From: Methanoplanus endosymbiosus
GTDB lineage: Archaea; Halobacteriota; Methanomicrobia; Methanomicrobiales; Methanomicrobiaceae
Assembly: GCF_024662215.1 (NCBI RefSeq)
Contig: NZ_CP096115.1
Location: forward strand, 558,001 to 622,000
Length of the DNA: 64,000 bases
Reading direction: 5' to 3'
Numbering within the stretch: position 1 is the stretch's first letter; each line of letters opens with the position of its first letter. The translations under genes were made by a program, and so were the position numbers. The notes under the pieces were generated by a model. That model saw only the letters and a program-made list of their open reading frames with translations. It had not been told where the DNA came from and did not search any database. Positions 1-64,000 of the stretch are shown in pieces.

Positions 1-1
1 A

Positions 2-1198
2 GGCCAGGTCAGGATCATTCTTGATGAAAAACGGGATTTTAAGCTGCATGAAATTACAGCATTTGTCAGGAATAAGATTAATGAGACTCCTTACAATCCG
101 GGAAATCAGAAGGTTTTGATATTTACAGCATTTGCCGATACTGCCAATTATCTGTATGATTCTTTATGGCCAATTTTAAAGGAGGAAGGGGTTCATACTG
201 CTATTGTTACAGGCACCGGAAGTCCTAAGACGACAATTAAGGGTGCAAATCTGAAGTATAATGAGGTCTTGGCCAGGTTTTCGCCAAGGTCTAAGGGGAG
301 ATCAGGTGATACAGATACAGAAATTGAAGTTCTGGTTGCAACGGACTGTATCTCTGAAGGTCAGAACCTTCAGGACTGCGATTGTGTGATTAATTTTGAT
401 ATTCAGTGGAATCCGGTTGTTCTGATTCAGCGTTTTGGAAGAATTGACAGGCTTGGAAGTATCAATCCTCAGATACAGATGGTTAATTTCTTCCCTCATA
501 TGGACCTGAATGACTATCTTCAGCTTGAGGAGCGTGTGAAGCGGAAGATGGTTGCAGCAAATATTGGTTCTACAGGGGATGAGGATCTCTTAACTCCTGA
601 TCTCAATGATCTGGAGTTTAGGCGTACCCAGCTTGAGCGTATTCAGGAGGAGGTTGTTGAGCTTGAGGAGATGGGTGATACAATATCCCTGACTGATCTG
701 AATATGAACGGTTATCTCAATGAGCTGTATGAGTATGTGAAAGAAAATCCTGATGTTAAGAAAGTTCCGGCAGGGGTATTTTCGATTACAAAAGGAGAAG
801 AGAAGGGGTGCCTCTTCTGTTTCCGGCATAGTGAGGACTTAGCCAAACCAAAGAGTGACAGTTCTCTCTATCCGTATTATCTTATGTATGTGCAGAATTC
901 CGGTGAGGTATATATCGGGATGCACAATGCCCGTGAGGCCCTGGCTGAGTTCCGCCGGATTTCTTATGGTAAGTCTGAACCGGATGATGTTCTTATCCGG
1001 AATTTTAATAAGAAGACGCATAATGCAGAGGATATGACAAGGTATTCAAAGCTTATTACAAAGGCAATTTCAGGAATTACAGGGGCAGAAAGAAAGCGGG
1101 CTGAGGAGAGTATCTTTGACTTTTCCGGGTTTAGTGATGAGTTTTCAGATTCCGGTGAGGATGATTTTGAGCTTATCTCTTTTCTGATTGTGGAGTGA
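2..1198 (+). CDS. SNF2-like helicase, C-terminal part (runs off left edge)
   Basis: The frame is open from base 2, so this is the C-terminal 398 codons of a larger protein. It carries the second RecA-like lobe of a superfamily 2 helicase: a motif IV-like segment (VLIFTAFADTA), motif V (ATDCISEGQNLQ, then INFDIQWNP) and motif VI (QRFGRIDRLGS). This pattern belongs to SNF2/DISARM-DrmD-like helicases that translocate on DNA. The last 200 residues are charged and of unknown fold. The stop lies 4 bases before the DUF4391 start, so the two are cotranscribed. Next to Mod and Res genes it is probably a defence translocase. The N-terminal lobe with Walker A lies outside the window, so its integrity cannot be judged. 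Confidence 0.88.
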   Translation, partial: GQVRIILDEKRDFKLHEITAFVRNKINETPYNPGNQKVLIFTAFADTANYLYDSLWPILKEEGVHTAIVTGTGSPKTTIKGANLKYNEVLARFSPRSKGRSGDTDTEIEVLVATDCISEGQNLQDCDCVINFDIQWNPVVLIQRFGRIDRLGSINPQIQMVNFFPHMDLNDYLQLEERVKRKMVAANIGSTGDEDLLTPDLNDLEFRRTQLERIQEEVVELEEMGDTISLTDLNMNGYLNELYEYVKENPDVKKVPAGVFSITKGEEKGCLFCFRHSEDLAKPKSDSSLYPYYLMYVQNSGEVYIGMHNAREALAEFRRISYGKSEPDDVLIRNFNKKTHNAEDMTRYSKLITKAISGITGAERKRAEESIFDFSGFSDEFSDSGEDDFELISFLIVE

Positions 1199-1202
1199 TT
1201 GC

Positions 1203-1925
1203 GTGTTTAAAATTCCGGAAGAATACAATACAGGACTTGTTACAGATAAAAAGAGGTTTCCTCTCTCTCATTTAAAACAGGCTGAGAGGCAGCGTTTCCG
1301 CCGGACTCTTAAGGAACTGGTTCTTGATGCGGTTGTAAAGGATGATATTATTCCCTCTTTTGTAAGTGATACGGACTCTGTCAGGGCAGTTCAGTTTTTC
1401 ACAGCAGATGTAGATTCTGTACGCTCGGCACCTTTTGTCTGCGGAATTTTGCAGCGGATGACAAAGACTCCTTCTGTTATTAAGGTCAGGGATGATAAGA
1501 AGGAGTTGTATTCTTTTGCTCTAAAGCGGCTTAATCTTCAGGATAAGGATTTGGTTGTTGTGACTGATGAATTTCTGACCCATTCTCTTACACGGGGTGT
1601 GTCCGGAACGGAGGACCGGCTGATTCAGGACTTTGCCGGGTGGGACTGTATTGTGAATAAGACGGATCTGTATTCGTGGTATCTGGAGATGATGGTTAAG
1701 TGTTATATTATTACGAACCGGGATTTGTGGTCCGGGATGAATGACCTTCTCTCATCTAAATCTAAAGTCTGGTATAACACAGAGGACGTTTTACTTCTCT
1801 TTGAGGACGTTAAGGTTCTGGTCAGACTTACGGATGAGAGGAGCCGGTCAGTAACAACCGGAAATGCCTCCCGGATTAACGGCGAATTGAAGAGAACATA
1901 CGCTAAGCTGAAAGGTTATGTCTGA
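1203..1925 (+). CDS. DUF4391 domain protein of the RM operon
   Basis: A 240-residue protein resembling the DUF4391 family, small proteins of unknown biochemistry that commonly accompany SNF2 helicases and type III-like methyltransferases. I chose the GTG at 1203 because GGAG (1192-1195) sits 7 bases upstream inside the end of the helicase gene; an in-frame TTG at 1188 would bury that site. The start follows the helicase stop by 4 bases, which implies translational coupling. The N-terminus is basic and arginine-rich (RFPLSHLKQAERQRFRRTL). The middle has short hydrophobic strands like an alpha/beta fold, and no catalytic motif is obvious. An accessory role to the helicase is inferred. Confidence 0.75.
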   Translation: MFKIPEEYNTGLVTDKKRFPLSHLKQAERQRFRRTLKELVLDAVVKDDIIPSFVSDTDSVRAVQFFTADVDSVRSAPFVCGILQRMTKTPSVIKVRDDKKELYSFALKRLNLQDKDLVVVTDEFLTHSLTRGVSGTEDRLIQDFAGWDCIVNKTDLYSWYLEMMVKCYIITNRDLWSGMNDLLSSKSKVWYNTEDVLLLFEDVKVLVRLTDERSRSVTTGNASRINGELKRTYAKLKGYV

Positions 1926-2084
1926 AGGTGAATTCAGAGGTTGTTGATTAATTTTAATGAGTTCTTTTCAGATTTTCTTCAGAGTTCCTTCCGGATTGCT
2001 CATACAATATTCTGTAACAGGCTCAGAATTACAGAGATGTCAAAATCACAGGCATATATTCTCTAAATATCAGGTGGCTAATAT

Positions 2085-3209
2085 ATGGACGTTCTAAAGG
2101 AGATTAAAGGAATTTTAGTCTTTGCCCTTAAACAATTTCCCCTCTTAGTTTTTGTATTATTTGCTATTTATCCAGTCTGGGCATATTATGGAGAGTTCTA
2201 TGGAATGATACTCTTAGTTATAATTACATATTTTCTTTATTTTATTCTCTTTTATCTTCATCAAAAAAACCTGCTATTCAAACGTGACCACATTTTAATT
2301 AATATGGGTATTATTCTGTTATTTGCTGTTGTTCTGATAGTTCCACAGTTATTTGTAATAAATACTATAGAGTGTGAGGCCCAGGATGCTATTGATGAAT
2401 ATTCATTACTTGCGGATGAGATATTTAAGGATGATACTCTTGGAATCTGCTGGAGTCTGACAGGTGCTTACAGAGGTGATTATTCTTCGGGATTTCATGT
2501 AAAAGATAGTGTAATTCCGGCGAGAAATCTTGCAGAATTCTGTGTAAAGCCGTTTTATGCTCCATTCATATATTATTTCATCCATGAGTTTTACAATGAA
2601 GATTATGGTTATGGTAAAGCTGCTTTATTAACCCGGACAGGCAATTGCGGAGAGTTTTCACAGGCAGTTGTGTATATGATAAATGCCACAATGGGACTTC
2701 CGACAAGGTCTGTTCACTTTAAAGGTCATGACCATGAATTTCCTGAAGTTTTTGTTAATGATGACTGGTATGTCTTTGACAGGACATTTAAAACAACGGA
2801 ATTTCCGGTAAAATCAGAAGATTATGCCGGATATATTGAAGATAAAGATGAAGATTTTTCAAAATGCATTTCAGATATTAAGCAGGTTAAAAGTGATATT
2901 TCCTTACTTGACGAACATGGATTTAACACTACAACAATTGAGGTTCAGTTGGCTTACTGGGATAATATGACATTTGGGGATGTCTTCATAACTCTCTATG
3001 TAATGGACAATAATGCGACAATGCCTGTTCTTAACCGGAAACATCCGGATGATAACGGACACTGTAATTTCTCAGTTCGTTCTGATATTAGATACCTGAT
3101 ATTTGCTGAAAAGAGCAGTTTATTCTCAAAATATAAAGGATTTAAGGATCTGTTTGCAGCTAACCGGACAGAGTTTATGAATGTCAGTCTGTATGAGGTC
3201 CCCTGCTGA
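2085..3209 (+). CDS. Membrane protein with transglutaminase-like domain
   Basis: 374 residues. Three hydrophobic segments occupy roughly residues 10-35, 40-60 and 70-92, followed by a soluble domain with the transglutaminase-like triad: Cys in TGNCGEFSQAV (about 190), His in HDHEFPEVF (about 220) and Asp in WYVFDRT (about 232). Such domains act as cysteine peptidases or transamidases; the topology puts the domain on one face of the membrane next to three anchors. AGGTGG (2072-2077) lies 7 bases before the ATG. It is separated from DUF4391 by 159 bp and from Mod by 163 bp, so it may be its own unit. Its place inside a restriction-modification locus is unusual and a shared function is unproven. 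Confidence 0.8.
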   Translation: MDVLKEIKGILVFALKQFPLLVFVLFAIYPVWAYYGEFYGMILLVIITYFLYFILFYLHQKNLLFKRDHILINMGIILLFAVVLIVPQLFVINTIECEAQDAIDEYSLLADEIFKDDTLGICWSLTGAYRGDYSSGFHVKDSVIPARNLAEFCVKPFYAPFIYYFIHEFYNEDYGYGKAALLTRTGNCGEFSQAVVYMINATMGLPTRSVHFKGHDHEFPEVFVNDDWYVFDRTFKTTEFPVKSEDYAGYIEDKDEDFSKCISDIKQVKSDISLLDEHGFNTTTIEVQLAYWDNMTFGDVFITLYVMDNNATMPVLNRKHPDDNGHCNFSVRSDIRYLIFAEKSSLFSKYKGFKDLFAANRTEFMNVSLYEVPC

Positions 3210-3372
3210 TCATTTGCATACTTATTGATTGCCATATTAACAAACTGCAATACCAACCTTACACCCATAAATCATCAAAAGGGCAAATACTACATTAGCA
3301 ATTGCAACAACAAATCGCCACATTTAAACAACAATATTACAAATTCTCATATATTAATCAAACGTGATTGTC

Positions 3373-5373
3373 ATGGAATACAATAAAACTGAAATCAATA
3401 ATCCTGAAAAAAGCGATTATGGAAGCACTAAAACTGAAAAAAATAAAATATCATCATCTGTTTTTAATCCGGCATCTGAAAACCTAAAGCGCCTCTCTGC
3501 CATTTTCCCGTCAATCATTAAAGACGGTCAGGTTGATTTTGAAGCCCTCAAAGCTGAACTTGGCGAGTTTGAGGAAGTTGATAAAGAACGCTATGAGCTG
3601 ACATGGGCCGGAAAGCAGCAGGCAAAGAAGACTGCTGCCGAAGGTGTTTCTGGACGGACTTTAAAGTATGTCCCGGAGGACTCCAAAAATCCGGAGACAA
3701 CAGAAAACCTCTACATTGAAGGGGACAATCTTGAGGTTTTAAAACTCCTTCAGAACAGCTACATGGGCAAAGTCAAGATGATCTACATCGATCCCCCGTA
3801 TAACACCGGGAAAGATTTTGTTTACGATGATAATTTCAAAGAAAGTAAAAAAGAGTATGAAAAAAAGACCGGGCAAAGGGATGAAAATGACAATCCACTT
3901 GTACTAAATCCTGAAACTTCTGGTCGTTTTCATGCCAACTGGCTTTCAATGATGTACTCTCGTCTTAGAATTGTAAAAAATCTCCTTAGTGACGAGGGTG
4001 TTATTTTTATCAGTATTGATGATCATGAATATGATAATCTGAAAATAATATTGGATGAAATATTTGGAGTTTCTTCTCATGTGGCTACTGCCATTTGGAG
4101 ATCTACGGATAACAGCAATAATGATGCAAAGCAATTCTCTTGCGATCATAATTATACTTTAGTTTATTCAAAATGTTCAAATTGGCAACCTCAAAAAATA
4201 TCTGATTTGTCTAAGAGAAAGCATTTTAAAAATCCCGATAATGATCCAAAAGGTCCATATTTTGATGGAAATCCTGTGAATTCTCCAAATTATCGGAAAA
4301 ATTTAATTTATGATTTGGTTTCTCCTCAGGGAGATGTTATAAAACCCCCTAAAAATGGTTGGAGGTGGGCAAAAGAAACATTGGAGGAAAAACTCTCAAG
4401 TGGAGAAATAATATTCAAATTGGATGGTTCAGGCATTCGTAGAAGAACTTATCTTTGTGACATGGGGGGATTACCTCCTTCTTCTCTATGGATTGAATTT
4501 GATAAAACAGGTCACAATCGTCAAGCAAAATATGAATTATTGGAGCTTATTCCCGAAGATGTTTATGATACCCCAAAACCAACAAAACTTATAAATTATA
4601 TAATGAACTTATCCAATGTCAAAAATAATGACATAGTGATAGATTTTTTCTCTGGGTCAGCCACAACAGCCCATGCAGTAATGCAGCTTAACGCAGAAGA
4701 TGGCGGCAACCGGAAATATATCATGGTTCAGTATCCTGAAGAACTGGACGATACAGAAAAAAGGGAGAAAGATAATAAAGAGGCAATAGCCTTCTGTGAT
4801 AAACTTGGAATTCCCAGAACAATATCAGAGATAGGAAAAGAACGAATCCGCCGGGCAGGAGAGAAGATAAAAGAAGAGGCCGGCGGGAAAGGTAAGAATG
4901 CAGATGATCTGGACATTGGTTTTAAAGTCTTTAAGACTGCTGATACAAACGTCCGGTGGATAGCAGAGGAGAACGGAATGGATGTGTCACAGACACAGCT
5001 TGACGACAGTTCCGTGTCTGATAAAGATCTCCGGGACTTTATGCCGGATGCAACTGACATTGATGTTGCATATGAAATTCTTCTCCGGCAGTATGACATA
5101 CCGCTCTCTGCCAGTATGGAGACCCTCACAGATATAGGCCCGAGGACTTACTGTTTTGCCGATGCTGTTGTTGTCTGCCTTGAAGAAGAACTTACTCCGG
5201 ACATAATTGATAAAATCGCTGCAATCGAGCCAATGCCGCATAAAGTTGTATTCCGTGACAGTGCGTTTGGCAAAGACATCGCTTTAAAGGTCAATACAAT
5301 GGAGCGTTTTGACGCTATGATGAAGAAGCACAGCGACAGAACAAAACAGTCCTACACCGTTGAATATCTCTGA
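3373..5373 (+). CDS. mod: Type III restriction-modification methyltransferase (Mod)
   Basis: Adenine-specific DNA methyltransferase of the beta class. The catalytic motif IV (IDPPYNTGKDF, about residue 139) precedes the AdoMet-binding motif I (FFSGSATTAHAV, about 425), the order seen in type III Mod proteins. The stretch between them is the presumed target-recognition region. Mod methylates one strand of an asymmetric site and guides Res. No Shine-Dalgarno site is visible; an AT-rich box (catatatta, about 3348-3356) lies a little over 20 bases before the ATG, which fits a leaderless mRNA. A GTG at 3364 is a 3-codon alternative. Res begins 11 bases downstream. Length (667) is normal for the family. 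Confidence 0.93.
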   Translation: MEYNKTEINNPEKSDYGSTKTEKNKISSSVFNPASENLKRLSAIFPSIIKDGQVDFEALKAELGEFEEVDKERYELTWAGKQQAKKTAAEGVSGRTLKYVPEDSKNPETTENLYIEGDNLEVLKLLQNSYMGKVKMIYIDPPYNTGKDFVYDDNFKESKKEYEKKTGQRDENDNPLVLNPETSGRFHANWLSMMYSRLRIVKNLLSDEGVIFISIDDHEYDNLKIILDEIFGVSSHVATAIWRSTDNSNNDAKQFSCDHNYTLVYSKCSNWQPQKISDLSKRKHFKNPDNDPKGPYFDGNPVNSPNYRKNLIYDLVSPQGDVIKPPKNGWRWAKETLEEKLSSGEIIFKLDGSGIRRRTYLCDMGGLPPSSLWIEFDKTGHNRQAKYELLELIPEDVYDTPKPTKLINYIMNLSNVKNNDIVIDFFSGSATTAHAVMQLNAEDGGNRKYIMVQYPEELDDTEKREKDNKEAIAFCDKLGIPRTISEIGKERIRRAGEKIKEEAGGKGKNADDLDIGFKVFKTADTNVRWIAEENGMDVSQTQLDDSSVSDKDLRDFMPDATDIDVAYEILLRQYDIPLSASMETLTDIGPRTYCFADAVVVCLEEELTPDIIDKIAAIEPMPHKVVFRDSAFGKDIALKVNTMERFDAMMKKHSDRTKQSYTVEYL

Positions 5374-5384
5374 GGCCGCCGGAA

Positions 5385-8300
5385 ATGTCAGATAAAGTAA
5401 CATTCCGGTTCGATGACTCACTCGATTATCAGCTTGATGCCATAAATTCGGCAGTTAATCTCTTTGAAGGACAGGAGAAGACCGAAGGCACAACCATATA
5501 CCGTGAAAGCATAAGAGAAATGGGCGGTTCACTTGAGAGAAACCCAAGAATCACCCTCTCATCCTCACGGCTCTTAAAAAACCTGCATGATGTACAGTTC
5601 AGCAGTGGTCTTGACTCTTATGACTCCCCCTTAAACGGAAATTACACCGTTGAGATGGAGACCGGAACCGGAAAGACCTATGTCTATCTCAGAACCATCC
5701 TTGAACTGTACAAAACCTACGGACTCAGAAAATTCATCATAGTCGTCCCAAGCATTGCCATCAAAAAGGGTGTTGAAAAGAGTATAGAACAGCTAAACGA
5801 GCACTTCAAAGCACTATATGACAGCCTTGACATAAACTCACGCTCATTTGTCTATACCTCAAAAGCAATCGGAAAACTCCAGGACAGTTTTACTTCAAGC
5901 CCGGAATTATCCATTGCAATAATGAACATCCAGGCATTCAACAAAGACACAAACATCATCCGGCAGGAAATAGAAGGAAGGCCCGTTCTTTGGGACCTCC
6001 TAAAAGACGTCCGTCCTATAATCATAATCGACGAACCACAGAAGATCGAAGGCACAAAAAAGAAGAAAAGCTCCTCTCTTAAGGCAATAGAAGAGTTAAA
6101 CCCGCAGTTCATCCTCCGGTACTCAGCAACCCACAAAAATCTGTACAACCAGATCTACAAACTTAGCTCATATGACGCCTACGAAAAGGGCATTGTCAAA
6201 AAAATAGAAGTCAAAACCATCTATGGAGAAGTGCCAAAAGACTTCCCATATATCCGGTACGTAAACTTCACCAGTGACCTGAAGGCAAAACTTGAGATCT
6301 TCTGCCGCGATCCCGATCATGGCATAGTAAAGAAGAAATTTGATGTACAGAAAGGCAACTCAATATCTGAACTCTCCGGCGGACTGTCCCAGTACAAAGA
6401 TATGTTCGTTCACAGTGACCCCCATAAAATAGAAGGAGTTACCATCAGCAGCAGGTTCGGTCAGCAGACACTCTTTGATCCGGATACATCATCTTCAAAA
6501 TGGGGCGTTACCATCAAAAATGGACATGCAGACTTCTTCACATTAATTCCGGGTGACTGCACATACAATGAAGAATTAAAGCTAAACGACAGTATCGTCA
6601 CCCGCGTCCAGATAAGAATAGCAATCAAAAACCATCTCGACAAACAGTTTGCAATCCTCGAAGAAGGAAAAGAGATAAAGGCCCTCTCACTCTTCTTCAT
6701 AGACTCTGTTAAAAAAGTCAGGGACGATGACGCACCTGACGGAAGAGGACAGTACCTCAAAATCTTTGACGAAGAATATCAAAACCTCATACAGGAAGAA
6801 AAATACAGAAGCGGATTTAAAAAATATGCTAAATACTTCCCCGAATACACCGATGTCCTCAAAGTCAGGGAAGGTTACTTTGCCAGGGATAAAACCGGAA
6901 AAGTAGTCGAACCGGAAGAGACATCCCGCAAAGGCGACTCAGACGCATCAGTTGAGGACAGCTACAAGGCAAAATCAAAGGAAGACATCGAACGTGGAAT
7001 ATCCCTGATATTGGAAGGAAAAGAAGAGTTAATCTCCTTTAATACCCCACTTGCCTTCATATTCTCCCACTCAGCCTTACGTGAAGGATGGGACAACCCA
7101 AACATCTTTACAATCTGCACATTAAAACAGGGCAACTCAGACATCTCAAAAAAACAGGAGTTAGGTCGTGGTCTTCGACTTCCGGTTGATATTAATGGAT
7201 CACGGTGCCTGGAAGAGAATGTAAACTGGCTTACAGTTATTGCAAATGCGTATTATGAAAACTTTGCAAGAGACCTTCAGGCAGATTTCAATGCCGAAAG
7301 TGGATTTGACAGGGAAACAGTTACCCTTAGAGAACTCAGGGAGACGTTAGTTAAATCCGGAATTCCGGGCGAAAAAATCACCCCTAAACTTGTATCTGAA
7401 TTTAAATCAGAGCTTAAAGATAATGTAATTATCAATTCAAAGGACAGGCTTACCGGAGACGCATCAAAGATCTCCACAGCAGTATTCAAAGATGAAACAC
7501 TAAAAGAGCATTCATCAGCAATCAGGGAAGCCTTCGTTGAGGTAATGAGAACAAAAGGCTCCAGAAAAATTCTGATCAAAAACGGTGACCAGCCGGATAT
7601 TGACAATGATCTCTACTCCTATCTTGATGAAGATTCATTCAGAAAACTTTTAAGAGACCTTACATTAAGGATGGAGAAGAGGACATACTATGAGGTTGAT
7701 ATAGACTCTGATAAATTCATTCTGGATGCAGCAGCACATCTTTCCGGTCTGCTTAAAAGACCTGAAATTACCAGTCAGCAGATTTCAATCACTAAATCCA
7801 GACTGGATATGAAAGAGACCGGAGAAGCAAAACTCTGTGAACCAACGGCCAGGTATGAAACCGAAGAGGCATCACATTTTCAGCAGAAGAAATCTGATTT
7901 CCAGATTGTAAATTATATCATGAGCCAGACCCGGCTTCCCCGTATGGCAATATATGCAGTCTTAGGAGAACTTGAGCCGGAGGAGAAGGAATATCTAAGA
8001 ACCCAGGACATTCTTGATATTGCTGCAACTGAGCTTAGAAATCTTCTTCAGATGGCAAAAGCGGAGAAAGTGACCGGGTACCATGTGATACAGGGCTATG
8101 TCTTTGATGAAAGGACTCTCTTTGAATCCGATGTAATAGATCCTGACCTTTTAGAAGAGGAGAAGAAGATTTACCGGACCAATGCAAAGAGACGTAAAGC
8201 CCTTTACCCATATTACCGGACAGACAGTGACGGTGAATATGATTTCGCCCGGCACCTTGAGGATGACGATGATGTCCTTCTCTTTACCAAACTTCATAAA

Positions 8301-8561
8301 GGCGGTTTTGTCATTGATACCCCGTATGGAAATTACTCCCCGGACTGGGCAATTATCTATCGTAAAGGTGAATCGGCCCGGCTTTACTTCGTTATAGAGA
8401 CAAAAATAAATAAAGACAAAAGTGATCTTACCGCAAAAGAGGTCTGCAAGATAGAATGCGGAAAATTGCACTTTAAAGCGGTCTCTGATGATGTCAAATC
8501 TGACAATATAAAATTCCTGTATGCCAGGAACTATCAGGATTTCAAAGAAAAAATGATTTGA
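5385..8561 (+). CDS. res: Type III restriction enzyme, Res subunit
   Basis: 1058-residue ATP-dependent endonuclease partner of Mod. Helicase motif I (METGTGKTYVYL) is near residue 91, motif II (IIIDEPQK) near 214, motif III (RYSATH) near 245 and motif VI (QELGRGLRLP) near 590. The C-terminal nuclease has a PD-(D/E)xK arrangement: PDWAII near 985 and FVIETK near 1003. All motifs look intact and the length is typical. It would cut DNA after long-range translocation or diffusion between two unmethylated sites. It follows mod by 11 bases and ends at a T-rich terminator. An ordinary, apparently functional Res. Confidence 0.95.
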   Translation: MSDKVTFRFDDSLDYQLDAINSAVNLFEGQEKTEGTTIYRESIREMGGSLERNPRITLSSSRLLKNLHDVQFSSGLDSYDSPLNGNYTVEMETGTGKTYVYLRTILELYKTYGLRKFIIVVPSIAIKKGVEKSIEQLNEHFKALYDSLDINSRSFVYTSKAIGKLQDSFTSSPELSIAIMNIQAFNKDTNIIRQEIEGRPVLWDLLKDVRPIIIIDEPQKIEGTKKKKSSSLKAIEELNPQFILRYSATHKNLYNQIYKLSSYDAYEKGIVKKIEVKTIYGEVPKDFPYIRYVNFTSDLKAKLEIFCRDPDHGIVKKKFDVQKGNSISELSGGLSQYKDMFVHSDPHKIEGVTISSRFGQQTLFDPDTSSSKWGVTIKNGHADFFTLIPGDCTYNEELKLNDSIVTRVQIRIAIKNHLDKQFAILEEGKEIKALSLFFIDSVKKVRDDDAPDGRGQYLKIFDEEYQNLIQEEKYRSGFKKYAKYFPEYTDVLKVREGYFARDKTGKVVEPEETSRKGDSDASVEDSYKAKSKEDIERGISLILEGKEELISFNTPLAFIFSHSALREGWDNPNIFTICTLKQGNSDISKKQELGRGLRLPVDINGSRCLEENVNWLTVIANAYYENFARDLQADFNAESGFDRETVTLRELRETLVKSGIPGEKITPKLVSEFKSELKDNVIINSKDRLTGDASKISTAVFKDETLKEHSSAIREAFVEVMRTKGSRKILIKNGDQPDIDNDLYSYLDEDSFRKLLRDLTLRMEKRTYYEVDIDSDKFILDAAAHLSGLLKRPEITSQQISITKSRLDMKETGEAKLCEPTARYETEEASHFQQKKSDFQIVNYIMSQTRLPRMAIYAVLGELEPEEKEYLRTQDILDIAATELRNLLQMAKAEKVTGYHVIQGYVFDERTLFESDVIDPDLLEEEKKIYRTNAKRRKALYPYYRTDSDGEYDFARHLEDDDDVLLFTKLHKGGFVIDTPYGNYSPDWAIIYRKGESARLYFVIETKINKDKSDLTAKEVCKIECGKLHFKAVSDDVKSDNIKFLYARNYQDFKEKMI

Positions 8562-8570
8562 TAACTAATA

Positions 8571-8590
8571 TTATCTTTTTTGTTTTTTTA
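8571..8590 (+). terminator. T-rich terminator after res
   Basis: Two T-runs separated by a G directly follow the res stop codon. Archaeal RNA polymerase terminates on oligo-T tracts without needing a hairpin, so this probably ends the restriction-modification transcript. Confidence 0.6.
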
Positions 8591-8670
8591 TTCCTGATAT
8601 TGCAGCATTATTCATGCCGGGATAATTCCGGAATGTAAATTATAAACGCTATTAGCCCAAATCTAAACCA

Positions 8671-9132
8671 ATGACAGTCTGGATTGCATCAACGAACCGG
8701 GAGAACTGGGAAGTCATAGAAAAGAAGAACCTCTGGGGTGTGCCAAAGAGGAATAAGAACAGCATCGGGAGATCAAATCCCGGCGATAAAATCCTGATAT
8801 TTGTCCGGCAGGAAAAAACAGATGTCAAAGATGAAATAATTCCATCAGCAATAACCGGAGCCTTTGAGATAGTATCAGAGCCTTTTGAAGATGAATCTCC
8901 GGTTTTCAAAAAACCGCCGACAATGCCCGGAGAAGAGTTTTTCCCATACCGAGTAAAGTTAAAGCCGGTTGAGATATTTGATGAACCACTTGATTTTAAG
9001 TCTTTAATACCAGAACTTGAGTTTATCACTAATAAGAAGCAGTGGACCGGACATTTACGAACGGCAATGAGGACTATTCCTGATGCTGATTATGAATATA
9101 TCATGAAGGCTGCAAAGACTCCGAGAGGATGA
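8671..9132 (+). CDS. EVE-domain protein (UPF0310-like), copy 1
   Basis: 153-residue single-domain protein of the EVE/PUA-like superfamily (start MTVWIASTNRENWEV, with GVPKRNK and GDKILIFVRQ strands). EVE domains are fold relatives of YTH and are thought to bind modified bases in DNA or RNA; many sit beside restriction genes. An AT-rich box (taaattataaac, 8636-8647) is about 30 bases upstream and no ribosome site is visible, so it may be near-leaderless. It follows the type III system on the same strand, which fits a modified-base sensor. A close paralogue interrupted by an IS lies at 14071-16282. Binding target unknown. Confidence 0.85.
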   Translation: MTVWIASTNRENWEVIEKKNLWGVPKRNKNSIGRSNPGDKILIFVRQEKTDVKDEIIPSAITGAFEIVSEPFEDESPVFKKPPTMPGEEFFPYRVKLKPVEIFDEPLDFKSLIPELEFITNKKQWTGHLRTAMRTIPDADYEYIMKAAKTPRG

Positions 9133-9424
9133 AAATATCGGAGAGATAAGTATTTTTAGTATGCCTGGTGGAGAGGCGGCAGGACTGAAAGCTATTCAAT
9201 AGATCTTGTGTCAATGCCGGTTTAAGATTTCTTAAGTTTTATCCGGTAAAAGTTGAAGAACTTCCAATTATATTATATAAACAACCTGAAAAAAGAGATG
9301 CAGCAAGCAAAAGAGCCAATATCAAAACTAATTGCTTCTTCTCTAAACCCATTGTCAGTATCTTTGGATATTACTGGTATAAAACCTATTTTGATTTCCG
9401 GAGTTGTTTGAAAATAATCATAAT

Positions 9425-11833
9425 TTAAGATGGCATATTTCCGGGGAAAATTATGAATCCCTCTTTATCCAGTGCCATTTCCGGAAGGGGTTTATATTCC
9501 TGTAATTCCTTACTAATTTCAGATTTGGCCTTTTCAAATAGTGATAACAGTTTTGCAGGGTCCCGGCCACAAAGAATTAAGATATACCAGGCACTGTTAA
9601 GGCTTAAAAATGTCCCTTTTTCTACTCCTTTGCCATTGTTCAGGGTTGCATGGGCCGTCCGTATAATATCCTCCCACTGCCGGTCCGTTAATTTATCATT
9701 GGGATATATCTTCAGAATATCAGGCATTCTTCCGGTTGCTGTAGAACTAAACTCCTCAAGAGCAGGTTTAAGATTAAAAGTACCGCTTTTCCCGGAAAAT
9801 TTATTATTACGATGAGATAACATAAAGTATCTTTCAGCTTCGGCCTGATAATCAGCAAGTTCTGAATCTTTCCATTCAATATTTAAATCAAGTCCCATCT
9901 GAAGGGCTGAAGACTGTACCCATGCAAGGTCATCAATAAAAAGTTCGGCATCCATCTCCTCGACATAACATGACCGGTCGGGAATTGCTACAAGCTGGTA
10001 AAATGTAGGTTTTTTGTTACCATCCTTTCTTAATATTCGGCCCATACGCTGAATTAGCTGAAGTTTTGATTTTGTGAAGGCTACATTTATCCCTATATCC
10101 GCAGATTTTATGTCAATTCCTTCATTTAACATATCAGCACCGATTAAAACACCATGTTCTGCATTGATGAATTTATTTACAATATCTATGGGTTTTTCCT
10201 TTATTTTTGAGTGTATTACAAAAACATTGTCCAGATGACTTTTAAGTTGTTGGGCAACAGAGTCACAACTATCAATATTCATGAGGAAAAGAACAATTTT
10301 ATGCTTATTTCCAAGTTTTTTTGCAAGTTCTATTGCTTTTTCCAGACGTGGCTGTGATGTATGAATAATCTGCCTTCTCTTTAGGAGCAGTGCCTGAAGG
10401 GCTTTCCAATGATCAGGGATGAATTTTCCGGTACGGCGGGCCTGGTCAGTCAGATAGATAAAGTCAGCAAGTCCTCTTATTGAAAAATCGTTTTTATTTG
10501 TAATTTTAAAGATTGTGTTTCTATCGTTTCTGACATTGTTAAAGAGCTTAATTATTCTATTTGACATCTCTGAAAAATTCTCCTGTTCTCTTATATCAAG
10601 ATATACAGGATGCACAACCCATGAAAATTCAGGAATAATTCCGTCTTTTAATGCCTGGAGAATTGGATATTCATACACAACTCTTCCAAGTTCTTTTGAA
10701 ATAATCTGTCTCTTAACTATATCTCCAAGCTGCGCAGTCAGTCCCAAAAGCCATTTATGGCGTACTGCGAGTGCTCTTTTAAATTTTATTCCGCCCATAT
10801 GGTGGACTTCATCAATAATCATCAAATCTGTGCTGTATTCAGAGTGTCTTGTCATTAATGTCTGAATGGTTTCAAACTGGATTGTAACTCCATCTGCTGA
10901 GATCCCTGTCTTATAGGATTTCCCTGTTCCCGCAGGGAGACCCATTTTATTAATTATTTCTCTTCTCCACTGGTTTAGTATGACAGTTGAATGGCAGGTT
11001 ATGAGAACTTTTTTCCTGTTCCCTGTATTCAGGCTTTCTTTCCACAATTTTTCAATAGCCATCATTCCAACAACCGTCTTACCGGTTGCAGTTGCCATTT
11101 CAACAACCCCATAATGTTTTTTTTCCCAGGCTGATATGGCCATTACCTGATGTTTCCAGGGAATCATAGTAACTTTGGGCTGTTCTGCAATTTTCATTGC
11201 CTCACTACAATCAGTTCTGGAAATTGTTTCCATAAGATCAAAGAGAAAATCCCTGTTTTTTATTATAAAAAAAAGTTCGAGGAAAAAAAGTCCACTGCCG
11301 GCTTCAAATAAATTTGAGACTCTGTCAATTACTTCAGGTCCTGAAAATCCGTTCTGCCCGTTATTTTGTCCTTGTCTGCTTAAATTAGTAATTATCTTTT
11401 TCAGAATAATGTTTATTAATGCAATATCGACTGTCCCATGAATATCTGTTTCTTTGTATGATATTTCTGATATGAGATTATTAATAACTTTGAGGAAATT
11501 CTCAAAAAGCTCCTTTGTTTCGTCATAATATTCTGGATCATTTAGTAGTGGATTATAGGCTGATTCAGATTCTATTCTGGACGAAAGAAGGGAAAATAAA
11601 TTATCTTTATACCACTCTCCAAGTTTTCTATGTTCTTCCTTAAAATCAAGCCCCAATAGTGGTTCAAATCGGTATCTGTCCTGCTTATAATAGGTGTACT
11701 GAAGAAGTGCCTCATCAGCATAGAAAAACCCTACATAAGGATCTTTAAGAAATTTATCCTTAAAAACCTCAAAGTCAGGAAGTTCTGAATTTTTGTTGCG
11801 CCTTTCAGAGAGGCAGACTGAACATAATCCCAT
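9425..11833 (-). CDS. DEAD/DEAH-box helicase with N-terminal zinc finger
   Basis: 802 residues from the first usable ATG. Superfamily 2 helicase: motif I MATATGKTVVGMM (about 255), motif II MIIDEVHHMGG (about 340), a motif III-like LLGLTAQLGD, and motif VI IQRMGRILRKDG (about 610). The lobe order resembles XPB/SSL2-type helicases. The N-terminus reads CSVCLSERR; continuing the same frame upstream gives CSKC ten residues earlier, completing a Cys4 zinc finger, but no ATG, GTG or TTG opens that extension. An ATG at 11906, with GGGGAT ahead of it, is in another frame and would join after loss of one base in a G5/T5 run. It is transcribed toward the EVE gene. Likely a nucleic-acid translocase in defence; exact role unknown. 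Confidence 0.85.
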   Translation of the reverse strand: MGLCSVCLSERRNKNSELPDFEVFKDKFLKDPYVGFFYADEALLQYTYYKQDRYRFEPLLGLDFKEEHRKLGEWYKDNLFSLLSSRIESESAYNPLLNDPEYYDETKELFENFLKVINNLISEISYKETDIHGTVDIALINIILKKIITNLSRQGQNNGQNGFSGPEVIDRVSNLFEAGSGLFFLELFFIIKNRDFLFDLMETISRTDCSEAMKIAEQPKVTMIPWKHQVMAISAWEKKHYGVVEMATATGKTVVGMMAIEKLWKESLNTGNRKKVLITCHSTVILNQWRREIINKMGLPAGTGKSYKTGISADGVTIQFETIQTLMTRHSEYSTDLMIIDEVHHMGGIKFKRALAVRHKWLLGLTAQLGDIVKRQIISKELGRVVYEYPILQALKDGIIPEFSWVVHPVYLDIREQENFSEMSNRIIKLFNNVRNDRNTIFKITNKNDFSIRGLADFIYLTDQARRTGKFIPDHWKALQALLLKRRQIIHTSQPRLEKAIELAKKLGNKHKIVLFLMNIDSCDSVAQQLKSHLDNVFVIHSKIKEKPIDIVNKFINAEHGVLIGADMLNEGIDIKSADIGINVAFTKSKLQLIQRMGRILRKDGNKKPTFYQLVAIPDRSCYVEEMDAELFIDDLAWVQSSALQMGLDLNIEWKDSELADYQAEAERYFMLSHRNNKFSGKSGTFNLKPALEEFSSTATGRMPDILKIYPNDKLTDRQWEDIIRTAHATLNNGKGVEKGTFLSLNSAWYILILCGRDPAKLLSLFEKAKSEISKELQEYKPLPEMALDKEGFIIFPGNMPS

Positions 11834-12055
11834 GTCCGTTGCATCCCGGATTCTGCACTTGCTACAAAGAACCAGTTTTCTCTTCCCCCAAAAATGAATA
11901 AATCATGGTAATATCCCCATTATACTGAATAAGCAAACCATTATTTTAGATTGCACAATCCATTATTAATGAATTATTTATTTACATTATTAACCTTCCT
12001 ATTTACTAGTATAGCAATATTTCAATGGTCAATATTATCATCCACCACCAAATAC

Positions 12056-12265
12056 CTTAAGTAAAACCGCAACAACCCCTCCGGCCCCGGCTCCGATTCC
12101 GGCTGACAACTGCTGCTCTTTCTTCCCGTCACGGGCCGCTTCAGATTTCCGGATTTTTCCGGTCTTCAGGGAGTTCTTATCCGGCCCTCTAAGTCCTCAC
12201 TCTCACTTATCAATCCTTCTTTTGCGTCTCACACATCCACTTAACATCCCGGCTGTTGATTATGT
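12056..12265. repeat. Dispersed decayed repeat, copy A
   Basis: About 210 bp that recurs at 22500-22715 and, as a core, at 20573-20620. Read on the minus strand, all three encode the same glycine-rich tail (GAGAGGVVA followed by I/V-L and a Lys-Val end), and copies A and C both also contain an upstream peptide end containing DVKWMCET. No copy has an in-frame ATG, so these look like remnants of a multicopy gene rather than live genes. The rest of 11907-12548 holds two micro-ORFs and nothing else I can name. Confidence 0.6.
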
Positions 12266-12361
12266 TGTCATGTAAATGGTCATCCATGATACTTGCTCAT
12301 TTAATTGTCGCCAATCATACGCCGGAGTTTTAAAAATATTATTAGGGCACAGACTCCGAAG

Positions 12362-12477
12362 ATGGATAAAGCGAAGCGGTGGTTAATGGAGAACGGGCAG
12401 CTCTTAGAGGAGGAGATATGAGAGTTGGTATTTATTCCCTCTCTGACTTATATCCATTAAAGGGATTTATTGCTTAA
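12362..12477 (+). pseudogene. Remnant of a two-gene unit with ATGA overlap
   Basis: A 19-codon ORF (12362-12421, starting MDKAKRWLMENG) is followed by a second 19-codon ORF (12418-12477, starting MRVGIYSLSDLY). They overlap by ATGA, and GAGGAGGAG lies just before the second start. The arrangement copies a small operon, such as a toxin-antitoxin pair, cut down to the end of one gene and the beginning of the next. I do not recognise either family. Expressed short peptides cannot be ruled out. Confidence 0.25.
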
Positions 12478-12548
12478 AAATGACATAATTCTCTCTTTAA
12501 AGATGATCCGGGTGAAAAAAATATAGGTTGATCTAAAGCCTGGTTGAA

Positions 12549-12857
12549 TTACTCAGAATCTTCTGATTCTTCTTCCTGCTCAGAAATATCTTTTAATGAG
12601 TTCAATATCTGCTCTGCTAATTTTTTTGCATTTTTATGATTCATCATAATTCTGTTTGCAGGTATTGTTCTGACACCATCTGCAATAGTTCCGGGCAATG
12701 TGAAGAAATCAATAATATATTCGTCATTTGTCTTCATAGTGGACGTTGCATTACTGTAATTATTACTATTATATTCTATATGGAAATCCTTCGATTCAGC
12801 CTTATAAATATTCTCTGAAGAGAATTCTAATGTAGTTTTACGCTCTTTTTTTGTCAT
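12549..12857 (-). CDS. DUF3467-like small protein
   Basis: 102 residues. The pattern of an N-terminal beta strand region (FHIEYNSNNY), a central hydrophobic strand with FTLPGT, and a final RIMMNHKNAKKLAEQIL helix matches the layout of DUF3467 proteins, whose function is unknown. The C-terminus is an acidic tail rich in Glu and Ser. GGAGGAGGT lies 6-7 bases before the ATG, and the start overlaps the stop of the winged-helix gene by ATGA, so the two are coupled. Probably a partner of that regulator; a TA-like or phage-related role is only a guess. Confidence 0.65.
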   Translation of the reverse strand: MTKKERKTTLEFSSENIYKAESKDFHIEYNSNNYSNATSTMKTNDEYIIDFFTLPGTIADGVRTIPANRIMMNHKNAKKLAEQILNSLKDISEQEEESEDSE

Positions 12858-13357
12858 GATATTACCTCCTCCTCAATCTCAAAAGGATAATTTTCTAACT
12901 CTACAGATATATCGTATCCATCCGGTTCAAATTTATCTTTATATACCTTATCCAGGTAGCTCATACTGATTTTTTCACCTGAGTCCTGCCATGACGATAT
13001 TTCCTTTCTGGCTCTTTTAAGATTGGGTTTAACTAACAGTTCTCCAAGCACTCCACGAATAAGACCTTTACCCATATTCGTAGGCTGATAACATGCTTTT
13101 TCTTTAATACCAATCTCAGTAATATTTTTTGCAGACTTTTTTATAAGGCCGGCCCTGCTAAGCTCTTTTAAATATCTGTTGATTTCTCCGGATGATGACG
13201 TGGAGAAGCATTTTTTTATCTCGTTAAATTTCAGTTCATCATGTTTTAGAATTGCAATATATATTGCAAATGCCTTATCTTTTGACAATGGCTTCAATGA
13301 ATTCCTGATTTCCAAAGGAATCTCAGAAAGATATTCATCTACTTTGGCACTATCCAT
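12854..13357 (-). CDS. Winged-helix transcriptional regulator
   Basis: 167 residues from ATG 13357, chosen because a strong GGAGGTG (13367-13373) sits 9 bases upstream; a TTG at 13375 is less likely. Residues 30-110 form a winged-helix domain: LSKDKAFAIYIAIL, LKFNEIKKCFSTSSSGEINR as the recognition part, and YLKELSRAGLIKKS as the wing approach. The C-terminal 60 residues are of unknown fold. It heads a two-gene operon with the DUF3467-like gene and is divergent from 13478, with about 120 bp between the starts that probably holds both promoters and an operator. Confidence 0.72.
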   Translation of the reverse strand: MDSAKVDEYLSEIPLEIRNSLKPLSKDKAFAIYIAILKHDELKFNEIKKCFSTSSSGEINRYLKELSRAGLIKKSAKNITEIGIKEKACYQPTNMGKGLIRGVLGELLVKPNLKRARKEISSWQDSGEKISMSYLDKVYKDKFEPDGYDISVELENYPFEIEEEVIS

Positions 13358-13477
13358 ATGCCTTAACACCTCCAACTCTCTAAGTGGTAATTTATAGGTC
13401 TCAAAAATCAGACCTATTTCATCTATATGATAGACAAGGTTTAAAAATGTTCTTGTTTAACAATTTAATGAAGGGAT

Positions 13478-14032
13478 ATGAAATATAAGATGGGGAATTT
13501 TTTTTCAGAATATAAATCAGATATAAAATCTCTTTCTGCGGACAAATCAAAATTAAAAATCGGAATTTTTGGTTCATTTGCTAAGAATAATTTCATATTT
13601 CTCGAAAATTTGAAATCCGGACTAATAAAACGTGGCTACAAAAATTGTTCTTTTTCAAAAGATTATGAAATATATGCTGTGAAAGATGACTCTAAAAACG
13701 GTGACGATATTAATTTAGCAGCGAGTGAAATGTTAATTGATAATTCACAGGCGCATATACTGTTTTTTTTCAGAGAAGATGATGTTAATACTCCATATAA
13801 TCAGTCAGCAATTATCGAAATTGCAAAAATAGATGAGAGAAATATGGATAATGTTTTAGTACTCTATGAAGAAGAATTTACAGAAAAGCAGTGTAAAACT
13901 CTTTTTAGAGGTATAATCAGCAGGCATGATAAGGATAAGAACTGGGTGCAGGAATCTTTCAGCAAATCAGATGATAATTATACGCTTGATGTTGCCTCTG
14001 CTTTTTGCTATAATTGTCTGTTAGAAGATTGA
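13478..14032 (+). CDS. Rossmann-like protein of unknown function
   Basis: 184 residues, no family recognised with certainty. It begins a classic beta-alpha pattern (KIGIFGSFA near residue 26, then FLENLKSGLIKRGY), followed by MLIDNSQAHILFFFRED near 90 and a helix with SAIIEIAKIDERN. The layout resembles nucleoside-deoxyribosyltransferase, TIR or SLOG folds, which bind or cleave nucleotides. A Glu (QSAIIEIAK) lies where the catalytic Glu of such enzymes often is, but this is weak. It is divergent from the winged-helix gene and stops 38 bp before the second EVE gene. Composition is AT-rich. Could be a nucleotide-sensing defence component. Confidence 0.6.
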   Translation: MKYKMGNFFSEYKSDIKSLSADKSKLKIGIFGSFAKNNFIFLENLKSGLIKRGYKNCSFSKDYEIYAVKDDSKNGDDINLAASEMLIDNSQAHILFFFREDDVNTPYNQSAIIEIAKIDERNMDNVLVLYEEEFTEKQCKTLFRGIISRHDKDKNWVQESFSKSDDNYTLDVASAFCYNCLLED

Positions 14033-14070
14033 AGAGAATAATTTAGTATCTGTAATCCAAATCTAAACCA

Positions 14071-14432
14071 ATGACAGTCTGGATTGCATCAACGAACCGG
14101 GAAAACCGGGAAGTAATAGAAAAGAAGAACCTCTGGGGTGTGCCAAAGAGGAATAAAAAGAGCATTGAGAGATCTAACCCCGGAGATAAGATACTGATAT
14201 TTGTCCGGCAGGAAATTGCCGGTGAGGGTGGAAATGCAGGTGCAAATGCCGTTGCCACCGATGACATTCTTCCGTCAGCGATAACCGGAGCCTTTGAGAT
14301 AATATCAGAGCCTTTTGAAGATGAATCTTTGGTCTTCAAAAAACCGTCAACAATGCCCGGAGAGGAGTCTTTCCCGTACCGGGTAAAGCTAAAGCCGGTT
14401 GAGATATTTGAAGAGCCACTTGATTTTAAGTC
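14071..14432 (+). pseudogene. EVE-domain protein copy 2, 5' part (split by IS)
   Basis: N-terminal portion of a second EVE protein, nearly identical to the gene at 8671 except for an insertion of about 8-10 residues after VRQE. Reading enters the IS at 14433 and ends at a stop a few codons later. The missing C-terminal part is at 16153-16282. Removing the IS and one AAGTC copy restores a continuous frame through [10 protein letters not shown] to KTPRG. The gene was therefore intact until a recent insertion. The truncated product lacks the last third of the domain and is probably inactive. Confidence 0.88.
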
Positions 14433-16147
14433 CAGTACTTTAAATTAAGTGCTCGATTAATATTTAAAATTGATGAATATTGTTTTAAAAATGTCTTACT
14501 GTATGCCCCTAAATTGAATATTATATCCAAATGTCCTGCATTTCAAATTTGAGGGATAAAAATGTATTTTGTAAACCGATTTTGGTTAACACCATTTTAT
14601 CCCACTTGAACCACAACACACTGCTTCATATTTCATGAATAAATGTCTGAATAAATGAGTTTGAATCGAAATTATACCGTTTCCAGTAAAGATATTGTAA
14701 AATTTAAAATAGCTACCGCTAAACCTGGCCATCTGCATACTCAATTCATGAAGATGTCTGAATATCAGCTTATGGCAATTTCATTAAGGCTCAATAAATG
14801 GAAATGCTCCCAAGCCTCTTTAATTAAGATAGTGATAAAATGGTGCAAGGGAAATCGATCTCTATAAATTACCTTTGGTCCCCTCTGAAGTTTTGCAAAT
14901 CTCTTCCATTTGATTGAAACCCAATGGTTCTGTATTATAAAAGAGATTAAAAAATAATAAAACCTAACTACCGGATCCTTAGTGGATGTCCTTGCACCAC
15001 TTTTATTAGCAAGGACATATGTGGACTCAATGGCAAATCTGTGTTTATACAATCTTCTAATCGATTTTGGAGATTTACATACCTTATAAACTACAAATGC
15101 TCGATGAAGTACACCATTTTTGCCTTTCTTTCCCATTTGATAGACAATACAGTCAACTATTTCTATCTCCACTGGGAACTTTGATTTTGAATTTAGGGTG
15201 TGTTTAAAGGATTTTGATTTTTTACCTTTTAGATTCTTTTTGAGTTCCTCACCATGTTGCTTCACCGGCATGAGGTGTGGGACATCTGATTCTTTTAGGT
15301 AGCTAAAGATTTTACCTGTGTAGAACTCCCTGTCTAACATTAAACATTTTATTTTCAGACCTAAACTCCGAATTAACTCAACACATGTTTTTATTCCATC
15401 TAAATTATTATCATTATCTTTCCAGGGAATAACAAGAAAGGTGAGGTGCTTATCCTGGTCCACAATCGATAAAGTCATGTAAGCAAAGAACTTGGTTGTC
15501 GATGCTTTCTTCTTGTTGCGTATAATATTAGGATCTTCTTCTTCGTCTTTAACCCCATAATATGGCTTGAGGGTTTTATCAATAGCAAAATTGTAAGCCC
15601 TGCCTTCTATAATTATGCCTTCCCCTGCCAATAAAAGTATTTTAGAGGAATCTGATTCTAATTTCTCCATGTCAATATTATGTAAATATTTCAGACAGGT
15701 TGTATGGGATGGCAAACCATCTGTCATTTTTACAAGTCCTGAAATCGAATTTTTAGAACATGCCGCTGCTATTGTTCCTCTTACAATTGTTTTTGAATCA
15801 TAATATCTGCCATCTGGAAAGGAGATATGATCCTCAATAATATCACAGATCAATTCAAGTTTTCCAAGCTTCAGTCCTGTATCTGACTGGATTTTGCTGT
15901 TTTTTTGACCAAATATTGCCACAAGGATGATGTTTTGGAGGCAATATATATCTATTGATTGGCAATTGGTACATCAAAAAAACAAGATCATATTGAACAT
16001 TTGTCTGATTCAGATTGTGCAAACATTCCACGGCACGCAGCAGAGGTTTTGACACAATATAATATTGAGAAGTACTTAACTATTTGAGTTTAGGCAGAAA
16101 ACTCCGGGGTCTTATGTGATGAAATTTGCGGAATCTTTAAAGTACTG
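14433..16147 (-). mobile_element. IS element (ISH3/IS4-like), copy 1
   Basis: 1715-bp insertion sequence. The ends are inverted repeats: both read cagtactttaaa inward, then diverge. The target duplication is AAGTC (14428-14432 and 16148-16152), which splits an EVE gene. One transposase gene lies on the minus strand, leaving about 330 bp of unexplained AT-rich DNA after its stop. A second copy of the same length sits at 16405-18119 in the same orientation. Family assignment (ISH3-like, within the IS4 supergroup) rests on the DDE spacing and 5-bp duplication. Confidence 0.93.
14765..15922 (-). CDS. DDE transposase, IS copy 1
   Basis: 385-residue transposase with three acidic catalytic residues: Asp in FAIDKTLKPYYG (about 115), Asp in CLMLDREFYTG (about 199) and Glu in the helix KHRFAIESTYV (about 300). 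The basic C-terminus and the R-x-x-IE-x-x-Y signature fit ISH3/IS4-type enzymes. It starts at a GTG near the right end of the element; no ribosome-binding site is obvious. Every residue matches the second copy. It appears intact, so transposition may still be possible. Confidence 0.92.
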   Translation of the reverse strand: MAIFGQKNSKIQSDTGLKLGKLELICDIIEDHISFPDGRYYDSKTIVRGTIAAACSKNSISGLVKMTDGLPSHTTCLKYLHNIDMEKLESDSSKILLLAGEGIIIEGRAYNFAIDKTLKPYYGVKDEEEDPNIIRNKKKASTTKFFAYMTLSIVDQDKHLTFLVIPWKDNDNNLDGIKTCVELIRSLGLKIKCLMLDREFYTGKIFSYLKESDVPHLMPVKQHGEELKKNLKGKKSKSFKHTLNSKSKFPVEIEIVDCIVYQMGKKGKNGVLHRAFVVYKVCKSPKSIRRLYKHRFAIESTYVLANKSGARTSTKDPVVRFYYFLISFIIQNHWVSIKWKRFAKLQRGPKVIYRDRFPLHHFITILIKEAWEHFHLLSLNEIAIS

Positions 16148-16152
16148 AAGTC

Positions 16153-16282
16153 AATGATTCCAAAACTTGAGTTTATCACTAATAAAAAGCAGTGGACCGG
16201 GCATTTACGAACGGCAATGAGGACTATTCCTGATGTAGATTATGAGTATATCATGAAGGCTGCAAAGACTCCGAGAGGATAA
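16153..16282 (+). pseudogene. EVE-domain protein copy 2, 3' part
   Basis: The displaced C-terminal third of the split EVE gene. It encodes [12 protein letters not shown] through to AKTPRG and the stop, matching the end of the copy at 8671. It begins immediately after the right target duplication of the IS and has no start site of its own. Confidence 0.85.
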
Positions 16283-16404
16283 TTACTATTGGGTAATGAT
16301 TACTTTAGAGGATAATTAAACAGAATCAGGATGGATATACCGGCATACAAAAGAGACAGCATCTTCCGGTCATTTCTATCGTAAAATGTAAATGTTTTTG
16401 AATA

Positions 16405-18119
16405 CAGTACTTTAAATTAAGTGCTCGATTAATATTTAAAATTGATGAATATTGTTTTAAAAATGTCTTACTGTATGCCCCTAAATTGAATATTATATCC
16501 AAATGTCCTGCATTTCAAATTTGAGGGATAAAAATGTATTTTGTAAACCGATTTTGGTTAACACCATTTTATCCCACTTGAACCACAACACACTGCTTCA
16601 TATTTCATGAATAAATGTCTGAATAAATGAGTTTGAATCGAAATTATACCGTTTCCAGTAAAGATATTGTAAAATTTAAAATAGCTACCGCTAAACCTGG
16701 CCATCTGCATACTCAATTCATGAAGATGTCTGAATATCAGCTTATGGCAATTTCATTAAGGCTCAATAAATGGAAATGCTCCCAAGCCTCTTTAATTAAG
16801 ATAGTGATAAAATGGTGCAAGGGAAATCGATCTCTATAAATTACCTTTGGTCCCCTCTGAAGTTTTGCAAATCTCTTCCATTTGATTGAAACCCAATGGT
16901 TCTGTATTATAAAAGAGATTAAAAAATAATAAAACCTAACTACCGGATCCTTAGTGGATGTCCTTGCACCACTTTTATTAGCAAGGACATATGTGGACTC
17001 AATGGCAAATCTGTGTTTATACAATCTTCTAATCGATTTTGGAGATTTACATACCTTATAAACTACAAATGCTCGATGAAGTACACCATTTTTGCCTTTC
17101 TTTCCCATTTGATAGACAATACAGTCAACTATTTCTATCTCCACTGGGAACTTTGATTTTGAATTTAGGGTGTGTTTAAAGGATTTTGATTTTTTACCTT
17201 TTAGATTCTTTTTGAGTTCCTCACCATGTTGCTTCACCGGCATGAGGTGTGGGACATCTGATTCTTTTAGGTAGCTAAAGATTTTACCTGTGTAGAACTC
17301 CCTGTCTAACATTAAACATTTTATTTTCAGACCTAAACTCCGAATTAACTCAACACATGTTTTTATTCCATCTAAATTATTATCATTATCTTTCCAGGGA
17401 ATAACAAGAAAGGTGAGGTGCTTATCCTGGTCCACAATCGATAAAGTCATGTAAGCAAAGAACTTGGTTGTCGATGCTTTCTTCTTGTTGCGTATAATAT
17501 TAGGATCTTCTTCTTCGTCTTTAACCCCATAATATGGCTTGAGGGTTTTATCAATAGCAAAATTGTAAGCCCTGCCTTCTATAATTATGCCTTCCCCTGC
17601 CAATAAAAGTATTTTAGAGGAATCTGATTCTAATTTCTCCATGTCAATATTATGTAAATATTTCAGACAGGTTGTATGGGATGGCAAACCATCTGTCATT
17701 TTTACAAGTCCTGAAATCGAATTTTTAGAACATGCCGCTGCTATTGTTCCTCTTACAATTGTTTTTGAATCATAATATCTGCCATCTGGAAAGGAGATAT
17801 GATCCTCAATAATATCACAGATCAATTCAAGTTTTCCAAGCTTCAGTCCTGTATCTGACTGGATTTTGCTGTTTTTTTGACCAAATATTGCCACAAGGAT
17901 GATGTTTTGGAGGCAATATATATCTATTGATTGGCAATTGGTACATCAAAAAAACAAGATCATATTGAACATTTGTCTGATTCAGATTGTGCAAACATTC
18001 CACGGCACGCAGCAGAGGTTTTGACACAATATAATATTGAGAAGTACTTAACTATTTGAGTTTAGGCAGAAAACTCCGGGGTCTTATGTGATGAAATTTG
18101 CGGAATCTTTAAAGTACTG
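16405..18119 (-). mobile_element. IS element (ISH3/IS4-like), copy 2
   Basis: Second 1715-bp copy, apparently identical in sequence and in the same orientation as copy 1, 257 bp away. Its own target duplication is GAATA (16400-16404 and 18120-18124), so it arrived by separate transposition rather than tandem duplication. It lies about 30 bp upstream of the gene at 18150 and separates that gene from older upstream DNA, although a box (gtataatat) to the right of the junction may still serve as promoter. Confidence 0.93.
16737..17894 (-). CDS. DDE transposase, IS copy 2
   Basis: 385-residue transposase identical to that of copy 1, with the same three acidic residues (IDKTLKPY, MLDREFY, FAIESTY) and GTG start. 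It looks intact. The absence of any difference between the two coding sequences implies very recent amplification in this genome. Confidence 0.92.
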   Translation of the reverse strand: MAIFGQKNSKIQSDTGLKLGKLELICDIIEDHISFPDGRYYDSKTIVRGTIAAACSKNSISGLVKMTDGLPSHTTCLKYLHNIDMEKLESDSSKILLLAGEGIIIEGRAYNFAIDKTLKPYYGVKDEEEDPNIIRNKKKASTTKFFAYMTLSIVDQDKHLTFLVIPWKDNDNNLDGIKTCVELIRSLGLKIKCLMLDREFYTGKIFSYLKESDVPHLMPVKQHGEELKKNLKGKKSKSFKHTLNSKSKFPVEIEIVDCIVYQMGKKGKNGVLHRAFVVYKVCKSPKSIRRLYKHRFAIESTYVLANKSGARTSTKDPVVRFYYFLISFIIQNHWVSIKWKRFAKLQRGPKVIYRDRFPLHHFITILIKEAWEHFHLLSLNEIAIS

Positions 18120-18149
18120 GAATAGTATAATATCTAATACGTGAATAAT

Positions 18150-19202
18150 ATGGCAGAAGGAGAGACACCAAAAACATGGATCTTCATCCGTGACGGTGAC
18201 ATAGTAAAAAACCATTCAATTGAAGGTTTAGCATTTGCCAGAATCATTACAGATGTACAGCGGGTAATAGATAATATCGGTGCTTCAAAATACGGAAAAG
18301 AATACAAAAAAGAAGACTTACGCCTGTACTTCAAAGATCTCCATGAAGGTAGTGTAGTCGCACCTATGTACCCAATATCATATCCCACATCACCTGACAA
18401 CAAAAACCTTTTTACTGAAATAACGGGCATAATGGAACGCCTGATTACAACTCTGAATACAAAGCCGGATTTATTCCGGGAACAGTTAGAATCTGAGATA
18501 ACATCTCCTCCTGAAAGAATAGGTCTTTTAAAGAGTCTTGCATCACTCTCTTCATCAAATACTCCCGTTGAGATCAAAACCTCAGTTGAAAAACCGCAGA
18601 AGGGTCACTTTATTCCGAAACATTACACCAGTTATCTCAATGATCTCCTTATAGACTATGGAGGATATGGTGAAGTATCCGTAAGCGGAGTTATTGTCAG
18701 AATAAACGGCGATAAAACATATTATTTTACAATTGAAGCGAAAAACGGTCATAAATATGTATGTTATTTTGACCCGTCTGAGGAGGACACAGTTAAATCA
18801 CTTTATAAAAAATGGGTTGGGTTCAAAGGAGATATGACAAAAACCCAAAAACAGACGAAGATACATTCTGTTAAAGAACTTACTGAAGTTAAAACAGAAA
18901 CTCTTCACAATGCTGAAAATTATGTATTCAAAGAACCCATAACATTCGATGTTCACTATGATAATGATGATAAGTTATGGTGTATTGAAAATGAAAGTCT
19001 TTCATTATCCGGATATGGAACAAGTTACAATAAAGCCTTAAACTCTTTGACCGATGAAATTGAAGGGCATATATTAAGCTTCACAAATTTTCCGGATGAA
19101 AAACACAGTTCTGAATCACTCAGGCTTAAAGAAAGATTGTCTGATTACATTGATTTCAAAGCCGCAAAGAGGATTATTGACGGAAAATATGGTGGTGTCT
19201 AA
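18150..19202 (+). CDS. Large putative antitoxin partner of HicA-like toxin
   Basis: 350 residues from ATG 18150 (GTG at 18141 is a 3-codon alternative). The N-terminal half is a conserved-looking domain (GLAFARIITDVQRVIDNIG, then LYFKDLHEGSVVAPMYPI) of no family I can name. A central beta-rich segment (YGEVSVSGVIVRING) is followed by a C-terminal part with a HicB-like pattern: a strand region ending in SLSLSGYGTSYNKALNSLTDEIEGHI. A HicA-like gene starts 2 bases after its stop, so they form a bicistron. No ribosome-binding site is clear; a box (gtataatat, about 18125-18134) may drive a leaderless mRNA. It is much longer than usual HicB. Confidence 0.55.
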   Translation: MAEGETPKTWIFIRDGDIVKNHSIEGLAFARIITDVQRVIDNIGASKYGKEYKKEDLRLYFKDLHEGSVVAPMYPISYPTSPDNKNLFTEITGIMERLITTLNTKPDLFREQLESEITSPPERIGLLKSLASLSSSNTPVEIKTSVEKPQKGHFIPKHYTSYLNDLLIDYGGYGEVSVSGVIVRINGDKTYYFTIEAKNGHKYVCYFDPSEEDTVKSLYKKWVGFKGDMTKTQKQTKIHSVKELTEVKTETLHNAENYVFKEPITFDVHYDNDDKLWCIENESLSLSGYGTSYNKALNSLTDEIEGHILSFTNFPDEKHSSESLRLKERLSDYIDFKAAKRIIDGKYGGV

Positions 19203-19204
19203 GG

Positions 19205-19498
19205 TTGTCACTGAAGAAACGTGATTTCTCAAAAGCCGCCACATCAAAAGGATATATCGAAGTTCGGGCCGGAAATCATGTCTTTTACAGGTTCACAGAT
19301 TCTGAAGGAAAAATCTGTGATCAGGTTCATACCAAGATGAGTCATGGCAGTGCAAAAGACATATCAGACGATCTTCTTGCAAAAATGTACAAACAGATGA
19401 AGTTTGATAAAAAAACTGATCTTGAAGAGTACATAAAGTGCACGTTTACTGAAGAAAAATACCGGAATCATCTGAGAAATAAAGGTTATGAGGTGTAA
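19205..19498 (+). CDS. HicA-like mRNA interferase toxin
   Basis: 97 residues with the HicA double-stranded-RNA-binding-like layout: KKRDFSKAATSKGY, the GNHVFYRF strand in which the His is the usual catalytic residue, and the SHGSAKDISDDLLAKMYKQM helix. HicA toxins cleave mRNA and are neutralised by the product of a neighbouring gene. It starts at TTG 19205, 2 bases after the upstream stop, with AAGG before it. The C-terminus is about 30 residues longer than in minimal HicA. Likely active with the 350-residue partner. Confidence 0.7.
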   Translation: MSLKKRDFSKAATSKGYIEVRAGNHVFYRFTDSEGKICDQVHTKMSHGSAKDISDDLLAKMYKQMKFDKKTDLEEYIKCTFTEEKYRNHLRNKGYEV

Positions 19499-19579
19499 AA
19501 CCTTATGTGCAGAACTCTCAAAAACCTCTTCTCCCTGTAACGATTTAGCCGGAAATAAATCAGAGCATTTACAACAGGG

Positions 19580-19771
19580 CATCCCTTCATACAGGGAAAT
19601 AAAAGACTGGCCTTTCTTCTGTCGGCCCTTGTTCTATACCGGGCACCGGAGTGTTATGTGATCATAAGTCCGGACGAAGAGAAAGACCGTTTTGTCCGTG
19701 AAATTGCCAAAGGGAATAAATCACTGGAAGATGTTACTGTGTGGCTCAAAGCCAGCGTGGAAAAAGAATAA
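19580..19771 (+). pseudogene. Doc/Fic toxin remnant (C-terminal half)
   Basis: An open stretch without a start codon encodes HPFIQGNKRLAFLLSALV followed by YRAPECYVIISPDEE and a stop. HPF-x-x-GNKR is the catalytic Fic/Doc motif that transfers AMP or phosphate to target proteins. In frame, a stop lies just upstream, and the N-terminal half of a normal Doc (about 60 residues) is missing. The motif and following helix are otherwise well preserved, so the loss may be recent. It lies between the HicA-like gene and a small convergent gene. Confidence 0.75.
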
Positions 19772-20035
19772 TTATTCTGCCAGGAGATCAAGTGTCCCCT
19801 TATGCCTCTTCATAAGCATTTTAAAGTCGTCCTGGCGTTGTGTTTTCCGGGATTTTTCTTCAGCTTTTAGAACATTTATTTCAGATTCAGGAATAGCTAT
19901 TATTGTTTTTTTGTTATCCGGATTTACAGATGCTTTTACGGGGGATATAATATTCACTGATGAATGCTGGCGATATGCCCGTGATGCTTTCACAAATCTT
20001 CTGTTATATCTTAATTTGATTCCGTAATTCTGCAT
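19772..20035 (-). CDS. Small basic protein of unknown function
   Basis: 87 residues, rich in Lys and Arg at both ends, with no family recognised. I accept it because GGGGAGGT lies 8 bases before the ATG at 20035, a strong archaeal ribosome-binding site. It ends right at the 3' end of the Doc remnant. Upstream on the same strand are remnants of a toxin-antitoxin unit and a short coding scrap, so it may be a survivor of a larger mobile or TA operon. DNA or RNA binding is possible from its charge. Confidence 0.5.
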   Translation of the reverse strand: MQNYGIKLRYNRRFVKASRAYRQHSSVNIISPVKASVNPDNKKTIIAIPESEINVLKAEEKSRKTQRQDDFKMLMKRHKGTLDLLAE

Positions 20036-20120
20036 TAATTATACCTCCCCTTTATTATCACTATTATCTGCTGCATCCTGACCATCTCATATTTGTGCTG
20101 CACTGGAATTAATATTTAGA

Positions 20121-20210
20121 TTAGGCATAGAAAGAATATCTGCCGGAAGATTTTTTACCGGGACAGTGACATGAACCATTTGGTCCGGCAAAAATAAAAA
20201 AGTCCTTCAT
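20121..20210 (-). pseudogene. Zeta-like toxin kinase remnant (N-terminus only)
   Basis: A 29-codon ORF starts MKDFFIFAGPNGS, the beginning of a zeta-type P-loop kinase in which GKST should follow; instead the sequence changes abruptly and stops. Its ATG overlaps the TGA of the small upstream gene as ATGA, the usual layout of such antitoxin-toxin pairs. After the break, another frame on this strand reads VHVTVPVKNLPADILSMPNL, possibly the scar of a large deletion joining an unrelated gene. No functional kinase can be made. Confidence 0.5.
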
Positions 20211-20414
20211 TGGTTATCTTTGGCCAGGGCCTTATATGTCCGCCGTGCGGCTTTCATCAGGACCTTGTCTGTATCCTCAAATGAAGGAGTATATCCCTTT
20301 TCACTCCATTTAACCCCTTCAGAGATGATTATGCTTTCGGGGGACATCCCGGCAAGAATCCTTTTTCTCTAAGATTTCAGTGATGGGTTTGCAGGTTAAT
20401 TTTTTTCGGGTCAT
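20207..20414 (-). pseudogene. Frameshifted small antitoxin-like gene
   Basis: ATG 20414 is preceded by GGAG at good spacing. The frame reads MTRKKLTCKPITEILEKK; a second frame then continues RILAGMSPESIIISEGVKW and ends in ALAKDNQ at 20207. Removing one A from the AAAAAG run near 20361 joins them into about 68 residues. The gene overlaps the zeta-like remnant by ATGA, so it was probably that toxin's antitoxin. Either a real pseudogene or a homopolymer sequencing error. Confidence 0.45.
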
Positions 20415-20572
20415 TATTTCTCCAGAATCTGTATTATTTCCACATCTCTTCTAATTTCTCTTCCAATAAATCGCTGCATCTTAATTTCAGGTTTGCTGAA
20501 ATTGATCTTCTGCCGCGTTTTTATTGTTAGCCTGTACTTTTATAGTGGCTAATCATCGGCTGAGATTTCACC

Positions 20573-20620
20573 CGCCCACAGGCACCTTCATAAGAATAGC
20601 AACAACCCCGCCGGCCCCGG
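20573..20620. repeat. Dispersed decayed repeat, copy B (core only)
   Basis: A core of about 48 bp shared with copies A and C. On the minus strand it encodes AGAGGVVAILMKVPVGG and a stop. The rest of 20415-20779 contains no gene I can support; the last 100 bases are AT-rich and probably hold the promoter of the gene at 20780. Confidence 0.55.
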
Positions 20621-20779
20621 CAACTCCGTAAAGGTTATATTTTTGTATGTGCCATACACACATATTAGTGCAATTACTCTGTAGATTACAGGTGTATTTT
20701 AGGTTATGGGAATACTTTTTTTTAAACTAAAAAAACCTGAACATCTTAATAATGCAGGAAATAAAACGGAGATTACCAA

Positions 20780-21757
20780 ATGGAAAAAATGAGAAAAATT
20801 CAGGCAATACTCTTTGCAATCGGCGAAAATCCGCACATTGGCAAGACTGTTCTGATGAAATACATTTTTTTCACAGACCTCATTTACTACAACCAGCGTG
20901 GCAGTTTCCTCTTTAACAGCAGTCAGTATATAAGGCTCCCAAACGGTCCCGTTGACAGTGAAGCACTTGCCATATCAACCGAATCAAACCAGTATTTTGC
21001 CGTGGAAATAAAGAATACAAGATACAGGGCCCGCTCTAAAACTTATCTTACATGGAACTTCCGGGCAAAACAGCCCTGTGACCTCTCATATTTCACACCA
21101 TATGAGAGAAAACTGATGAAGATGGTTCTCATAGCCCTAAAGAACCATCAGGCACGTCAGGTAAGTGACCTTACCCACAGACTCAGACTCTGGAAAGAGT
21201 TCTCAGACGGAGATGCAATTCCGGTGGAATACTTCTCCCTGACAGAATCTGAAATAGCACTCCTGGAAAGTCATGGTCTGTATATTGATGGTTTCCAGCG
21301 AAAATTCTGCGGGAAAGTAATTCCGGTATCAAAGGAAAATGCGGATGCGATTCATCCTTTAAACCCTGAAAGAATTGCTTCGGTAGAAGAAATCCTTGAC
21401 AATCTGATTAAAGAGTATCCCCTGCCGGTTCTTGATGCCTTTTATGATGCATATCTGGCATGGGATGATGCCTTTAGAAGAGCACTCCGGATAAATCCGG
21501 ATATTGCGTCGGAACTTACAGAAAAAGGCTGTGATGCAGTATGCTATGTTTCGGCCTCTGTTTCAACGGGCGATGAGAACAACGAAGAACTTAACAGGTA
21601 CTGTGAGATGATGGAGGATGACTTTAACCGGACTTCTGATGAACTTCTAAGCAGTCATTCTTACAGGGAAAAAGAATTAAAAAACTCTCTTTTGGAGCAG
21701 ACTATGGGTATCTCCCGCTCAATGGCTACCAGTCTGCCACCATCAGGGAGGAGGTAA
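20780..21757 (+). CDS. Panacea/SocA-like (DUF4065) antitoxin
   Basis: 325 residues. The N-terminal 120 match the Panacea/SocA-like pattern: helix LMKYIFFTDLIYYNQRG, then YIRLPNGPVDSEALAI, and later WKEFSDGDAIP. Panacea domains are chaperone-like antitoxin modules that neutralise many unrelated toxins encoded next door. The C-terminal 150 residues are helical and may give specificity. GGAG (20768-20771) lies 8 bases before the ATG. Its stop is one base before the CTG start of a PIN-like gene, so translation is coupled and that gene is the obvious toxin candidate. Confidence 0.65.
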   Translation: MEKMRKIQAILFAIGENPHIGKTVLMKYIFFTDLIYYNQRGSFLFNSSQYIRLPNGPVDSEALAISTESNQYFAVEIKNTRYRARSKTYLTWNFRAKQPCDLSYFTPYERKLMKMVLIALKNHQARQVSDLTHRLRLWKEFSDGDAIPVEYFSLTESEIALLESHGLYIDGFQRKFCGKVIPVSKENADAIHPLNPERIASVEEILDNLIKEYPLPVLDAFYDAYLAWDDAFRRALRINPDIASELTEKGCDAVCYVSASVSTGDENNEELNRYCEMMEDDFNRTSDELLSSHSYREKELKNSLLEQTMGISRSMATSLPPSGRR

Positions 21758-21758
21758 T

Positions 21759-22406
21759 CTGCCTTATTTTCATGACAGCAATGTCATAATCGGCTATTAT
21801 TTTCACTTAGCAGATGTCTGGGGGAAGGCTGCAGCTATTGTTCTTGAGGATTCAGAACAGAATTATACAGGTACTTTTGTATGGGGGGAATGTTTTGGTA
21901 TCGAAAACGGCGGGAAATGTGCAACTATAAAGAAGAAGATTGTACGTGAATTTCGCCGGGCAATTGCTGCACTTAAGAGAAATCCGTCAGTCAGTTCTCT
22001 AAATACACAAGCCATAACTGAAAAATGGAGAATTGCCGATATTATCTCTGGAATCTGCAGTGAGTCAGACTATGATCCGGTTGCTGTGTCTAAAATAATT
22101 TCTGAACTCAAAGATGATTATGAGAATGAATGTCTAAACAGATTTTCCCGCTTAAGTGATCGTAATTTCCTTAATCTCCACAGAAGGCGGACAGATTATT
22201 CAGAGTTATATGATGGCTTAACCGGTTTTATTGATGATCCGGATGACATCGAGGTTGTCCTCGATGCACATGATCTTGGTTTATCTGTGCCGGAAATTGT
22301 ATTATGGACAGGTGATAAGGCTCACATCGCAATAAATCGTGAAAAAATTGTAAAACTTACAGATATTTCAGATGTCAGGTATCTTAGGGAGACAGCGGAT
22401 TTATAA
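21759..22406 (+). CDS. PIN-domain ribonuclease, probable toxin, CTG start
   Basis: 215 residues. The N-terminus (PYFHDSNVIIGYYF) is the first strand of a PIN domain with its catalytic Asp, and the C-terminal VVLDAHDLGLSVPE and IVLWTGDKAHI match the late acidic residue and TGD strand. PIN proteins are metal-dependent RNases. No ATG, GTG or TTG opens the frame before codon 110; a CTG at 21759 sits 7 bases after GGAGG (21747-21751) and directly after the Panacea stop. A start at GTG 22086 would remove the catalytic strand, so I prefer CTG. Sequence differs from short VapC toxins. Confidence 0.68.
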   Translation: MPYFHDSNVIIGYYFHLADVWGKAAAIVLEDSEQNYTGTFVWGECFGIENGGKCATIKKKIVREFRRAIAALKRNPSVSSLNTQAITEKWRIADIISGICSESDYDPVAVSKIISELKDDYENECLNRFSRLSDRNFLNLHRRRTDYSELYDGLTGFIDDPDDIEVVLDAHDLGLSVPEIVLWTGDKAHIAINREKIVKLTDISDVRYLRETADL

Positions 22407-22499
22407 GTGATATTGAGCTACTAACTATGACCGAAAGTGCTTTTATGGCTGTTTTGGTTGATGGGTTAAATGATTGTTTCAGAGAGTATTCTGCCTACC

Positions 22500-22715
22500 G
22501 CCAGGCACTTTCATCAGGATAGCAACAACCCCGCCGGCCCCGGCCCCGATTCCGGCAGACAACTGCTGCCCTTTCTTACCGTTGCCAACCGCTTCAGATT
22601 TCCACCCTTCAAGACTCCTTGTCCGGTTCTAAAATATCACAACTCTTACTTTTCAATCCTCCTCTTCTGGCGTCTCGCACATCCATTTAACGTCCCGGTT
22701 TATTTTTGATAATCA
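22500..22715. repeat. Dispersed decayed repeat, copy C
   Basis: Full-length match to copy A at 12056-12265. The minus strand carries the DVKWMCET peptide end, then SEAVGNGKKGQQLSAGIG continuing to the glycine-rich GAGAGGVVAILMKVPGG tail. No in-frame start codon is present. The remaining bases of 22407-22854 show no further gene. Confidence 0.6.
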
Positions 22716-22854
22716 TATCGCGGGTGGTCTTCTCCGGCATTTTGATATTTTCACTTATGCGCTAAGAATCCCCAAAATTTTCCGGATTAAAAACCCATAA
22801 AGCTTAACATATGCCTGTGCAATATTAAGAAAAGTATAATTCCGGGTGTATCCT

Positions 22855-23214
22855 ATGAACTCCAATTGCCACTCTGAACGGGCAGATGATAATAAGCAGA
22901 TAAACAGGGATAAAACTAAACTTCAGAGGATAGTTGCAGCACTGAATAAAAATTACCCGTTTTTTGAGCAGAAATACAATATAAAAGAGATCAGCATAAT
23001 CGGGTTATATGCCAGAGGTGAACAGACTAAGGAAAGCGATCTTGACATAATGGTTGATTTTAAAGAACCAATCGGATGGGAAGTTGTGGACCTCAGGGAT
23101 GATCTTGAAAAACTGCTTGGGATTAAAGTTGATCTTGTCTTAAAATCCGGAGTTATGCAGAGAAAACGGCTCTATTCCGGAATTTTAGAGGATGCGGTAT
23201 ATGTCAAAGCGTGA
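22855..23214 (+). CDS. mntA: MNT-type nucleotidyltransferase antitoxin, degenerate
   Basis: 119 residues from ATG 22855, with GGGTG 6 bases upstream. MntA proteins AMPylate the HepT toxin using a GSx10DxD motif. Here the segment reads IGLYARGEQTKESDLDIMVDF: the paired aspartates are kept but the Ser after Gly is Leu, which should weaken nucleotide binding. The gene overlaps the HepT remnant that follows. Because the HepT partner is truncated, both are probably in decay. Confidence 0.8.
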   Translation: MNSNCHSERADDNKQINRDKTKLQRIVAALNKNYPFFEQKYNIKEISIIGLYARGEQTKESDLDIMVDFKEPIGWEVVDLRDDLEKLLGIKVDLVLKSGVMQRKRLYSGILEDAVYVKA

Positions 23215-23392
23215 TATAAGACTCATCTTTGAAGACATCATTGAAGCATCCGATAGAATAGCAGATTATATCGGTGATTGTTCCAGGGAAGAATTTGAAA
23301 CTGATCAAAAAACAATTGATGCGGTTGTCAGAAACATTGAGATTATCGGAGAAGCCATAGCCAATATTCCACCGGAAACGGCAGTGGTGTAA
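23201..23392 (+). pseudogene. hepT: Truncated HepT (HEPN) toxin
   Basis: 63 codons of a HepT-type HEPN protein (SKRDIRLIFEDIIEASDRIA, then IEIIGEAIANIPPE) ending abruptly. Full HepT is about 110 residues, and the missing half holds the catalytic R-x4-6-H motif, so RNase activity is lost. Overlaps the end of mntA. Sequence beyond 23392 is unrelated, indicating a deletion junction. Confidence 0.78.
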
Positions 23393-23514
23393 GCGACAGT
23401 AACGGGGTCTATGGTGACAATACCAAAGGAGATTATAGTGATGATAAATGTGGTGGAAGCACCAGATTTATATCAGACACATTTTTAATATTGTATATGT
23501 AATACCTGTATATC

Positions 23515-23733
23515 ATGACAACAAAAGCTGTAAACCTCTCTGAAGAAGCATATAACAGACTGAACAAACTAAAATTAAATGAGAAGGAAAGTTTATCAAA
23601 CGTAATATTAAGGGTTACTCCGCGTTTTAAGTCCTCTGATGAAGCTATTGAAGCATATGAAAAGAAACGTAAAGGGGATTACATTTCTGATGAGGAGGCA
23701 GAAAGAATCCTCAGTCTTGGGAAAAACGAATGA
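23515..23733 (+). CDS. vapB: VapB-type antitoxin
   Basis: 72-residue antitoxin of the archaeal VapB (DUF217) type: an N-terminal ribbon-helix-helix-like segment (TTKAVNLSEEAYNRLNKLK, then SLSNVILRV) and an acidic C-terminal tail (SDEEAERILSLGKNE) that would block the toxin active site. The stop overlaps the vapC start by ATGA. The pair probably autoregulates its own promoter in the AT-rich stretch at about 23480-23514. Confidence 0.85.
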   Translation: MTTKAVNLSEEAYNRLNKLKLNEKESLSNVILRVTPRFKSSDEAIEAYEKKRKGDYISDEEAERILSLGKNE

Positions 23734-24161
23734 TAATCTTTGATACCACCATATTGCTGGATTTAATGAAAAGCAGCAATAATCCCAATTATCAAAAAGC
23801 TGTTAAATTCCTGAAGTCTGTTATAGACAGCGGAGAAGGTTACTGCACAACCTTTTTAAATGTCTGTGAAATAAGACGGGGAGCATATTCATCTGATGAA
23901 AAGGAAAAAGAGCTGAAATTAATTGAATCTTTACTATACATCATTCCGGTTATTGAATATTATAATGATCTGTTCTATGATACTTACAGTTTGATATACT
24001 CAGGTCTTGTGAAAAATCAGAGTCGCATTGGCGATTTTGATGAACTTATTGCATCAATTGCAGTTTCACAGAATGCAAGACTTGTAACAAGAAATAAAGA
24101 GCATTTTGAAAGAATCAAAGAGATTGATGAATTCAGGGACTTTGAAGTGATTTCATACTAA
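23730..24161 (+). CDS. vapC: VapC PIN-domain toxin
   Basis: 143-residue PIN RNase with acidic active-site residues in place: Asp in MIIFDTTILLD, Glu in LNVCEIRRGA, Asp in RIGDFDELIA, and a final LVTRNKEHF strand. Such toxins cut tRNA or rRNA when freed from VapB. Start ATG overlaps vapB by 4 bases. Length and motifs look normal. Confidence 0.87.
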   Translation: MIIFDTTILLDLMKSSNNPNYQKAVKFLKSVIDSGEGYCTTFLNVCEIRRGAYSSDEKEKELKLIESLLYIIPVIEYYNDLFYDTYSLIYSGLVKNQSRIGDFDELIASIAVSQNARLVTRNKEHFERIKEIDEFRDFEVISY

Positions 24162-24260
24162 ATTACATCCCAGTGCAGAAAAATCTGACAGCTCACATCA
24201 AAAACAACTATTTTTCATGACATCCGGAGAATGGCTTTACAGCACGATACATAAAACCCC

Positions 24261-24956
24261 ATGCAGGATAACTGTGGAAGAAAATCCTCCTTTGAGCTGA
24301 TCCTTCTGAAGGATAAGCTGCTGAATGATGACCAGACACTTCTGCTCAAAGAGACCGGCATTAACCTGTCAGAGAATGAAGCACGGGTTTTTGCTTATGC
24401 CTGCCGGAATTTCCGGATAACACTTACTGATGTCCGTGCGGTTACGGGGAAGATGTGGCATGAGTGCAGAGGCATTACTGATAATCTGATTAAGCTTGGT
24501 CTGATAGATAAAGTTGCAGACTCTATCTTTGAACCTTCAAAGAATCTTGTTGACTCCGGGACTGTTGGAAGGATTAAAGCTGCACTGTGTGAGGCAGAAA
24601 GAGCTGCCGGTGAAGGAACAGGAAATCTTTCTGAAGAAGATAAAGCAGGAACAAAAACTAAGACCGGAACAGAAACTGGAAAAACTACAAATACTGATGA
24701 TTCAGAAGCAAAAATCCCTGAGAAATTAACAGACACAGAATATAAAGTTCTTATTGCATGTAAAACACCACGTACAACTAAGGAATTAAATGAAATTACA
24801 GATATTAAAAGCCGGAGTTACTTAAGAGAGAAAATCATTGTTCCCTTAATAGAATCAGGACTCCTTAAAAAGACCATTCCGGATAAATCAAAATCACCAG
24901 ATCAAAAATATGTAACAACAAAGGAAGGTCTGAATTATCTTATGACAGATAATTGA
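24261..24956 (+). CDS. Protein with two winged-helix domains
   Basis: 231 residues. Residues 30-95 form one helix-turn-helix (SENEARVFAYACRNFRITLTD as helix 1 onward, with a wing near LIKLGLIDKV). A low-complexity linker rich in Thr, Lys, Gly and Glu follows at about 115-150. A second winged helix (EYKVLIACKTPRTTKEL to PLIESGLLKKT) ends in PDQKYVTTKEG, resembling the C-terminal winged helix of ATP-binding/Fic-type regulators. No ribosome site; possibly leaderless. Likely a DNA-binding regulator of the island; target unknown. Confidence 0.6.
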   Translation: MQDNCGRKSSFELILLKDKLLNDDQTLLLKETGINLSENEARVFAYACRNFRITLTDVRAVTGKMWHECRGITDNLIKLGLIDKVADSIFEPSKNLVDSGTVGRIKAALCEAERAAGEGTGNLSEEDKAGTKTKTGTETGKTTNTDDSEAKIPEKLTDTEYKVLIACKTPRTTKELNEITDIKSRSYLREKIIVPLIESGLLKKTIPDKSKSPDQKYVTTKEGLNYLMTDN

Positions 24957-25022
24957 AAAATATAAATATTCTCTTCTTCATATTTCCACTTATTGATTTC
25001 AATAAGTTGGAAATTATCACTA

Positions 25023-25162
25023 CTTACATGGTAACTTGACCACTACTTGACCACTACTTGACCACTACTTGACCACTACTTGTATGGTAACTTGTATGGT
25101 AACTTGTATGGTAACTTGTATGGTAACTTGCATGGTAACTTGCATGGTAACTTGCATGAACC
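25023..25162. repeat. 11/12-bp composite tandem repeat array
   Basis: Each unit begins CTTG. One diverged 12-mer is followed by four cttgaccacta units (11 bp, 25035-25078), four cttgtatggtaa units (12 bp, 25079-25126), two cttgcatggtaa units (25127-25150) and a partial unit. The stretch 24957-25305 is otherwise free of convincing genes. The array lies about 145 bp before the HEPN/MNT operon and is probably a variable-number repeat. Confidence 0.9.
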
Positions 25163-25305
25163 ATCATATCATCCAATTTACTTCCCACGATAATTCGGAT
25201 TAAAGCAGAATTACCAAATACCACATCATCCTTATGGAATTCCGGCAAAAAATTAAAAAGCTTATTATGCCCCTGTACCAAATCTGAAAACAGGAGAACA
25301 GTCAT

Positions 25306-25758
25306 ATGTCCGGCTCAGATATTCGTTTTGTCCAGCGGTTTAATAATTATAAAAAAGCATTCTCAAATCTGAAAGGTGCTGTGGAACTCTCAAAAACACG
25401 GGAACTTTCAGATCTTGAAAAGCAGGGCCTGATCCAGGCTTTTGAATTCACCCATGAGCTTGCATGGAAGACTATGAAGGATTTTTTGGAGTATTATGGT
25501 ACTGTTGCTTCAGTATATGGATCACGGGATGCAACCAGGGAATCATTTAAGATCGGCCTGATTAATAACGGGGATGTCTGGATGGATATGATTGTAAGCC
25601 GGAATAAAACAGTGCATACATATGACGAGGACGAGATGAATGCAATCTACAGGAAAATTGTAGATGATTACACTCCGGAATTTACATACCTGAAGGAAAG
25701 AATTCTTAAGGAGATTGAGAAAACTGAAGAGACTGAATCGGTTGGAGAAGCCAGATAA
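25306..25758 (+). CDS. HI0074-type HEPN protein (toxin or NTase partner)
   Basis: 150 residues of the HI0074 / nucleotidyltransferase substrate-binding family, an all-helical HEPN relative: QAFEFTHELAWKTMKDFLE and SRNKTVHTYDEDEM, in which R-x4-H matches the HEPN RNase motif. AGGAGA lies about 9 bases before the ATG. The MNT partner follows 69 bp downstream. Together they form a type VII-like HEPN/MNT toxin-antitoxin pair. The C-terminal tail (about 15 residues, acidic) is extra. Confidence 0.85.
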   Translation: MSGSDIRFVQRFNNYKKAFSNLKGAVELSKTRELSDLEKQGLIQAFEFTHELAWKTMKDFLEYYGTVASVYGSRDATRESFKIGLINNGDVWMDMIVSRNKTVHTYDEDEMNAIYRKIVDDYTPEFTYLKERILKEIEKTEETESVGEAR

Positions 25759-25827
25759 ACCGGAGATGCTAAAGGGTTGGAGATACTGAGAAATTATGAG
25801 TTATTACCAGAACAGGATTGATTGTTT

Positions 25828-26202
25828 ATGATTTTCGGGCTTAATGAAGAGACGATCTCACGCATTAATTCTGTTTTTTCAGAATTTTCCGGGATTGAGA
25901 AGGTCATTATATATGGTTCAAGAGCAAAGGGGAATTTCAGGGAAGGTTCGGATATTGATCTCACTATCTGCGGAAAAGATCTCAGCAGAGACTTAATCTA
26001 TGAACTGAACAGAAGGATTGATTCACTGAATCTGCCCTACTCTTTTGACATTTCAATATTTAATGACCTGAAAAATGAGGAGCTTATAGAGCACATCAAC
26101 AGGGCCGGCAAAATATTCTATTCTCATTCATCTGACCCGGAAAGTTCAGCACCAAATAATAAAAAACCAGATAATCCGGATAATTTAATATCTACTAAAT
26201 AA
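25828..26202 (+). CDS. MNT-type nucleotidyltransferase (antitoxin)
   Basis: 124 residues from ATG 25828 (TTG 25822 possible). The motif IYGSRAKGNFREGSDIDLTI has the intact GS and paired Asp of minimal nucleotidyltransferases, unlike the degenerate copy at 22855. It would modify the HEPN partner with nucleotides. The last 25 residues are low-complexity Ser/Asn/Pro. Cotranscribed with the HI0074-type gene. Confidence 0.85.
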   Translation: MIFGLNEETISRINSVFSEFSGIEKVIIYGSRAKGNFREGSDIDLTICGKDLSRDLIYELNRRIDSLNLPYSFDISIFNDLKNEELIEHINRAGKIFYSHSSDPESSAPNNKKPDNPDNLISTK

Positions 26203-26222
26203 TGGATTAAAATTTCAGACAA

Positions 26223-26498
26223 TTGAAAGAATACACTAAGGCAGGGTGTTATCAGAAAGGAGATCAAAGAGAGATTCTCAGTGATGATTTCATCTCATGG
26301 ATTATGGAAGCACAACTGCACTCAGTTCCGGAAGGAAAAGCCACACTATCAACATTAAGTAATGATCCTGCTTTATTTGCGTTCAAAAGAAAGGATCTCA
26401 ATGGGGCTGTCATTGACCGGAATAATGACCGGCTTGAGGTGCTCCGGAATGGAGTTTCGGGGGAGATTGTGATGATAAAAAGAAGTTATTCAGATTGA
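26223..26498 (+). CDS. Small hypothetical protein
   Basis: 91 residues from a TTG; no family recognised. It is moderately charged and has no signal peptide or membrane segment. The 3' end overlaps the convergent yhaN-like gene by 9 bases. There is no clear ribosome-binding site. It may be the tail of a lost gene rather than a complete one. Confidence 0.3.
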   Translation: MKEYTKAGCYQKGDQREILSDDFISWIMEAQLHSVPEGKATLSTLSNDPALFAFKRKDLNGAVIDRNNDRLEVLRNGVSGEIVMIKRSYSD

Positions 26499-29400
26499 TT
26501 CCAGATCAATAACCTTCAGTCCCGGAGATTTTTCCTGCATAATCTGAACAATGTCCGGGTGGCATGTGAAGAACAATATCTGATTTGTCTTTGAAAGTTT
26601 GAGTATTGCATCACAGCAGTTCCTCTTCCTCTCCGGATCAAAGTTCACTAAAATATCGTCAAAAATCACAGGCAGGGGTTCATTATTTTTACCATACACC
26701 GATATGTGCCCGAATCGTATGGCAAGATAAAGCTGCTCTGCAGTGCCTCTGCTAAGTGAATATGTATCAATCCTGTTTCCGTCATCAGCTTCAATCAAAA
26801 TATCATCAGAGGATACCGGCTTTATAATCTTTTGATACTTTCCGTCTGTGATACTCCTGAAATAGTCCTGAGCAAGCCTGTAAACTTCAGGCTGTCTCTC
26901 ATTTTCATATTTCTGTACAGCTTCATTTAAGATCTGCTGTGCAATTACATATTTTGCCCATCTTCTTGAGTCATCAAAGATCTCCTCGCGGAGTGCTTCA
27001 TTATCCATTAAAAGCAGGGAGTAATCATCCTCTTTTTCAAGACCGGAAAGAATACTGTTTATTTCTCCGGATTTGACCTTCAGTGATTCAATCTCTTCCT
27101 GAATGTCCGACATTTCTGAATTCAGTTCACTAATTTCATTATTAACTTCTGAAATATCAGATGATTCAAGTGTGGATAAAAATTCATCGTATTTGCTGAT
27201 ATTTCCGGATGCTTTTTTTAACCGGAGTTCATAATCTGCAGCTTCTTTTTTAAGTTCTTCAGATCTCACCCATATATTATGGTTTTCTCTGAATTGAACT
27301 TCATTCTCAGAAGAACCACTTTTAAGCAGCTCTGTTTTATCATTTTCAGCCTTCTGCAGTCTGGCAGAATATTCAGCTGTTATTTTCCTGTGTCTTTCTT
27401 CAAGTTCTCTTAGATTTTTCAGGTATTTTGAGATATTTTCGTTCTCTTCAAGGGCATTTCCGAGAACATAAACTCCCTTTTCAACCGAATGCTGTGACTG
27501 TATGCCACATGCGTTAAGGACTACAGCCAGTTTACTCTCAAACTCTGACAAAGACTCTTTCAGCTTAGAGATCCTGCCTTCATTCTTACTGATTGAATTA
27601 TGGATATTGCGTGCTTCTTTCACTAAAGAGAAGAGATCAAGAGCAGATTCCGGAGTTATATTCAGGTCAAGCCTAACAGATTTTAACCACTCCTGCCATT
27701 TGCCTTTTACTTCACTAAGATTTGATTCAGCCTGAGATTTCCTCCTCACGGTCTCCTCCAAAACCTCATTCTGCCTCTTTAAAGAACCATTTAACTGATC
27801 AATCTCTCTGCATATCCTTTCATATTCTGCAATACGGGTCTCCATTGAGTGATATTCCTGTTTTCGGCCGGCTATAGCGGAAGAATCCGGGATCATGGAA
27901 AAACCGCAAATCCGGGATTTATCTGTGAGTTCTTTCTCAGATTTCTCCAGTAAATTCTCTTTCTCCACCCTTAGTCTGGAAAGTTCAGAGTTCTTCTCAT
28001 CCGGATTTTCAGAGTCATTAAAGAGATTTCTTTCATTCTGGTCATTTGTCCTCTTAATACCAAAGTAAAGAACAACTGCTGAAACTCCGAGGATTAAAAA
28101 TATTACAACTCCTGTTTGTGTCAGATTCCCGGCTATCCCTGCAATAAGACCTATAATTCCGGCAACAACCAACAGAGCAGCGGGCCATAGCGGAATTTTA
28201 TTGTTAATAAGTCTCTTTTTGTTCTCATAATCGGTTTTTGCCTGTGCCTCTTTTTCTCTTAGGTCATCCAGTACATATTTCTCCTGTTTCAGTTCAGAAA
28301 TATGAGCTGAAAGACTCTCAAGAACAGAGAGTTTACTTACAAGTTCATCCTTTGGTATCAGACTCTTAATGTCAGAAAGACCTGCTTTAAGGCTGCTTAC
28401 CTTATCTTCAGTCCCGCTTATAGCCTCCCCACAACTGAGTATTTCCCTCTCAATATCACGGATTTCACTATTCTTTTCAGAAAATTCATCCCTGAATTTT
28501 TCAATATTGGATTTTGCAGACTGTGAAGTATCAAAAGTAAGGAGGTCATCTGTTGTCCATGTATTGCTGATAACTTTAATACGGGACTTAAGTTCATCCG
28601 ATAAACCGGTATTCTCTGAATTAAGGTCACTTACAGAATTTTTATCTGACTTATATTTCTCAAGTCCCTTCTCAAGGATCCGGATTTCATCCTTATTTAA
28701 GATAACATCTTCATCAATACTGATTTTTGAAATATTTTCTTCTGTACTGTTTAATTCCCTGTTTTCATCATCGAGGTCTGACTGTAAATCAGAAATTTTC
28801 TCATTCAGGCGTTCAAGTTTATCTACACCTTTCTCCGGAAATGAAGCTAATTCGGGCAGAGCAGATAATTCATCTTTGGCATTTTTAAGTCCTACCCAGT
28901 CCTCCCAGGCAGCTTTAATTCTTTCTTTTCCGCTCAATCTGGATTTTAGGCTCCTGATATTCGTCTTTTTGTCCAGAATATCCCTTTCAGTTTCTTCTTT
29001 TGTAATTTTGAGTTCTTCATATCTGCTCTGTGTATCTGAATATCTCTTCAGTTCAGACTGATTCTCTGTTATTTTCTTAATCTTCTTTGAAATCTCAGGG
29101 CCGCCCCTCGCTCCGGAATAATAAAGTTCCCGCTTCTTTTTATTCAGTTCATCTACCACATCCGAAATCGGGACTTTTGTCATCCCGGCTCCGGCACTCA
29201 TCAGCTGACTCTGAATTTTTTCACCGGACAGTGTTTCGAGTTTCTGAAGTTCATCAAGTCCAAAAGCAAACACATTTTCAAAGAGGTTCTGATCAGCAGA
29301 CCCGATTATCCGGTTTAAACCGGCATCTGTTTTGGAACCATCAGGCAGAGTCACACTGAAATTTCTGTTGCCGGACAATCTGGTTAAGTCATACTCCTTT

Positions 29401-29639
29401 CCCTCACTGGTGCTGACAGAGAGCCTCCCGCCAAGGGTACCCCCATTTAAGGGCTGATATTGATTGGTTGTGCCTGATTTTTTCGGAAATCCAAAGATTA
29501 TCCTCCGGATAAATGCAAGAATTGTAGATTTTCCTGCCTCATTTGGTCCTTTAACCAGTGTAAGTCCGGGAGATATGTCATTTATCTGCTTTTTGTGAAA
29601 GAGTCCGAATCCGTCGATAAACATTCTGTTTATTTTCAT
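26490..29639 (-). CDS. yhaN: YhaN-like SMC/Rad50-type ATPase
   Basis: 1049 residues. N-terminal ATPase half with Walker A GPNEAGKSTI near residue 35 and an FGLDEL segment typical of YhaN; a long coiled coil (about 180-970); two adjacent hydrophobic segments in the middle (about 484-528: LLVVAGIIGLIAGIAG and VVIFLILGVSAVVLY); then a C-terminal half with signature YSLSRGTAEQL and Walker B LPVIFDDILVNFD. The central membrane pair distinguishes YhaN from Rad50/SbcC. It overlaps the phosphoesterase gene by ATGA, so the two form a DNA-repair or nuclease complex as in bacterial yhaO-yhaN. DNA end processing is inferred. Confidence 0.85.
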   Translation of the reverse strand: MKINRMFIDGFGLFHKKQINDISPGLTLVKGPNEAGKSTILAFIRRIIFGFPKKSGTTNQYQPLNGGTLGGRLSVSTSEGKEYDLTRLSGNRNFSVTLPDGSKTDAGLNRIIGSADQNLFENVFAFGLDELQKLETLSGEKIQSQLMSAGAGMTKVPISDVVDELNKKKRELYYSGARGGPEISKKIKKITENQSELKRYSDTQSRYEELKITKEETERDILDKKTNIRSLKSRLSGKERIKAAWEDWVGLKNAKDELSALPELASFPEKGVDKLERLNEKISDLQSDLDDENRELNSTEENISKISIDEDVILNKDEIRILEKGLEKYKSDKNSVSDLNSENTGLSDELKSRIKVISNTWTTDDLLTFDTSQSAKSNIEKFRDEFSEKNSEIRDIEREILSCGEAISGTEDKVSSLKAGLSDIKSLIPKDELVSKLSVLESLSAHISELKQEKYVLDDLREKEAQAKTDYENKKRLINNKIPLWPAALLVVAGIIGLIAGIAGNLTQTGVVIFLILGVSAVVLYFGIKRTNDQNERNLFNDSENPDEKNSELSRLRVEKENLLEKSEKELTDKSRICGFSMIPDSSAIAGRKQEYHSMETRIAEYERICREIDQLNGSLKRQNEVLEETVRRKSQAESNLSEVKGKWQEWLKSVRLDLNITPESALDLFSLVKEARNIHNSISKNEGRISKLKESLSEFESKLAVVLNACGIQSQHSVEKGVYVLGNALEENENISKYLKNLRELEERHRKITAEYSARLQKAENDKTELLKSGSSENEVQFRENHNIWVRSEELKKEAADYELRLKKASGNISKYDEFLSTLESSDISEVNNEISELNSEMSDIQEEIESLKVKSGEINSILSGLEKEDDYSLLLMDNEALREEIFDDSRRWAKYVIAQQILNEAVQKYENERQPEVYRLAQDYFRSITDGKYQKIIKPVSSDDILIEADDGNRIDTYSLSRGTAEQLYLAIRFGHISVYGKNNEPLPVIFDDILVNFDPERKRNCCDAILKLSKTNQILFFTCHPDIVQIMQEKSPGLKVIDLESI

Positions 29640-30943
29640 TTTGAATCGCCTCCAACAAACCTGTCAAGCAGATATGTACGGGCCTCTTTTACAAGTGCCT
29701 CCATTTCATCATCTGAAAGGTTTTCAATAAACTTTTTACCTTTATTGCTTTTAAACAGGTCATCAAGTTTCAGACGGACTGATTGCAGTTTATCCTCATC
29801 CTTTAGTAATGAATCTGAGATCTGAACAATATCACCAACAATATCTTCCCTTTCAGCGACCTTTCCCAAATCAATTTCAGGCTCAGTATTGTCAATGATC
29901 TTCTCCAGATATACAAAATTGCTGTTCTCCTCTTCTTCATCCCTGAAGTGCCGGATAATATCGTCAGTTACACCATCTCCGGACAGCAGTGAATGAACGG
30001 GACTTCTTCCTGTCAGTGTCAGCCTTAAAAATGTTGGTTTATCTCCGGAATTTCGCCTGATCTTCTGAATTACATTCTCTATTTCTTTGATGAGGTCATT
30101 TTCATCAGGTATTCTGCTTACGTTTACAGAGATCTTTTCCCATTTTATCTCCGCTGTTTCAATGAACTCAGTCTGAGTTATTCCACCGTTACTAACCGTT
30201 ACAATATAACATCCACGTGCTCCGGATTCTCCCATGTCCCTGCCCTGAGGATTTCCGGGATACACAATCGCAGGTCCGGATTTCTGAATAATCTGTGGTT
30301 TGTGGATATGACCAAGTGCCCAGTAGTCATAATTTTTATCTGTGAGGTCCTTTACAGAACATGGAGAATAAGGCTCATGACCTGTATCTGTTCCCAGATT
30401 ACAGTGAAGCATACCGATTGTAAAAGGCCATGAATTATCCTTTTCCGGATAATATTTTGTCAGATTTACAATCGTTTTAGACTGTTTATAGCTTATACCA
30501 ACAATTGCAGCTTTTTTCTTCCCGCCGGATTCATAAAAGTGGCACTCGGGGTTATTTCCGGACATTATGTTAACATTGGAGGGCCAGTCAATCTTTGCTG
30601 ACCATCCGCTTAACGGGTCATGATTACCAAAGGCGAGATATACAGAAATATCATGTTCTGATAATTTTGCAAGTCTTCTCCGGAATTCCAGCTGTTCATA
30701 GATTCTTCTGTCAGCACTATCGTATATATCTCCGGAGATTAACAGGAAATCCACTTTATTATCTATGCAGTGACTGACGATATTATCAAATGCAGTAAAG
30801 GTTGCTTTTGACAGTTTTTTTGCCAGGTCCTGATTCATACCGGAAATACCACAGAATTTACTTCCAAGGTGCAGGTCTGCCGTATGAATAAATTTCAGAA
30901 CGTCCGGACTATTGGATACTGAAGTATTAGTTTTAGATGTCAT
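29636..30943 (-). CDS. yhaO: YhaO/SbcD-like DNA-repair metallophosphoesterase
   Basis: 435 residues from ATG 30943, which has GGGGA 5 bases upstream. Mre11/SbcD nuclease motifs are in order: FIHTADLHLGS, ISGDIYDSAD, FGNHDP, MLHCNLG and LGHIHKPQ, which bind two metal ions. The C-terminal 180 residues form the capping and ATPase-binding part. It is coupled by ATGA to the yhaN-like gene. Its upstream side abuts, 15 bp away, the end of a truncated IS66 transposase in the same direction, so its own promoter may be lost or replaced. Confidence 0.88.
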   Translation of the reverse strand: MTSKTNTSVSNSPDVLKFIHTADLHLGSKFCGISGMNQDLAKKLSKATFTAFDNIVSHCIDNKVDFLLISGDIYDSADRRIYEQLEFRRRLAKLSEHDISVYLAFGNHDPLSGWSAKIDWPSNVNIMSGNNPECHFYESGGKKKAAIVGISYKQSKTIVNLTKYYPEKDNSWPFTIGMLHCNLGTDTGHEPYSPCSVKDLTDKNYDYWALGHIHKPQIIQKSGPAIVYPGNPQGRDMGESGARGCYIVTVSNGGITQTEFIETAEIKWEKISVNVSRIPDENDLIKEIENVIQKIRRNSGDKPTFLRLTLTGRSPVHSLLSGDGVTDDIIRHFRDEEEENSNFVYLEKIIDNTEPEIDLGKVAEREDIVGDIVQISDSLLKDEDKLQSVRLKLDDLFKSNKGKKFIENLSDDEMEALVKEARTYLLDRFVGGDSK

Positions 30944-30958
30944 AAAAATCCCCAATTA

Positions 30959-32143
30959 TCAATAATAATGAGTATATTCTAAATAAAATAAGTTTGTAAC
31001 TATTCGCCCTATCAATTCTTGAACTCTGTATGGATTTCCCTGAAATAACCTTTTAAGAGCCCCAAATACAGATTTGCCGCATTTTCTGACTGTTGAAATA
31101 TAACTTCTAATTCTGCAGAACCTTTCTGCACCGGCAATAGATCTAAAGGTACCCGATATTTTCTGTTGTACTTTCATCATGCGTACATCTCTCTCTGCAA
31201 GGTTGTTTGTAAATGGGACTAAGGAATTGTACATGAACCGCAGTATATCTTCTTCATAATCTCTGAGCCTAACAAGTAAGTTGAAAGGTTTTGAATTTTT
31301 TACTCGCCCTCTTTGCCCGGCTTTTTTTTCAGCAGGAGGTGGATTTTCTTTGAATCCAGATTCAATTATTTTCATATATTTAATTCGGAATTTTTCAAGC
31401 TCTAAAGGATCCTTTTTATCCTCAATGAAAATATAATGGTAAATTTGCTTATAAAGATCAATCATATCCTTTGCCCAATTTTGTTTGTATCCTTCCCAAA
31501 CTCCGTTTAATTCTCTCATTATATGGGCATTGCAATAAGAATGTGTACAATTATATTTTGAATAACCAACCCAAAAATCATGTACTAATACACCATCATA
31601 CTGTGGAAGTACTCCCATTTCATCAGTTGCAACAGATCCTCTTTTAGGATGTACTGCGTACAATGTCAGGTGTTCATTTCCAATTGAATGAAGCCACCAT
31701 CTTTCTCCTATAACTCTAAGCCCAGTTTCATCAGCATTTAATACAGAGGATTTAATCAATTCCTCTCTTAAATCATATTCAAACTTATTAAGAGTTGTAT
31801 GAGCGTTTTTTTCAAATGCAATTATTGTGGCTGGGCTTATGCTGATACAGTGTTGATCAATGAAATATGTCTTTTCTTTCTCATACGATGTGAATATCTG
31901 ATTTTTAATGTATAGCGCATTCGTTTTTAAATTATCTCCATACTGGACAGTTTGATTAACATTTTCCGGGAAAGGACCCACTATTCTACGCCCGCATTTT
32001 GGACAATACTTAACTTCTGCCCTAAATTCGGTTATGCGGGGATCCACAGGTGGAGTGTCAAAAACTTGCCGACGAATATATTTTTCAGATTCCACATCGC
32101 TGAGATCATTCCCACAAGGACATGTGTTAACCTCATAATAGTT
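30959..32143 (-). pseudogene. IS66-family transposase, 5' truncated
   Basis: About 395 codons of an IS66 TnpC-type transposase. The DDE residues are present: Asp in VLNADETGLRV, Asp in VLVHDFWVGY and Glu in NNLAERDVRMM. The frame extends upstream of the GTG at 32095 through CPCGNDLSD, the first half of the zinc finger whose second half is CPKCG, but then meets a stop with no start codon. The usual N-terminal leader of about 100 residues and the left IS end are absent. It is therefore a remnant bordering the nrd operon. Confidence 0.8.
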
Positions 32144-32241
32144 TCAAAAAAATTAATGTGTCGACCAGCGAATGATTCTAAAGTAAAAGAAAATTTATTC
32201 CAAATTATAACTTAAAAAACGTTAATTTGAGGGGAAATAAT

Positions 32242-32685
32242 TTGCAGATCTACGTGAATTCTATTGTTTATAACAAGTCTATCTCAGATGGACCAGGTAT
32301 CAGATCAGTTGTATATTTACAAGGATGTACCAGACATTGTCAAGGATGTCATAATAAAAGTACATGGGCCACAAATTGTGGTCTTAAATATGATGTAGCT
32401 AAACTTGCACAAGAGCTTAAGGAAAATACTTTAAATCAAAAAATTACAATTTCTGGGGGAGAACCCTTATTTCAAAAGAAAGCTGTTATATCTTTAATTA
32501 AAGAACTCAAAGAATGTAATCTTTGTCTTTATACAAGTCACAATTACGACGAAGTTCCGATTGAGATATTGCCTTATTTAAATTATCTTAAAGTTGGTAA
32601 ATATGAACAGAAATTCCGATGTACCACTATTCCCTACATTGGATCAACCAACCAAAAATTCATAGAACTTAATAAGGAGGACTAA
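32242..32685 (+). CDS. nrdG: Anaerobic ribonucleotide reductase activase (radical SAM)
   Basis: 147 residues from TTG 32242, preceded by GAGGGG at 7 bases. It has the radical-SAM cluster motif CTRHCQGC near residue 29 and ISGGEPL near 75. NrdG uses AdoMet to place the glycyl radical on NrdD. It is followed 2 bases later by nrdD. An AT-rich box (caaattataactta) about 45 bp upstream is a plausible promoter. The neighbourhood is more AT-rich than the flanks, a sign of transfer. Confidence 0.9.
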   Translation: MQIYVNSIVYNKSISDGPGIRSVVYLQGCTRHCQGCHNKSTWATNCGLKYDVAKLAQELKENTLNQKITISGGEPLFQKKAVISLIKELKECNLCLYTSHNYDEVPIEILPYLNYLKVGKYEQKFRCTTIPYIGSTNQKFIELNKED

Positions 32686-32687
32686 TT

Positions 32688-34385
32688 TTGGGAGAAAATA
32701 ATGAGAATGCATCAGATAGGAAAAGTTATGTGGGTTCTCTTTTCAATCTTGGAACAAATTTTGCAAAAAAAGAAACTTTGGATAATCTCCCAAAAGATTG
32801 GAGTGAACTCCATGTTAATGGACAAATTTACATCCATGATTTAAATGCTTATGGAAGAACATATAATTGTCTTAATTTCGACCTTCTGAAGAAATTTCCT
32901 TTTGAGCAATTAAATATATATAATGATACTCAGAAAATTTTGGAAACATTCAGGTATTTTAGAGATATTATTACAAAAATAGGTAATGAACAGTCTGGAG
33001 GTATGGGATTTCCAAATTTTGATGAAGAAATTTCAATTATTTTTAATAGGCTTCATATTGAAGCCAATGACAAAAATCTGGAACTTCTTGCAGCATCAAT
33101 ATTTTCTTTTATATTATGGATAAATGGGGTGCATGAAAGATGTGGCCAGACAAGTTATTATGTAACATTAAACCTTGGTTTAGCTACTGATTTTATTGGA
33201 CAAAAAGTTACAGGATATGCGCTAGATGCCTTTCGAAGATCTGGTGCAAAAGTATTCAAACCAAATATTGTATTTAAAGTAAAAGAAGGTATCAATCTAA
33301 AAAAATCAGACCCTAATTACTTTCTTTTTGAACTGGCTTTGTCGACAACATGTGAAAAAATGATACCCACTTATATCTTATGTGATTCTGAATCAAATAA
33401 AAATATAAACCCTAAAAATCTTTCAGTGATGGGCTGTCGAACACGTGTTGTTCACAACATTTTTGGTGAATCTACCGGGATTGGCAGAGGTAATATTGCA
33501 AACATTACTATTAATCTTCCAAAAATCGCATTAGAGGTAAATACTGCTTATCCTTCAGTCGAAACAGAACAAAAAGTATCATTATTTATTGAAAAGTGGA
33601 AAAAAGTTGCTTCTTTAGTAGTAGATATTCTGATGGACAGATATAAAAAACTCATTCAAATGGATAAAAGCTACTTTCCAACAAATACGGCTTATGACTT
33701 ATGGATAAATGATTTTTCTACTGCTCCAACACTTGAAGAAATTTTTCGTAATGGAACCCAAGCACTTGGATTTATTGGATTGTCCGAAACCATTGAGATA
33801 CTTTCTGGTTCACGTTATTATGAAACAGATTATGGAACAGAGATTGCAATGAAAATTGTAAGTGAAATGCGTGCATATACTGACAATTTGATAGAAGTTC
33901 ATAATCTTAATTTCTCATTACTAGCAACTGCAGGGGAACAAATTTCGGGAGTCCTTCCTGAAAAGGATAGTATGAATTATTGTCATCCTGTCCTTGAGAA
34001 AGAGTTCTATACAAACTCTTTCCATGTAAATGTTGATTCTGGTCTTACACCTTTTGAAAAAATTGAAAAAGAAGGTCCATTTCATACCTTATGTAATGGA
34101 GGATGTATTTCTTACGTAGAATTTCAGTCAGCTCCTATCTCCAATACTGAGGCTCTCTACGAGTTAGTCTGCCATGGCATTACCTGTGGTGTTCATTACC
34201 TAGGATTTAATTTCCCTATTGATTTGTGTAATAAATGCGGAGAAAAAGGAGTTTTTGACATTTGTGATTCTTGTGGAAGTGATGATATAACTCGCATCCG
34301 TAGAGTATCTGGATATCTGGAAGTATTAGATTATTTCACCACAGGAAAGAAAAATGAAGTAAAAAAACGTCGACCAAATACATAG
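32688..34385 (+). CDS. nrdD: Class III (anaerobic) ribonucleotide reductase
   Basis: 565 residues from TTG 32688, with AAGGAGG 8 bases upstream. Signs of class III enzymes: IYIHDLNAYGRTYNC near the start, the conserved cysteines in ERCGQTS and VMGCRTR, the C-terminal zinc site CNKCG...CDSCGS and the glycyl-radical motif RRVSGYL. It makes deoxyribonucleotides without oxygen. The N-terminal ATP-cone found in many chromosomal NrdD proteins is absent, giving a compact form like those of phages. Directly linked to nrdG and thymidylate kinase. Confidence 0.92.
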   Translation: MGENNENASDRKSYVGSLFNLGTNFAKKETLDNLPKDWSELHVNGQIYIHDLNAYGRTYNCLNFDLLKKFPFEQLNIYNDTQKILETFRYFRDIITKIGNEQSGGMGFPNFDEEISIIFNRLHIEANDKNLELLAASIFSFILWINGVHERCGQTSYYVTLNLGLATDFIGQKVTGYALDAFRRSGAKVFKPNIVFKVKEGINLKKSDPNYFLFELALSTTCEKMIPTYILCDSESNKNINPKNLSVMGCRTRVVHNIFGESTGIGRGNIANITINLPKIALEVNTAYPSVETEQKVSLFIEKWKKVASLVVDILMDRYKKLIQMDKSYFPTNTAYDLWINDFSTAPTLEEIFRNGTQALGFIGLSETIEILSGSRYYETDYGTEIAMKIVSEMRAYTDNLIEVHNLNFSLLATAGEQISGVLPEKDSMNYCHPVLEKEFYTNSFHVNVDSGLTPFEKIEKEGPFHTLCNGGCISYVEFQSAPISNTEALYELVCHGITCGVHYLGFNFPIDLCNKCGEKGVFDICDSCGSDDITRIRRVSGYLEVLDYFTTGKKNEVKKRRPNT

Positions 34386-34417
34386 TTCATGTTTAAATAA
34401 TCACTGGAGATAAATCA

Positions 34418-35014
34418 ATGGAAAATAGACCAAAATTGCATATATCGATTGAAGGTATGGATGGCGTAGGTAAAAGTACTACATCAAAAATGCTAGCAGA
34501 AAAACTAGATCTAATCCTTGTTGAAAAACCTCTCCATTATCTTCTAGAGAATGAGGGCAGTATAGAAAATTACCTTAAAATTCGTGATTATGTAAATAAG
34601 CAGGAAGATCGTGTTTTTACTTCATGGTTTTACGGACTTGGAAATGTATATCTTTATCATAAATTTAAAGGACAAAAAATTATTACTGACAGACATTTGC
34701 TCTCTAATTATTGCTGGAGCGGCACTACTGAAAGTGAGATAGTGTTTGATGCACTGGTAAATGCTCTTGGCCAACCGGATTTTACATTTGTTCTAAAAGC
34801 AGACGAAAAAGTTGTTAGGAAAAGACTTATTGAAAGAAATATAGAGGATCCAGATCTTCCAAAAATAAATTTTATTCCTGAAGCTTATAAGAAGATGGAA
34901 GCGTTCTTAAAGAAATATCATATGAAATCTGCAATAATCAATACTACCTCACTTAACCAGGATGAAGTGTGTGAAATCATTATTAAAAAACTTAAATCTG
35001 AAGGTCTGGTATAA
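34418..35014 (+). CDS. tmk: Thymidylate kinase
   Basis: 198 residues. P-loop EGMDGVGKSTTSKML near residue 13, a DRHLLSNYCW segment in place of the usual DRY/DRF motif, and a lid-like arginine stretch (RKRLIERNIEDPD). It phosphorylates dTMP to dTDP. It lies 32 bp after nrdD with GGAG before the ATG. With NrdG/NrdD it forms a deoxynucleotide supply set. The LRR gene starts on the base after its stop. Confidence 0.87.
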   Translation: MENRPKLHISIEGMDGVGKSTTSKMLAEKLDLILVEKPLHYLLENEGSIENYLKIRDYVNKQEDRVFTSWFYGLGNVYLYHKFKGQKIITDRHLLSNYCWSGTTESEIVFDALVNALGQPDFTFVLKADEKVVRKRLIERNIEDPDLPKINFIPEAYKKMEAFLKKYHMKSAIINTTSLNQDEVCEIIIKKLKSEGLV

Positions 35015-36688
35015 ATGGCTAATGAAAAAATTGTCTGTGATACACTTTTTATTGATATGAAATATGTTATTTTGTATCATAAACTTGGGTTTGAAGAGAC
35101 ATCTCCAGATATATTTGAAAAAAGTTTCAATGACGGCAATATCGTCATTTTTTCAGAAAATCAAAATTTTTATTATAAAAATAAATATTATCCCCTTCTT
35201 GATCACAAAGATTTTGTAATTCTGGAATGCCTCAACCGATTATTAGAAATAGGTTATTCCTCAGATGAGATTTATCTTAATAGTAATTACTATGATATTG
35301 AATTAATTCAAAATGAAATACCTCTGCTAAACATCATTTGTGAACAATGGGGAGATGATTTTAAAGGAAAAATTGATTCATTTCAAAATTTAAAAGAGAT
35401 TCCTTGTGTAATTTATACATCTAAATTATCAGGTGGTCTAATTGATGTGATCAGTTCCATCTTTTATAGAAATAATATCTATAATCATGGAATTTTTGAA
35501 GATGGATGTGTCCCATTCAATTTTAAAGAATCAGATTTATGGAATTCAATTCAGATAAATGAATACCCTCCTGATTTTGAAGTAGAAAATGATGTCCTTC
35601 TCAAATATTCTGGAAACGATGAAAATGTTATAATTCCTGCTGGAATTATAAAAATAGAATCAGGGGCATTCTGGAATTGTACCTTTATTTCTACTGTATA
35701 TATACCTGAGACTGTTCATTCAATTGGCGGAGATGCATTTGTATATTGTACAAACTTATTGAAAATAAACTTGCCTTCAAGTCTAAATGAAATCGGGGAT
35801 GACCCATTTGCAGGGTGCCTTTCAATAAGAATTGAAAATGATAGTGATGCCTTTATACTTGAAAATGGCGTTCTATTTGATCGTGAAAAAAAGAGACTGA
35901 TCCATTATAATTCAAACAATATAAGTAAAGATTACACCATTCCAAACACTGTTGAATGGATTGGTAAACATAGCTTTTATAAATGCAACTATCTTGAAAA
36001 AGTGGTGATCTCAGAGAATGTTAATTTTATGGGGAACAATCCTTTCTCAGATTGCGAAAATCTGATTCTAGAGAATCACAGCCCACACTTTGTTTATGAA
36101 AATGGCGCTCTCCTTAATCATGACAAAACTTTGCTTATGCATTATTCTAAGGGACTAAAAAAAGAGAAATATATAATTCCTGATACTGTTCGTACTATCG
36201 GCCGAAATTCTTTTTGGAATTGTATTAATTTGAGGAAAGTGGTCATTCCAGAAAGTGTTCGACAATTGGGATATAATCCATTTTCTCATTGTACAAACCT
36301 AGAACTGGAAAATCATAGCCAATTTTATGCAGAAAATAATGGAATTCTTTACGATAGAGATTACAAAGAACTTGTGTGTTGCACAAATATTACTGCACAG
36401 AAAGGTGTAATTATTCCAGATGGTCTTCTTAGTATCGGGAGAAATTCATTCAGTGGTTGCGAAAGTCTTGAAAAAATTATTATTCCTGATTCGGTAAAAA
36501 CCATAGCAAGAGGTGCATTTAGTGATTGTACTAAATTAAAGGATGTTACACTGCCAAAAAATCTTGAGAGTATAGGAGAATGGGCATTTAGCTACTGTGA
36601 AAATTTAAAGTCTATTGAAATAACTTCTTCGACAAAAACTGCAATTAACTCTTTTCGTGGAACTGATGTGGAGATTATCATAAAATGA
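35015..36688 (+). CDS. BspA-like leucine-rich-repeat protein with novel N-terminus
   Basis: 557 residues. From about 195 to the end it contains many LRR_5 (BspA-type) repeats of about 23 residues with the pattern IPETVHSIGGDAFVYCTNL, some split by longer inserts of the form ENGVLFDREKK. Such repeats bind proteins. The N-terminal 190 residues (CDTLFIDMKYVILYHKLGF onward) match nothing I can name; there is no signal peptide, so it is cytoplasmic. ATG follows the tmk stop without a gap and its stop overlaps the methyltransferase start by ATGA, so it is tightly linked to DNA metabolism genes. Confidence 0.72.
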   Translation: MANEKIVCDTLFIDMKYVILYHKLGFEETSPDIFEKSFNDGNIVIFSENQNFYYKNKYYPLLDHKDFVILECLNRLLEIGYSSDEIYLNSNYYDIELIQNEIPLLNIICEQWGDDFKGKIDSFQNLKEIPCVIYTSKLSGGLIDVISSIFYRNNIYNHGIFEDGCVPFNFKESDLWNSIQINEYPPDFEVENDVLLKYSGNDENVIIPAGIIKIESGAFWNCTFISTVYIPETVHSIGGDAFVYCTNLLKINLPSSLNEIGDDPFAGCLSIRIENDSDAFILENGVLFDREKKRLIHYNSNNISKDYTIPNTVEWIGKHSFYKCNYLEKVVISENVNFMGNNPFSDCENLILENHSPHFVYENGALLNHDKTLLMHYSKGLKKEKYIIPDTVRTIGRNSFWNCINLRKVVIPESVRQLGYNPFSHCTNLELENHSQFYAENNGILYDRDYKELVCCTNITAQKGVIIPDGLLSIGRNSFSGCESLEKIIIPDSVKTIARGAFSDCTKLKDVTLPKNLESIGEWAFSYCENLKSIEITSSTKTAINSFRGTDVEIIIK

Positions 36689-37524
36689 ATTTTTCACATA
36701 TATCTGACTATGGCAAGCCTAATGCCAACAATATTTTAATTGAAGGAGAAAACCTCATTGTTTTAAATCAATTATTAGAAGAGTATGAAAAGAATATTGA
36801 TGTAATCATTATTGATCCACCATATAATACTGATATTCATTATATCGGTTATAAGGACACTGCCTTTATCGGAGGGTGGGGAAAATTTATGAAAAACAGA
36901 CTTTCAATTGCAAAGGAATTTTTATCAGAAACTGGCGTTATGTTTATAAATATTGATGAAAATGAACTTGTAACTCTTTTAAATATATGTTATGGATTAT
37001 TTGGTTTAAATAATGTGAACTTATTAGTCTGGCCTAAGGTGGACGTTCGTTTCGATAAAAACCGAATTGAAAAATCAATAAAAAACATACGCTCAGCTCA
37101 TGAGTATATTATACTTTGTTATAATAATAAAGAAAAGACTCATTTTAAAAATACATCTGAAGATAAGCCTCTTGAATCTGTTATATTTGGACTTGGAACA
37201 ACATCCTCAGCAAAGGATGAAATTGCAGAACTTCTTGGAGATCGAACAAAGTTCTCTACACCAAAACCTGTTGCTCTTATAAAAGAATTGATTCATGTGT
37301 CTTCAAATAAATCATCAATAATTCTTGATTTTTTTGCAGGAAGCGGCACAACGGGTCACGCTGTAATGGATCTTAATAATGAAGACGGAGGATTTAGAAA
37401 ATTCATCCTTATAACCAATAATGAAAGTAATATTTGTAAATCTGTAACATGTCCACGCCTAAAGAATTGCATTAAGATTAACAAATATTCAGATGGATTT
37501 TCATTTTTTAAGGCCGAATACTGA
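36685..37524 (+). CDS. Small beta-class DNA methyltransferase
   Basis: 279 residues, about half the size of a type III Mod. Catalytic DPPYNTDIHY near residue 52 precedes the AdoMet motif FFAGSGTTGHAV near 215, the beta-class order. The region between them is short, leaving little room for a target-recognition domain. A late Cys cluster (CKSVTCPRLKNC) near the end could bind metal. It starts inside the LRR stop codon (ATGA). It could be an orphan or phage-type adenine or N4-cytosine methylase, perhaps with the LRR protein supplying specificity; that is inference. Confidence 0.8.
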   Translation: MNFSHISDYGKPNANNILIEGENLIVLNQLLEEYEKNIDVIIIDPPYNTDIHYIGYKDTAFIGGWGKFMKNRLSIAKEFLSETGVMFINIDENELVTLLNICYGLFGLNNVNLLVWPKVDVRFDKNRIEKSIKNIRSAHEYIILCYNNKEKTHFKNTSEDKPLESVIFGLGTTSSAKDEIAELLGDRTKFSTPKPVALIKELIHVSSNKSSIILDFFAGSGTTGHAVMDLNNEDGGFRKFILITNNESNICKSVTCPRLKNCIKINKYSDGFSFFKAEY

Positions 37525-37529
37525 TATTT

Positions 37530-37779
37530 TTATGACCCATAATTTTTAATGAGATAATTTAAAGTTTCAATTGCTCCTTCAAAAGTTTTAACTTCAATTA
37601 CAGGAGCATGAATTCCCATTTTATTTACTTTTTCCATAACATAATCAAAATCAATACAACCATGTCCTACGGGATCATGGGTGTCTGTTAATCCATCATT
37701 ATCATGAAGATGTATTTCACTTTCCGCACCCTTGGGGAAATCAGCAGGAAAATTATTGAGTAATATCCGAAGAAGTCAG
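37530..37779 (-). pseudogene. Sugar-phosphate isomerase/epimerase (TIM barrel), 3' fragment
   Basis: About 80 codons ending in YLIKNYGS and a stop. They carry EIHLHDNDG and DTHDPVGHGCIDFDYV, the metal-binding His/Asp loops of xylose-isomerase-like (AP endonuclease 2 fold) enzymes. The N-terminal two thirds are absent and an in-frame stop precedes the fragment. It lies between the nrd operon and an IS66-like element, so this is probably the old chromosomal gene broken at the right border of the inserted block. Confidence 0.7.
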
Positions 37780-37814
37780 GATTTTAATTAAATTATCAAA
37801 GTTATATGTGGTTG

Positions 37815-39715
37815 GTATCATATCCATAATGTGAGGTAATGTGATAATGGATAATAATTTGTACTTATAAATTCAAAATATAGAATACATTATGTCAAAT
37901 GGTATCTTCAAAGAATTAGAATCCGTAATAACTCCTGATCGGATAGATAATTCTCCGGATAAAGACATAATATATTTGCTCATCTCAGCCTTTGAGGAAC
38001 TATCTGCAAAATACGATAAATTATATGAAGAGCATCTTCAACTCAGAGATGATTACAATCATCTAATTGGTGAACAGGGTAGGCCGGAAGCCGCAAAAAA
38101 AGGAAAAAGAAAAGGGGGTTCTGGCAATAAAAATCATTCTACTGAGGAGGAACGCTCAAAAAAAGAGAAATCAGATCAAAATAATCCAAATAAAGGCAGA
38201 GGAAAACGTAATCATAAAATCGAAATCCATGAAGAAAAGATCTGGTACTCTGACAAAAATAAACTTCCGAAAGATGCAGTTTTTAAAGGCTTTTCTGAAT
38301 TAATCATACAGGACATTGAAATTCGTCCGAGAAATACAAAGTTTTTACTTGAAAAATATTATTCCCCTTCAGAAGGAAGATATCTCTTAACTGATCGACC
38401 TCAAGGATATGGTGGAGAATTTGGTCCTGGAATAAAGGCACTTATTATTGAATGCAAAGCAATTTGTGGAATGAGTGAAAATGGAATTAGAGCCTTTTTA
38501 AATAACCATGGTATCTTTATAGCCCAATCTACAATCTCAAGGAAATTAACTGAAAAGAATGAGGTTTTAGATAAAGAATCGGAAGATATACTAAAAGAAG
38601 GAATAAAGTCCTCCGATTACCTCCAGACAGATACAACTGGAGCTAATGTAAATGGCACTCAATATAATACACATATCTTTTCAAACCATAATTTCACAGC
38701 ATTTAGAACTTCTCCAAAAAAGGATAGAATTAGCATAGTTAAGCACATTATGGAAGTTTTAGAACCCAAGTACCTATTCAATGAGTTTGCCTTTGAACAT
38801 TTATCCAATCTTAGAACCGCAAAAAAATGGATCAAAAAACTTAGAGAAAATATTTACAACTCTTGCTTTAGTGAATTTGAATTAGAAAATAGTTTGGTTG
38901 AGTTATTTGGTCAAGAAGGGTTTAAAACGCTTAAAAAGCGAGTTACTGAGGCTGGATTGATTGCTTATTACAGATCACAGAAAGATTACCCAGTTCCAAA
39001 AATTCTTCTTACAGATGATGCACCCCAATACGACAATATCACTGAAGAACACCAGTTATGTTGGGTTCATGAAGCCAGACACTATAAAAAATTAAAACCT
39101 AAAACTGCTGTAATGAGAAAAGTCCATGAAGATTTCATGGATCGGTTTTGGGCATTTTACAGAGAGATGAGAGCATATAAAGACAATCCATCTCCAGAGT
39201 GGGCATTAAAAATTAGAAAGGACTTTGATGAGTTATTTAACAGCGAGACTGAATATAAAGAGTTGAACCTAAGAATTGAGAAGACACACCGGAATAAAGA
39301 CTTCTTACTCACATTCTTAGATCACCCTCACGTCCCTCTTCATAATAATGATGCTGAGCTTGGAGCACGAGCACAGGTCAGACATCGTGATATAAGCTTA
39401 TTTACAAGAAATGAGAAAGGAACAAATGTTGTAGACAGAAATTTAACAATTGTTAAAACTGCTAAGAAGTTGGACATAAATCCCTTTGATCATATAGCCG
39501 GTTTGATCATAAATGGTCATAGACAAAAATCACTTGCTGAGATAATAGCATGCAAAAACCAGAAAGCAACCTTGGATGATCTTAAAATAGAGGGTAAAAA
39601 TTCAGTTGCTGCAAAAGAGGACCTTTCAAATGTACCGGTAGGTCAACACAGATACATTTCATCCAACTTATAAAAATTCATTTTTAACCTATTTCTCCGA
39701 TTTTGGATATGATAC
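37815..39715 (+). mobile_element. IS66-like insertion sequence with 8-bp target duplication
   Basis: 1901-bp element. The ends are inverted repeats reading gtatcatatcca, then diverging slightly. The flanks are an exact 8-bp duplication, TGTGGTTG (37807-37814 and 39716-39723), as expected for IS66. It has a single transposase gene and no orf1/orf2 accessory genes, as in the ISBst12-type subgroup. It appears complete and recent. Confidence 0.93.
37892..39673 (+). CDS. IS66-family transposase
   Basis: 593 residues, long for the family. N-terminal coiled coil (AKYDKLYEEHLQLRDDYNHL), a Lys/Asn-rich basic linker at about 65-110, then the DDE core: Asp in LQTDTTGANVNG, Asp in LLTDDAPQYDN and Glu in HNNDAELGARAQVR. 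It is the only gene in the element and looks intact. Distinct from the truncated IS66 transposase at 30959. Confidence 0.9.
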   Translation: MSNGIFKELESVITPDRIDNSPDKDIIYLLISAFEELSAKYDKLYEEHLQLRDDYNHLIGEQGRPEAAKKGKRKGGSGNKNHSTEEERSKKEKSDQNNPNKGRGKRNHKIEIHEEKIWYSDKNKLPKDAVFKGFSELIIQDIEIRPRNTKFLLEKYYSPSEGRYLLTDRPQGYGGEFGPGIKALIIECKAICGMSENGIRAFLNNHGIFIAQSTISRKLTEKNEVLDKESEDILKEGIKSSDYLQTDTTGANVNGTQYNTHIFSNHNFTAFRTSPKKDRISIVKHIMEVLEPKYLFNEFAFEHLSNLRTAKKWIKKLRENIYNSCFSEFELENSLVELFGQEGFKTLKKRVTEAGLIAYYRSQKDYPVPKILLTDDAPQYDNITEEHQLCWVHEARHYKKLKPKTAVMRKVHEDFMDRFWAFYREMRAYKDNPSPEWALKIRKDFDELFNSETEYKELNLRIEKTHRNKDFLLTFLDHPHVPLHNNDAELGARAQVRHRDISLFTRNEKGTNVVDRNLTIVKTAKKLDINPFDHIAGLIINGHRQKSLAEIIACKNQKATLDDLKIEGKNSVAAKEDLSNVPVGQHRYISSNL

Positions 39716-39772
39716 TGTGGTTGGAATAATTGTTTTTCATTTTTCCTAAGCTTTTTGTATATTCCGGATAGA

Positions 39773-39870
39773 TCTGAACAGTAAGTCCGCCAAAAATGAA
39801 CACCTTGTCCGGCGAAACTGGACAGTGAGTCCGTCCAAAATGAACACCCATTCCACAGAACCTGAACAGT
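39773..39870. repeat. IS21-like terminal repeats, left group
   Basis: Two units of about 28 bp, tgaacagtaagtccgcc- and tggacagtgagtccgtc-, each running into AAAATGAACACC, plus a third partial unit. Repeated sites like these are the transposase-binding ends of IS21-family elements. The reverse-oriented partners lie at 40160-40232 and 42364-42428. No istA or istB gene is found between or beside them. Confidence 0.55.
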
Positions 39871-40159
39871 TTACATCCATGATACAGAGTAGCCTGAATA
39901 TTATGTTAGGCAGTGTAATCCATACCAGTTGACGAGGTATCCCTGATCGTAAAAGTATCTCCTTACAGGAAAAATAAGAACATTAGAATTACTTCCAGAC
40001 ATAACAATTTCAGCAGAATTAGCCTCTGAATGTTCTCCTTGCAAGACGGGATGAGGTAAAATGGCTTGCAGGATGAGATGCGGCCGATGTGATAGGATGG
40101 TTACTGGGGTTGGCCACTGAGAATTATACTTGATGGGTGAAATGTGGCATGACAAAAAG

Positions 40160-40232
40160 TGTTCAGTCCCGCCGGAAGAACTGTTCAAAAATTTCGGAAC
40201 TACTGTTCAACGCCAGCGGACTTACTGTACAA
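40160..40232. repeat. IS21-like terminal repeats, middle group
   Basis: Degenerate units in reverse orientation to the left group, built around TGTTCA and GCGGACTTACTGT. They stand immediately before the group II intron. The stretch 39871-40160 between the groups shows no gene I can support; a 95-codon minus-strand frame there has no recognisable domain. Confidence 0.5.
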
Positions 40233-40790
40233 GGGAGAACGGAACTGGTGTGTGCGACAAGAAAAGCTGTAACATAGATTGCGTAAGCTATCCTCTTCGT
40301 TTGGGATATCTCTACCGCAGCATGCATTTTTGGTAACAGATTTGTGTGAAGCCTGTGGAACAACGTGGAGAAAATCAGGAGTCTAACCTGATCAATCTGC
40401 CAGAGAAAGGATGCCATGGAGAAGCAAACGCTGAATCATCGTATGGGTCGTTATCCGTGACAAGCGAAATTTAGGCTGCTGCGCTTGAACCAAAATGGTA
40501 TGGAATCAGGTTATGTTGAAAACACCAACGATATAACAAACGAACAGACGGTTCCCGGCTTAGAGATGGCTCCTAAAGCATCTATATTATCTATGTTACG
40601 GAACTTGGAAACCCGTATATACTCCCAATTAGGGTATGAAAGTCGTGAGACTAACAAAAGGTATAGACGGAATAGGATGTCCCAAGAAGCGAATGCCTGC
40701 CTGTGATGGGTTGGATAGAGGTTGTTACCTCGACTTGAAAGGGTGCAGACGTGGGACAGGTATTCCTAAGCAATGAAGGAAGGTAAACTT

Positions 40791-42272
40791 ATGAAAGTAT
40801 GTCATTCAACGACGCATAATTGCGAGAAGCATACTGACAGGGATCTTGCCCGGCAATGGAACTCCATTGACTGGGACAAAACAAGAGACACTGTTAACCG
40901 GCTACAGATCCGGATTGCAAAGGCAACAAAAGAAGAAAATTGGAATTTGGTAAAACGTCTTTCTTACCTGTTAACTCATTCAAGGTCAGCAAAACTAGTG
41001 GCCGTACGAATTGTTACACAGAATAGAGGTAAGCGTACACCCGGCATAGACGGAGAAATCTGGAACTCAGCATCTGCAAAGATGCAGGCAGTTCTGAGCC
41101 TCACAGACAAAAACTACTGTGCAAAACCATTACGACGTATTTATATCCCTAAACCTGGTAAGAATACAAAGCGACCTATCTCAATTCCATCCATGTATGA
41201 TCGGGCAATGCAGGCCCTCTATGGGCTGGCCTTACAGCCAATCGCAGAAACAACAGCAGACCCACGTTCATTTGGATTTAGACTTTTTAGATCAGCACAG
41301 GATGCATCAGAATATGCATTTACGTGCTTAGGAAGAAAGACATCATCCACATGGATTCTGGAAGGAGACATCCGGGGATGCTTTGATAATATCAACCATG
41401 AATGGCTTAAGGAACATATACCTATGGATCAATCAATCCTTAAACAGTTCCTAAAATCGGGATTTGTCTTTGATAATTCTCTTTTTCCGACAGACAAAGG
41501 TACTCCGCAGGGAGGTATTGTGTCTCCAATTCTTGCGAATATGACACTCGATGGAATTGAACATATTCTTGATGAACAATTCCAAAATATGAAAGTTCAC
41601 TTTATTCGCTATGCAGATGACTTTCTGGTCACTGCACCTACAGAGGAAATCGCAAAAGAAGCAAAGGAGATAATAAAAGAATTCCTCGCAATAAGAGGCC
41701 TGGAATTATCGGAAGAGAAAACGTTGATTACTCATATCAACAATGGCTTTGACTTTTTGGGGTACAATTTCCGGAAATATAAAGGAAAACTCCTCATTAA
41801 ACCATCGGAGAAATCAATCAAGTCAATTACTGATAAAATTAGGACTAAAGTTAAAAAAGCCCGAGCATGGTCTCAGGAGGAATTGATAAAGGTATTAAAT
41901 CCAACCATACGAGGTTGGGTAAATTATCATCGTCATAATGCAGCCAAGGAAACTTTCCAGAAATTAGATCACTATCTCTGGACAGTAACCTGGAAATGGG
42001 GTAAACGTCGACACACTAACAAAGGTCGCAAATGGGTAGCAAGTAAATATTGGCATGTGGAAGGCAAAAGAAAATGGGTTTTCAAAACAGAAGAGAATAC
42101 GTTAATACAATTCTCTGAAGCTCCCATCCGTAGACACTCTTACCCAAAACTTAATGCTAATCCTTATCTTGACAGGAAATATTTTCTCAAAAGAAAGGAC
42201 AGGATGAGAAGACAAACACCATGGTTCCAAACAAAATTATCTTATTTTGCTCTGTCGCCCGTTAATGGGTAG
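40791..42272 (+). CDS. ltrA: Group II intron reverse transcriptase/maturase
   Basis: 493 residues from ATG 40791, with GGAAGG 8-10 bases upstream (ATG 40773 also possible). Reverse-transcriptase motifs: RRIYIPKPGKNTKRPISIP, the GTPQGGIVSPILAN box and the catalytic FIRYADDFLV. A GIIM maturase domain (LNPTIRGWVNYHRHNAAKETF) follows. The usual C-terminal HNH endonuclease motif is not evident; the tail instead has FKTEENTLIQFSEAPIRRHSYP, common in HNH-less archaeal and bacterial lineages. It would splice and re-insert the intron RNA. Confidence 0.93.
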   Translation: MKVCHSTTHNCEKHTDRDLARQWNSIDWDKTRDTVNRLQIRIAKATKEENWNLVKRLSYLLTHSRSAKLVAVRIVTQNRGKRTPGIDGEIWNSASAKMQAVLSLTDKNYCAKPLRRIYIPKPGKNTKRPISIPSMYDRAMQALYGLALQPIAETTADPRSFGFRLFRSAQDASEYAFTCLGRKTSSTWILEGDIRGCFDNINHEWLKEHIPMDQSILKQFLKSGFVFDNSLFPTDKGTPQGGIVSPILANMTLDGIEHILDEQFQNMKVHFIRYADDFLVTAPTEEIAKEAKEIIKEFLAIRGLELSEEKTLITHINNGFDFLGYNFRKYKGKLLIKPSEKSIKSITDKIRTKVKKARAWSQEELIKVLNPTIRGWVNYHRHNAAKETFQKLDHYLWTVTWKWGKRRHTNKGRKWVASKYWHVEGKRKWVFKTEENTLIQFSEAPIRRHSYPKLNANPYLDRKYFLKRKDRMRRQTPWFQTKLSYFALSPVNG

Positions 42273-42282
42273 TGGAATGCGT

Positions 42283-42316
42283 GAGCGTACTGCGGTGAAA
42301 GTCGCACGGTGCGTTC
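42283..42316 (+). ncRNA. Group II intron domain V
   Basis: 34 bases starting gagcgtactgcggtgaaag and closing with the complementary cggtgcgttc. It has the catalytic AGC-like triad position near the base and a GAAA tetraloop, the hallmark of a catalytically competent intron core. Confidence 0.92.
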
Positions 42317-42363
42317 TTGGAAAACGGGGTGGGGGTAATCCCGCCCTGTTATTCGACAAGTAC

Positions 42364-42428
42364 TGTTCATTTTGGCCGGACTGGGTGTTCAGTGTCAAAG
42401 GAATCAATGTTCAAATGAGGCGGAATAT
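42364..42428. repeat. IS21-like terminal repeats, right group
   Basis: Directly after the intron: tgttcattttggccggact, then GGGTGTTCAG, and a second unit TGTTCAAATGAGGCGG. These are in the same orientation as the middle group, so the intron interrupted the series. Confidence 0.5.
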
Positions 42429-42554
42429 ACATGTGTGCATTCATCAATTTTTTAATCTGAATAACCGCTCATCTGCAATGAATAATTATGATGCAAATAG
42501 TTATTCAGAACGCATTAATGTATCAGTGAAAAAAACAGAGCGATTTATTTTATA

Positions 42555-42929
42555 TTGCCGGACAATATAGCAGTACCACTTGAACTAAATGAAATAGATA
42601 AGCTGAAATTTTTTGGTGATACAGTTTCAGTACTCCATCATTATAGAATTATTTTCTGTGAGGTACTGAAACATTTTCTTTCATTTTGCTGTAAGACCAG
42701 TAATAATTCTGAAAAATCCTCTGATTTTGACATCCGCCAACCCCAGATTGTTTATACCCAGGTGTTTGATTTTTGGGGCACATACGCAATATTGCCGATT
42801 AGGAAATGCCTGAATAAATGCCCCCAGCACATAGACATACCAAAGGTTCTTGAAATCATTGTGGAAGAACTCGAAATTGACATAGAGCAGAGAACTGCCA
42901 GGGCAAAGGAGATATTCAGGCAGACATAA
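42555..42929 (+). CDS. Hypothetical protein, possibly a remnant
   Basis: 124 residues from a TTG with no clear ribosome site. Cysteine-containing and mildly hydrophobic in the first half, then a helical, acidic C-terminus (KVLEIIVEELEIDIEQRTA). No family recognised. It lies between the IS21-like repeats and the convergent hydrolase gene. 42930-43141 contains only short frames on either strand that I cannot support. Confidence 0.25.
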   Translation: MPDNIAVPLELNEIDKLKFFGDTVSVLHHYRIIFCEVLKHFLSFCCKTSNNSEKSSDFDIRQPQIVYTQVFDFWGTYAILPIRKCLNKCPQHIDIPKVLEIIVEELEIDIEQRTARAKEIFRQT

Positions 42930-43141
42930 CTGATGAAATCATCTGCCTTACAAAAAGACAGCAGGGAACACTGCTTCAGGTCCTTTAGCAACAGCGAATG
43001 CCCGTAAATGACTACCTCATAACCTTCTTTGCAGAGTAAAAACCGGTAGCCATGTTCATCCCCGTACTTTTGGTGCATTGCTAAATTCCGCTTCGGAAAT
43101 ACGACCAATATCCCTTAAAGGGGTTTTGGACCCAGCCTTAT

Positions 43142-44506
43142 TTATTCCCCCGTCCCCATTGTATCATCAAGCCAGTCGAACTTGGTGCCAAAAGACTGGG
43201 CAAAGGCTCCTAACTGGCAGTGCGAACCGGCCCCGTAATCATCAGAAAATATCACAAATTCCTTTTCACAGGTTAGGTGGTCATAGAGTTCTCTTGCCTG
43301 TGCTCCATCCGGGTCAAAGTGATCGGACGAACCGGCACAGACCAGAGTTGGGCAGCGTATCTTTTCAGCAGTTCCAACGAGTGAAAAATCCATCCATTCC
43401 GCCCAGAACAATGCCGGCGAACTGACATTAAAGACAAACATCCCGTTTTCATTCATCCACCGGGTTCCGGTATTTTCTGCCATGGCACTTCTGATAGCAT
43501 CATTGAACTCAGCCGGATCAGTCTGCAGCCATTCCCTAAGGTCCTCCTTTGTCATGTTCAGATCCGCTCCTCCGTCTTTCTGCAGGTTTTGCATGAGGTT
43601 CTCTCCGACATCGTAAGTTCCTGCATCTGCGATTAAAGCCGAAATCCGGTGCTCATAGGCGGCACCACGGGGAGCAAGATAGCCACCAAGGGAAATTCCC
43701 CAGAGTGCAATCCGGTCCTCATCGACATCAGGCCGGCTCACAGCATAGTCAACAACTGGTGTAATTACATTCTCCCAGTCGGCACGAAACGGAATATTTT
43801 GGACCCTTATTACTTCCCCCTGACCCGGACCCTCGAATGTCAGGACATTGTATCCACGCTTTATCCCCTCCATTGCATATGGATGAAGCTCTTCCTGGTA
43901 ACCATCAAATCCGGTCTGTATGATAAGAAGCGGTCTAATTGTACCGGAATTATCCGCCATATAGAAATAACCCGGCAGAGTTGTATTTCCGTATGGGATG
44001 TCAATAATTTCATGCGGGACAGCATCAAGAGCAAGTGCATCGCGGAATGTTTCCCGGCTCTTTTCCCATGTCTCTATGATGCGGGGGTCGGTTGAGTTGC
44101 CATGCAGGAAGAACTCGGCTGTGCGGTAATATGTTGCAGCACGGAAATACGCCTCCATAGCTGTATGCTTATGTCCGGCTGCAAGGCTCTCATCACCCGC
44201 AGCTTTAAAGGTCTCTGCGGTCTTTTTCCATTCACTGTACCAGCTCTCAAAGTCTCCTTCTTTGATCCGGGACGCAGTGGCAAGGCACTCACCTACATCA
44301 GCCTCTCCTGAATATGAAGATCCGACTGTCCTCATGAGCTGGAAAGCAAACTCCTGATCGGCAAAAACAAGGATAGAGCTTTCAGTTGTATTATCAGCAG
44401 GCGAAACCGGCGATTGCTTAACATTATCGGTGCAGCCTGCAGAGACAGTGATGATAATTGTAATCAGAAGAATGATCGTAATGATATGGGTTTTTCCGGT
44501 TTTCAT
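43142..44506 (-). CDS. Alpha/beta hydrolase lipoprotein
   Basis: 454 residues. A signal sequence with lipobox (VSAGC, Cys near 25) anchors it outside the membrane, followed by a Ser/Thr/Asn linker. A helical cap (about 40-150) leads to the hydrolase core: nucleophile elbow WGISLGG near 267, acid candidate in CAGSSDHFDPDG and His in GAGSHCQLG near the end. The helical N-terminal half plus core resembles FrsA or pseudooxynicotine-hydrolase-type enzymes (DUF1100). Substrate unknown. Monocistronic, divergent from the GH18 gene. Confidence 0.82.
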   Translation of the reverse strand: MKTGKTHIITIILLITIIITVSAGCTDNVKQSPVSPADNTTESSILVFADQEFAFQLMRTVGSSYSGEADVGECLATASRIKEGDFESWYSEWKKTAETFKAAGDESLAAGHKHTAMEAYFRAATYYRTAEFFLHGNSTDPRIIETWEKSRETFRDALALDAVPHEIIDIPYGNTTLPGYFYMADNSGTIRPLLIIQTGFDGYQEELHPYAMEGIKRGYNVLTFEGPGQGEVIRVQNIPFRADWENVITPVVDYAVSRPDVDEDRIALWGISLGGYLAPRGAAYEHRISALIADAGTYDVGENLMQNLQKDGGADLNMTKEDLREWLQTDPAEFNDAIRSAMAENTGTRWMNENGMFVFNVSSPALFWAEWMDFSLVGTAEKIRCPTLVCAGSSDHFDPDGAQARELYDHLTCEKEFVIFSDDYGAGSHCQLGAFAQSFGTKFDWLDDTMGTGE

Positions 44507-45240
44507 AGCTGACTATGGAAAGATAGCATAACAATGATAATAACAGTTACGATAATTCCGGAACTAAATAAACTGACTCTGTAATAGAATAACACTATTA
44601 AATGGCCTTCTGATTTAAATTCCTTTAATCCGGAGTTTTTTTAATATTTGTCTGGATCATATGGGACTTTGCGCTTTATTTAGGCATTATGCTGCCTGTA
44701 GAGGCTTCATATGACTCATTGTGGCTTTTTATGCCAATATGTGATTTGTGTAATCCCCGTTATTACCGGGTTTTTTTGTCCAATTGCCGTTTAAGTCCTG
44801 TTTTCCTGATTATACCGGGTTTGGCTGACAGATAAAGTGCAAAAAGAACCTTGATACCCGGAGTAACCCGTTTTCCCTGAAGTGTTGGAATTTTAGAAAG
44901 GTGAGATTTTTAAAGGTCATTTTGAGCTTATTTTCTCCAGATGAGGGCTTTGTGTGACGTTGGATGCGGGAGCTTAAAAAAGCTGAAATCCAGTCTTTAT
45001 TTTGAATAATTCCTGATTATTGGGGTTTATTGTGGGTGCTGTAATTGTGTATTTTATCCTGAGGATGTTTTGTATGGGCCAGTCCTGAAAAAGGCAATAC
45101 AGGCTTTCTGTGTGGATTGGTTTTTCCTGAGTTCAGGCTCCCCATATTGGGAACTTATTAATAAGATAAATACAAAGGAGAAAATATGGCCGATTAGGGT
45201 CCTGATAATAAAACAGCAATTTGGATTGGAGGAATGAGAT
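44507..45240. other. 734-bp intergenic region, no gene seen
   Basis: Divergent upstream region between the hydrolase lipoprotein and the GH18 gene. I see no convincing ORF, RNA gene or repeat. An AT-rich stretch at about 45145-45180 (attaataagataaatac) is the likely promoter of the GH18 gene, whose start is preceded by TTGGAGGAATGAGAT. The length suggests a regulated promoter or a lost gene. Confidence 0.5.
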
Positions 45241-46878
45241 ATGAAAAAAACAGAAGATAGAAGGAAATATTATGGCAGATTCTGGTTGCCGGGATTTATA
45301 GCTATTATCTTTTTACTTGTATTGTGCTGCACAATGTCTGTTTCAGGGGCATCATGGACAGCAGATTCCGGTTATATCACTGAGGAATCCGGGTGGCCGG
45401 ATAAAGTATTCGCACCTTATGTTGATACTACACTGTGGTGTCAGAAGGAAGGCGGGTACTATAACCTGAAGACCGCATATCTTTCAACCGGACAGAAACA
45501 CTATACCCTTGCATTTATTGTAAGTGATGGAAATGCCAATCCGACATGGGGCGGATATAGCAGTCTTGGAATGGATTCAGACCATTTTGTAGATAAAATA
45601 AATTACATCCGTTCGGTAGGCGGCGATGTTGCAATATCTTTTGGTGGATCAACCGGAGTAGAGATTGCAGTGAACAACACTGACATTGATACGCTTACAT
45701 CAAAATACCAGCAGGTAATTGACAAATATAACCCAACATGGATTGATTTTGATATTGAAGGATTTGCACTTGAAGACAGACCTTCAGTAGGAAGAAGAAG
45801 CTTAGCAATAAAAAGACTACAGGACAATAATCCCGGACTTAAAATCGGGTTCTGTCTTCCTGTTATACCTACAGGACTGAATGCCTTTGGCCTCAATGTA
45901 ATCGACAATGCTACCGAAAATGGCGTAGAAATTGATATAGTGAATCTTATGGTTATGGATTACTATGTTTCATCTGTTGAGGGAAAAATGGGAGATGCTG
46001 CAATTTCAGCAACACAGGGAACTTATAACCAGCTAACAGAGCGAAACATCTCTGCAACGCTGGGCATGACACCAATGATAGGACAGAATGATGCTGACCG
46101 GGAAATATTTACTATTGCTAATGCAAACCAGGTCAAAGACTGGGCAGAAACAAAAGACTGGGTCACAATGCTTGGTATGTGGTCTCTTAACAGGGACAAT
46201 GACGGAAGCGATGGACAGGAAAGATATCAGTGGTCACAACTGGACCAGGAAAATTTTGAGTTTACTGATATATTCAAAGGTTTCACGACCGGATTTACAT
46301 CTGCACAACTACTGATCCCGGACATCAGCATTCCTGCAAATTCCACATATGTGATTCCTGTTAAGGTATCCGGGATTACCAATGCAGAGAAAGTAGCATG
46401 TTCATTAAAATGGAATTCCTCAGTCATCACGGTTAGCGGAGTTAAGGCAAATAATTCAGTATTTCTTGGCTCTTTAGTCACACTGAACCTTAAAGAGGAC
46501 CAGGCCGACCTTGTTCTTACCAATACCGGTTCAATGACAGATACAGAACCGGAAGCATTGTTTGACATCTCAATAATACCAAGAGGAAACAACAAAGATT
46601 CGTCCAGCATATCTGTATTTAATTCGACATGGACTGATAAGGATCTGATAGAACACAATCTCGAATGCACCGGAGGTAATATCAGTATTTTCGGGGTTAA
46701 AGGTGATTTCAATGGCAACGGAGCTGTCGATATTGGCGATGTTTCAAGAGTATCATATATGGTTGCCGAACTAACGCCCGTGAATCTGGCCGCAGACTTT
46801 AATGGTAATGGATATGTTGATGTAGGAGATGCTGCTATAATTGCATGGTATTATATTGGAAAGGAGAGCAGCCTTTAA
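45241..46878 (+). CDS. Secreted GH18 chitinase-like protein with cohesin-like and dockerin modules
   Basis: 545 residues. Signal peptide about 14-38. Residues 40-340 are a GH18 domain: FAPYVDTTLW, ISFGGSTGVEIA and the catalytic IDFDIEG, in which the Glu is the acid/base for beta-1,4-GlcNAc hydrolysis. A beta-sandwich resembling cohesin follows (about 345-475: IPVKVSGITNAEKVACSL, SVITVSGVKA). The C-terminus has two dockerin calcium loops, DFNGNGAVDIGD and DFNGNGYVDVGD. GGAGG is 8 bases before the ATG. Together with other surface proteins it may form a small cellulosome-like complex. No chitin-binding domain is seen. Confidence 0.88.
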   Translation: MKKTEDRRKYYGRFWLPGFIAIIFLLVLCCTMSVSGASWTADSGYITEESGWPDKVFAPYVDTTLWCQKEGGYYNLKTAYLSTGQKHYTLAFIVSDGNANPTWGGYSSLGMDSDHFVDKINYIRSVGGDVAISFGGSTGVEIAVNNTDIDTLTSKYQQVIDKYNPTWIDFDIEGFALEDRPSVGRRSLAIKRLQDNNPGLKIGFCLPVIPTGLNAFGLNVIDNATENGVEIDIVNLMVMDYYVSSVEGKMGDAAISATQGTYNQLTERNISATLGMTPMIGQNDADREIFTIANANQVKDWAETKDWVTMLGMWSLNRDNDGSDGQERYQWSQLDQENFEFTDIFKGFTTGFTSAQLLIPDISIPANSTYVIPVKVSGITNAEKVACSLKWNSSVITVSGVKANNSVFLGSLVTLNLKEDQADLVLTNTGSMTDTEPEALFDISIIPRGNNKDSSSISVFNSTWTDKDLIEHNLECTGGNISIFGVKGDFNGNGAVDIGDVSRVSYMVAELTPVNLAADFNGNGYVDVGDAAIIAWYYIGKESSL

Positions 46879-46883
46879 TCCAT

Positions 46884-46895
46884 TCTTTTTTTTAT
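46884..46895 (+). terminator. T-run after GH18 gene
   Basis: A run of eight T directly downstream of the GH18 stop, a typical archaeal terminator. The rest of 46896-47214 shows no gene, RNA or repeat that I can support. Confidence 0.5.
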
Positions 46896-47214
46896 TCAGA
46901 ACAGTTCCATTTATAGACAACACTATGAACTACGTCATGCTATCGCAATCATGCTTCCTGTGAGATTAATGAAAATATCCGCACCTGTTTTTCGCAAATT
47001 ACCATCAAATTGCTGATATCCGGTTCACATGGCATTCTGTGATAGGAAAAGGACCATTATATTGACAGCACTATTTCTTTCTATATTGTTTCCACAATCA
47101 CATTCCGTATTACGCTTAAAAAAAGGCATATCGTGTAATTTACCACACACAACATGCTTTGGAAAATGGTATTTTCAGGATAATTCTATCCTGTCCTGAT
47201 TGTTTCGTGTTTTT

Positions 47215-49212
47215 CTACAGATATTTGTCAAACCAGTCGAGGCTTTCCTGCCAGTAATCCATGCGATGTTTCGGTTCGGAGATAACATGCCCTTCTCTCG
47301 GATACGTGACCATCCGGGTCGGGACACCCTGCAGAGCGAGTGCTGTATACATCTCCTGTGCCTGTGAGGGAGGAATTCTGGTATCCGCTTCCCCATGGAT
47401 AAACAGAACCGGTGTTGTGACATTCTTTACTGAACCGATTGCTGAATGGGATTTTATGCACTCATAATCTCCCCAGACATTTGTATTCAGATAGTCAGGA
47501 ATGAGTTGTTCCGCATCGGTTGTAAGTGTAAAACTGATGAGATCGGACAATCCGGCGTATGATACAGCTGCTTTGAACCGGTCCGTCTGTGTTACCGTCC
47601 AGTCGGTCATATAGCCTCCATAACTATGCCCCATAATTCCCAGTCTGTTGGGATCAGCAATTCCTTCTTCAACAAGGTAGTCCACACCGCTCATCATATC
47701 TTCGTAATCCATTCCGCCCCAGTCTTCGACATTTGCCTCCCGGAAATCAATACCACGCCCGGATGATCCACGGATGTTTGACCGGAGCACAGCATACCCC
47801 TCTGAAGAAGCAACCGGGATCGGAAGTTCATTGGTGTAGTAATTATCGTAGGAAGTTCCTGCCGGACCACCGTGAACGAATACGATAAGTGGACATTTCT
47901 GCCCATTTATGTAATTAAAGGGGTAGGTCAGAACTCCTTCTATATTCAGACCATCGGAGGATTCCCAGCTGATAATCTCTGTTTCTGCAACCGGGAGACT
48001 GCGGATGTCATCATTGACCTCTGTCACCTGCACGGGGGAGAATGAATCAGCAGTTGTGATGTACCCCTCATCAGGAGATGTTGCATTCTCCCACGAGAAC
48101 CCAATCATTTGTGCGTTGTGATCCAATTGAGAAGACCAAAGAACTCCATCAGGAGGCCCGAAATATTCCGGTTCGCTCCCGTCGACAGGCAGCATGCCGA
48201 TTATGACTTGCTCATCCTGGCATTCCATGAACCACAGAAATGACTGATCAGCTGACCATCCGAATAGAATAGGATTGTTGTCATATGTCGGTGCAAGCCG
48301 GATAGTATTTTCTCCGTTTAACTCAGTAATATAGGCAGAATTGTTGAAAAAAATCGATTTTCCGACAGTGCATGCAGTAAATGCAACATACTTCCCATCC
48401 GGAGAAAAGACGGGATTTGTTTTTGATGCTATGGCGGTGGTGAGTGGTCTGATACTTCCGTCTGAAAGCCTGACAACTGAGATGTCCTGGGTACCAAAAT
48501 CTTTAAACTCTGCGGTCTTCTGGTGTGAAAATGCGATCGAACTCCCGTCCGGTGCCCAGCTGAAATCCATGACACTACAGTCACCGCCGGCAATCTTCAC
48601 CGGTTCTGCTCCGTGCTCTGCCGGAATGGTCCACAGGGATATCATCGGCGGGTTTTCGCCCGCAACAGTACGGTCGTTTTTCTCCTCTTCCCGTTTTATC
48701 TGCTCTTCTGTTGGAGGTTTTGGCATCGTAAATGCGATGGTATCTCCCTGTGGAGACTAGGCGAAACTGATTACGGGGGTTTCTGTATTGGTGACCTGTG
48801 TGGCTTCTCCTCCTCCGGAAGGAACTACCCAGATATTGTTTGTCCCGGAGGAATCTGAGAGAAATGCAATTTTAGTCTCATCCGGAGACCACCGGGGTGA
48901 TGATGTGGAAACTTCTCCTGCCAGAAGGAGCCGGGGTTTACTTCCATCAAGGCGTTTTTCGTAGGCCTGTGAGTGCATCTCACTTTTTGTATCGTTTATC
49001 AGGGGTTTTATTACGGTATAGATTACCTTTGTTCCGTCAGATGAGGGGCAGACGTCGGTAACCATTGCGATCTCCATCATATCTTCAACCGTCCATTCTT
49101 CCCCGGAGCCGGTCTGTGATGCACAGACAGACTGAGCGAGCATACTACACAGAAGAACGAGAACCAGAACAGGAATACTAAATTTTACCGGATGTTTACA
49201 ATTCAATCCCAT
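47215..49212 (-). pseudogene. S9 prolyl-oligopeptidase-family peptidase with amber stop
   Basis: Paralogue of the neighbouring gene at 49317. The first 151 codons (signal peptide and first beta-propeller blades) end at TAG (48757-48759), where the intact copy has TGG in ISFAWSPQGD. Downstream, the frame continues without further defect through the peptidase: nucleophile GHSYGGYMTDW, Asp in HGEADTRIPP and His in REGHVISEP. One base change therefore inactivates it. An internal start at 48726 would give a protein without signal peptide. The last 500 bp are virtually identical to the paralogue, indicating recent gene conversion. Methanogen amber decoding as pyrrolysine is possible only if the host has that machinery. 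Confidence 0.85.
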
Positions 49213-49297
49213 TTTACATCAGAGAGTAATTGCATATCAGGTTCCATAAATGTATCCTCTTCCTGAAAAAAATGATGGTACCAGGACCGTTCTCCGG
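49141..49297 (-). repeat. Shared 5' cassette, copy 1 (upstream region + signal peptide)
   Basis: Upstream region and first codons (MGLNCKHPVKF) of the amber-interrupted S9 gene. The same sequence recurs at 51246-51402 and 55476-55620, in front of an S9 gene and an unrelated beta-lactamase-like gene. It contains a box acatttatgg about 45 bp before the ATG, a likely promoter element. No strong ribosome site is present. Confidence 0.75.
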
Positions 49298-49316
49298 CAT
49301 CCTGATATCCCGGGTT

Positions 49317-51317
49317 TCATTTCAGATATTTGTCAAACCAGTCGAGGCTTTCCTGCCAGTAATCCATGCGATGTTTCGGTTCGGAGATAACATGCCCTTC
49401 TCTCGGATACGTGACCATCCGGGTCGGGACACCCTGCAGAGCGAGTGCTGTATACATCTCCTGTGCCTGTGAGGGAGGAATTCTGGTATCCGCTTCCCCA
49501 TGGATAAACAGAACCGGTGTTGTGACATTCTTTACTGAACCGATTGCTGAATGGGATTTTATGCACTCATAATCTCCCCAGACATTTGTATTCAGATAGT
49601 CAGGAATGAGTTGTTCCGCATCGGTTGTAAGTGTAAAACTGATGAGATCGGACAATCCGGCGTATGATACAGCTGCTTTGAACCGGTCCGTCTGTGTTAC
49701 CGTCCAGTCGGTCATATAGCCTCCATAACTGTGCCCCATAATTCCCAGTCTGTCCGGATCAGCAATTCCCTCGTCGATAAGATAATCCACACCGTTCATG
49801 ACATCATTGAAGTCCATTCCACCCCAGTCTTCGACATTTGCCATGCGGAAATCAATACCACGCCCGGATGATCCACGGATGTTTGGCCGGAGAACAGCAT
49901 ACCCCTCTGAGGAAAGGATCGGGAGTGGAAATACATCGGAATAGTAGGTCTCATAGAAAGTGTCCACCGGACCACCATGAATATTTACAATAAGCGGATA
50001 TTTCTGCCCATTTTCGTAATGAAGAGGGTATGTCAGAACACCTTCAATCCTCAGACCATCAGAGGATTCCCAGCTGATAATCTCAGTTTCTGCAACCGGG
50101 AGACTGCGGACACAATCATTGATCTCTGTCACCTTAATTGGGGAGAATGAATCAGCAGGTGTGATGTACCCCTCATCCGGAGATGTTGCATTCTCCCACG
50201 AGAATCCAATCATGTGTGCATTGGTATCCAGTATAGAAGACAAGACATTCCCATCAGGTGGACCAAAATATTCCGGTTCGCTCCCGTCGACGGGCAGCAT
50301 GCCAATTTTCTTCTGCTCGCCGCGATTCTCGGTGAACCACAGAAAAGACTGGTCGGCTGACCAGCCGAAGAGCGTAGGAAAATTATCATATGTCGGTGCA
50401 AGTCTGACGGCATTGTCTCCATCAACCTCTGCAATATAGACCGAGTAGTTAGAAAAAGTCGTTGATCCAACGGGGCCGGCAATACATGCAACAGACGTTC
50501 CATCCGGAGAAAAGAGAGGATTTCCTTTTGGTCCTATAGCGGTGGTGAGTGGGCTGATACTCCCGTCTGACAGTCTGACAACTGAGATGTCCATAGTGTC
50601 CAAATCACTAATCTCTGCGGTCTTCTGGTGTGAAAACGCAATCGAACTCCCGTCCGGGGCCCAGCTGAAATCCGTGACACTGCAGTCACCGCCGGCAACC
50701 TTCACCGGTTCTGCTCCGGGCTCTGCCGGAATGGTCCACAGGGTTATCATCGGCGGGTTTTCGCCCGCAACAGTACGGTCGTTTTTCTCCTCTTCCCGTT
50801 TTATCTGCTCTTCTGTTGGAGGTTTTGGCATCGTAAATGCGATGGTATCTCCCTGTGGAGACCAGGCGAAACTGATTACGGGGGTTTCTGTATTGGTGAC
50901 CTGTGTGGCTTCTCCTCCTCCGGAAGGAACTACCCAGATATTGTTTGTCCCGGAGGAATCTGAGAGAAATGCAATTTTAGTCTCATCCGGAGACCACCGG
51001 GGTGATGATGTGGAAACTTCTCCTGCCAGAAGGAGCCGGGGTTTACTTCCATCAAGGCGTTTTTCGTAGGCCTGTGAGTGCATCTCACTTTTTGTATCGT
51101 TTATCAGGGGTTTTATTACGGTATAGATTACCTTTGTTCCGTCAGATGAGGGGCAGACATCATTTACCGTTGCGATCTCCATCATATCCTCAATCGTCCA
51201 TTCTTCCTCAGCGCCGGTCTGCGATGCGAAAACCGGGTGAATGACCATACAACACAGAAGAACGAGAACCAGAACAGGAACACTCAATTTTACCTGATGT
51301 TTACAATTCAATCCCAT
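49317..51317 (-). CDS. Secreted S9 prolyl-oligopeptidase-family peptidase
   Basis: 666 residues. Signal peptide (LVLVLLCCMVIHPVFA, cleaved near 32). Residues 50-400 form a TolB/WD40-like beta-propeller with repeated SPRWSPDETKIAF-type blades that gate access. The C-terminal 260 residues are the serine peptidase: GHSYGGYMTDW nucleophile (about 510), Asp in HGEADTRIPP (about 605), His in REGHVISEP (about 640). Acylaminoacyl-peptidase or dipeptidyl-peptidase-like, acting outside the cell on peptides. It is the intact member of a tandem pair and uses the shared 5' cassette. Confidence 0.9.
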   Translation of the reverse strand: MGLNCKHQVKLSVPVLVLVLLCCMVIHPVFASQTGAEEEWTIEDMMEIATVNDVCPSSDGTKVIYTVIKPLINDTKSEMHSQAYEKRLDGSKPRLLLAGEVSTSSPRWSPDETKIAFLSDSSGTNNIWVVPSGGGEATQVTNTETPVISFAWSPQGDTIAFTMPKPPTEEQIKREEEKNDRTVAGENPPMITLWTIPAEPGAEPVKVAGGDCSVTDFSWAPDGSSIAFSHQKTAEISDLDTMDISVVRLSDGSISPLTTAIGPKGNPLFSPDGTSVACIAGPVGSTTFSNYSVYIAEVDGDNAVRLAPTYDNFPTLFGWSADQSFLWFTENRGEQKKIGMLPVDGSEPEYFGPPDGNVLSSILDTNAHMIGFSWENATSPDEGYITPADSFSPIKVTEINDCVRSLPVAETEIISWESSDGLRIEGVLTYPLHYENGQKYPLIVNIHGGPVDTFYETYYSDVFPLPILSSEGYAVLRPNIRGSSGRGIDFRMANVEDWGGMDFNDVMNGVDYLIDEGIADPDRLGIMGHSYGGYMTDWTVTQTDRFKAAVSYAGLSDLISFTLTTDAEQLIPDYLNTNVWGDYECIKSHSAIGSVKNVTTPVLFIHGEADTRIPPSQAQEMYTALALQGVPTRMVTYPREGHVISEPKHRMDYWQESLDWFDKYLK

Positions 51318-51402
51318 TTTACATCAGAGAGTAATTGCATATCAGGTTCCATAAATGTATCTCCGTCCTGAAAATATGATTGTATCAGGACCGTTCTCTG
51401 CG
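51246..51402 (-). repeat. Shared 5' cassette, copy 2
   Basis: Upstream region and signal-peptide start of the intact S9 gene. Nearly identical to copy 1 over about 150 bp and strongly similar to copy 3 ahead of the beta-lactamase-like gene. Confidence 0.75.
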
Positions 51403-51411
51403 GTCTGGAGA

Positions 51412-51665
51412 GTACGGAGAGTCCGGCGTTTTGAGAGACATCTGTCAAAACTCCGGATCCCCCCGATGATGGACGTTTTCACATTTTTGCCTGAGTTGCC
51501 GGGGAGGTTTTTTCCGGAGTATTGTGCTCTTCTTCCTCACAGCCGGAAAAAGAACAGGTTCCAGAAGTTCGCCCACCATATCATCATGAAGATTCCGGCA
51601 GGAACTGCAGCACTGTCTGCGGCACAGGCCGGATTACATGCAGGAGTGCAGAGGATTAAAATTAG
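51412..51665 (-). pseudogene. Deletion remnant of a beta-lactamase-like paralogue
   Basis: 51485-51600 matches the 3' end and downstream flank of the gene at 53499 (agaacaggttccagaagttc and surroundings). 51605-51665 then matches the region coding its signal-peptide cleavage area. A paralogue has thus lost nearly all of its middle. 51412-51450 also resembles the segment at 55630-55665. No protein can be made. This accounts for most of the interval 51318-51725. Confidence 0.6.
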
Positions 51666-51725
51666 AGAAAATGTGATGGTGCAGGTTTTCCGTGGTGACA
51701 CCGCCTGCGGTCATTTTCAGACATA

Positions 51726-53300
51726 ATGCTTTTTAATAGATACAATATATTATCATTCATGAACATGAAGTTTCTTGGACTGATTCCTGCCCTTATGATT
51801 ACCCTGTTGCTTGCGATTGCCTGTGCCGGGTGTATGGAGTCATCCGATGGCCAGATGAAAGAAACCCCTGCACCCGCTTCTTCAGCAGACGACATCTTTT
51901 TGCAGGCGGAGACAGCGATGGCAGGAGGCAACTACCGCACCGCTGCTTCCCTCTATGAAGATGCATTCGCTCTCTATCAGGAGAAAGGCGACAGTGATCA
52001 TGCCCTTCCCGCACGAAACGGCATGTTTCGTGCTATGAGGGCGACTGAAGGGTTTCCATACAACCGGACCACTGCAGAAGCGGTGATGCGTGAGACGACC
52101 CCCACACTTACCGTGGATGAAACAGACACCTGGCTTGATGAACGTGCACAGACGATCACCTCAGACGGGGAGACCCTCTACTTCGAGGATGTGGCACAGA
52201 ATTACTTCTATGCGGACAGTGAGAAGCTGTCATTGTCAGATAATAGGTATGATTTCAGATATGCTACCCGCTACGCAATTCCTGCGGATGGGACTTCTGC
52301 CGGTAACAGCACCACTCCGTATGTAAACCCCGTCCGGTACACCGGCACTGAAGCGCTTGACCTCCCGGCAGATGTCCTGCCAGAAACTGGAGTTATATCC
52401 ATCTGGTATCCCCTCCCACTGGAGACTGCATCGCAGCGGGACGTTGTTGTGACAAATATTTCCCATAAAGAGTATATCATCACCGGGCCGGTGACAGAAG
52501 GAGAAATTGCATATGTCTACTATGAGATCCCTGCCAATGAAATCGGGGAGAACCTCACCATCACTATAGATATTGCATTTACCTCATACGAACGGAAATT
52601 TGAAGTTGACCCGGCAAAAATCGGGACATATGATACAACTGACCCTGAATATATCCTCTATACTTCCTCCGGACGGAATATTGCAGTAACAGATGAAATT
52701 CGTGACCTCGCCATGGCGATCGTTGGCAATGAAACGAATCCATATCTTCAGGCGCAGGCACTATGCCTGTACGTCATCGACACCTATCCTTACAATCATG
52801 TCCCCCATATTTCCCTCGACACAGTCGTTCCCAAAGTGCCGGAGTCATCCTACATGCTTAAAACCGGCCATGGAGACTGTGGGACACAGGGTATGCTCTT
52901 CTCTGCACTCTGCCGGTCCCTTGGCATTCCCGCACGTTCAACAGGTGGGTACACAATGACTTCAGGTGCGATTCCCAGTTGTCACTTCTGGGCTGAATAT
53001 TATATTGAAGACTACGGCTGGATCCCCTGTGACATAACGTTTGCAAAGAGCGTTGATAAATTTGACATTGGAGAAGATGACCGTGAAACCTTTAGGACAT
53101 ATTACACAAATGGTCTCGATCCAACAAGAATTATAATCCAGAAAGATGTTGATGCACCGATGGACCCCTCCATCCCCGCAGATGCTGTCGTATTCAGGGC
53201 TGCCCTGCAGTCTCCGGCAATCATATGTGATACTGCAGAAGATGATCTTGATCTCATCGCAGAGGACCACTTCAGTATAACGCTGAATGAAGAGTATTAG
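51726..53300 (+). CDS. Transglutaminase-like lipoprotein
   Basis: 524 residues from the first ATG; ATG 51759 or 51765 would give a more usual signal peptide. Lipobox ACAGC places it on the outer face. Residues 55-95 look like one TPR-type helix pair (ETAMAGGNYRTAASLYEDA). The C-terminal domain has the transglutaminase-like triad: Cys in GHGDCGTQGML, His in SCHFWAEYY and Asp in WIPCD. Family members are peptidases or transamidases of surface proteins. It is on the opposite strand from its neighbours and ends before a T-run at 53317-53323. Unrelated in sequence to the membrane transglutaminase at 2085 beyond the core. Confidence 0.85.
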   Translation: MLFNRYNILSFMNMKFLGLIPALMITLLLAIACAGCMESSDGQMKETPAPASSADDIFLQAETAMAGGNYRTAASLYEDAFALYQEKGDSDHALPARNGMFRAMRATEGFPYNRTTAEAVMRETTPTLTVDETDTWLDERAQTITSDGETLYFEDVAQNYFYADSEKLSLSDNRYDFRYATRYAIPADGTSAGNSTTPYVNPVRYTGTEALDLPADVLPETGVISIWYPLPLETASQRDVVVTNISHKEYIITGPVTEGEIAYVYYEIPANEIGENLTITIDIAFTSYERKFEVDPAKIGTYDTTDPEYILYTSSGRNIAVTDEIRDLAMAIVGNETNPYLQAQALCLYVIDTYPYNHVPHISLDTVVPKVPESSYMLKTGHGDCGTQGMLFSALCRSLGIPARSTGGYTMTSGAIPSCHFWAEYYIEDYGWIPCDITFAKSVDKFDIGEDDRETFRTYYTNGLDPTRIIIQKDVDAPMDPSIPADAVVFRAALQSPAIICDTAEDDLDLIAEDHFSITLNEEY

Positions 53301-53316
53301 AGAATCACTCATCTCA

Positions 53317-53323
53317 TTTTTTT
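53317..53323 (+). terminator. T-run after transglutaminase lipoprotein gene
   Basis: Seven consecutive T shortly after the stop at 53300, consistent with archaeal oligo-T termination. Confidence 0.4.
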
Positions 53324-53498
53324 GTAGTGTCTGTCTTAGTTGGTATATTCAGCCATTACCGCCAAAAAGCCCATTCAAAAAGTTTGCCTGCTTTGGCAGG
53401 GTTGAAGTCCTCCGGCCGGAATTCCCCGAATACGGCCGTTTTCACATTTTTGCCTGAGTTATAAGAAAGAAGTTTCCGGAGTATTGTGTTCTTTTTCT

Positions 53499-55541
53499 TC
53501 ACAGCCGGAAGAAGAACAGGTTCCAGAAGTTCGCCCACCATATCATCATGAAAAGTCCGGCAATCACAATGGTGTAATGCACCCGATGACACCGTGTCCA
53601 CCAGGAATTCTTCCAGACCGGTACCAGAAAGAGTGCACTTATGACCGAGAGGACTGATGCAATAACCGGGACCATAAGTGCTGCTGTGAGTGCAAAAGGT
53701 GTTGTCCGGTTGTATTGGTATGCCTCAAGAAGAGCTGTATCTCCCATGACCGCCGGGAGGATGATAAGGACGAAAGACAGGAAGATAAGGGCCGCAGCAC
53801 CGGTGATCAGTCTGGCATAGCAGGGTAGATTTGCCAGATTTTCCTGTTTGGAGTTCTCCGGTTCTTTGCTCTCATCGTCTGTATCTTTTGTGGTGTAAAC
53901 CCGTCTGCATACAACCTGCAGGGGCCAGAAAAGCACCGTCAGGAGAATGAGAATACCTGCATTTTTCACACCATCCGTGAACGGTTCTGTCGCATACCAG
54001 GGCACCCGTTCGAAGGCTCCACACGGGTCATTCTCATAACAGAGGAGGTCTACCGCCCCCTTCTCATTTTCATGAAAGACTATATCACCTGCAATGGTAT
54101 CTGTCCCGTCAGCCTGTACAAAAACGCCCGGTTCGGTTTCTGTATATGCAGTGAGCTGCATTCCGCCTCCACTAATCTGGATAATTCCATCCCCTTCTGC
54201 TTTGACCTGCATCTGCTGCGGGGGAGTCTTAAAGAACTCAAACGTCCGGTAGTTTTGCCGGGTCGACTGGTAGGTGCCGGCAAATTTTTCAGCAGATGAC
54301 GAAGAAAAACCTGCACCTGCTGGTTCTGCGGTCTCCTGTCCGGGATAAAAGTGGTCCACAAACGCCATCAGAAGGTCGTTTCTCGCACTGCTGCCCCCTG
54401 CGCAGTTGTATGAGACGAAGAATCCTGCCTGTCTCTCCGGGATTATGACCAGGAGACTGTGGAAAGTAAGCGTATCGCCGCTGTGGGTGATAATCCGCTC
54501 GTCCCCGATGTGGCACCCAAGGAACCCAAGACACATACTACCCACCCGGGGGTCGTTTGCAAACGCCGGTGCATGCATCAGGCGTGCAGTATCCTCTCCG
54601 AGGATTTCTGCTCCGTTGAGGGTGCCCTCTTTCATGTGCATTCCAATGAATTTCGCCATATCAGTCGCCGGTGCGCTGATGGTACCCGCAGGATCAACCA
54701 CAACAACTATGTCAGGGACTACCATATTTTTCCCCCCGGTATACTGGTAGCCGGATGCCGTGTCCGTGTCTTTCTCCGGTGCTTTGGGATAGGAGACGAT
54801 GGTATCTTTCATCCCGAGCGGGGTGAGAATATTCTCCTGCACATATTCCGCGTACGGAACATCAGTCACGTCCTCAAGAATCACTCCCGCAAGTGTGGCA
54901 CCGTAGTTTGAGTAGGAGGTAACGGTCCCCGGCGGATGGACGAGGGTTGGGATGTTCTCTTCACAGTATGTCCGGTATGAGTAGAGATCTTCGCGTTCTT
55001 CAACCTCCATGTGGACATCAGTATCCTCAAACCCGGCAGAATGCGTCATCAGGTGACGCATCGTCACCGGCTGTCCGGGGTATGTCTCCGGGATGGAGAA
55101 GTCTTTCAGATAGGTGTTGACATCCTCATCGAGGTCGATTGTACCCTTTTCCACCTGCTGCATAATAGCGGTCCAGGTAAAGAGTTTCGTGAGGGAACCG
55201 ATGTGAAAGAGGGTCTTTTCCGGGTCAACCGGAGTTTCTGTCTCAATATCAGCATATCCATAACCTTTGGCATAGACAAGGTCACCGTCTGAGACAACCG
55301 AGACCGTTGCACCGGGGATATTATATTTGGCCATCCCTGCCGGAGCTTCGATGTCGAAGAATGCTGCGACGTCATCCGGGTTGGAGACATCCGGCAGAAC
55401 GGGAGTAAGAGAAGTATTTTCAGCGTTGTCACCCGCAGCACCATCTGCGGCAAATGCCGGTGTGCAGAGGACAAACATACTACACAGAAGAACAAGAATA
55501 AGAAGACAGAATTTCACCTGATGTTTACAATTCAATCCCAT
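53499..55541 (-). CDS. Serine beta-lactamase-like membrane enzyme
   Basis: 680 residues. Signal peptide, then a class C beta-lactamase/PBP-type domain (about 50-400): nucleophile SLTK (116-119), YSN in TSYSNYGATLAG, and THSGDT in place of KTG. A beta-rich domain (about 410-540) follows, then four membrane segments at the C-terminus (for example LLTVLFWPLQVVC and IVIAGLFMMIWWANFW). In archaea lacking murein these act as D-aminopeptidases or esterases. The start codon, upstream region and first 9 residues match the S9 genes, with which the rest shares nothing. Confidence 0.87.
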   Translation of the reverse strand: MGLNCKHQVKFCLLILVLLCSMFVLCTPAFAADGAAGDNAENTSLTPVLPDVSNPDDVAAFFDIEAPAGMAKYNIPGATVSVVSDGDLVYAKGYGYADIETETPVDPEKTLFHIGSLTKLFTWTAIMQQVEKGTIDLDEDVNTYLKDFSIPETYPGQPVTMRHLMTHSAGFEDTDVHMEVEEREDLYSYRTYCEENIPTLVHPPGTVTSYSNYGATLAGVILEDVTDVPYAEYVQENILTPLGMKDTIVSYPKAPEKDTDTASGYQYTGGKNMVVPDIVVVVDPAGTISAPATDMAKFIGMHMKEGTLNGAEILGEDTARLMHAPAFANDPRVGSMCLGFLGCHIGDERIITHSGDTLTFHSLLVIIPERQAGFFVSYNCAGGSSARNDLLMAFVDHFYPGQETAEPAGAGFSSSSAEKFAGTYQSTRQNYRTFEFFKTPPQQMQVKAEGDGIIQISGGGMQLTAYTETEPGVFVQADGTDTIAGDIVFHENEKGAVDLLCYENDPCGAFERVPWYATEPFTDGVKNAGILILLTVLFWPLQVVCRRVYTTKDTDDESKEPENSKQENLANLPCYARLITGAAALIFLSFVLIILPAVMGDTALLEAYQYNRTTPFALTAALMVPVIASVLSVISALFLVPVWKNSWWTRCHRVHYTIVIAGLFMMIWWANFWNLFFFRL

Positions 55542-55620
55542 TTTACATCAGAGAGTCATTGCACAGAAGGTTGCATAAATGTATCTCCGGCCTGAAAAAA
55601 ATGATTGTATCAGGACCTTT
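55476..55620 (-). repeat. Shared 5' cassette, copy 3
   Basis: Upstream region and signal-peptide start of the beta-lactamase-like gene. The run from MGLNCKHQVKF back through acatttatgg-like box and the tgattgtatcaggacc segment matches the S9 cassettes. Confidence 0.7.
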
Positions 55621-55639
55621 CTCTGGTTTCCGGAGAGTC

Positions 55640-55730
55640 CGGCGTTTTTACAGATATTTGTCAAACCAGTCGAGGCTTTCCTGCCGGAAATCCATGAGAT
55701 GTTTCGGTTTGGATATGACATGGTCTTTCA
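55640..55730 (-). pseudogene. S9 peptidase 3'-end remnant
   Basis: About 70 bp (acagatatttgtcaaaccag onward) equal the last codons of the S9 genes (ending DWFDKYL). The rest of the gene is missing. It lies immediately upstream of cassette 3, repeating the order S9 end then cassette seen at 49213-49330. 55731-55879 shows no other feature except the ribosome site of the next gene. Confidence 0.6.
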
Positions 55731-55879
55731 TTTCAATAAACAGAAATATTTATGGTTTGTTATTTCATATACGCATCAGGTTCATTTATCCTGTGGATGA
55801 ACTCCCCTGACAATAATTCTCCAATCACCATCGAAAAGATGCTGGCCCACCATTGTCCGACTGCACCGAGGGAAATATC

Positions 55880-58800
55880 TTGAAAAAAAGAATATTGTTA
55901 GCAGTTGTGTTGCTATGTGGACTATCTGTCTCTCTTTCTGCATGTTCCGCAGACTTTTCAGATATTGTAAATAATGAATCAGTTTTTATTTATGACAATG
56001 GGTCTGATCTGACAGAATTGCCAATGGTAAACAGTATGCCGGAAACAATCCCGGACTCAGATGTAAATATCACAACAGAACTAACTGCGACTCTACTCCA
56101 CACTGAGGACCCCGTTGTCCACCCGGCACTCTGGAATGTTTCATATATTAACGGAAATTTCAGCAATATATCTGCAATTCCTGATATTGGCAAAGGAGAT
56201 ACTATCCGTATCTGGGGTGATAACGGCCATGTCTATGAAGGGGGAGTAACTATCTCATCTCCGTACGTCTGTATCAGACGCTGGGAGGGGTCACCGGAGC
56301 TTCCTCTGATCACCAACACCTCCGGCATTGCCCCTGCAATAAATATCACCAACACCGCCGGCAACATAACCTTGCAGGGCCTGAATATCTCAGGAAACAC
56401 CTATACAGGTGATGGATCTGCGGTTCTGGCCAGGGGTTCTTCTGATGATCCCCTTCAGGGCTTAACTTTTACCGACTGTACTTTCACATGGAATCTGGAC
56501 ACCTGTGGCAGTCCGGTGCATATTTCATATGTAAATGGCACAGAAATCACCGGAACAACATTTGAGAGCAACACTGGACTGCATGGTGGCGGTATAGAAT
56601 ACCATCATTCAGATAATGCCAATATAGACAACACAACTTTTGAGAACAACACAGCAATATACTTTGGCGGCAGTGCGTATTTCTATAACTCTGATAATGC
56701 TGATATAGACTGCACAACTTTTGATAATAACACGGCAATGTTTGGTGGCGGAATAATGCTCTGGAAAAGCAGGCTAACAATTGAAAGCACTAACATCAGC
56801 AGCAATACTGCCGGCTTGGGAATTAGTATATTTACTGATAATAGCAACACACCACTAATTGAAAACATTAACATCGACCGCAGCAATGCCGGTCTGGGCA
56901 GTAGTATTTTTGTTGACAATACCAACATACTACCAATTGAAAACATCAACAACAGTACCATCGGTTTTGGTGGTGGTATGTTTGTCGAAGACAGCACACT
57001 AACAATTGAAAACACTAACATCAACAGTAACAATGCAGCATTTGGCGGAGGCATGCTTATCGACATAAGCACTCTCTCCATTGAAAACACTAACATCAAC
57101 AGCAACAATGGCAGTCTGGGTGGTGGTATGTTTGTCGAAGACAGCACACTCACCATTGAAAACAATAACATCGAAAACAACAATGGCTGTCTGGGTGCCG
57201 GTATGCTTATCGAAAAAACCACATTGACAATTGAAAACACTATTGTTAACAACAACAATGGAGGTTTGGGTGGTGGTATATTTTTTGAAAACTGTGCAGC
57301 AAAAATTGAAAGCACTACCATAAACAACAACACTGCCGGTTGGGGTGGCGGTATGGTTACCGACAGAAGCACACTAACGGTTGAAAACATTACTGTAAAC
57401 AGCAACACTGCCGGTGTGGGTGGTGGTATGTTTATCGAAGACAACACAATAACAATTAAAAACGCTGCCATAAACAGCAACAATGCCACCTGGGGTGGCG
57501 GTGTACTTACCGACAGAAGCACACTAACAGTTGAAAACATTACCGTTAACAGCAACAATGCTGCTTTAGGTGGCGGTATGTTTATCGAAAACAACACAAT
57601 AACAATTAAAAACACTGCCATCAACGGCAACACTGCCACCCGGGGTGGCGGTATGCTGATAGATAACAGCATGCTAATAATTGAAAACATCACAATAAGC
57701 AACAACACAGCAACACAGGAAGACAAAGTGGACAGGAGTCTGGCAACACTTAAAATAACTGCTCCCGACTACAATATCACCACTACATACGGCAATGGTG
57801 TATATGTAAATGAGAGCATCCTGACATTAATAAAAGAACTCTTCCCAGAAGGTTTGGGTGGAGGTATACTAAATTATAACAGTACAATAACAATTCAGAA
57901 CACCGCTATAAACAACAACACAGCCACAAAAGGAGGTGGGATAGACACCGAAAAGAGTCTGCTGATACTTAAAAATAACACGATTAGTAACAACACTGCC
58001 ACCACATACGGCGGTGGAATCTATGTAAATGAGAGTGCACTTACATTTTCAAATAATTTTTTCTGCAATGATGAAAACATCTATGCCGGAATAACGGGAT
58101 GTGCCTGGAATACTACCTTAAATAAGACCTTCTGCCTTTGTGAAAATATTGCCGGAGGCCCGTATTCCGCCGGAAATGTCTGGGCAAAACCAGATGGCAC
58201 AGGGTTCTCAGAGACACATTCAGACCCGGATTTTGACGGAATATGTGACGAGACATATGTAATATCTGACAGCACCGGCACAATAGCAGGAACTGACTAC
58301 CTGCCGCTGTATTATAATAACTCACGGGGGACAGTCCTGGCATCATCTACTCCACAGAATGCCTGTGTTCTTCTAAGCAGCACTTCATATAATCATACAA
58401 CACCTGCCGGATATTATCTTCCGCCCGGAAAATACTCTGTTGTACTGACCCTGGCAGGATATTTCAACAGCCCGGTGTTCACTACAGAGGTAACCTCCGG
58501 ATGCAAAAAACAGATCAGCTACACACTTAATGACACGCCTGTTTTCAGACATACCGGTACAGGCCCATCCCCGCTTACATTTGTGGCAAACTCCACGAAG
58601 ACAGCAGCAGATGTTTCGGAATGGACCTGGCATATTACAAACCCAAATGGCTCTGTGACTGAAAAGACCGGCAGAGACCTTTCAGCGGTCTTAACAGCAA
58701 CCGGTGATTATGCTGTCTGCTTAAATGCAGACTGGGCAGACAAAACCACCTGGTCAGAGACGGTAAAAATCTCTGTTTTAGATGCCGTGCCGGACACCAA

Positions 58801-60133
58801 AGGATTTAAAGAGACTTCAGTAAAAATTAACGGAACGACCGTAGAGAAAAACACTGACGGAACGCAGACAATATATATCAATGAGAGTTCTGCCGGCACT
58901 GTGACAAATACCCCTGACTCAGTTCAGATACAGAAGACTGACGGAACAAATATTAAGATTGTCACCACCGGAGTAACTTCATCAGGCGGCAACCTCTCCG
59001 GTACTGTGCAGTCTGTGACCATAACTCCCCCGGCACTCAATGCGGTTATAAGTGAAACTGTCGGGAACGTATCGGTTGATTTTGCTATGACAATGGATGC
59101 CTATGATGAAGATGCTGCGGTCACCACTGAAATTTCAGCCGGATGTGCTGCTGACGTTAGAAATGCCTTCAGTCTTACCTGCCCGGACATGGAACAGATC
59201 GCTTACACCGTCTACTTCACCAAATCAGGATTTGATAATGAATCAGCCATCAGTGAAACGGTGCTGAACTTCTCAGTAAAGACATCCTGGGTATCAGCAA
59301 TTGGAGGTAATGACTATATCCGTATTCTTCGCTGGAAGGATGACGGAACTGCTGTTGAAATCATCCCGGAGTTTGCCGGCATTTCCGGTGATAATTCAGT
59401 ATTCCAGGTAACAACCAATGGATTTTCAGTGTATGCTATAGCATCGGTGAGAGTTCCCGCACCGTCAGGGAGTGGTTCTTTGGGTTTTGGAGGAACATCT
59501 CATGCAGGTGTCGGTGCTGCATATGATCTGATAGCCGGTGAAGTGACAGTCCTGAAACTGAAGAATACGGCAGTGACTGAGGTTGCCATTCTTCCGGCAG
59601 TAAACATACGTGAACTGATGATCACAGTAGAGCAAAAATCCGGGCCGGAAAATGACATGAAACCTCTGAATGGTGATGTTTACCAGTATGATCTGGTAAC
59701 TCTGTATAAAGCAGATGCCGCCGGTATTGCTGAGATAACCTATACATTTGAGATCCCAAAAGACTGGCTTTCAGAACGAAATGGTCTGCCGGTGATGTGG
59801 CATTATAATATGACCTCCGGAAACTGGACTGAATACTCTGCAGAATTTACCGGGAATAACGCAAAATCAGTTATTTCTAAGGTATCCTGTCCGGGAACCG
59901 GATGGATTGCTCCGGGATGCGTGAGCAGTAATATTTCGGATGCTGAAGAGATGATAACGGATGAGCCGGCAGGTACGGCCGGAGATGACATCCTCCTATC
60001 TGATGATTCCACGGCAATATCTACCCCCTCTAAAGAAACAGTGCCTGCATCTGACGGATTAATTATATCTCTGGGATTTGTGGGGTTACTTATCTTTCTT
60101 GGAGTTGTAACAATAATCTTAAGAAAACGCTGA
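55880..60133 (+). CDS. Giant beta-helix surface protein with PEGA and PGF-pre-PGF-like domains
   Basis: 1417 residues from TTG 55880, with GAGGG 7 bases before it (TTG 55853 would precede the signal peptide awkwardly). Signal peptide to about 27. From about 150 to 740 a right-handed beta-helix of some 20 repeats of 23-25 residues with the pattern NTAxxGGGMFIEDSTLTIEN. Then a PEGA domain (about 820-885), a PKD-like domain (about 890-970), beta domains, a PGF-pre-PGF-like domain (YTFEIPKDWL, WHYNMTSGNWTEY) and a C-terminal anchor (LIISLGFVGLLIFLGVVTII, RKR). An S-layer-associated adhesin or stalk. Confidence 0.88.
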   Translation: MKKRILLAVVLLCGLSVSLSACSADFSDIVNNESVFIYDNGSDLTELPMVNSMPETIPDSDVNITTELTATLLHTEDPVVHPALWNVSYINGNFSNISAIPDIGKGDTIRIWGDNGHVYEGGVTISSPYVCIRRWEGSPELPLITNTSGIAPAINITNTAGNITLQGLNISGNTYTGDGSAVLARGSSDDPLQGLTFTDCTFTWNLDTCGSPVHISYVNGTEITGTTFESNTGLHGGGIEYHHSDNANIDNTTFENNTAIYFGGSAYFYNSDNADIDCTTFDNNTAMFGGGIMLWKSRLTIESTNISSNTAGLGISIFTDNSNTPLIENINIDRSNAGLGSSIFVDNTNILPIENINNSTIGFGGGMFVEDSTLTIENTNINSNNAAFGGGMLIDISTLSIENTNINSNNGSLGGGMFVEDSTLTIENNNIENNNGCLGAGMLIEKTTLTIENTIVNNNNGGLGGGIFFENCAAKIESTTINNNTAGWGGGMVTDRSTLTVENITVNSNTAGVGGGMFIEDNTITIKNAAINSNNATWGGGVLTDRSTLTVENITVNSNNAALGGGMFIENNTITIKNTAINGNTATRGGGMLIDNSMLIIENITISNNTATQEDKVDRSLATLKITAPDYNITTTYGNGVYVNESILTLIKELFPEGLGGGILNYNSTITIQNTAINNNTATKGGGIDTEKSLLILKNNTISNNTATTYGGGIYVNESALTFSNNFFCNDENIYAGITGCAWNTTLNKTFCLCENIAGGPYSAGNVWAKPDGTGFSETHSDPDFDGICDETYVISDSTGTIAGTDYLPLYYNNSRGTVLASSTPQNACVLLSSTSYNHTTPAGYYLPPGKYSVVLTLAGYFNSPVFTTEVTSGCKKQISYTLNDTPVFRHTGTGPSPLTFVANSTKTAADVSEWTWHITNPNGSVTEKTGRDLSAVLTATGDYAVCLNADWADKTTWSETVKISVLDAVPDTKGFKETSVKINGTTVEKNTDGTQTIYINESSAGTVTNTPDSVQIQKTDGTNIKIVTTGVTSSGGNLSGTVQSVTITPPALNAVISETVGNVSVDFAMTMDAYDEDAAVTTEISAGCAADVRNAFSLTCPDMEQIAYTVYFTKSGFDNESAISETVLNFSVKTSWVSAIGGNDYIRILRWKDDGTAVEIIPEFAGISGDNSVFQVTTNGFSVYAIASVRVPAPSGSGSLGFGGTSHAGVGAAYDLIAGEVTVLKLKNTAVTEVAILPAVNIRELMITVEQKSGPENDMKPLNGDVYQYDLVTLYKADAAGIAEITYTFEIPKDWLSERNGLPVMWHYNMTSGNWTEYSAEFTGNNAKSVISKVSCPGTGWIAPGCVSSNISDAEEMITDEPAGTAGDDILLSDDSTAISTPSKETVPASDGLIISLGFVGLLIFLGVVTIILRKR

Positions 60134-60339
60134 AGGGAACCGATATCTCAAAGTAATTCACTTTAAATAATTATGGAGTCTTTCGTTGAGTATCACTGCC
60201 GGCGGAGACAAATAATTCTGACGTCCGGAAATATGTAATATATCCCAGTGGCAGCATTAACTGATGTTAATGCCGGATACTATACCGGAAAACAAAAACC
60301 GGCAGGGCCTACAGCCACAGGGAAAATCTGTAGTTCAGG

Positions 60340-61614
60340 ATGATTTCAAAACATTTTTGGATGTCGCTGACACATGCAGAAACATATGAAAGTCTGGTAC
60401 CTTCCTCTGGTACTGGTTCTGATAGTTGCAGTGCCAGTCGCAGGGGTTCTTCTCTTACACCGGCTGATGCCGGAAATGACAGTCAGCTGACCAAAGTAGG
60501 CGTCTTTGAGGACGGAACACGGTATGAGGCAGGCCCGTACCACGTCGTCGTTCTCTCCGGTACCTACCGCGAGATGGGCAGGCAGTATGGCGCCCTGATG
60601 ACAGATGAACTTAATTCCGAATATGAGATGCTCCGGTCCCGTTTCACCGCAAACGGCTACACAGAAACGGAAGTTTATGAGTCAGCCAGAGAAACGACCT
60701 CCCTGCAGGCAAAGCGGATAAAGGAGATCCGGGCCGGCATCGCGGAGACGTCCGGCCTCACCCCTGAAGCGGTTGACATCCTTTACGTTTTTTACGTTGT
60801 GATGCCGGTCTCCTTAGGATTTTCCGGCGAGAAAACCGGATGCTCATTCCTTGCCGCCTGGGACAACTACACAACAGACGGTTCGGTGGTTCTCTCCCGG
60901 AACTGGGACCTTAATGAAGAATTCCTGGCCTTTAAGCCATACTACACCCTTGCGGTCTACAACCCGACTGACGGGAGCAACGGTGTTGCAACGTTCGGAC
61001 CGGCAGGAGGATTGCCGGAGACCCTGATGAACAGCGCAGGGCTTTTCATCGCTGAGGACAACGGGGGATCTTCCGGCAGTTCCCTGGAGGTCGCCGGCAG
61101 GCCCATGATCGTCGGCGAGTTCTTCCGGATGATGCTTGACTATTCCACCATAGAGGAGCTTGATGCCGTAATCATGTCTACCCTGACAAATTCTGCATTT
61201 ATCGTGAATGCGGCCGGACCGGATATGGTTTACTCATATGAAGAGAGTATCTGGGACATCAAGCGCCGCGAGGGAGAGGGTGTGATTGCGGCCGCAAACC
61301 ATTTTGTTGACCCGTCATGGCGATTGGACACAACAGGGATTGACAACTCGGTCACACGCTACAACAACCTGCTCAACCTCGCCGAAGAGAACAAGGGGTC
61401 AATCGATGCAGAGCGGATGATGGCCATCCGTGATGTCCTGTATGAAGATGGCGGTGCAACCTTCGAGCATTATACGGTTGAACTCAATGGCATGACAGGA
61501 ACAGGCTCGACGGTGTACAGGGTTGTCTATGTCCCTGAAACACGGACGTTCTGTATGAAGGTCATCGACGAGGACTGGCAGCAGGTCGAACTTGCACCGC
61601 TCTTCTCGGTCTGA
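60340..61614 (+). CDS. C45-type Ntn-hydrolase (acyltransferase-like), frameshifted signal peptide
   Basis: 424 residues as an open frame. The core resembles peptidase C45 / acyl-CoA:6-APA acyltransferase and choloylglycine-type hydrolases: SGTYREMGRQYGALM near 70, and the autoprocessing nucleophile in KTGCSFLAAWDNYTTDG (Cys near 168) followed by SRNWDLNEE. The first 45 residues look unnatural. In another frame ATG 60386 begins MKVWYLPLVLVLIVAVPVAG, a perfect signal peptide, ending at 60490. Adding one base between about 60440 and 60488 would fuse it to DAGNDSQLTKVG. It is therefore a recent frameshift or a sequencing error. Confidence 0.75.
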   Translation: MISKHFWMSLTHAETYESLVPSSGTGSDSCSASRRGSSLTPADAGNDSQLTKVGVFEDGTRYEAGPYHVVVLSGTYREMGRQYGALMTDELNSEYEMLRSRFTANGYTETEVYESARETTSLQAKRIKEIRAGIAETSGLTPEAVDILYVFYVVMPVSLGFSGEKTGCSFLAAWDNYTTDGSVVLSRNWDLNEEFLAFKPYYTLAVYNPTDGSNGVATFGPAGGLPETLMNSAGLFIAEDNGGSSGSSLEVAGRPMIVGEFFRMMLDYSTIEELDAVIMSTLTNSAFIVNAAGPDMVYSYEESIWDIKRREGEGVIAAANHFVDPSWRLDTTGIDNSVTRYNNLLNLAEENKGSIDAERMMAIRDVLYEDGGATFEHYTVELNGMTGTGSTVYRVVYVPETRTFCMKVIDEDWQQVELAPLFSV

Positions 61615-61653
61615 ACCAGAACATTAAGGAAGATATCTTTGAAAAACAGAGAT

Positions 61654-61673
61654 ATGTCCGGTACACCGGACAT
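61654..61673 (+). terminator. Hairpin and T-rich terminator after C45 gene
   Basis: A perfect 9-bp inverted repeat (atgtccggt, 2-base loop, accggacat) followed by a T-rich stretch (attttatttctatttctcc). It probably ends the C45 transcript. The rest of 61615-61872 holds no gene. Confidence 0.6.
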
Positions 61674-61872
61674 CTTCTATGCAACTTATTTTATTTCTAT
61701 TTCTCCTGTATCGGCCACCTAAGACTGGCATACCAGCCTCAGAATTTTGTTCCCTGCTTAAAAACCCATAAGTCACAGATAAAGAGAAGGCGAAGGGATA
61801 AATCAGCGATGATAAAATAGTAATTCTTCAATGAGGGGAAACTTTTAACGTTTAACCCATACATTTTTTTCT

Positions 61873-63570
61873 ATGAATATCCGGTCCATCGCTACCATCC
61901 TTATTGTAGCTATATTAATCATCTGTGCTATTGTCCTTATAACCGGCACTGGTACGTTATCCGGTACAGATTCCAAAACTGCATCCGGTAATACACCGGG
62001 TGAAACCTCCGGCACTGGTTTAGAGGGTGTATCCGGCAGTACTTCGGGCAGTAATAACAATATGCCCGGAAATGTGCTTCAAAGTGGAAATACCGGTATG
62101 CAGGAGCCTCAGATACTCCCGGCATCTTACGACTTACGTGATGTAAACGGAAAATGCTATATAACTCCGGTTAAAACACAGACAGGCACACTCCCTGACG
62201 GACAGCCGGACACCAGCAAAGCGGTCGGCACATGCTGGGCCTTTTCTGCCTGTGCGGCACTTGAGAGTAGTCTTCTTAAACAGGGAATTGTCTCTGGTCC
62301 CGACTCGCCCGCTGCAAATCTCTCAGTATGGCACATGGGGAACTGGAACGGATACAACCATCCGGTATATATCTATAACAATGCCTATATGCCAAACAGC
62401 ACACTCTCAATTGGCTATACGGAAACAGAACCTGTGATAAGGGGCTGGGGCGGAGATCACAGGTACGCAACCGATTATCTCATCAGCGGCAAAGGTCCGG
62501 TGCTCAACCACTACGCACCGTTCCCGCTCGATGACATGCAGGAGAAAAAGGAACTCACTAAACCCCCTGAGAAACTTCCTGTCTCTTACATGCTCCGCGA
62601 AACCGTTGACCTGTCCCGCCCGGAGTATGCCACTGACGGGGATTTCCGGAAGGCAGTCAAAGAAGCGGTGATAAAATACGGTGCCCTTGTCTCTTTCATG
62701 TACACCCACCCTTCTATATATCCGGGGTTTGAAGAGACTCCTATCTTCAACCGCACTTCAGGAGACTATTACTTCAACGGGACAGGAGACGGGATCTTAC
62801 CTGCAAGCTTAAACCATGCCGTCACGATTACAGGATGGGATGATAACAGAGTTATTCCGGGAGCATCCGAACCGGGGGCCTGGCTCATTAAAAACAGTGC
62901 CGGAACAAATTTTGGTAATGACGGGTATATCTGGATATCCTATGCTGATGAAATGTTTTTGAAAGGCTATTGCATGGCTGTTGCATTCATCGCCGACAGT
63001 GGTGAAGGTTATGACACCACCCATCACTATGAAACACACGCCGGAGCACTCTCCGATACTGCCACAGAACCCTATGAGATCTCATGGGATTATCTGTCAG
63101 ATGGTTTTGCCGCCGAAAATAAGGACTCGTGGGCATGTGCCCGTTTCACCGCTGAGGAAGATGCAGACCTTGGAGCGGTTGGGTTTATGACCCTCAATAA
63201 AAATGAGACAGTCATGATAGATGTCTATGGCGGGTGGGATGAATCAGATAATCAGCCGGATACTGACAGGCTCCTTCTCTCAGACAATACTGAAATACCT
63301 GAGAAGGGTTATCATCTCATCGATCTGAGCCGGCAGGTCTCGTTAAAGAAGGGCGAAGAGTTCATTATAGCACTCGGATTTAAGGCAAAGGGAGATACAG
63401 CAGAAATAACCGAGCCGCTTGTTTATGTCACTGATGATGCACCACAAACAGGAAAAACATTCAGGCTGACACCTGGAATAGTGAACGAAAAGGACAGATG
63501 GGAAGATTACGCAGGCTTACACAACGGAAGTATCTTTTATGTGCAGGGGTTTATGGCTTCTCCGGATTAA
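61873..63570 (+). CDS. Secreted papain-family (C1) peptidase with lectin-like C-terminal domain
   Basis: 565 residues. Signal/anchor segment about 8-26 (ILIVAILIICAIVLITG), then a Gly/Ser/Thr linker to about 75. C1 peptidase domain: mature-like start PASYDLRD, Cys in GTCWAFSACAALES (about 119), His in LNHAVTITGWDD (about 315), Asn in WLIKNSAGTNFGNDGYIWISY. The C-terminal 190 residues form a beta-sandwich of the lectin-like type found in archaeal surface C1 peptidases. No pro-inhibitor segment is obvious. Monocistronic, convergent with the FKBP gene. Confidence 0.88.
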   Translation: MNIRSIATILIVAILIICAIVLITGTGTLSGTDSKTASGNTPGETSGTGLEGVSGSTSGSNNNMPGNVLQSGNTGMQEPQILPASYDLRDVNGKCYITPVKTQTGTLPDGQPDTSKAVGTCWAFSACAALESSLLKQGIVSGPDSPAANLSVWHMGNWNGYNHPVYIYNNAYMPNSTLSIGYTETEPVIRGWGGDHRYATDYLISGKGPVLNHYAPFPLDDMQEKKELTKPPEKLPVSYMLRETVDLSRPEYATDGDFRKAVKEAVIKYGALVSFMYTHPSIYPGFEETPIFNRTSGDYYFNGTGDGILPASLNHAVTITGWDDNRVIPGASEPGAWLIKNSAGTNFGNDGYIWISYADEMFLKGYCMAVAFIADSGEGYDTTHHYETHAGALSDTATEPYEISWDYLSDGFAAENKDSWACARFTAEEDADLGAVGFMTLNKNETVMIDVYGGWDESDNQPDTDRLLLSDNTEIPEKGYHLIDLSRQVSLKKGEEFIIALGFKAKGDTAEITEPLVYVTDDAPQTGKTFRLTPGIVNEKDRWEDYAGLHNGSIFYVQGFMASPD

Positions 63571-63632
63571 CCGGCATCCCATTTTCCTTTTATCTGCCTC
63601 TACGTAACCTCCCAAAAAATATAATTGCCTTT

Positions 63633-64000
63633 TCAGGCCCCTGCAATAACAGAGTCAAGGGTTATTGTGAACTGAAGGTCCTTTCCCACAAGTGGTTTGT
63701 TTGTATCAATAGTTACTGAATCTTCAGTGATATTTGTAAAGAGATAACTATAATATTTCCCTCCCGGAGGAAGATATTCTATCATAGGGCAGGGATAACC
63801 CGGAATGAGTGATACTGTCACATTTGCCTTGTCCATGCTGCTTACTAAATCCATACCCTCACTTAACGGAACTGTCCTGACAAGACTTTCGTTTTTTTCT
63901 CCGTATGCCTCGTCCGGAATTAAAACGACAGTCTTTGTCTGACCCGGAGACATACCTCTGATTGCCCTGTCAAATCCGGGGATCACAGCCCTGGTTCCAA
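63633..64000 (-). CDS. FKBP-type peptidyl-prolyl isomerase (SlyD-like), runs off right edge
   Basis: The frame is open to the window end, so about 122 C-terminal codons are seen, starting GTRAVIPGFDRAIRGM. AVIPGFDRAIRGMSPGQ and the KTVVLIPDEAYGE strand are the FKBP active-site signature; the region after it (about 55 residues) is the SlyD-type insert-in-flap, ending in DLQFTITLDSVIAGA. It catalyses proline cis-trans isomerisation and acts as a chaperone. Whether the missing N-terminus carries a lipobox or signal peptide cannot be seen, but the secreted neighbourhood makes an exported form plausible. Confidence 0.85.
   Translation of the reverse strand, partial: GTRAVIPGFDRAIRGMSPGQTKTVVLIPDEAYGEKNESLVRTVPLSEGMDLVSSMDKANVTVSLIPGYPCPMIEYLPPGGKYYSYLFTNITEDSVTIDTNKPLVGKDLQFTITLDSVIAGA

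Follow-up and report, generated by a model that had tools for sequence, protein, structure and literature searches.

The window, i.e., the whole stretch of 64,000 nucleotides analyzed here, corresponds to C1:558001-622000 of a complete 3.16 Mb genome, and its positions 32242-37524 contain a cassette of five intact open reading frames (ORFs) on the same strand, which encode NrdG, NrdD, a thymidylate-kinase-like kinase, a leucine-rich-repeat (LRR) protein, and a DNA methylase (Table 1). The initial annotation of this DNA described five tightly packed genes in an AT-rich block, and both features were confirmed, given that the intergenic gaps are of 2, 32, 0, and -4 bp (the last being an ATGA overlap of the LRR and methylase genes) and that the GC content is 31.6%, in comparison with 41.2% for the rest of the window. 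The borders that it proposed, an IS66 remnant and a truncated TIM-barrel gene, were both found as well. The ORF list offers position 32227 as an alternative start of the NrdG gene, and the search for terminal repeats around the block returned nothing convincing. Besides the cassette, the segment 30995-45374 of the window includes two IS66-type transposases and a reverse transcriptase/maturase-like ORF (40773-42272).

Table 1. Features of the cassette, its borders, and a protein family found beside its relatives; positions are those of the window, except where a locus handle is given.
Feature	Position	Strand	Remark
NrdG-type radical-SAM activase, 147 aa	32242..32685	+	TTG start after GAGGGG
Compact class III ribonucleotide reductase (RNR) NrdD, 565 aa	32688..34385	+	TTG start after GGAGGA
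Thymidylate-kinase-like (d)NMP kinase, 198 aa	34418..35014	+	Pfam Thymidylate_kin
Cytoplasmic LRR_5 protein, 557 aa, cassette core	35015..36688	+	LRR_5
N-terminal domain of the LRR protein, ~160 aa, inactive-looking PD-(D/E)XK/restriction-endonuclease-like fold	35015..35500	+	AF2 + Foldseek
Beta-class N6-A/N4-C DNA methylase, type III Mod-like, without target-recognition region (TRD), 279 aa	36685..37524	+	N6_N4_Mtase
IS66 transposase (border)	30959-32095	-	Without the first ~41 model positions
Decayed TIM-barrel fragment with stops (border)	~37.53-37.78 kb	-	Sequence
KCGHVG protein, examples	L040:7009-7416, L054:7429-7875, L071:6878-7324		

The NrdG protein matches Fer4_12 (5.7e-24), the NrdG model TIGR02491 (1.3e-29, which is under the cut-off of that model), and phrog_626 (2.5e-29), and its cysteine motif is kept in the relatives. 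The pVip profiles are matched at 23-28 bits, the match to the NrdG family being far stronger, and the protein falls outside the viperin family of radical SAM proteins. The NrdD protein matches Pfam NRDD (9e-101), with the model filled from position 1 and starting at residue 6, and the Pfam domain search found no ATP-cone in its 565 aa, as expected from the compact enzyme described initially. The T4-type NrdD is likewise compact, and the ATP-cone is not a requirement for membership of the class III RNRs. In a profile alignment to the T4 NrdD (1h78), C61 falls on the NC motif, C250 on MGCR, and C514/517/526/529 on the zinc-type cysteines, and the glycyl-radical site (G542, in RVSGY) lies near the C-terminus, with each of these residues kept in at least 92% of 39 NrdD relatives. 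The protein thus has the glycyl radical site, the thiyl cysteine (MGCR), and the second cysteine of a class III RNR, the latter (C61-type) being used by the formate-type enzymes.

The cassette NrdD was also considered as a duplicate of the host RNR, which was rejected, given that the host NrdD differs and bears an intein-like insert; the other full-length NrdD matches in the 148 genomes of the phylum are at best ~27-30% identical. In the host NrdD (G000 C1:2975989-2979153; L001, L004), the intein-like insert is found beside a conserved N-terminal active-site-type cysteine, and no glycyl-radical motif is present where the ORF ends. The C-terminal NrdD domain is matched by another ORF, 1.3 Mb away (C1:1674623-1674838, L003), and free-standing C-terminal NrdD ORFs of 121-173 aa, found in many genomes of the same order, represent a split class III RNR.

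The kinase matches Pfam Thymidylate_kin (7.3e-15) and scores 50.5 bits against the NCBIfam dTMP kinase model (TIGR00041), the cut-off of which is 83.25. The earlier name, thymidylate kinase, thus holds for the family (Thymidylate_kin 7e-15) and not for the identity as a dTMP kinase; from the profiles, membership of the superfamily is clear, and the protein is better named a thymidylate-kinase-like dNMP/NMP kinase. Its P-loop (GxDGVGKxT) and T-D-R motif are kept in 37 relatives, and among the PADLOC profiles it matches PDC-M51B (8.6e-17) and VakA, the viperin-associated kinase (7.3e-12).

The LRR protein matches LRR_5 (4.4e-59) and is the sole LRR_5 protein of the genome. The AF2 model of its N-terminal domain (pLDDT 88.8) was compared with the PDB through Foldseek, and the best match was BsaXI, a type IIB restriction-modification (R-M) enzyme (probability 1.00, E 3.5e-3, TMq 0.39), with HincII in second place at a low probability, while among the BFVD viral models a Hjc resolvase was matched with a probability of 0.91. 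The HMM search of the domain against the PDB sequences returned matches to the LRR edge only, and the PADLOC type IIG match to residues 20-91 of the protein is weak. In the 38 sequences aligned, the acidic position of D...(D/E)xK varies and W112 is invariant (38/38 rows) at the position where the lysine of E-x-K is expected, leaving the domain without the PD-(D/E)XK catalytic motif. Because the catalytic lysine position is a tryptophan in all these sequences, the domain is predicted to be an inactive, restriction-enzyme-like one, with moderate confidence in the modeled fold.

The small DNA methylase that closes the cassette stood up to examination (279 aa; N6_N4_Mtase 8.2e-34, i.e., about 8e-34), with DPPY and FAGSGTT intact, in the beta-class order, and a DPPY-to-FAGSG distance of 171 aa. 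Its best match in both the PDB and PADLOC is of the EcoP15I Mod type (4zcf). The beta-order DPPY and FxGxG of a type III Mod are present, and the TRD that would separate the catalytic from the SAM motif is missing, given that residues ~256-382 of EcoP15I, the TRD stretch, are without a counterpart in the alignment. No large helicase-nuclease gene (Res) is found within the cassette at any locus.

Relatives were sought by alignment of the kinase in 84,980 species genomes, which yielded 37 with 44-59% identity, from Lokiarchaeota, Heimdall- and Hodarchaeota, Methanomicrobia, Methanomassiliicoccales, Clostridia, Bacilli, Spirochaetota, and one Bacteroidota MAG. Among 50,697 phage records, the kinase matched a single one, the human-gut phage NatCom_17901, in which all five cassette genes follow one another as in the window, with 37-53% identity to the window copy; they are annotated there as the small and large subunits of an anaerobic RNR, a “thymidylate kinase”, and two “hypothetical proteins”. 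One distinct IMG/VR contig has NrdG-NrdD-phosphoesterase-kinase and runs to the contig end, and the scan of viral contigs with NrdD was without result. No plasmid matched the cassette kinase, and a plasmid origin was rejected on this basis.

In the 39 loci obtained through the kinase or phage scans, every cassette gene that the contig can hold is present and colinear, in the fixed order NrdG-NrdD-(phosphoesterase)-kinase-LRR-methylase. The methylase is found in 29 of the 32 loci whose contig does not break off ahead of it, and the phosphoesterase, which, like the RNR, the kinase, and the methylase, keeps its catalytic residues, in 21 of the 39. Given that these loci had been chosen by the kinase, the linkage was re-tested with the N-terminal domain of the LRR protein as the query in 395 genomes from the class to which one Bacilli member belongs, where the domain was found in eight genomes, four of them new loci, all with adjacent NrdG, NrdD, and kinase genes (4/4). 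This domain occurs once per genome and inside the cassette in all 16 cassette genomes, in which its other matches are to the LRR edge or to an adjoining degraded stretch only.

In 18 loci, a single protein of 806-835 aa comprises both the LRR protein and the methylase, so that the methylase was not added later. The five genes also diverge in parallel from copy to copy (r 0.66-0.83 between gene pairs; as high in none of 500 shuffles), which indicates that the block has been inherited as a unit. The initial annotation would have been undermined if the genes had proved to be scattered and unlinked elsewhere, or if the LRR and methylase genes had been inserted later. Neither is so, given the same order in about forty other loci on the one hand, and the 18 fusions and the r of 0.66-0.83 on the other; the reading of these two genes as hitch-hikers or as a separate insertion was rejected by the fusions, the linkage, and the correlated divergence.

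The cassette varies in its accessory genes. A second subtype, found in Lokiarchaeota and Bacillota (L043, L048, L049, and L165), lacks the methylase and has, in its place, a GT4 glycosyltransferase-Sel1-LRR protein, a phosphoesterase, and an AAA-LRR protein, and the sequences of L048, L049, and L165 have an HAD domain fused to NrdG. In L165, the phosphoesterase is fused to the GT4-Sel1-LRR protein, and a KCGHVG-type domain to the LRR. A family of ~140 aa (KCGHVG...RVKHHHKDAI), which has no match in Pfam, immediately precedes NrdG in most of the Bacillota copies, about 20 in number, and in that of the phage. A divergent CARF-HTH gene is located directly upstream of NrdG in some archaeal copies (L045, L046, L047, and L051, of which L046 is labeled “Patescibacteria”), and inspection of the sequences revealed XRE-type regulators in several Bacillota copies. 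The window copy is without the phosphoesterase, the KCGHVG-type gene, or any CARF neighbor. The 132 flanking proteins compared with PADLOC, PHROG, and Pfam include those of defense-type genes (Fic/SoFic, CARF, AAA/AriA-like, and Abi) among ordinary host genes, which records their presence only and implies no enrichment. One phage and two Clostridia (L040:4312-5581, L061:5693-7004, L065:316-1612) also have a recurrent gene pair close to the cassette, one gene being Abi_2-like (weak, E 0.0013) and the other having, by eye, a nucleotidyltransferase-like GS...DxD stretch.

In the NrdD tree, the cassette proteins form one clade (100/100), separated by a long branch from the six archaeal outgroup NrdDs, and the archaeal and bacterial copies are interleaved, the starred branches requiring the archaeal label to change at least three times. 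The “Patescibacteria” copy (L046) is nested among the Asgard copies, which may reflect a binning error. Among the 148 genomes of the window's phylum, the cassette-type NrdD is found in the window's own genome only, and a close kinase is present in no other genome among 295. In a congener (G218), the neighboring SbcCD genes are 88% identical, and the window segment 30995-45374 is absent at that site. Because of this restriction to its own genome within the phylum and the absence from the congener site, the block is most likely a recent, species-variable acquisition. Tandem large serine recombinases adjoin the cassette in L005, L040, and L070, and are a possible vehicle of transfer; a zinc-finger-like protein of 148 aa is also common to L005 and L040.

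Comparison of the copies establishes a conserved, mobile, cross-domain cassette in which the predicted catalytic residues of the RNR, the kinase, and the methylase are kept. Given this, the cassette is read here as a horizontally transferred, self-contained multi-enzyme system of bacteria and archaea, the likeliest role of which would be in conflict or defense, with a probability of about one half. The initial annotation had also proposed an undescribed module that links dNTP metabolism to DNA modification or defense, and the conserved unit in this proposal is upheld by the gene order, the fusions, and the correlated divergence, while the defense part is plausible only. A defensive role would be consistent with the kinase matches to the profiles of a viperin-associated kinase and a phage-defense candidate, the CARF-HTH neighbors, the TRD-less methylase, and the restriction-like head; the ordinary, functional appearance of NrdD, which may mean plain dNTP supply, argues against it, as do the Foldseek values behind the nuclease-like fold (E 3.5e-3, TM 0.39) and the lack of a phosphoesterase, a KCGHVG-type gene, and a CARF neighbor in the window copy.

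The main rival, rather unlikely in our judgment, is that these genes are the accessory metabolism of mobile elements, i.e., replication and anti-restriction gear of integrative elements or phages, in which NrdG, NrdD, and the kinase would supply dNTPs and methylation would shield the DNA of the element. This is consistent with the full cassette of NatCom_17901, which adjoins tandem large serine recombinases, with the same recombinase pair by the partial cassette of the IMG/VR contig and the two recombinases of L070, and with the frequency of NrdD and NrdG among phage genes. Even so, there are only two viral records, most copies are on genomic contigs where no phage structural genes are obvious in the vicinity, and dNTP supply leaves the strict need for an LRR/nuclease-like protein unexplained. 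The viral or plasmid-like replication equipment of the initial annotation is weak, with one match in 50,697 phage records, one IMG/VR contig, no plasmid kinase, and most copies in genome contigs.

A viperin-like antiviral nucleotide system, in which the kinase would feed a nucleotide, NrdG and NrdD would produce a (deoxy)nucleotide that poisons polymerases, and its detoxification for the host would fall to the phosphoesterase, is more doubtful still. In animals, CMPK2 provides CTP for viperin (PMC10058120). The cassette kinase matches the VakA and PDC-M51B profiles, the radical-SAM activase matches those of pVip weakly, and the phosphoesterase of 21/39 loci and the HAD-NrdG fusions would fit a detoxifying step, but NrdG is an activase rather than a viperin (pVip match of 23 bits), NrdD has all the canonical RNR residues and could make normal dNTPs, and the methylase is left unexplained. 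By contrast with these readings, a decayed or derived R-M system is very improbable. Here, the nuclease-like head, the LRR, and the methylase would be a type IIG/IIB-like enzyme with a dead nuclease, and the RNR and kinase would be hitch-hikers, which draws on the BsaXI fold match, the type III Mod-like methylase, and the weak PADLOC type IIG match to residues 20-91 of the LRR protein. The motif predicts no nuclease activity, and the RNR and kinase are not hitch-hikers, because no copy in either of the two domains of life is without them and their divergence runs parallel to that of the LRR and methylase genes, so that this explanation, as stated, is largely refuted by the linkage data.

Returning to the conflict or defense system, the nuclease-like head and the LRR would form a recognition arm that replaces the missing TRD and directs the methylase to a particular DNA or protein-DNA target. 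The kinase would phosphorylate an (unusual) monophosphate, NrdG would activate NrdD, and NrdD would reduce the corresponding NTP to the dNTP, so that a deoxynucleotide may be made or remodeled locally by the RNR and kinase, with the phosphoesterase or HAD partner of many relatives removing the excess or toxic product. A canonical class III RNR yields the dNTP directly, which leaves the part of a dNMP kinase puzzling and is counted against this scheme. Expression would be conditional, through the CARF-HTH or XRE regulators, and the likeliest purpose would be antiviral or inter-element defense. In its most specific form, which is put forward tentatively as a possibility, the cassette would represent a new cross-domain antiviral class, in which a special deoxynucleotide is the product of the RNR and its dedicated kinase, and DNA is marked or poisoned by the TRD-less methylase (or, in the second subtype, by a glycosyltransferase with the AAA-LRR protein) under the guidance of the dead-head LRR, with some copies switched on by CARF-sensed cyclic nucleotides.

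If the unit does work together, it would be an undescribed system common to Asgard archaea, methanogens, gut Firmicutes, and a gut phage, and would tie deoxynucleotide synthesis directly to DNA modification. Were this true, non-viperin radical-enzyme nucleotide chemistry would join the prokaryotic conflict systems, and the cassette would offer a candidate for an LRR-guided DNA methylase. The hosts whose lifestyle is evident from their names belong to anaerobic groups, which may explain why screens in aerobic E. coli missed the cassette.

We know of no defense system with the composition of this cassette. The open-licence PMC papers searched yielded no description of the gene combination, of PDC-M51, or of LRR methylases, and the PADLOC 2.0 profiles match single cassette proteins only; the architecture is, provisionally, categorically new. 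Its parts have recognizable counterparts, however. Phage T4 NrdD/NrdG share the compact form without an ATP-cone, both active-site cysteines, the Zn-type cysteines, and the glycyl radical site, whereas the cassette NrdD is a separate, long-branched clade, found in this survey only in the cassette and always with the kinase and LRR. The beta-class order of DPPY ... FAGSGTT is shared with the type III Mod of EcoP15I (4zcf), although the cassette methylase skips the TRD (about 125 residues), has no Res, and is fused or adjacent to the LRR protein.

The single-chain R-M enzymes, such as BsaXI (type IIB) and type IIG, resemble the fused copies, in which a predicted restriction-enzyme-like N-terminal domain and a DNA methylase lie on one chain, and differ from them in that the cassette proteins have an invariant tryptophan at the catalytic lysine, LRR repeats in mid-chain, and coupling to RNR and kinase genes. 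With the PADLOC candidate PDC-M51, the likeness is limited to the kinase (PDC-M51B), given that the remaining cassette proteins match none of its components among the PADLOC profiles. Finally, pVip with its VakA-type kinase, and CMPK2-viperin in animals, also bring together radical nucleotide chemistry and a nucleotide kinase at one locus, but the cassette does so with a glycyl-radical RNR and its activase instead of viperin, and adds a DNA methylase and an LRR protein.
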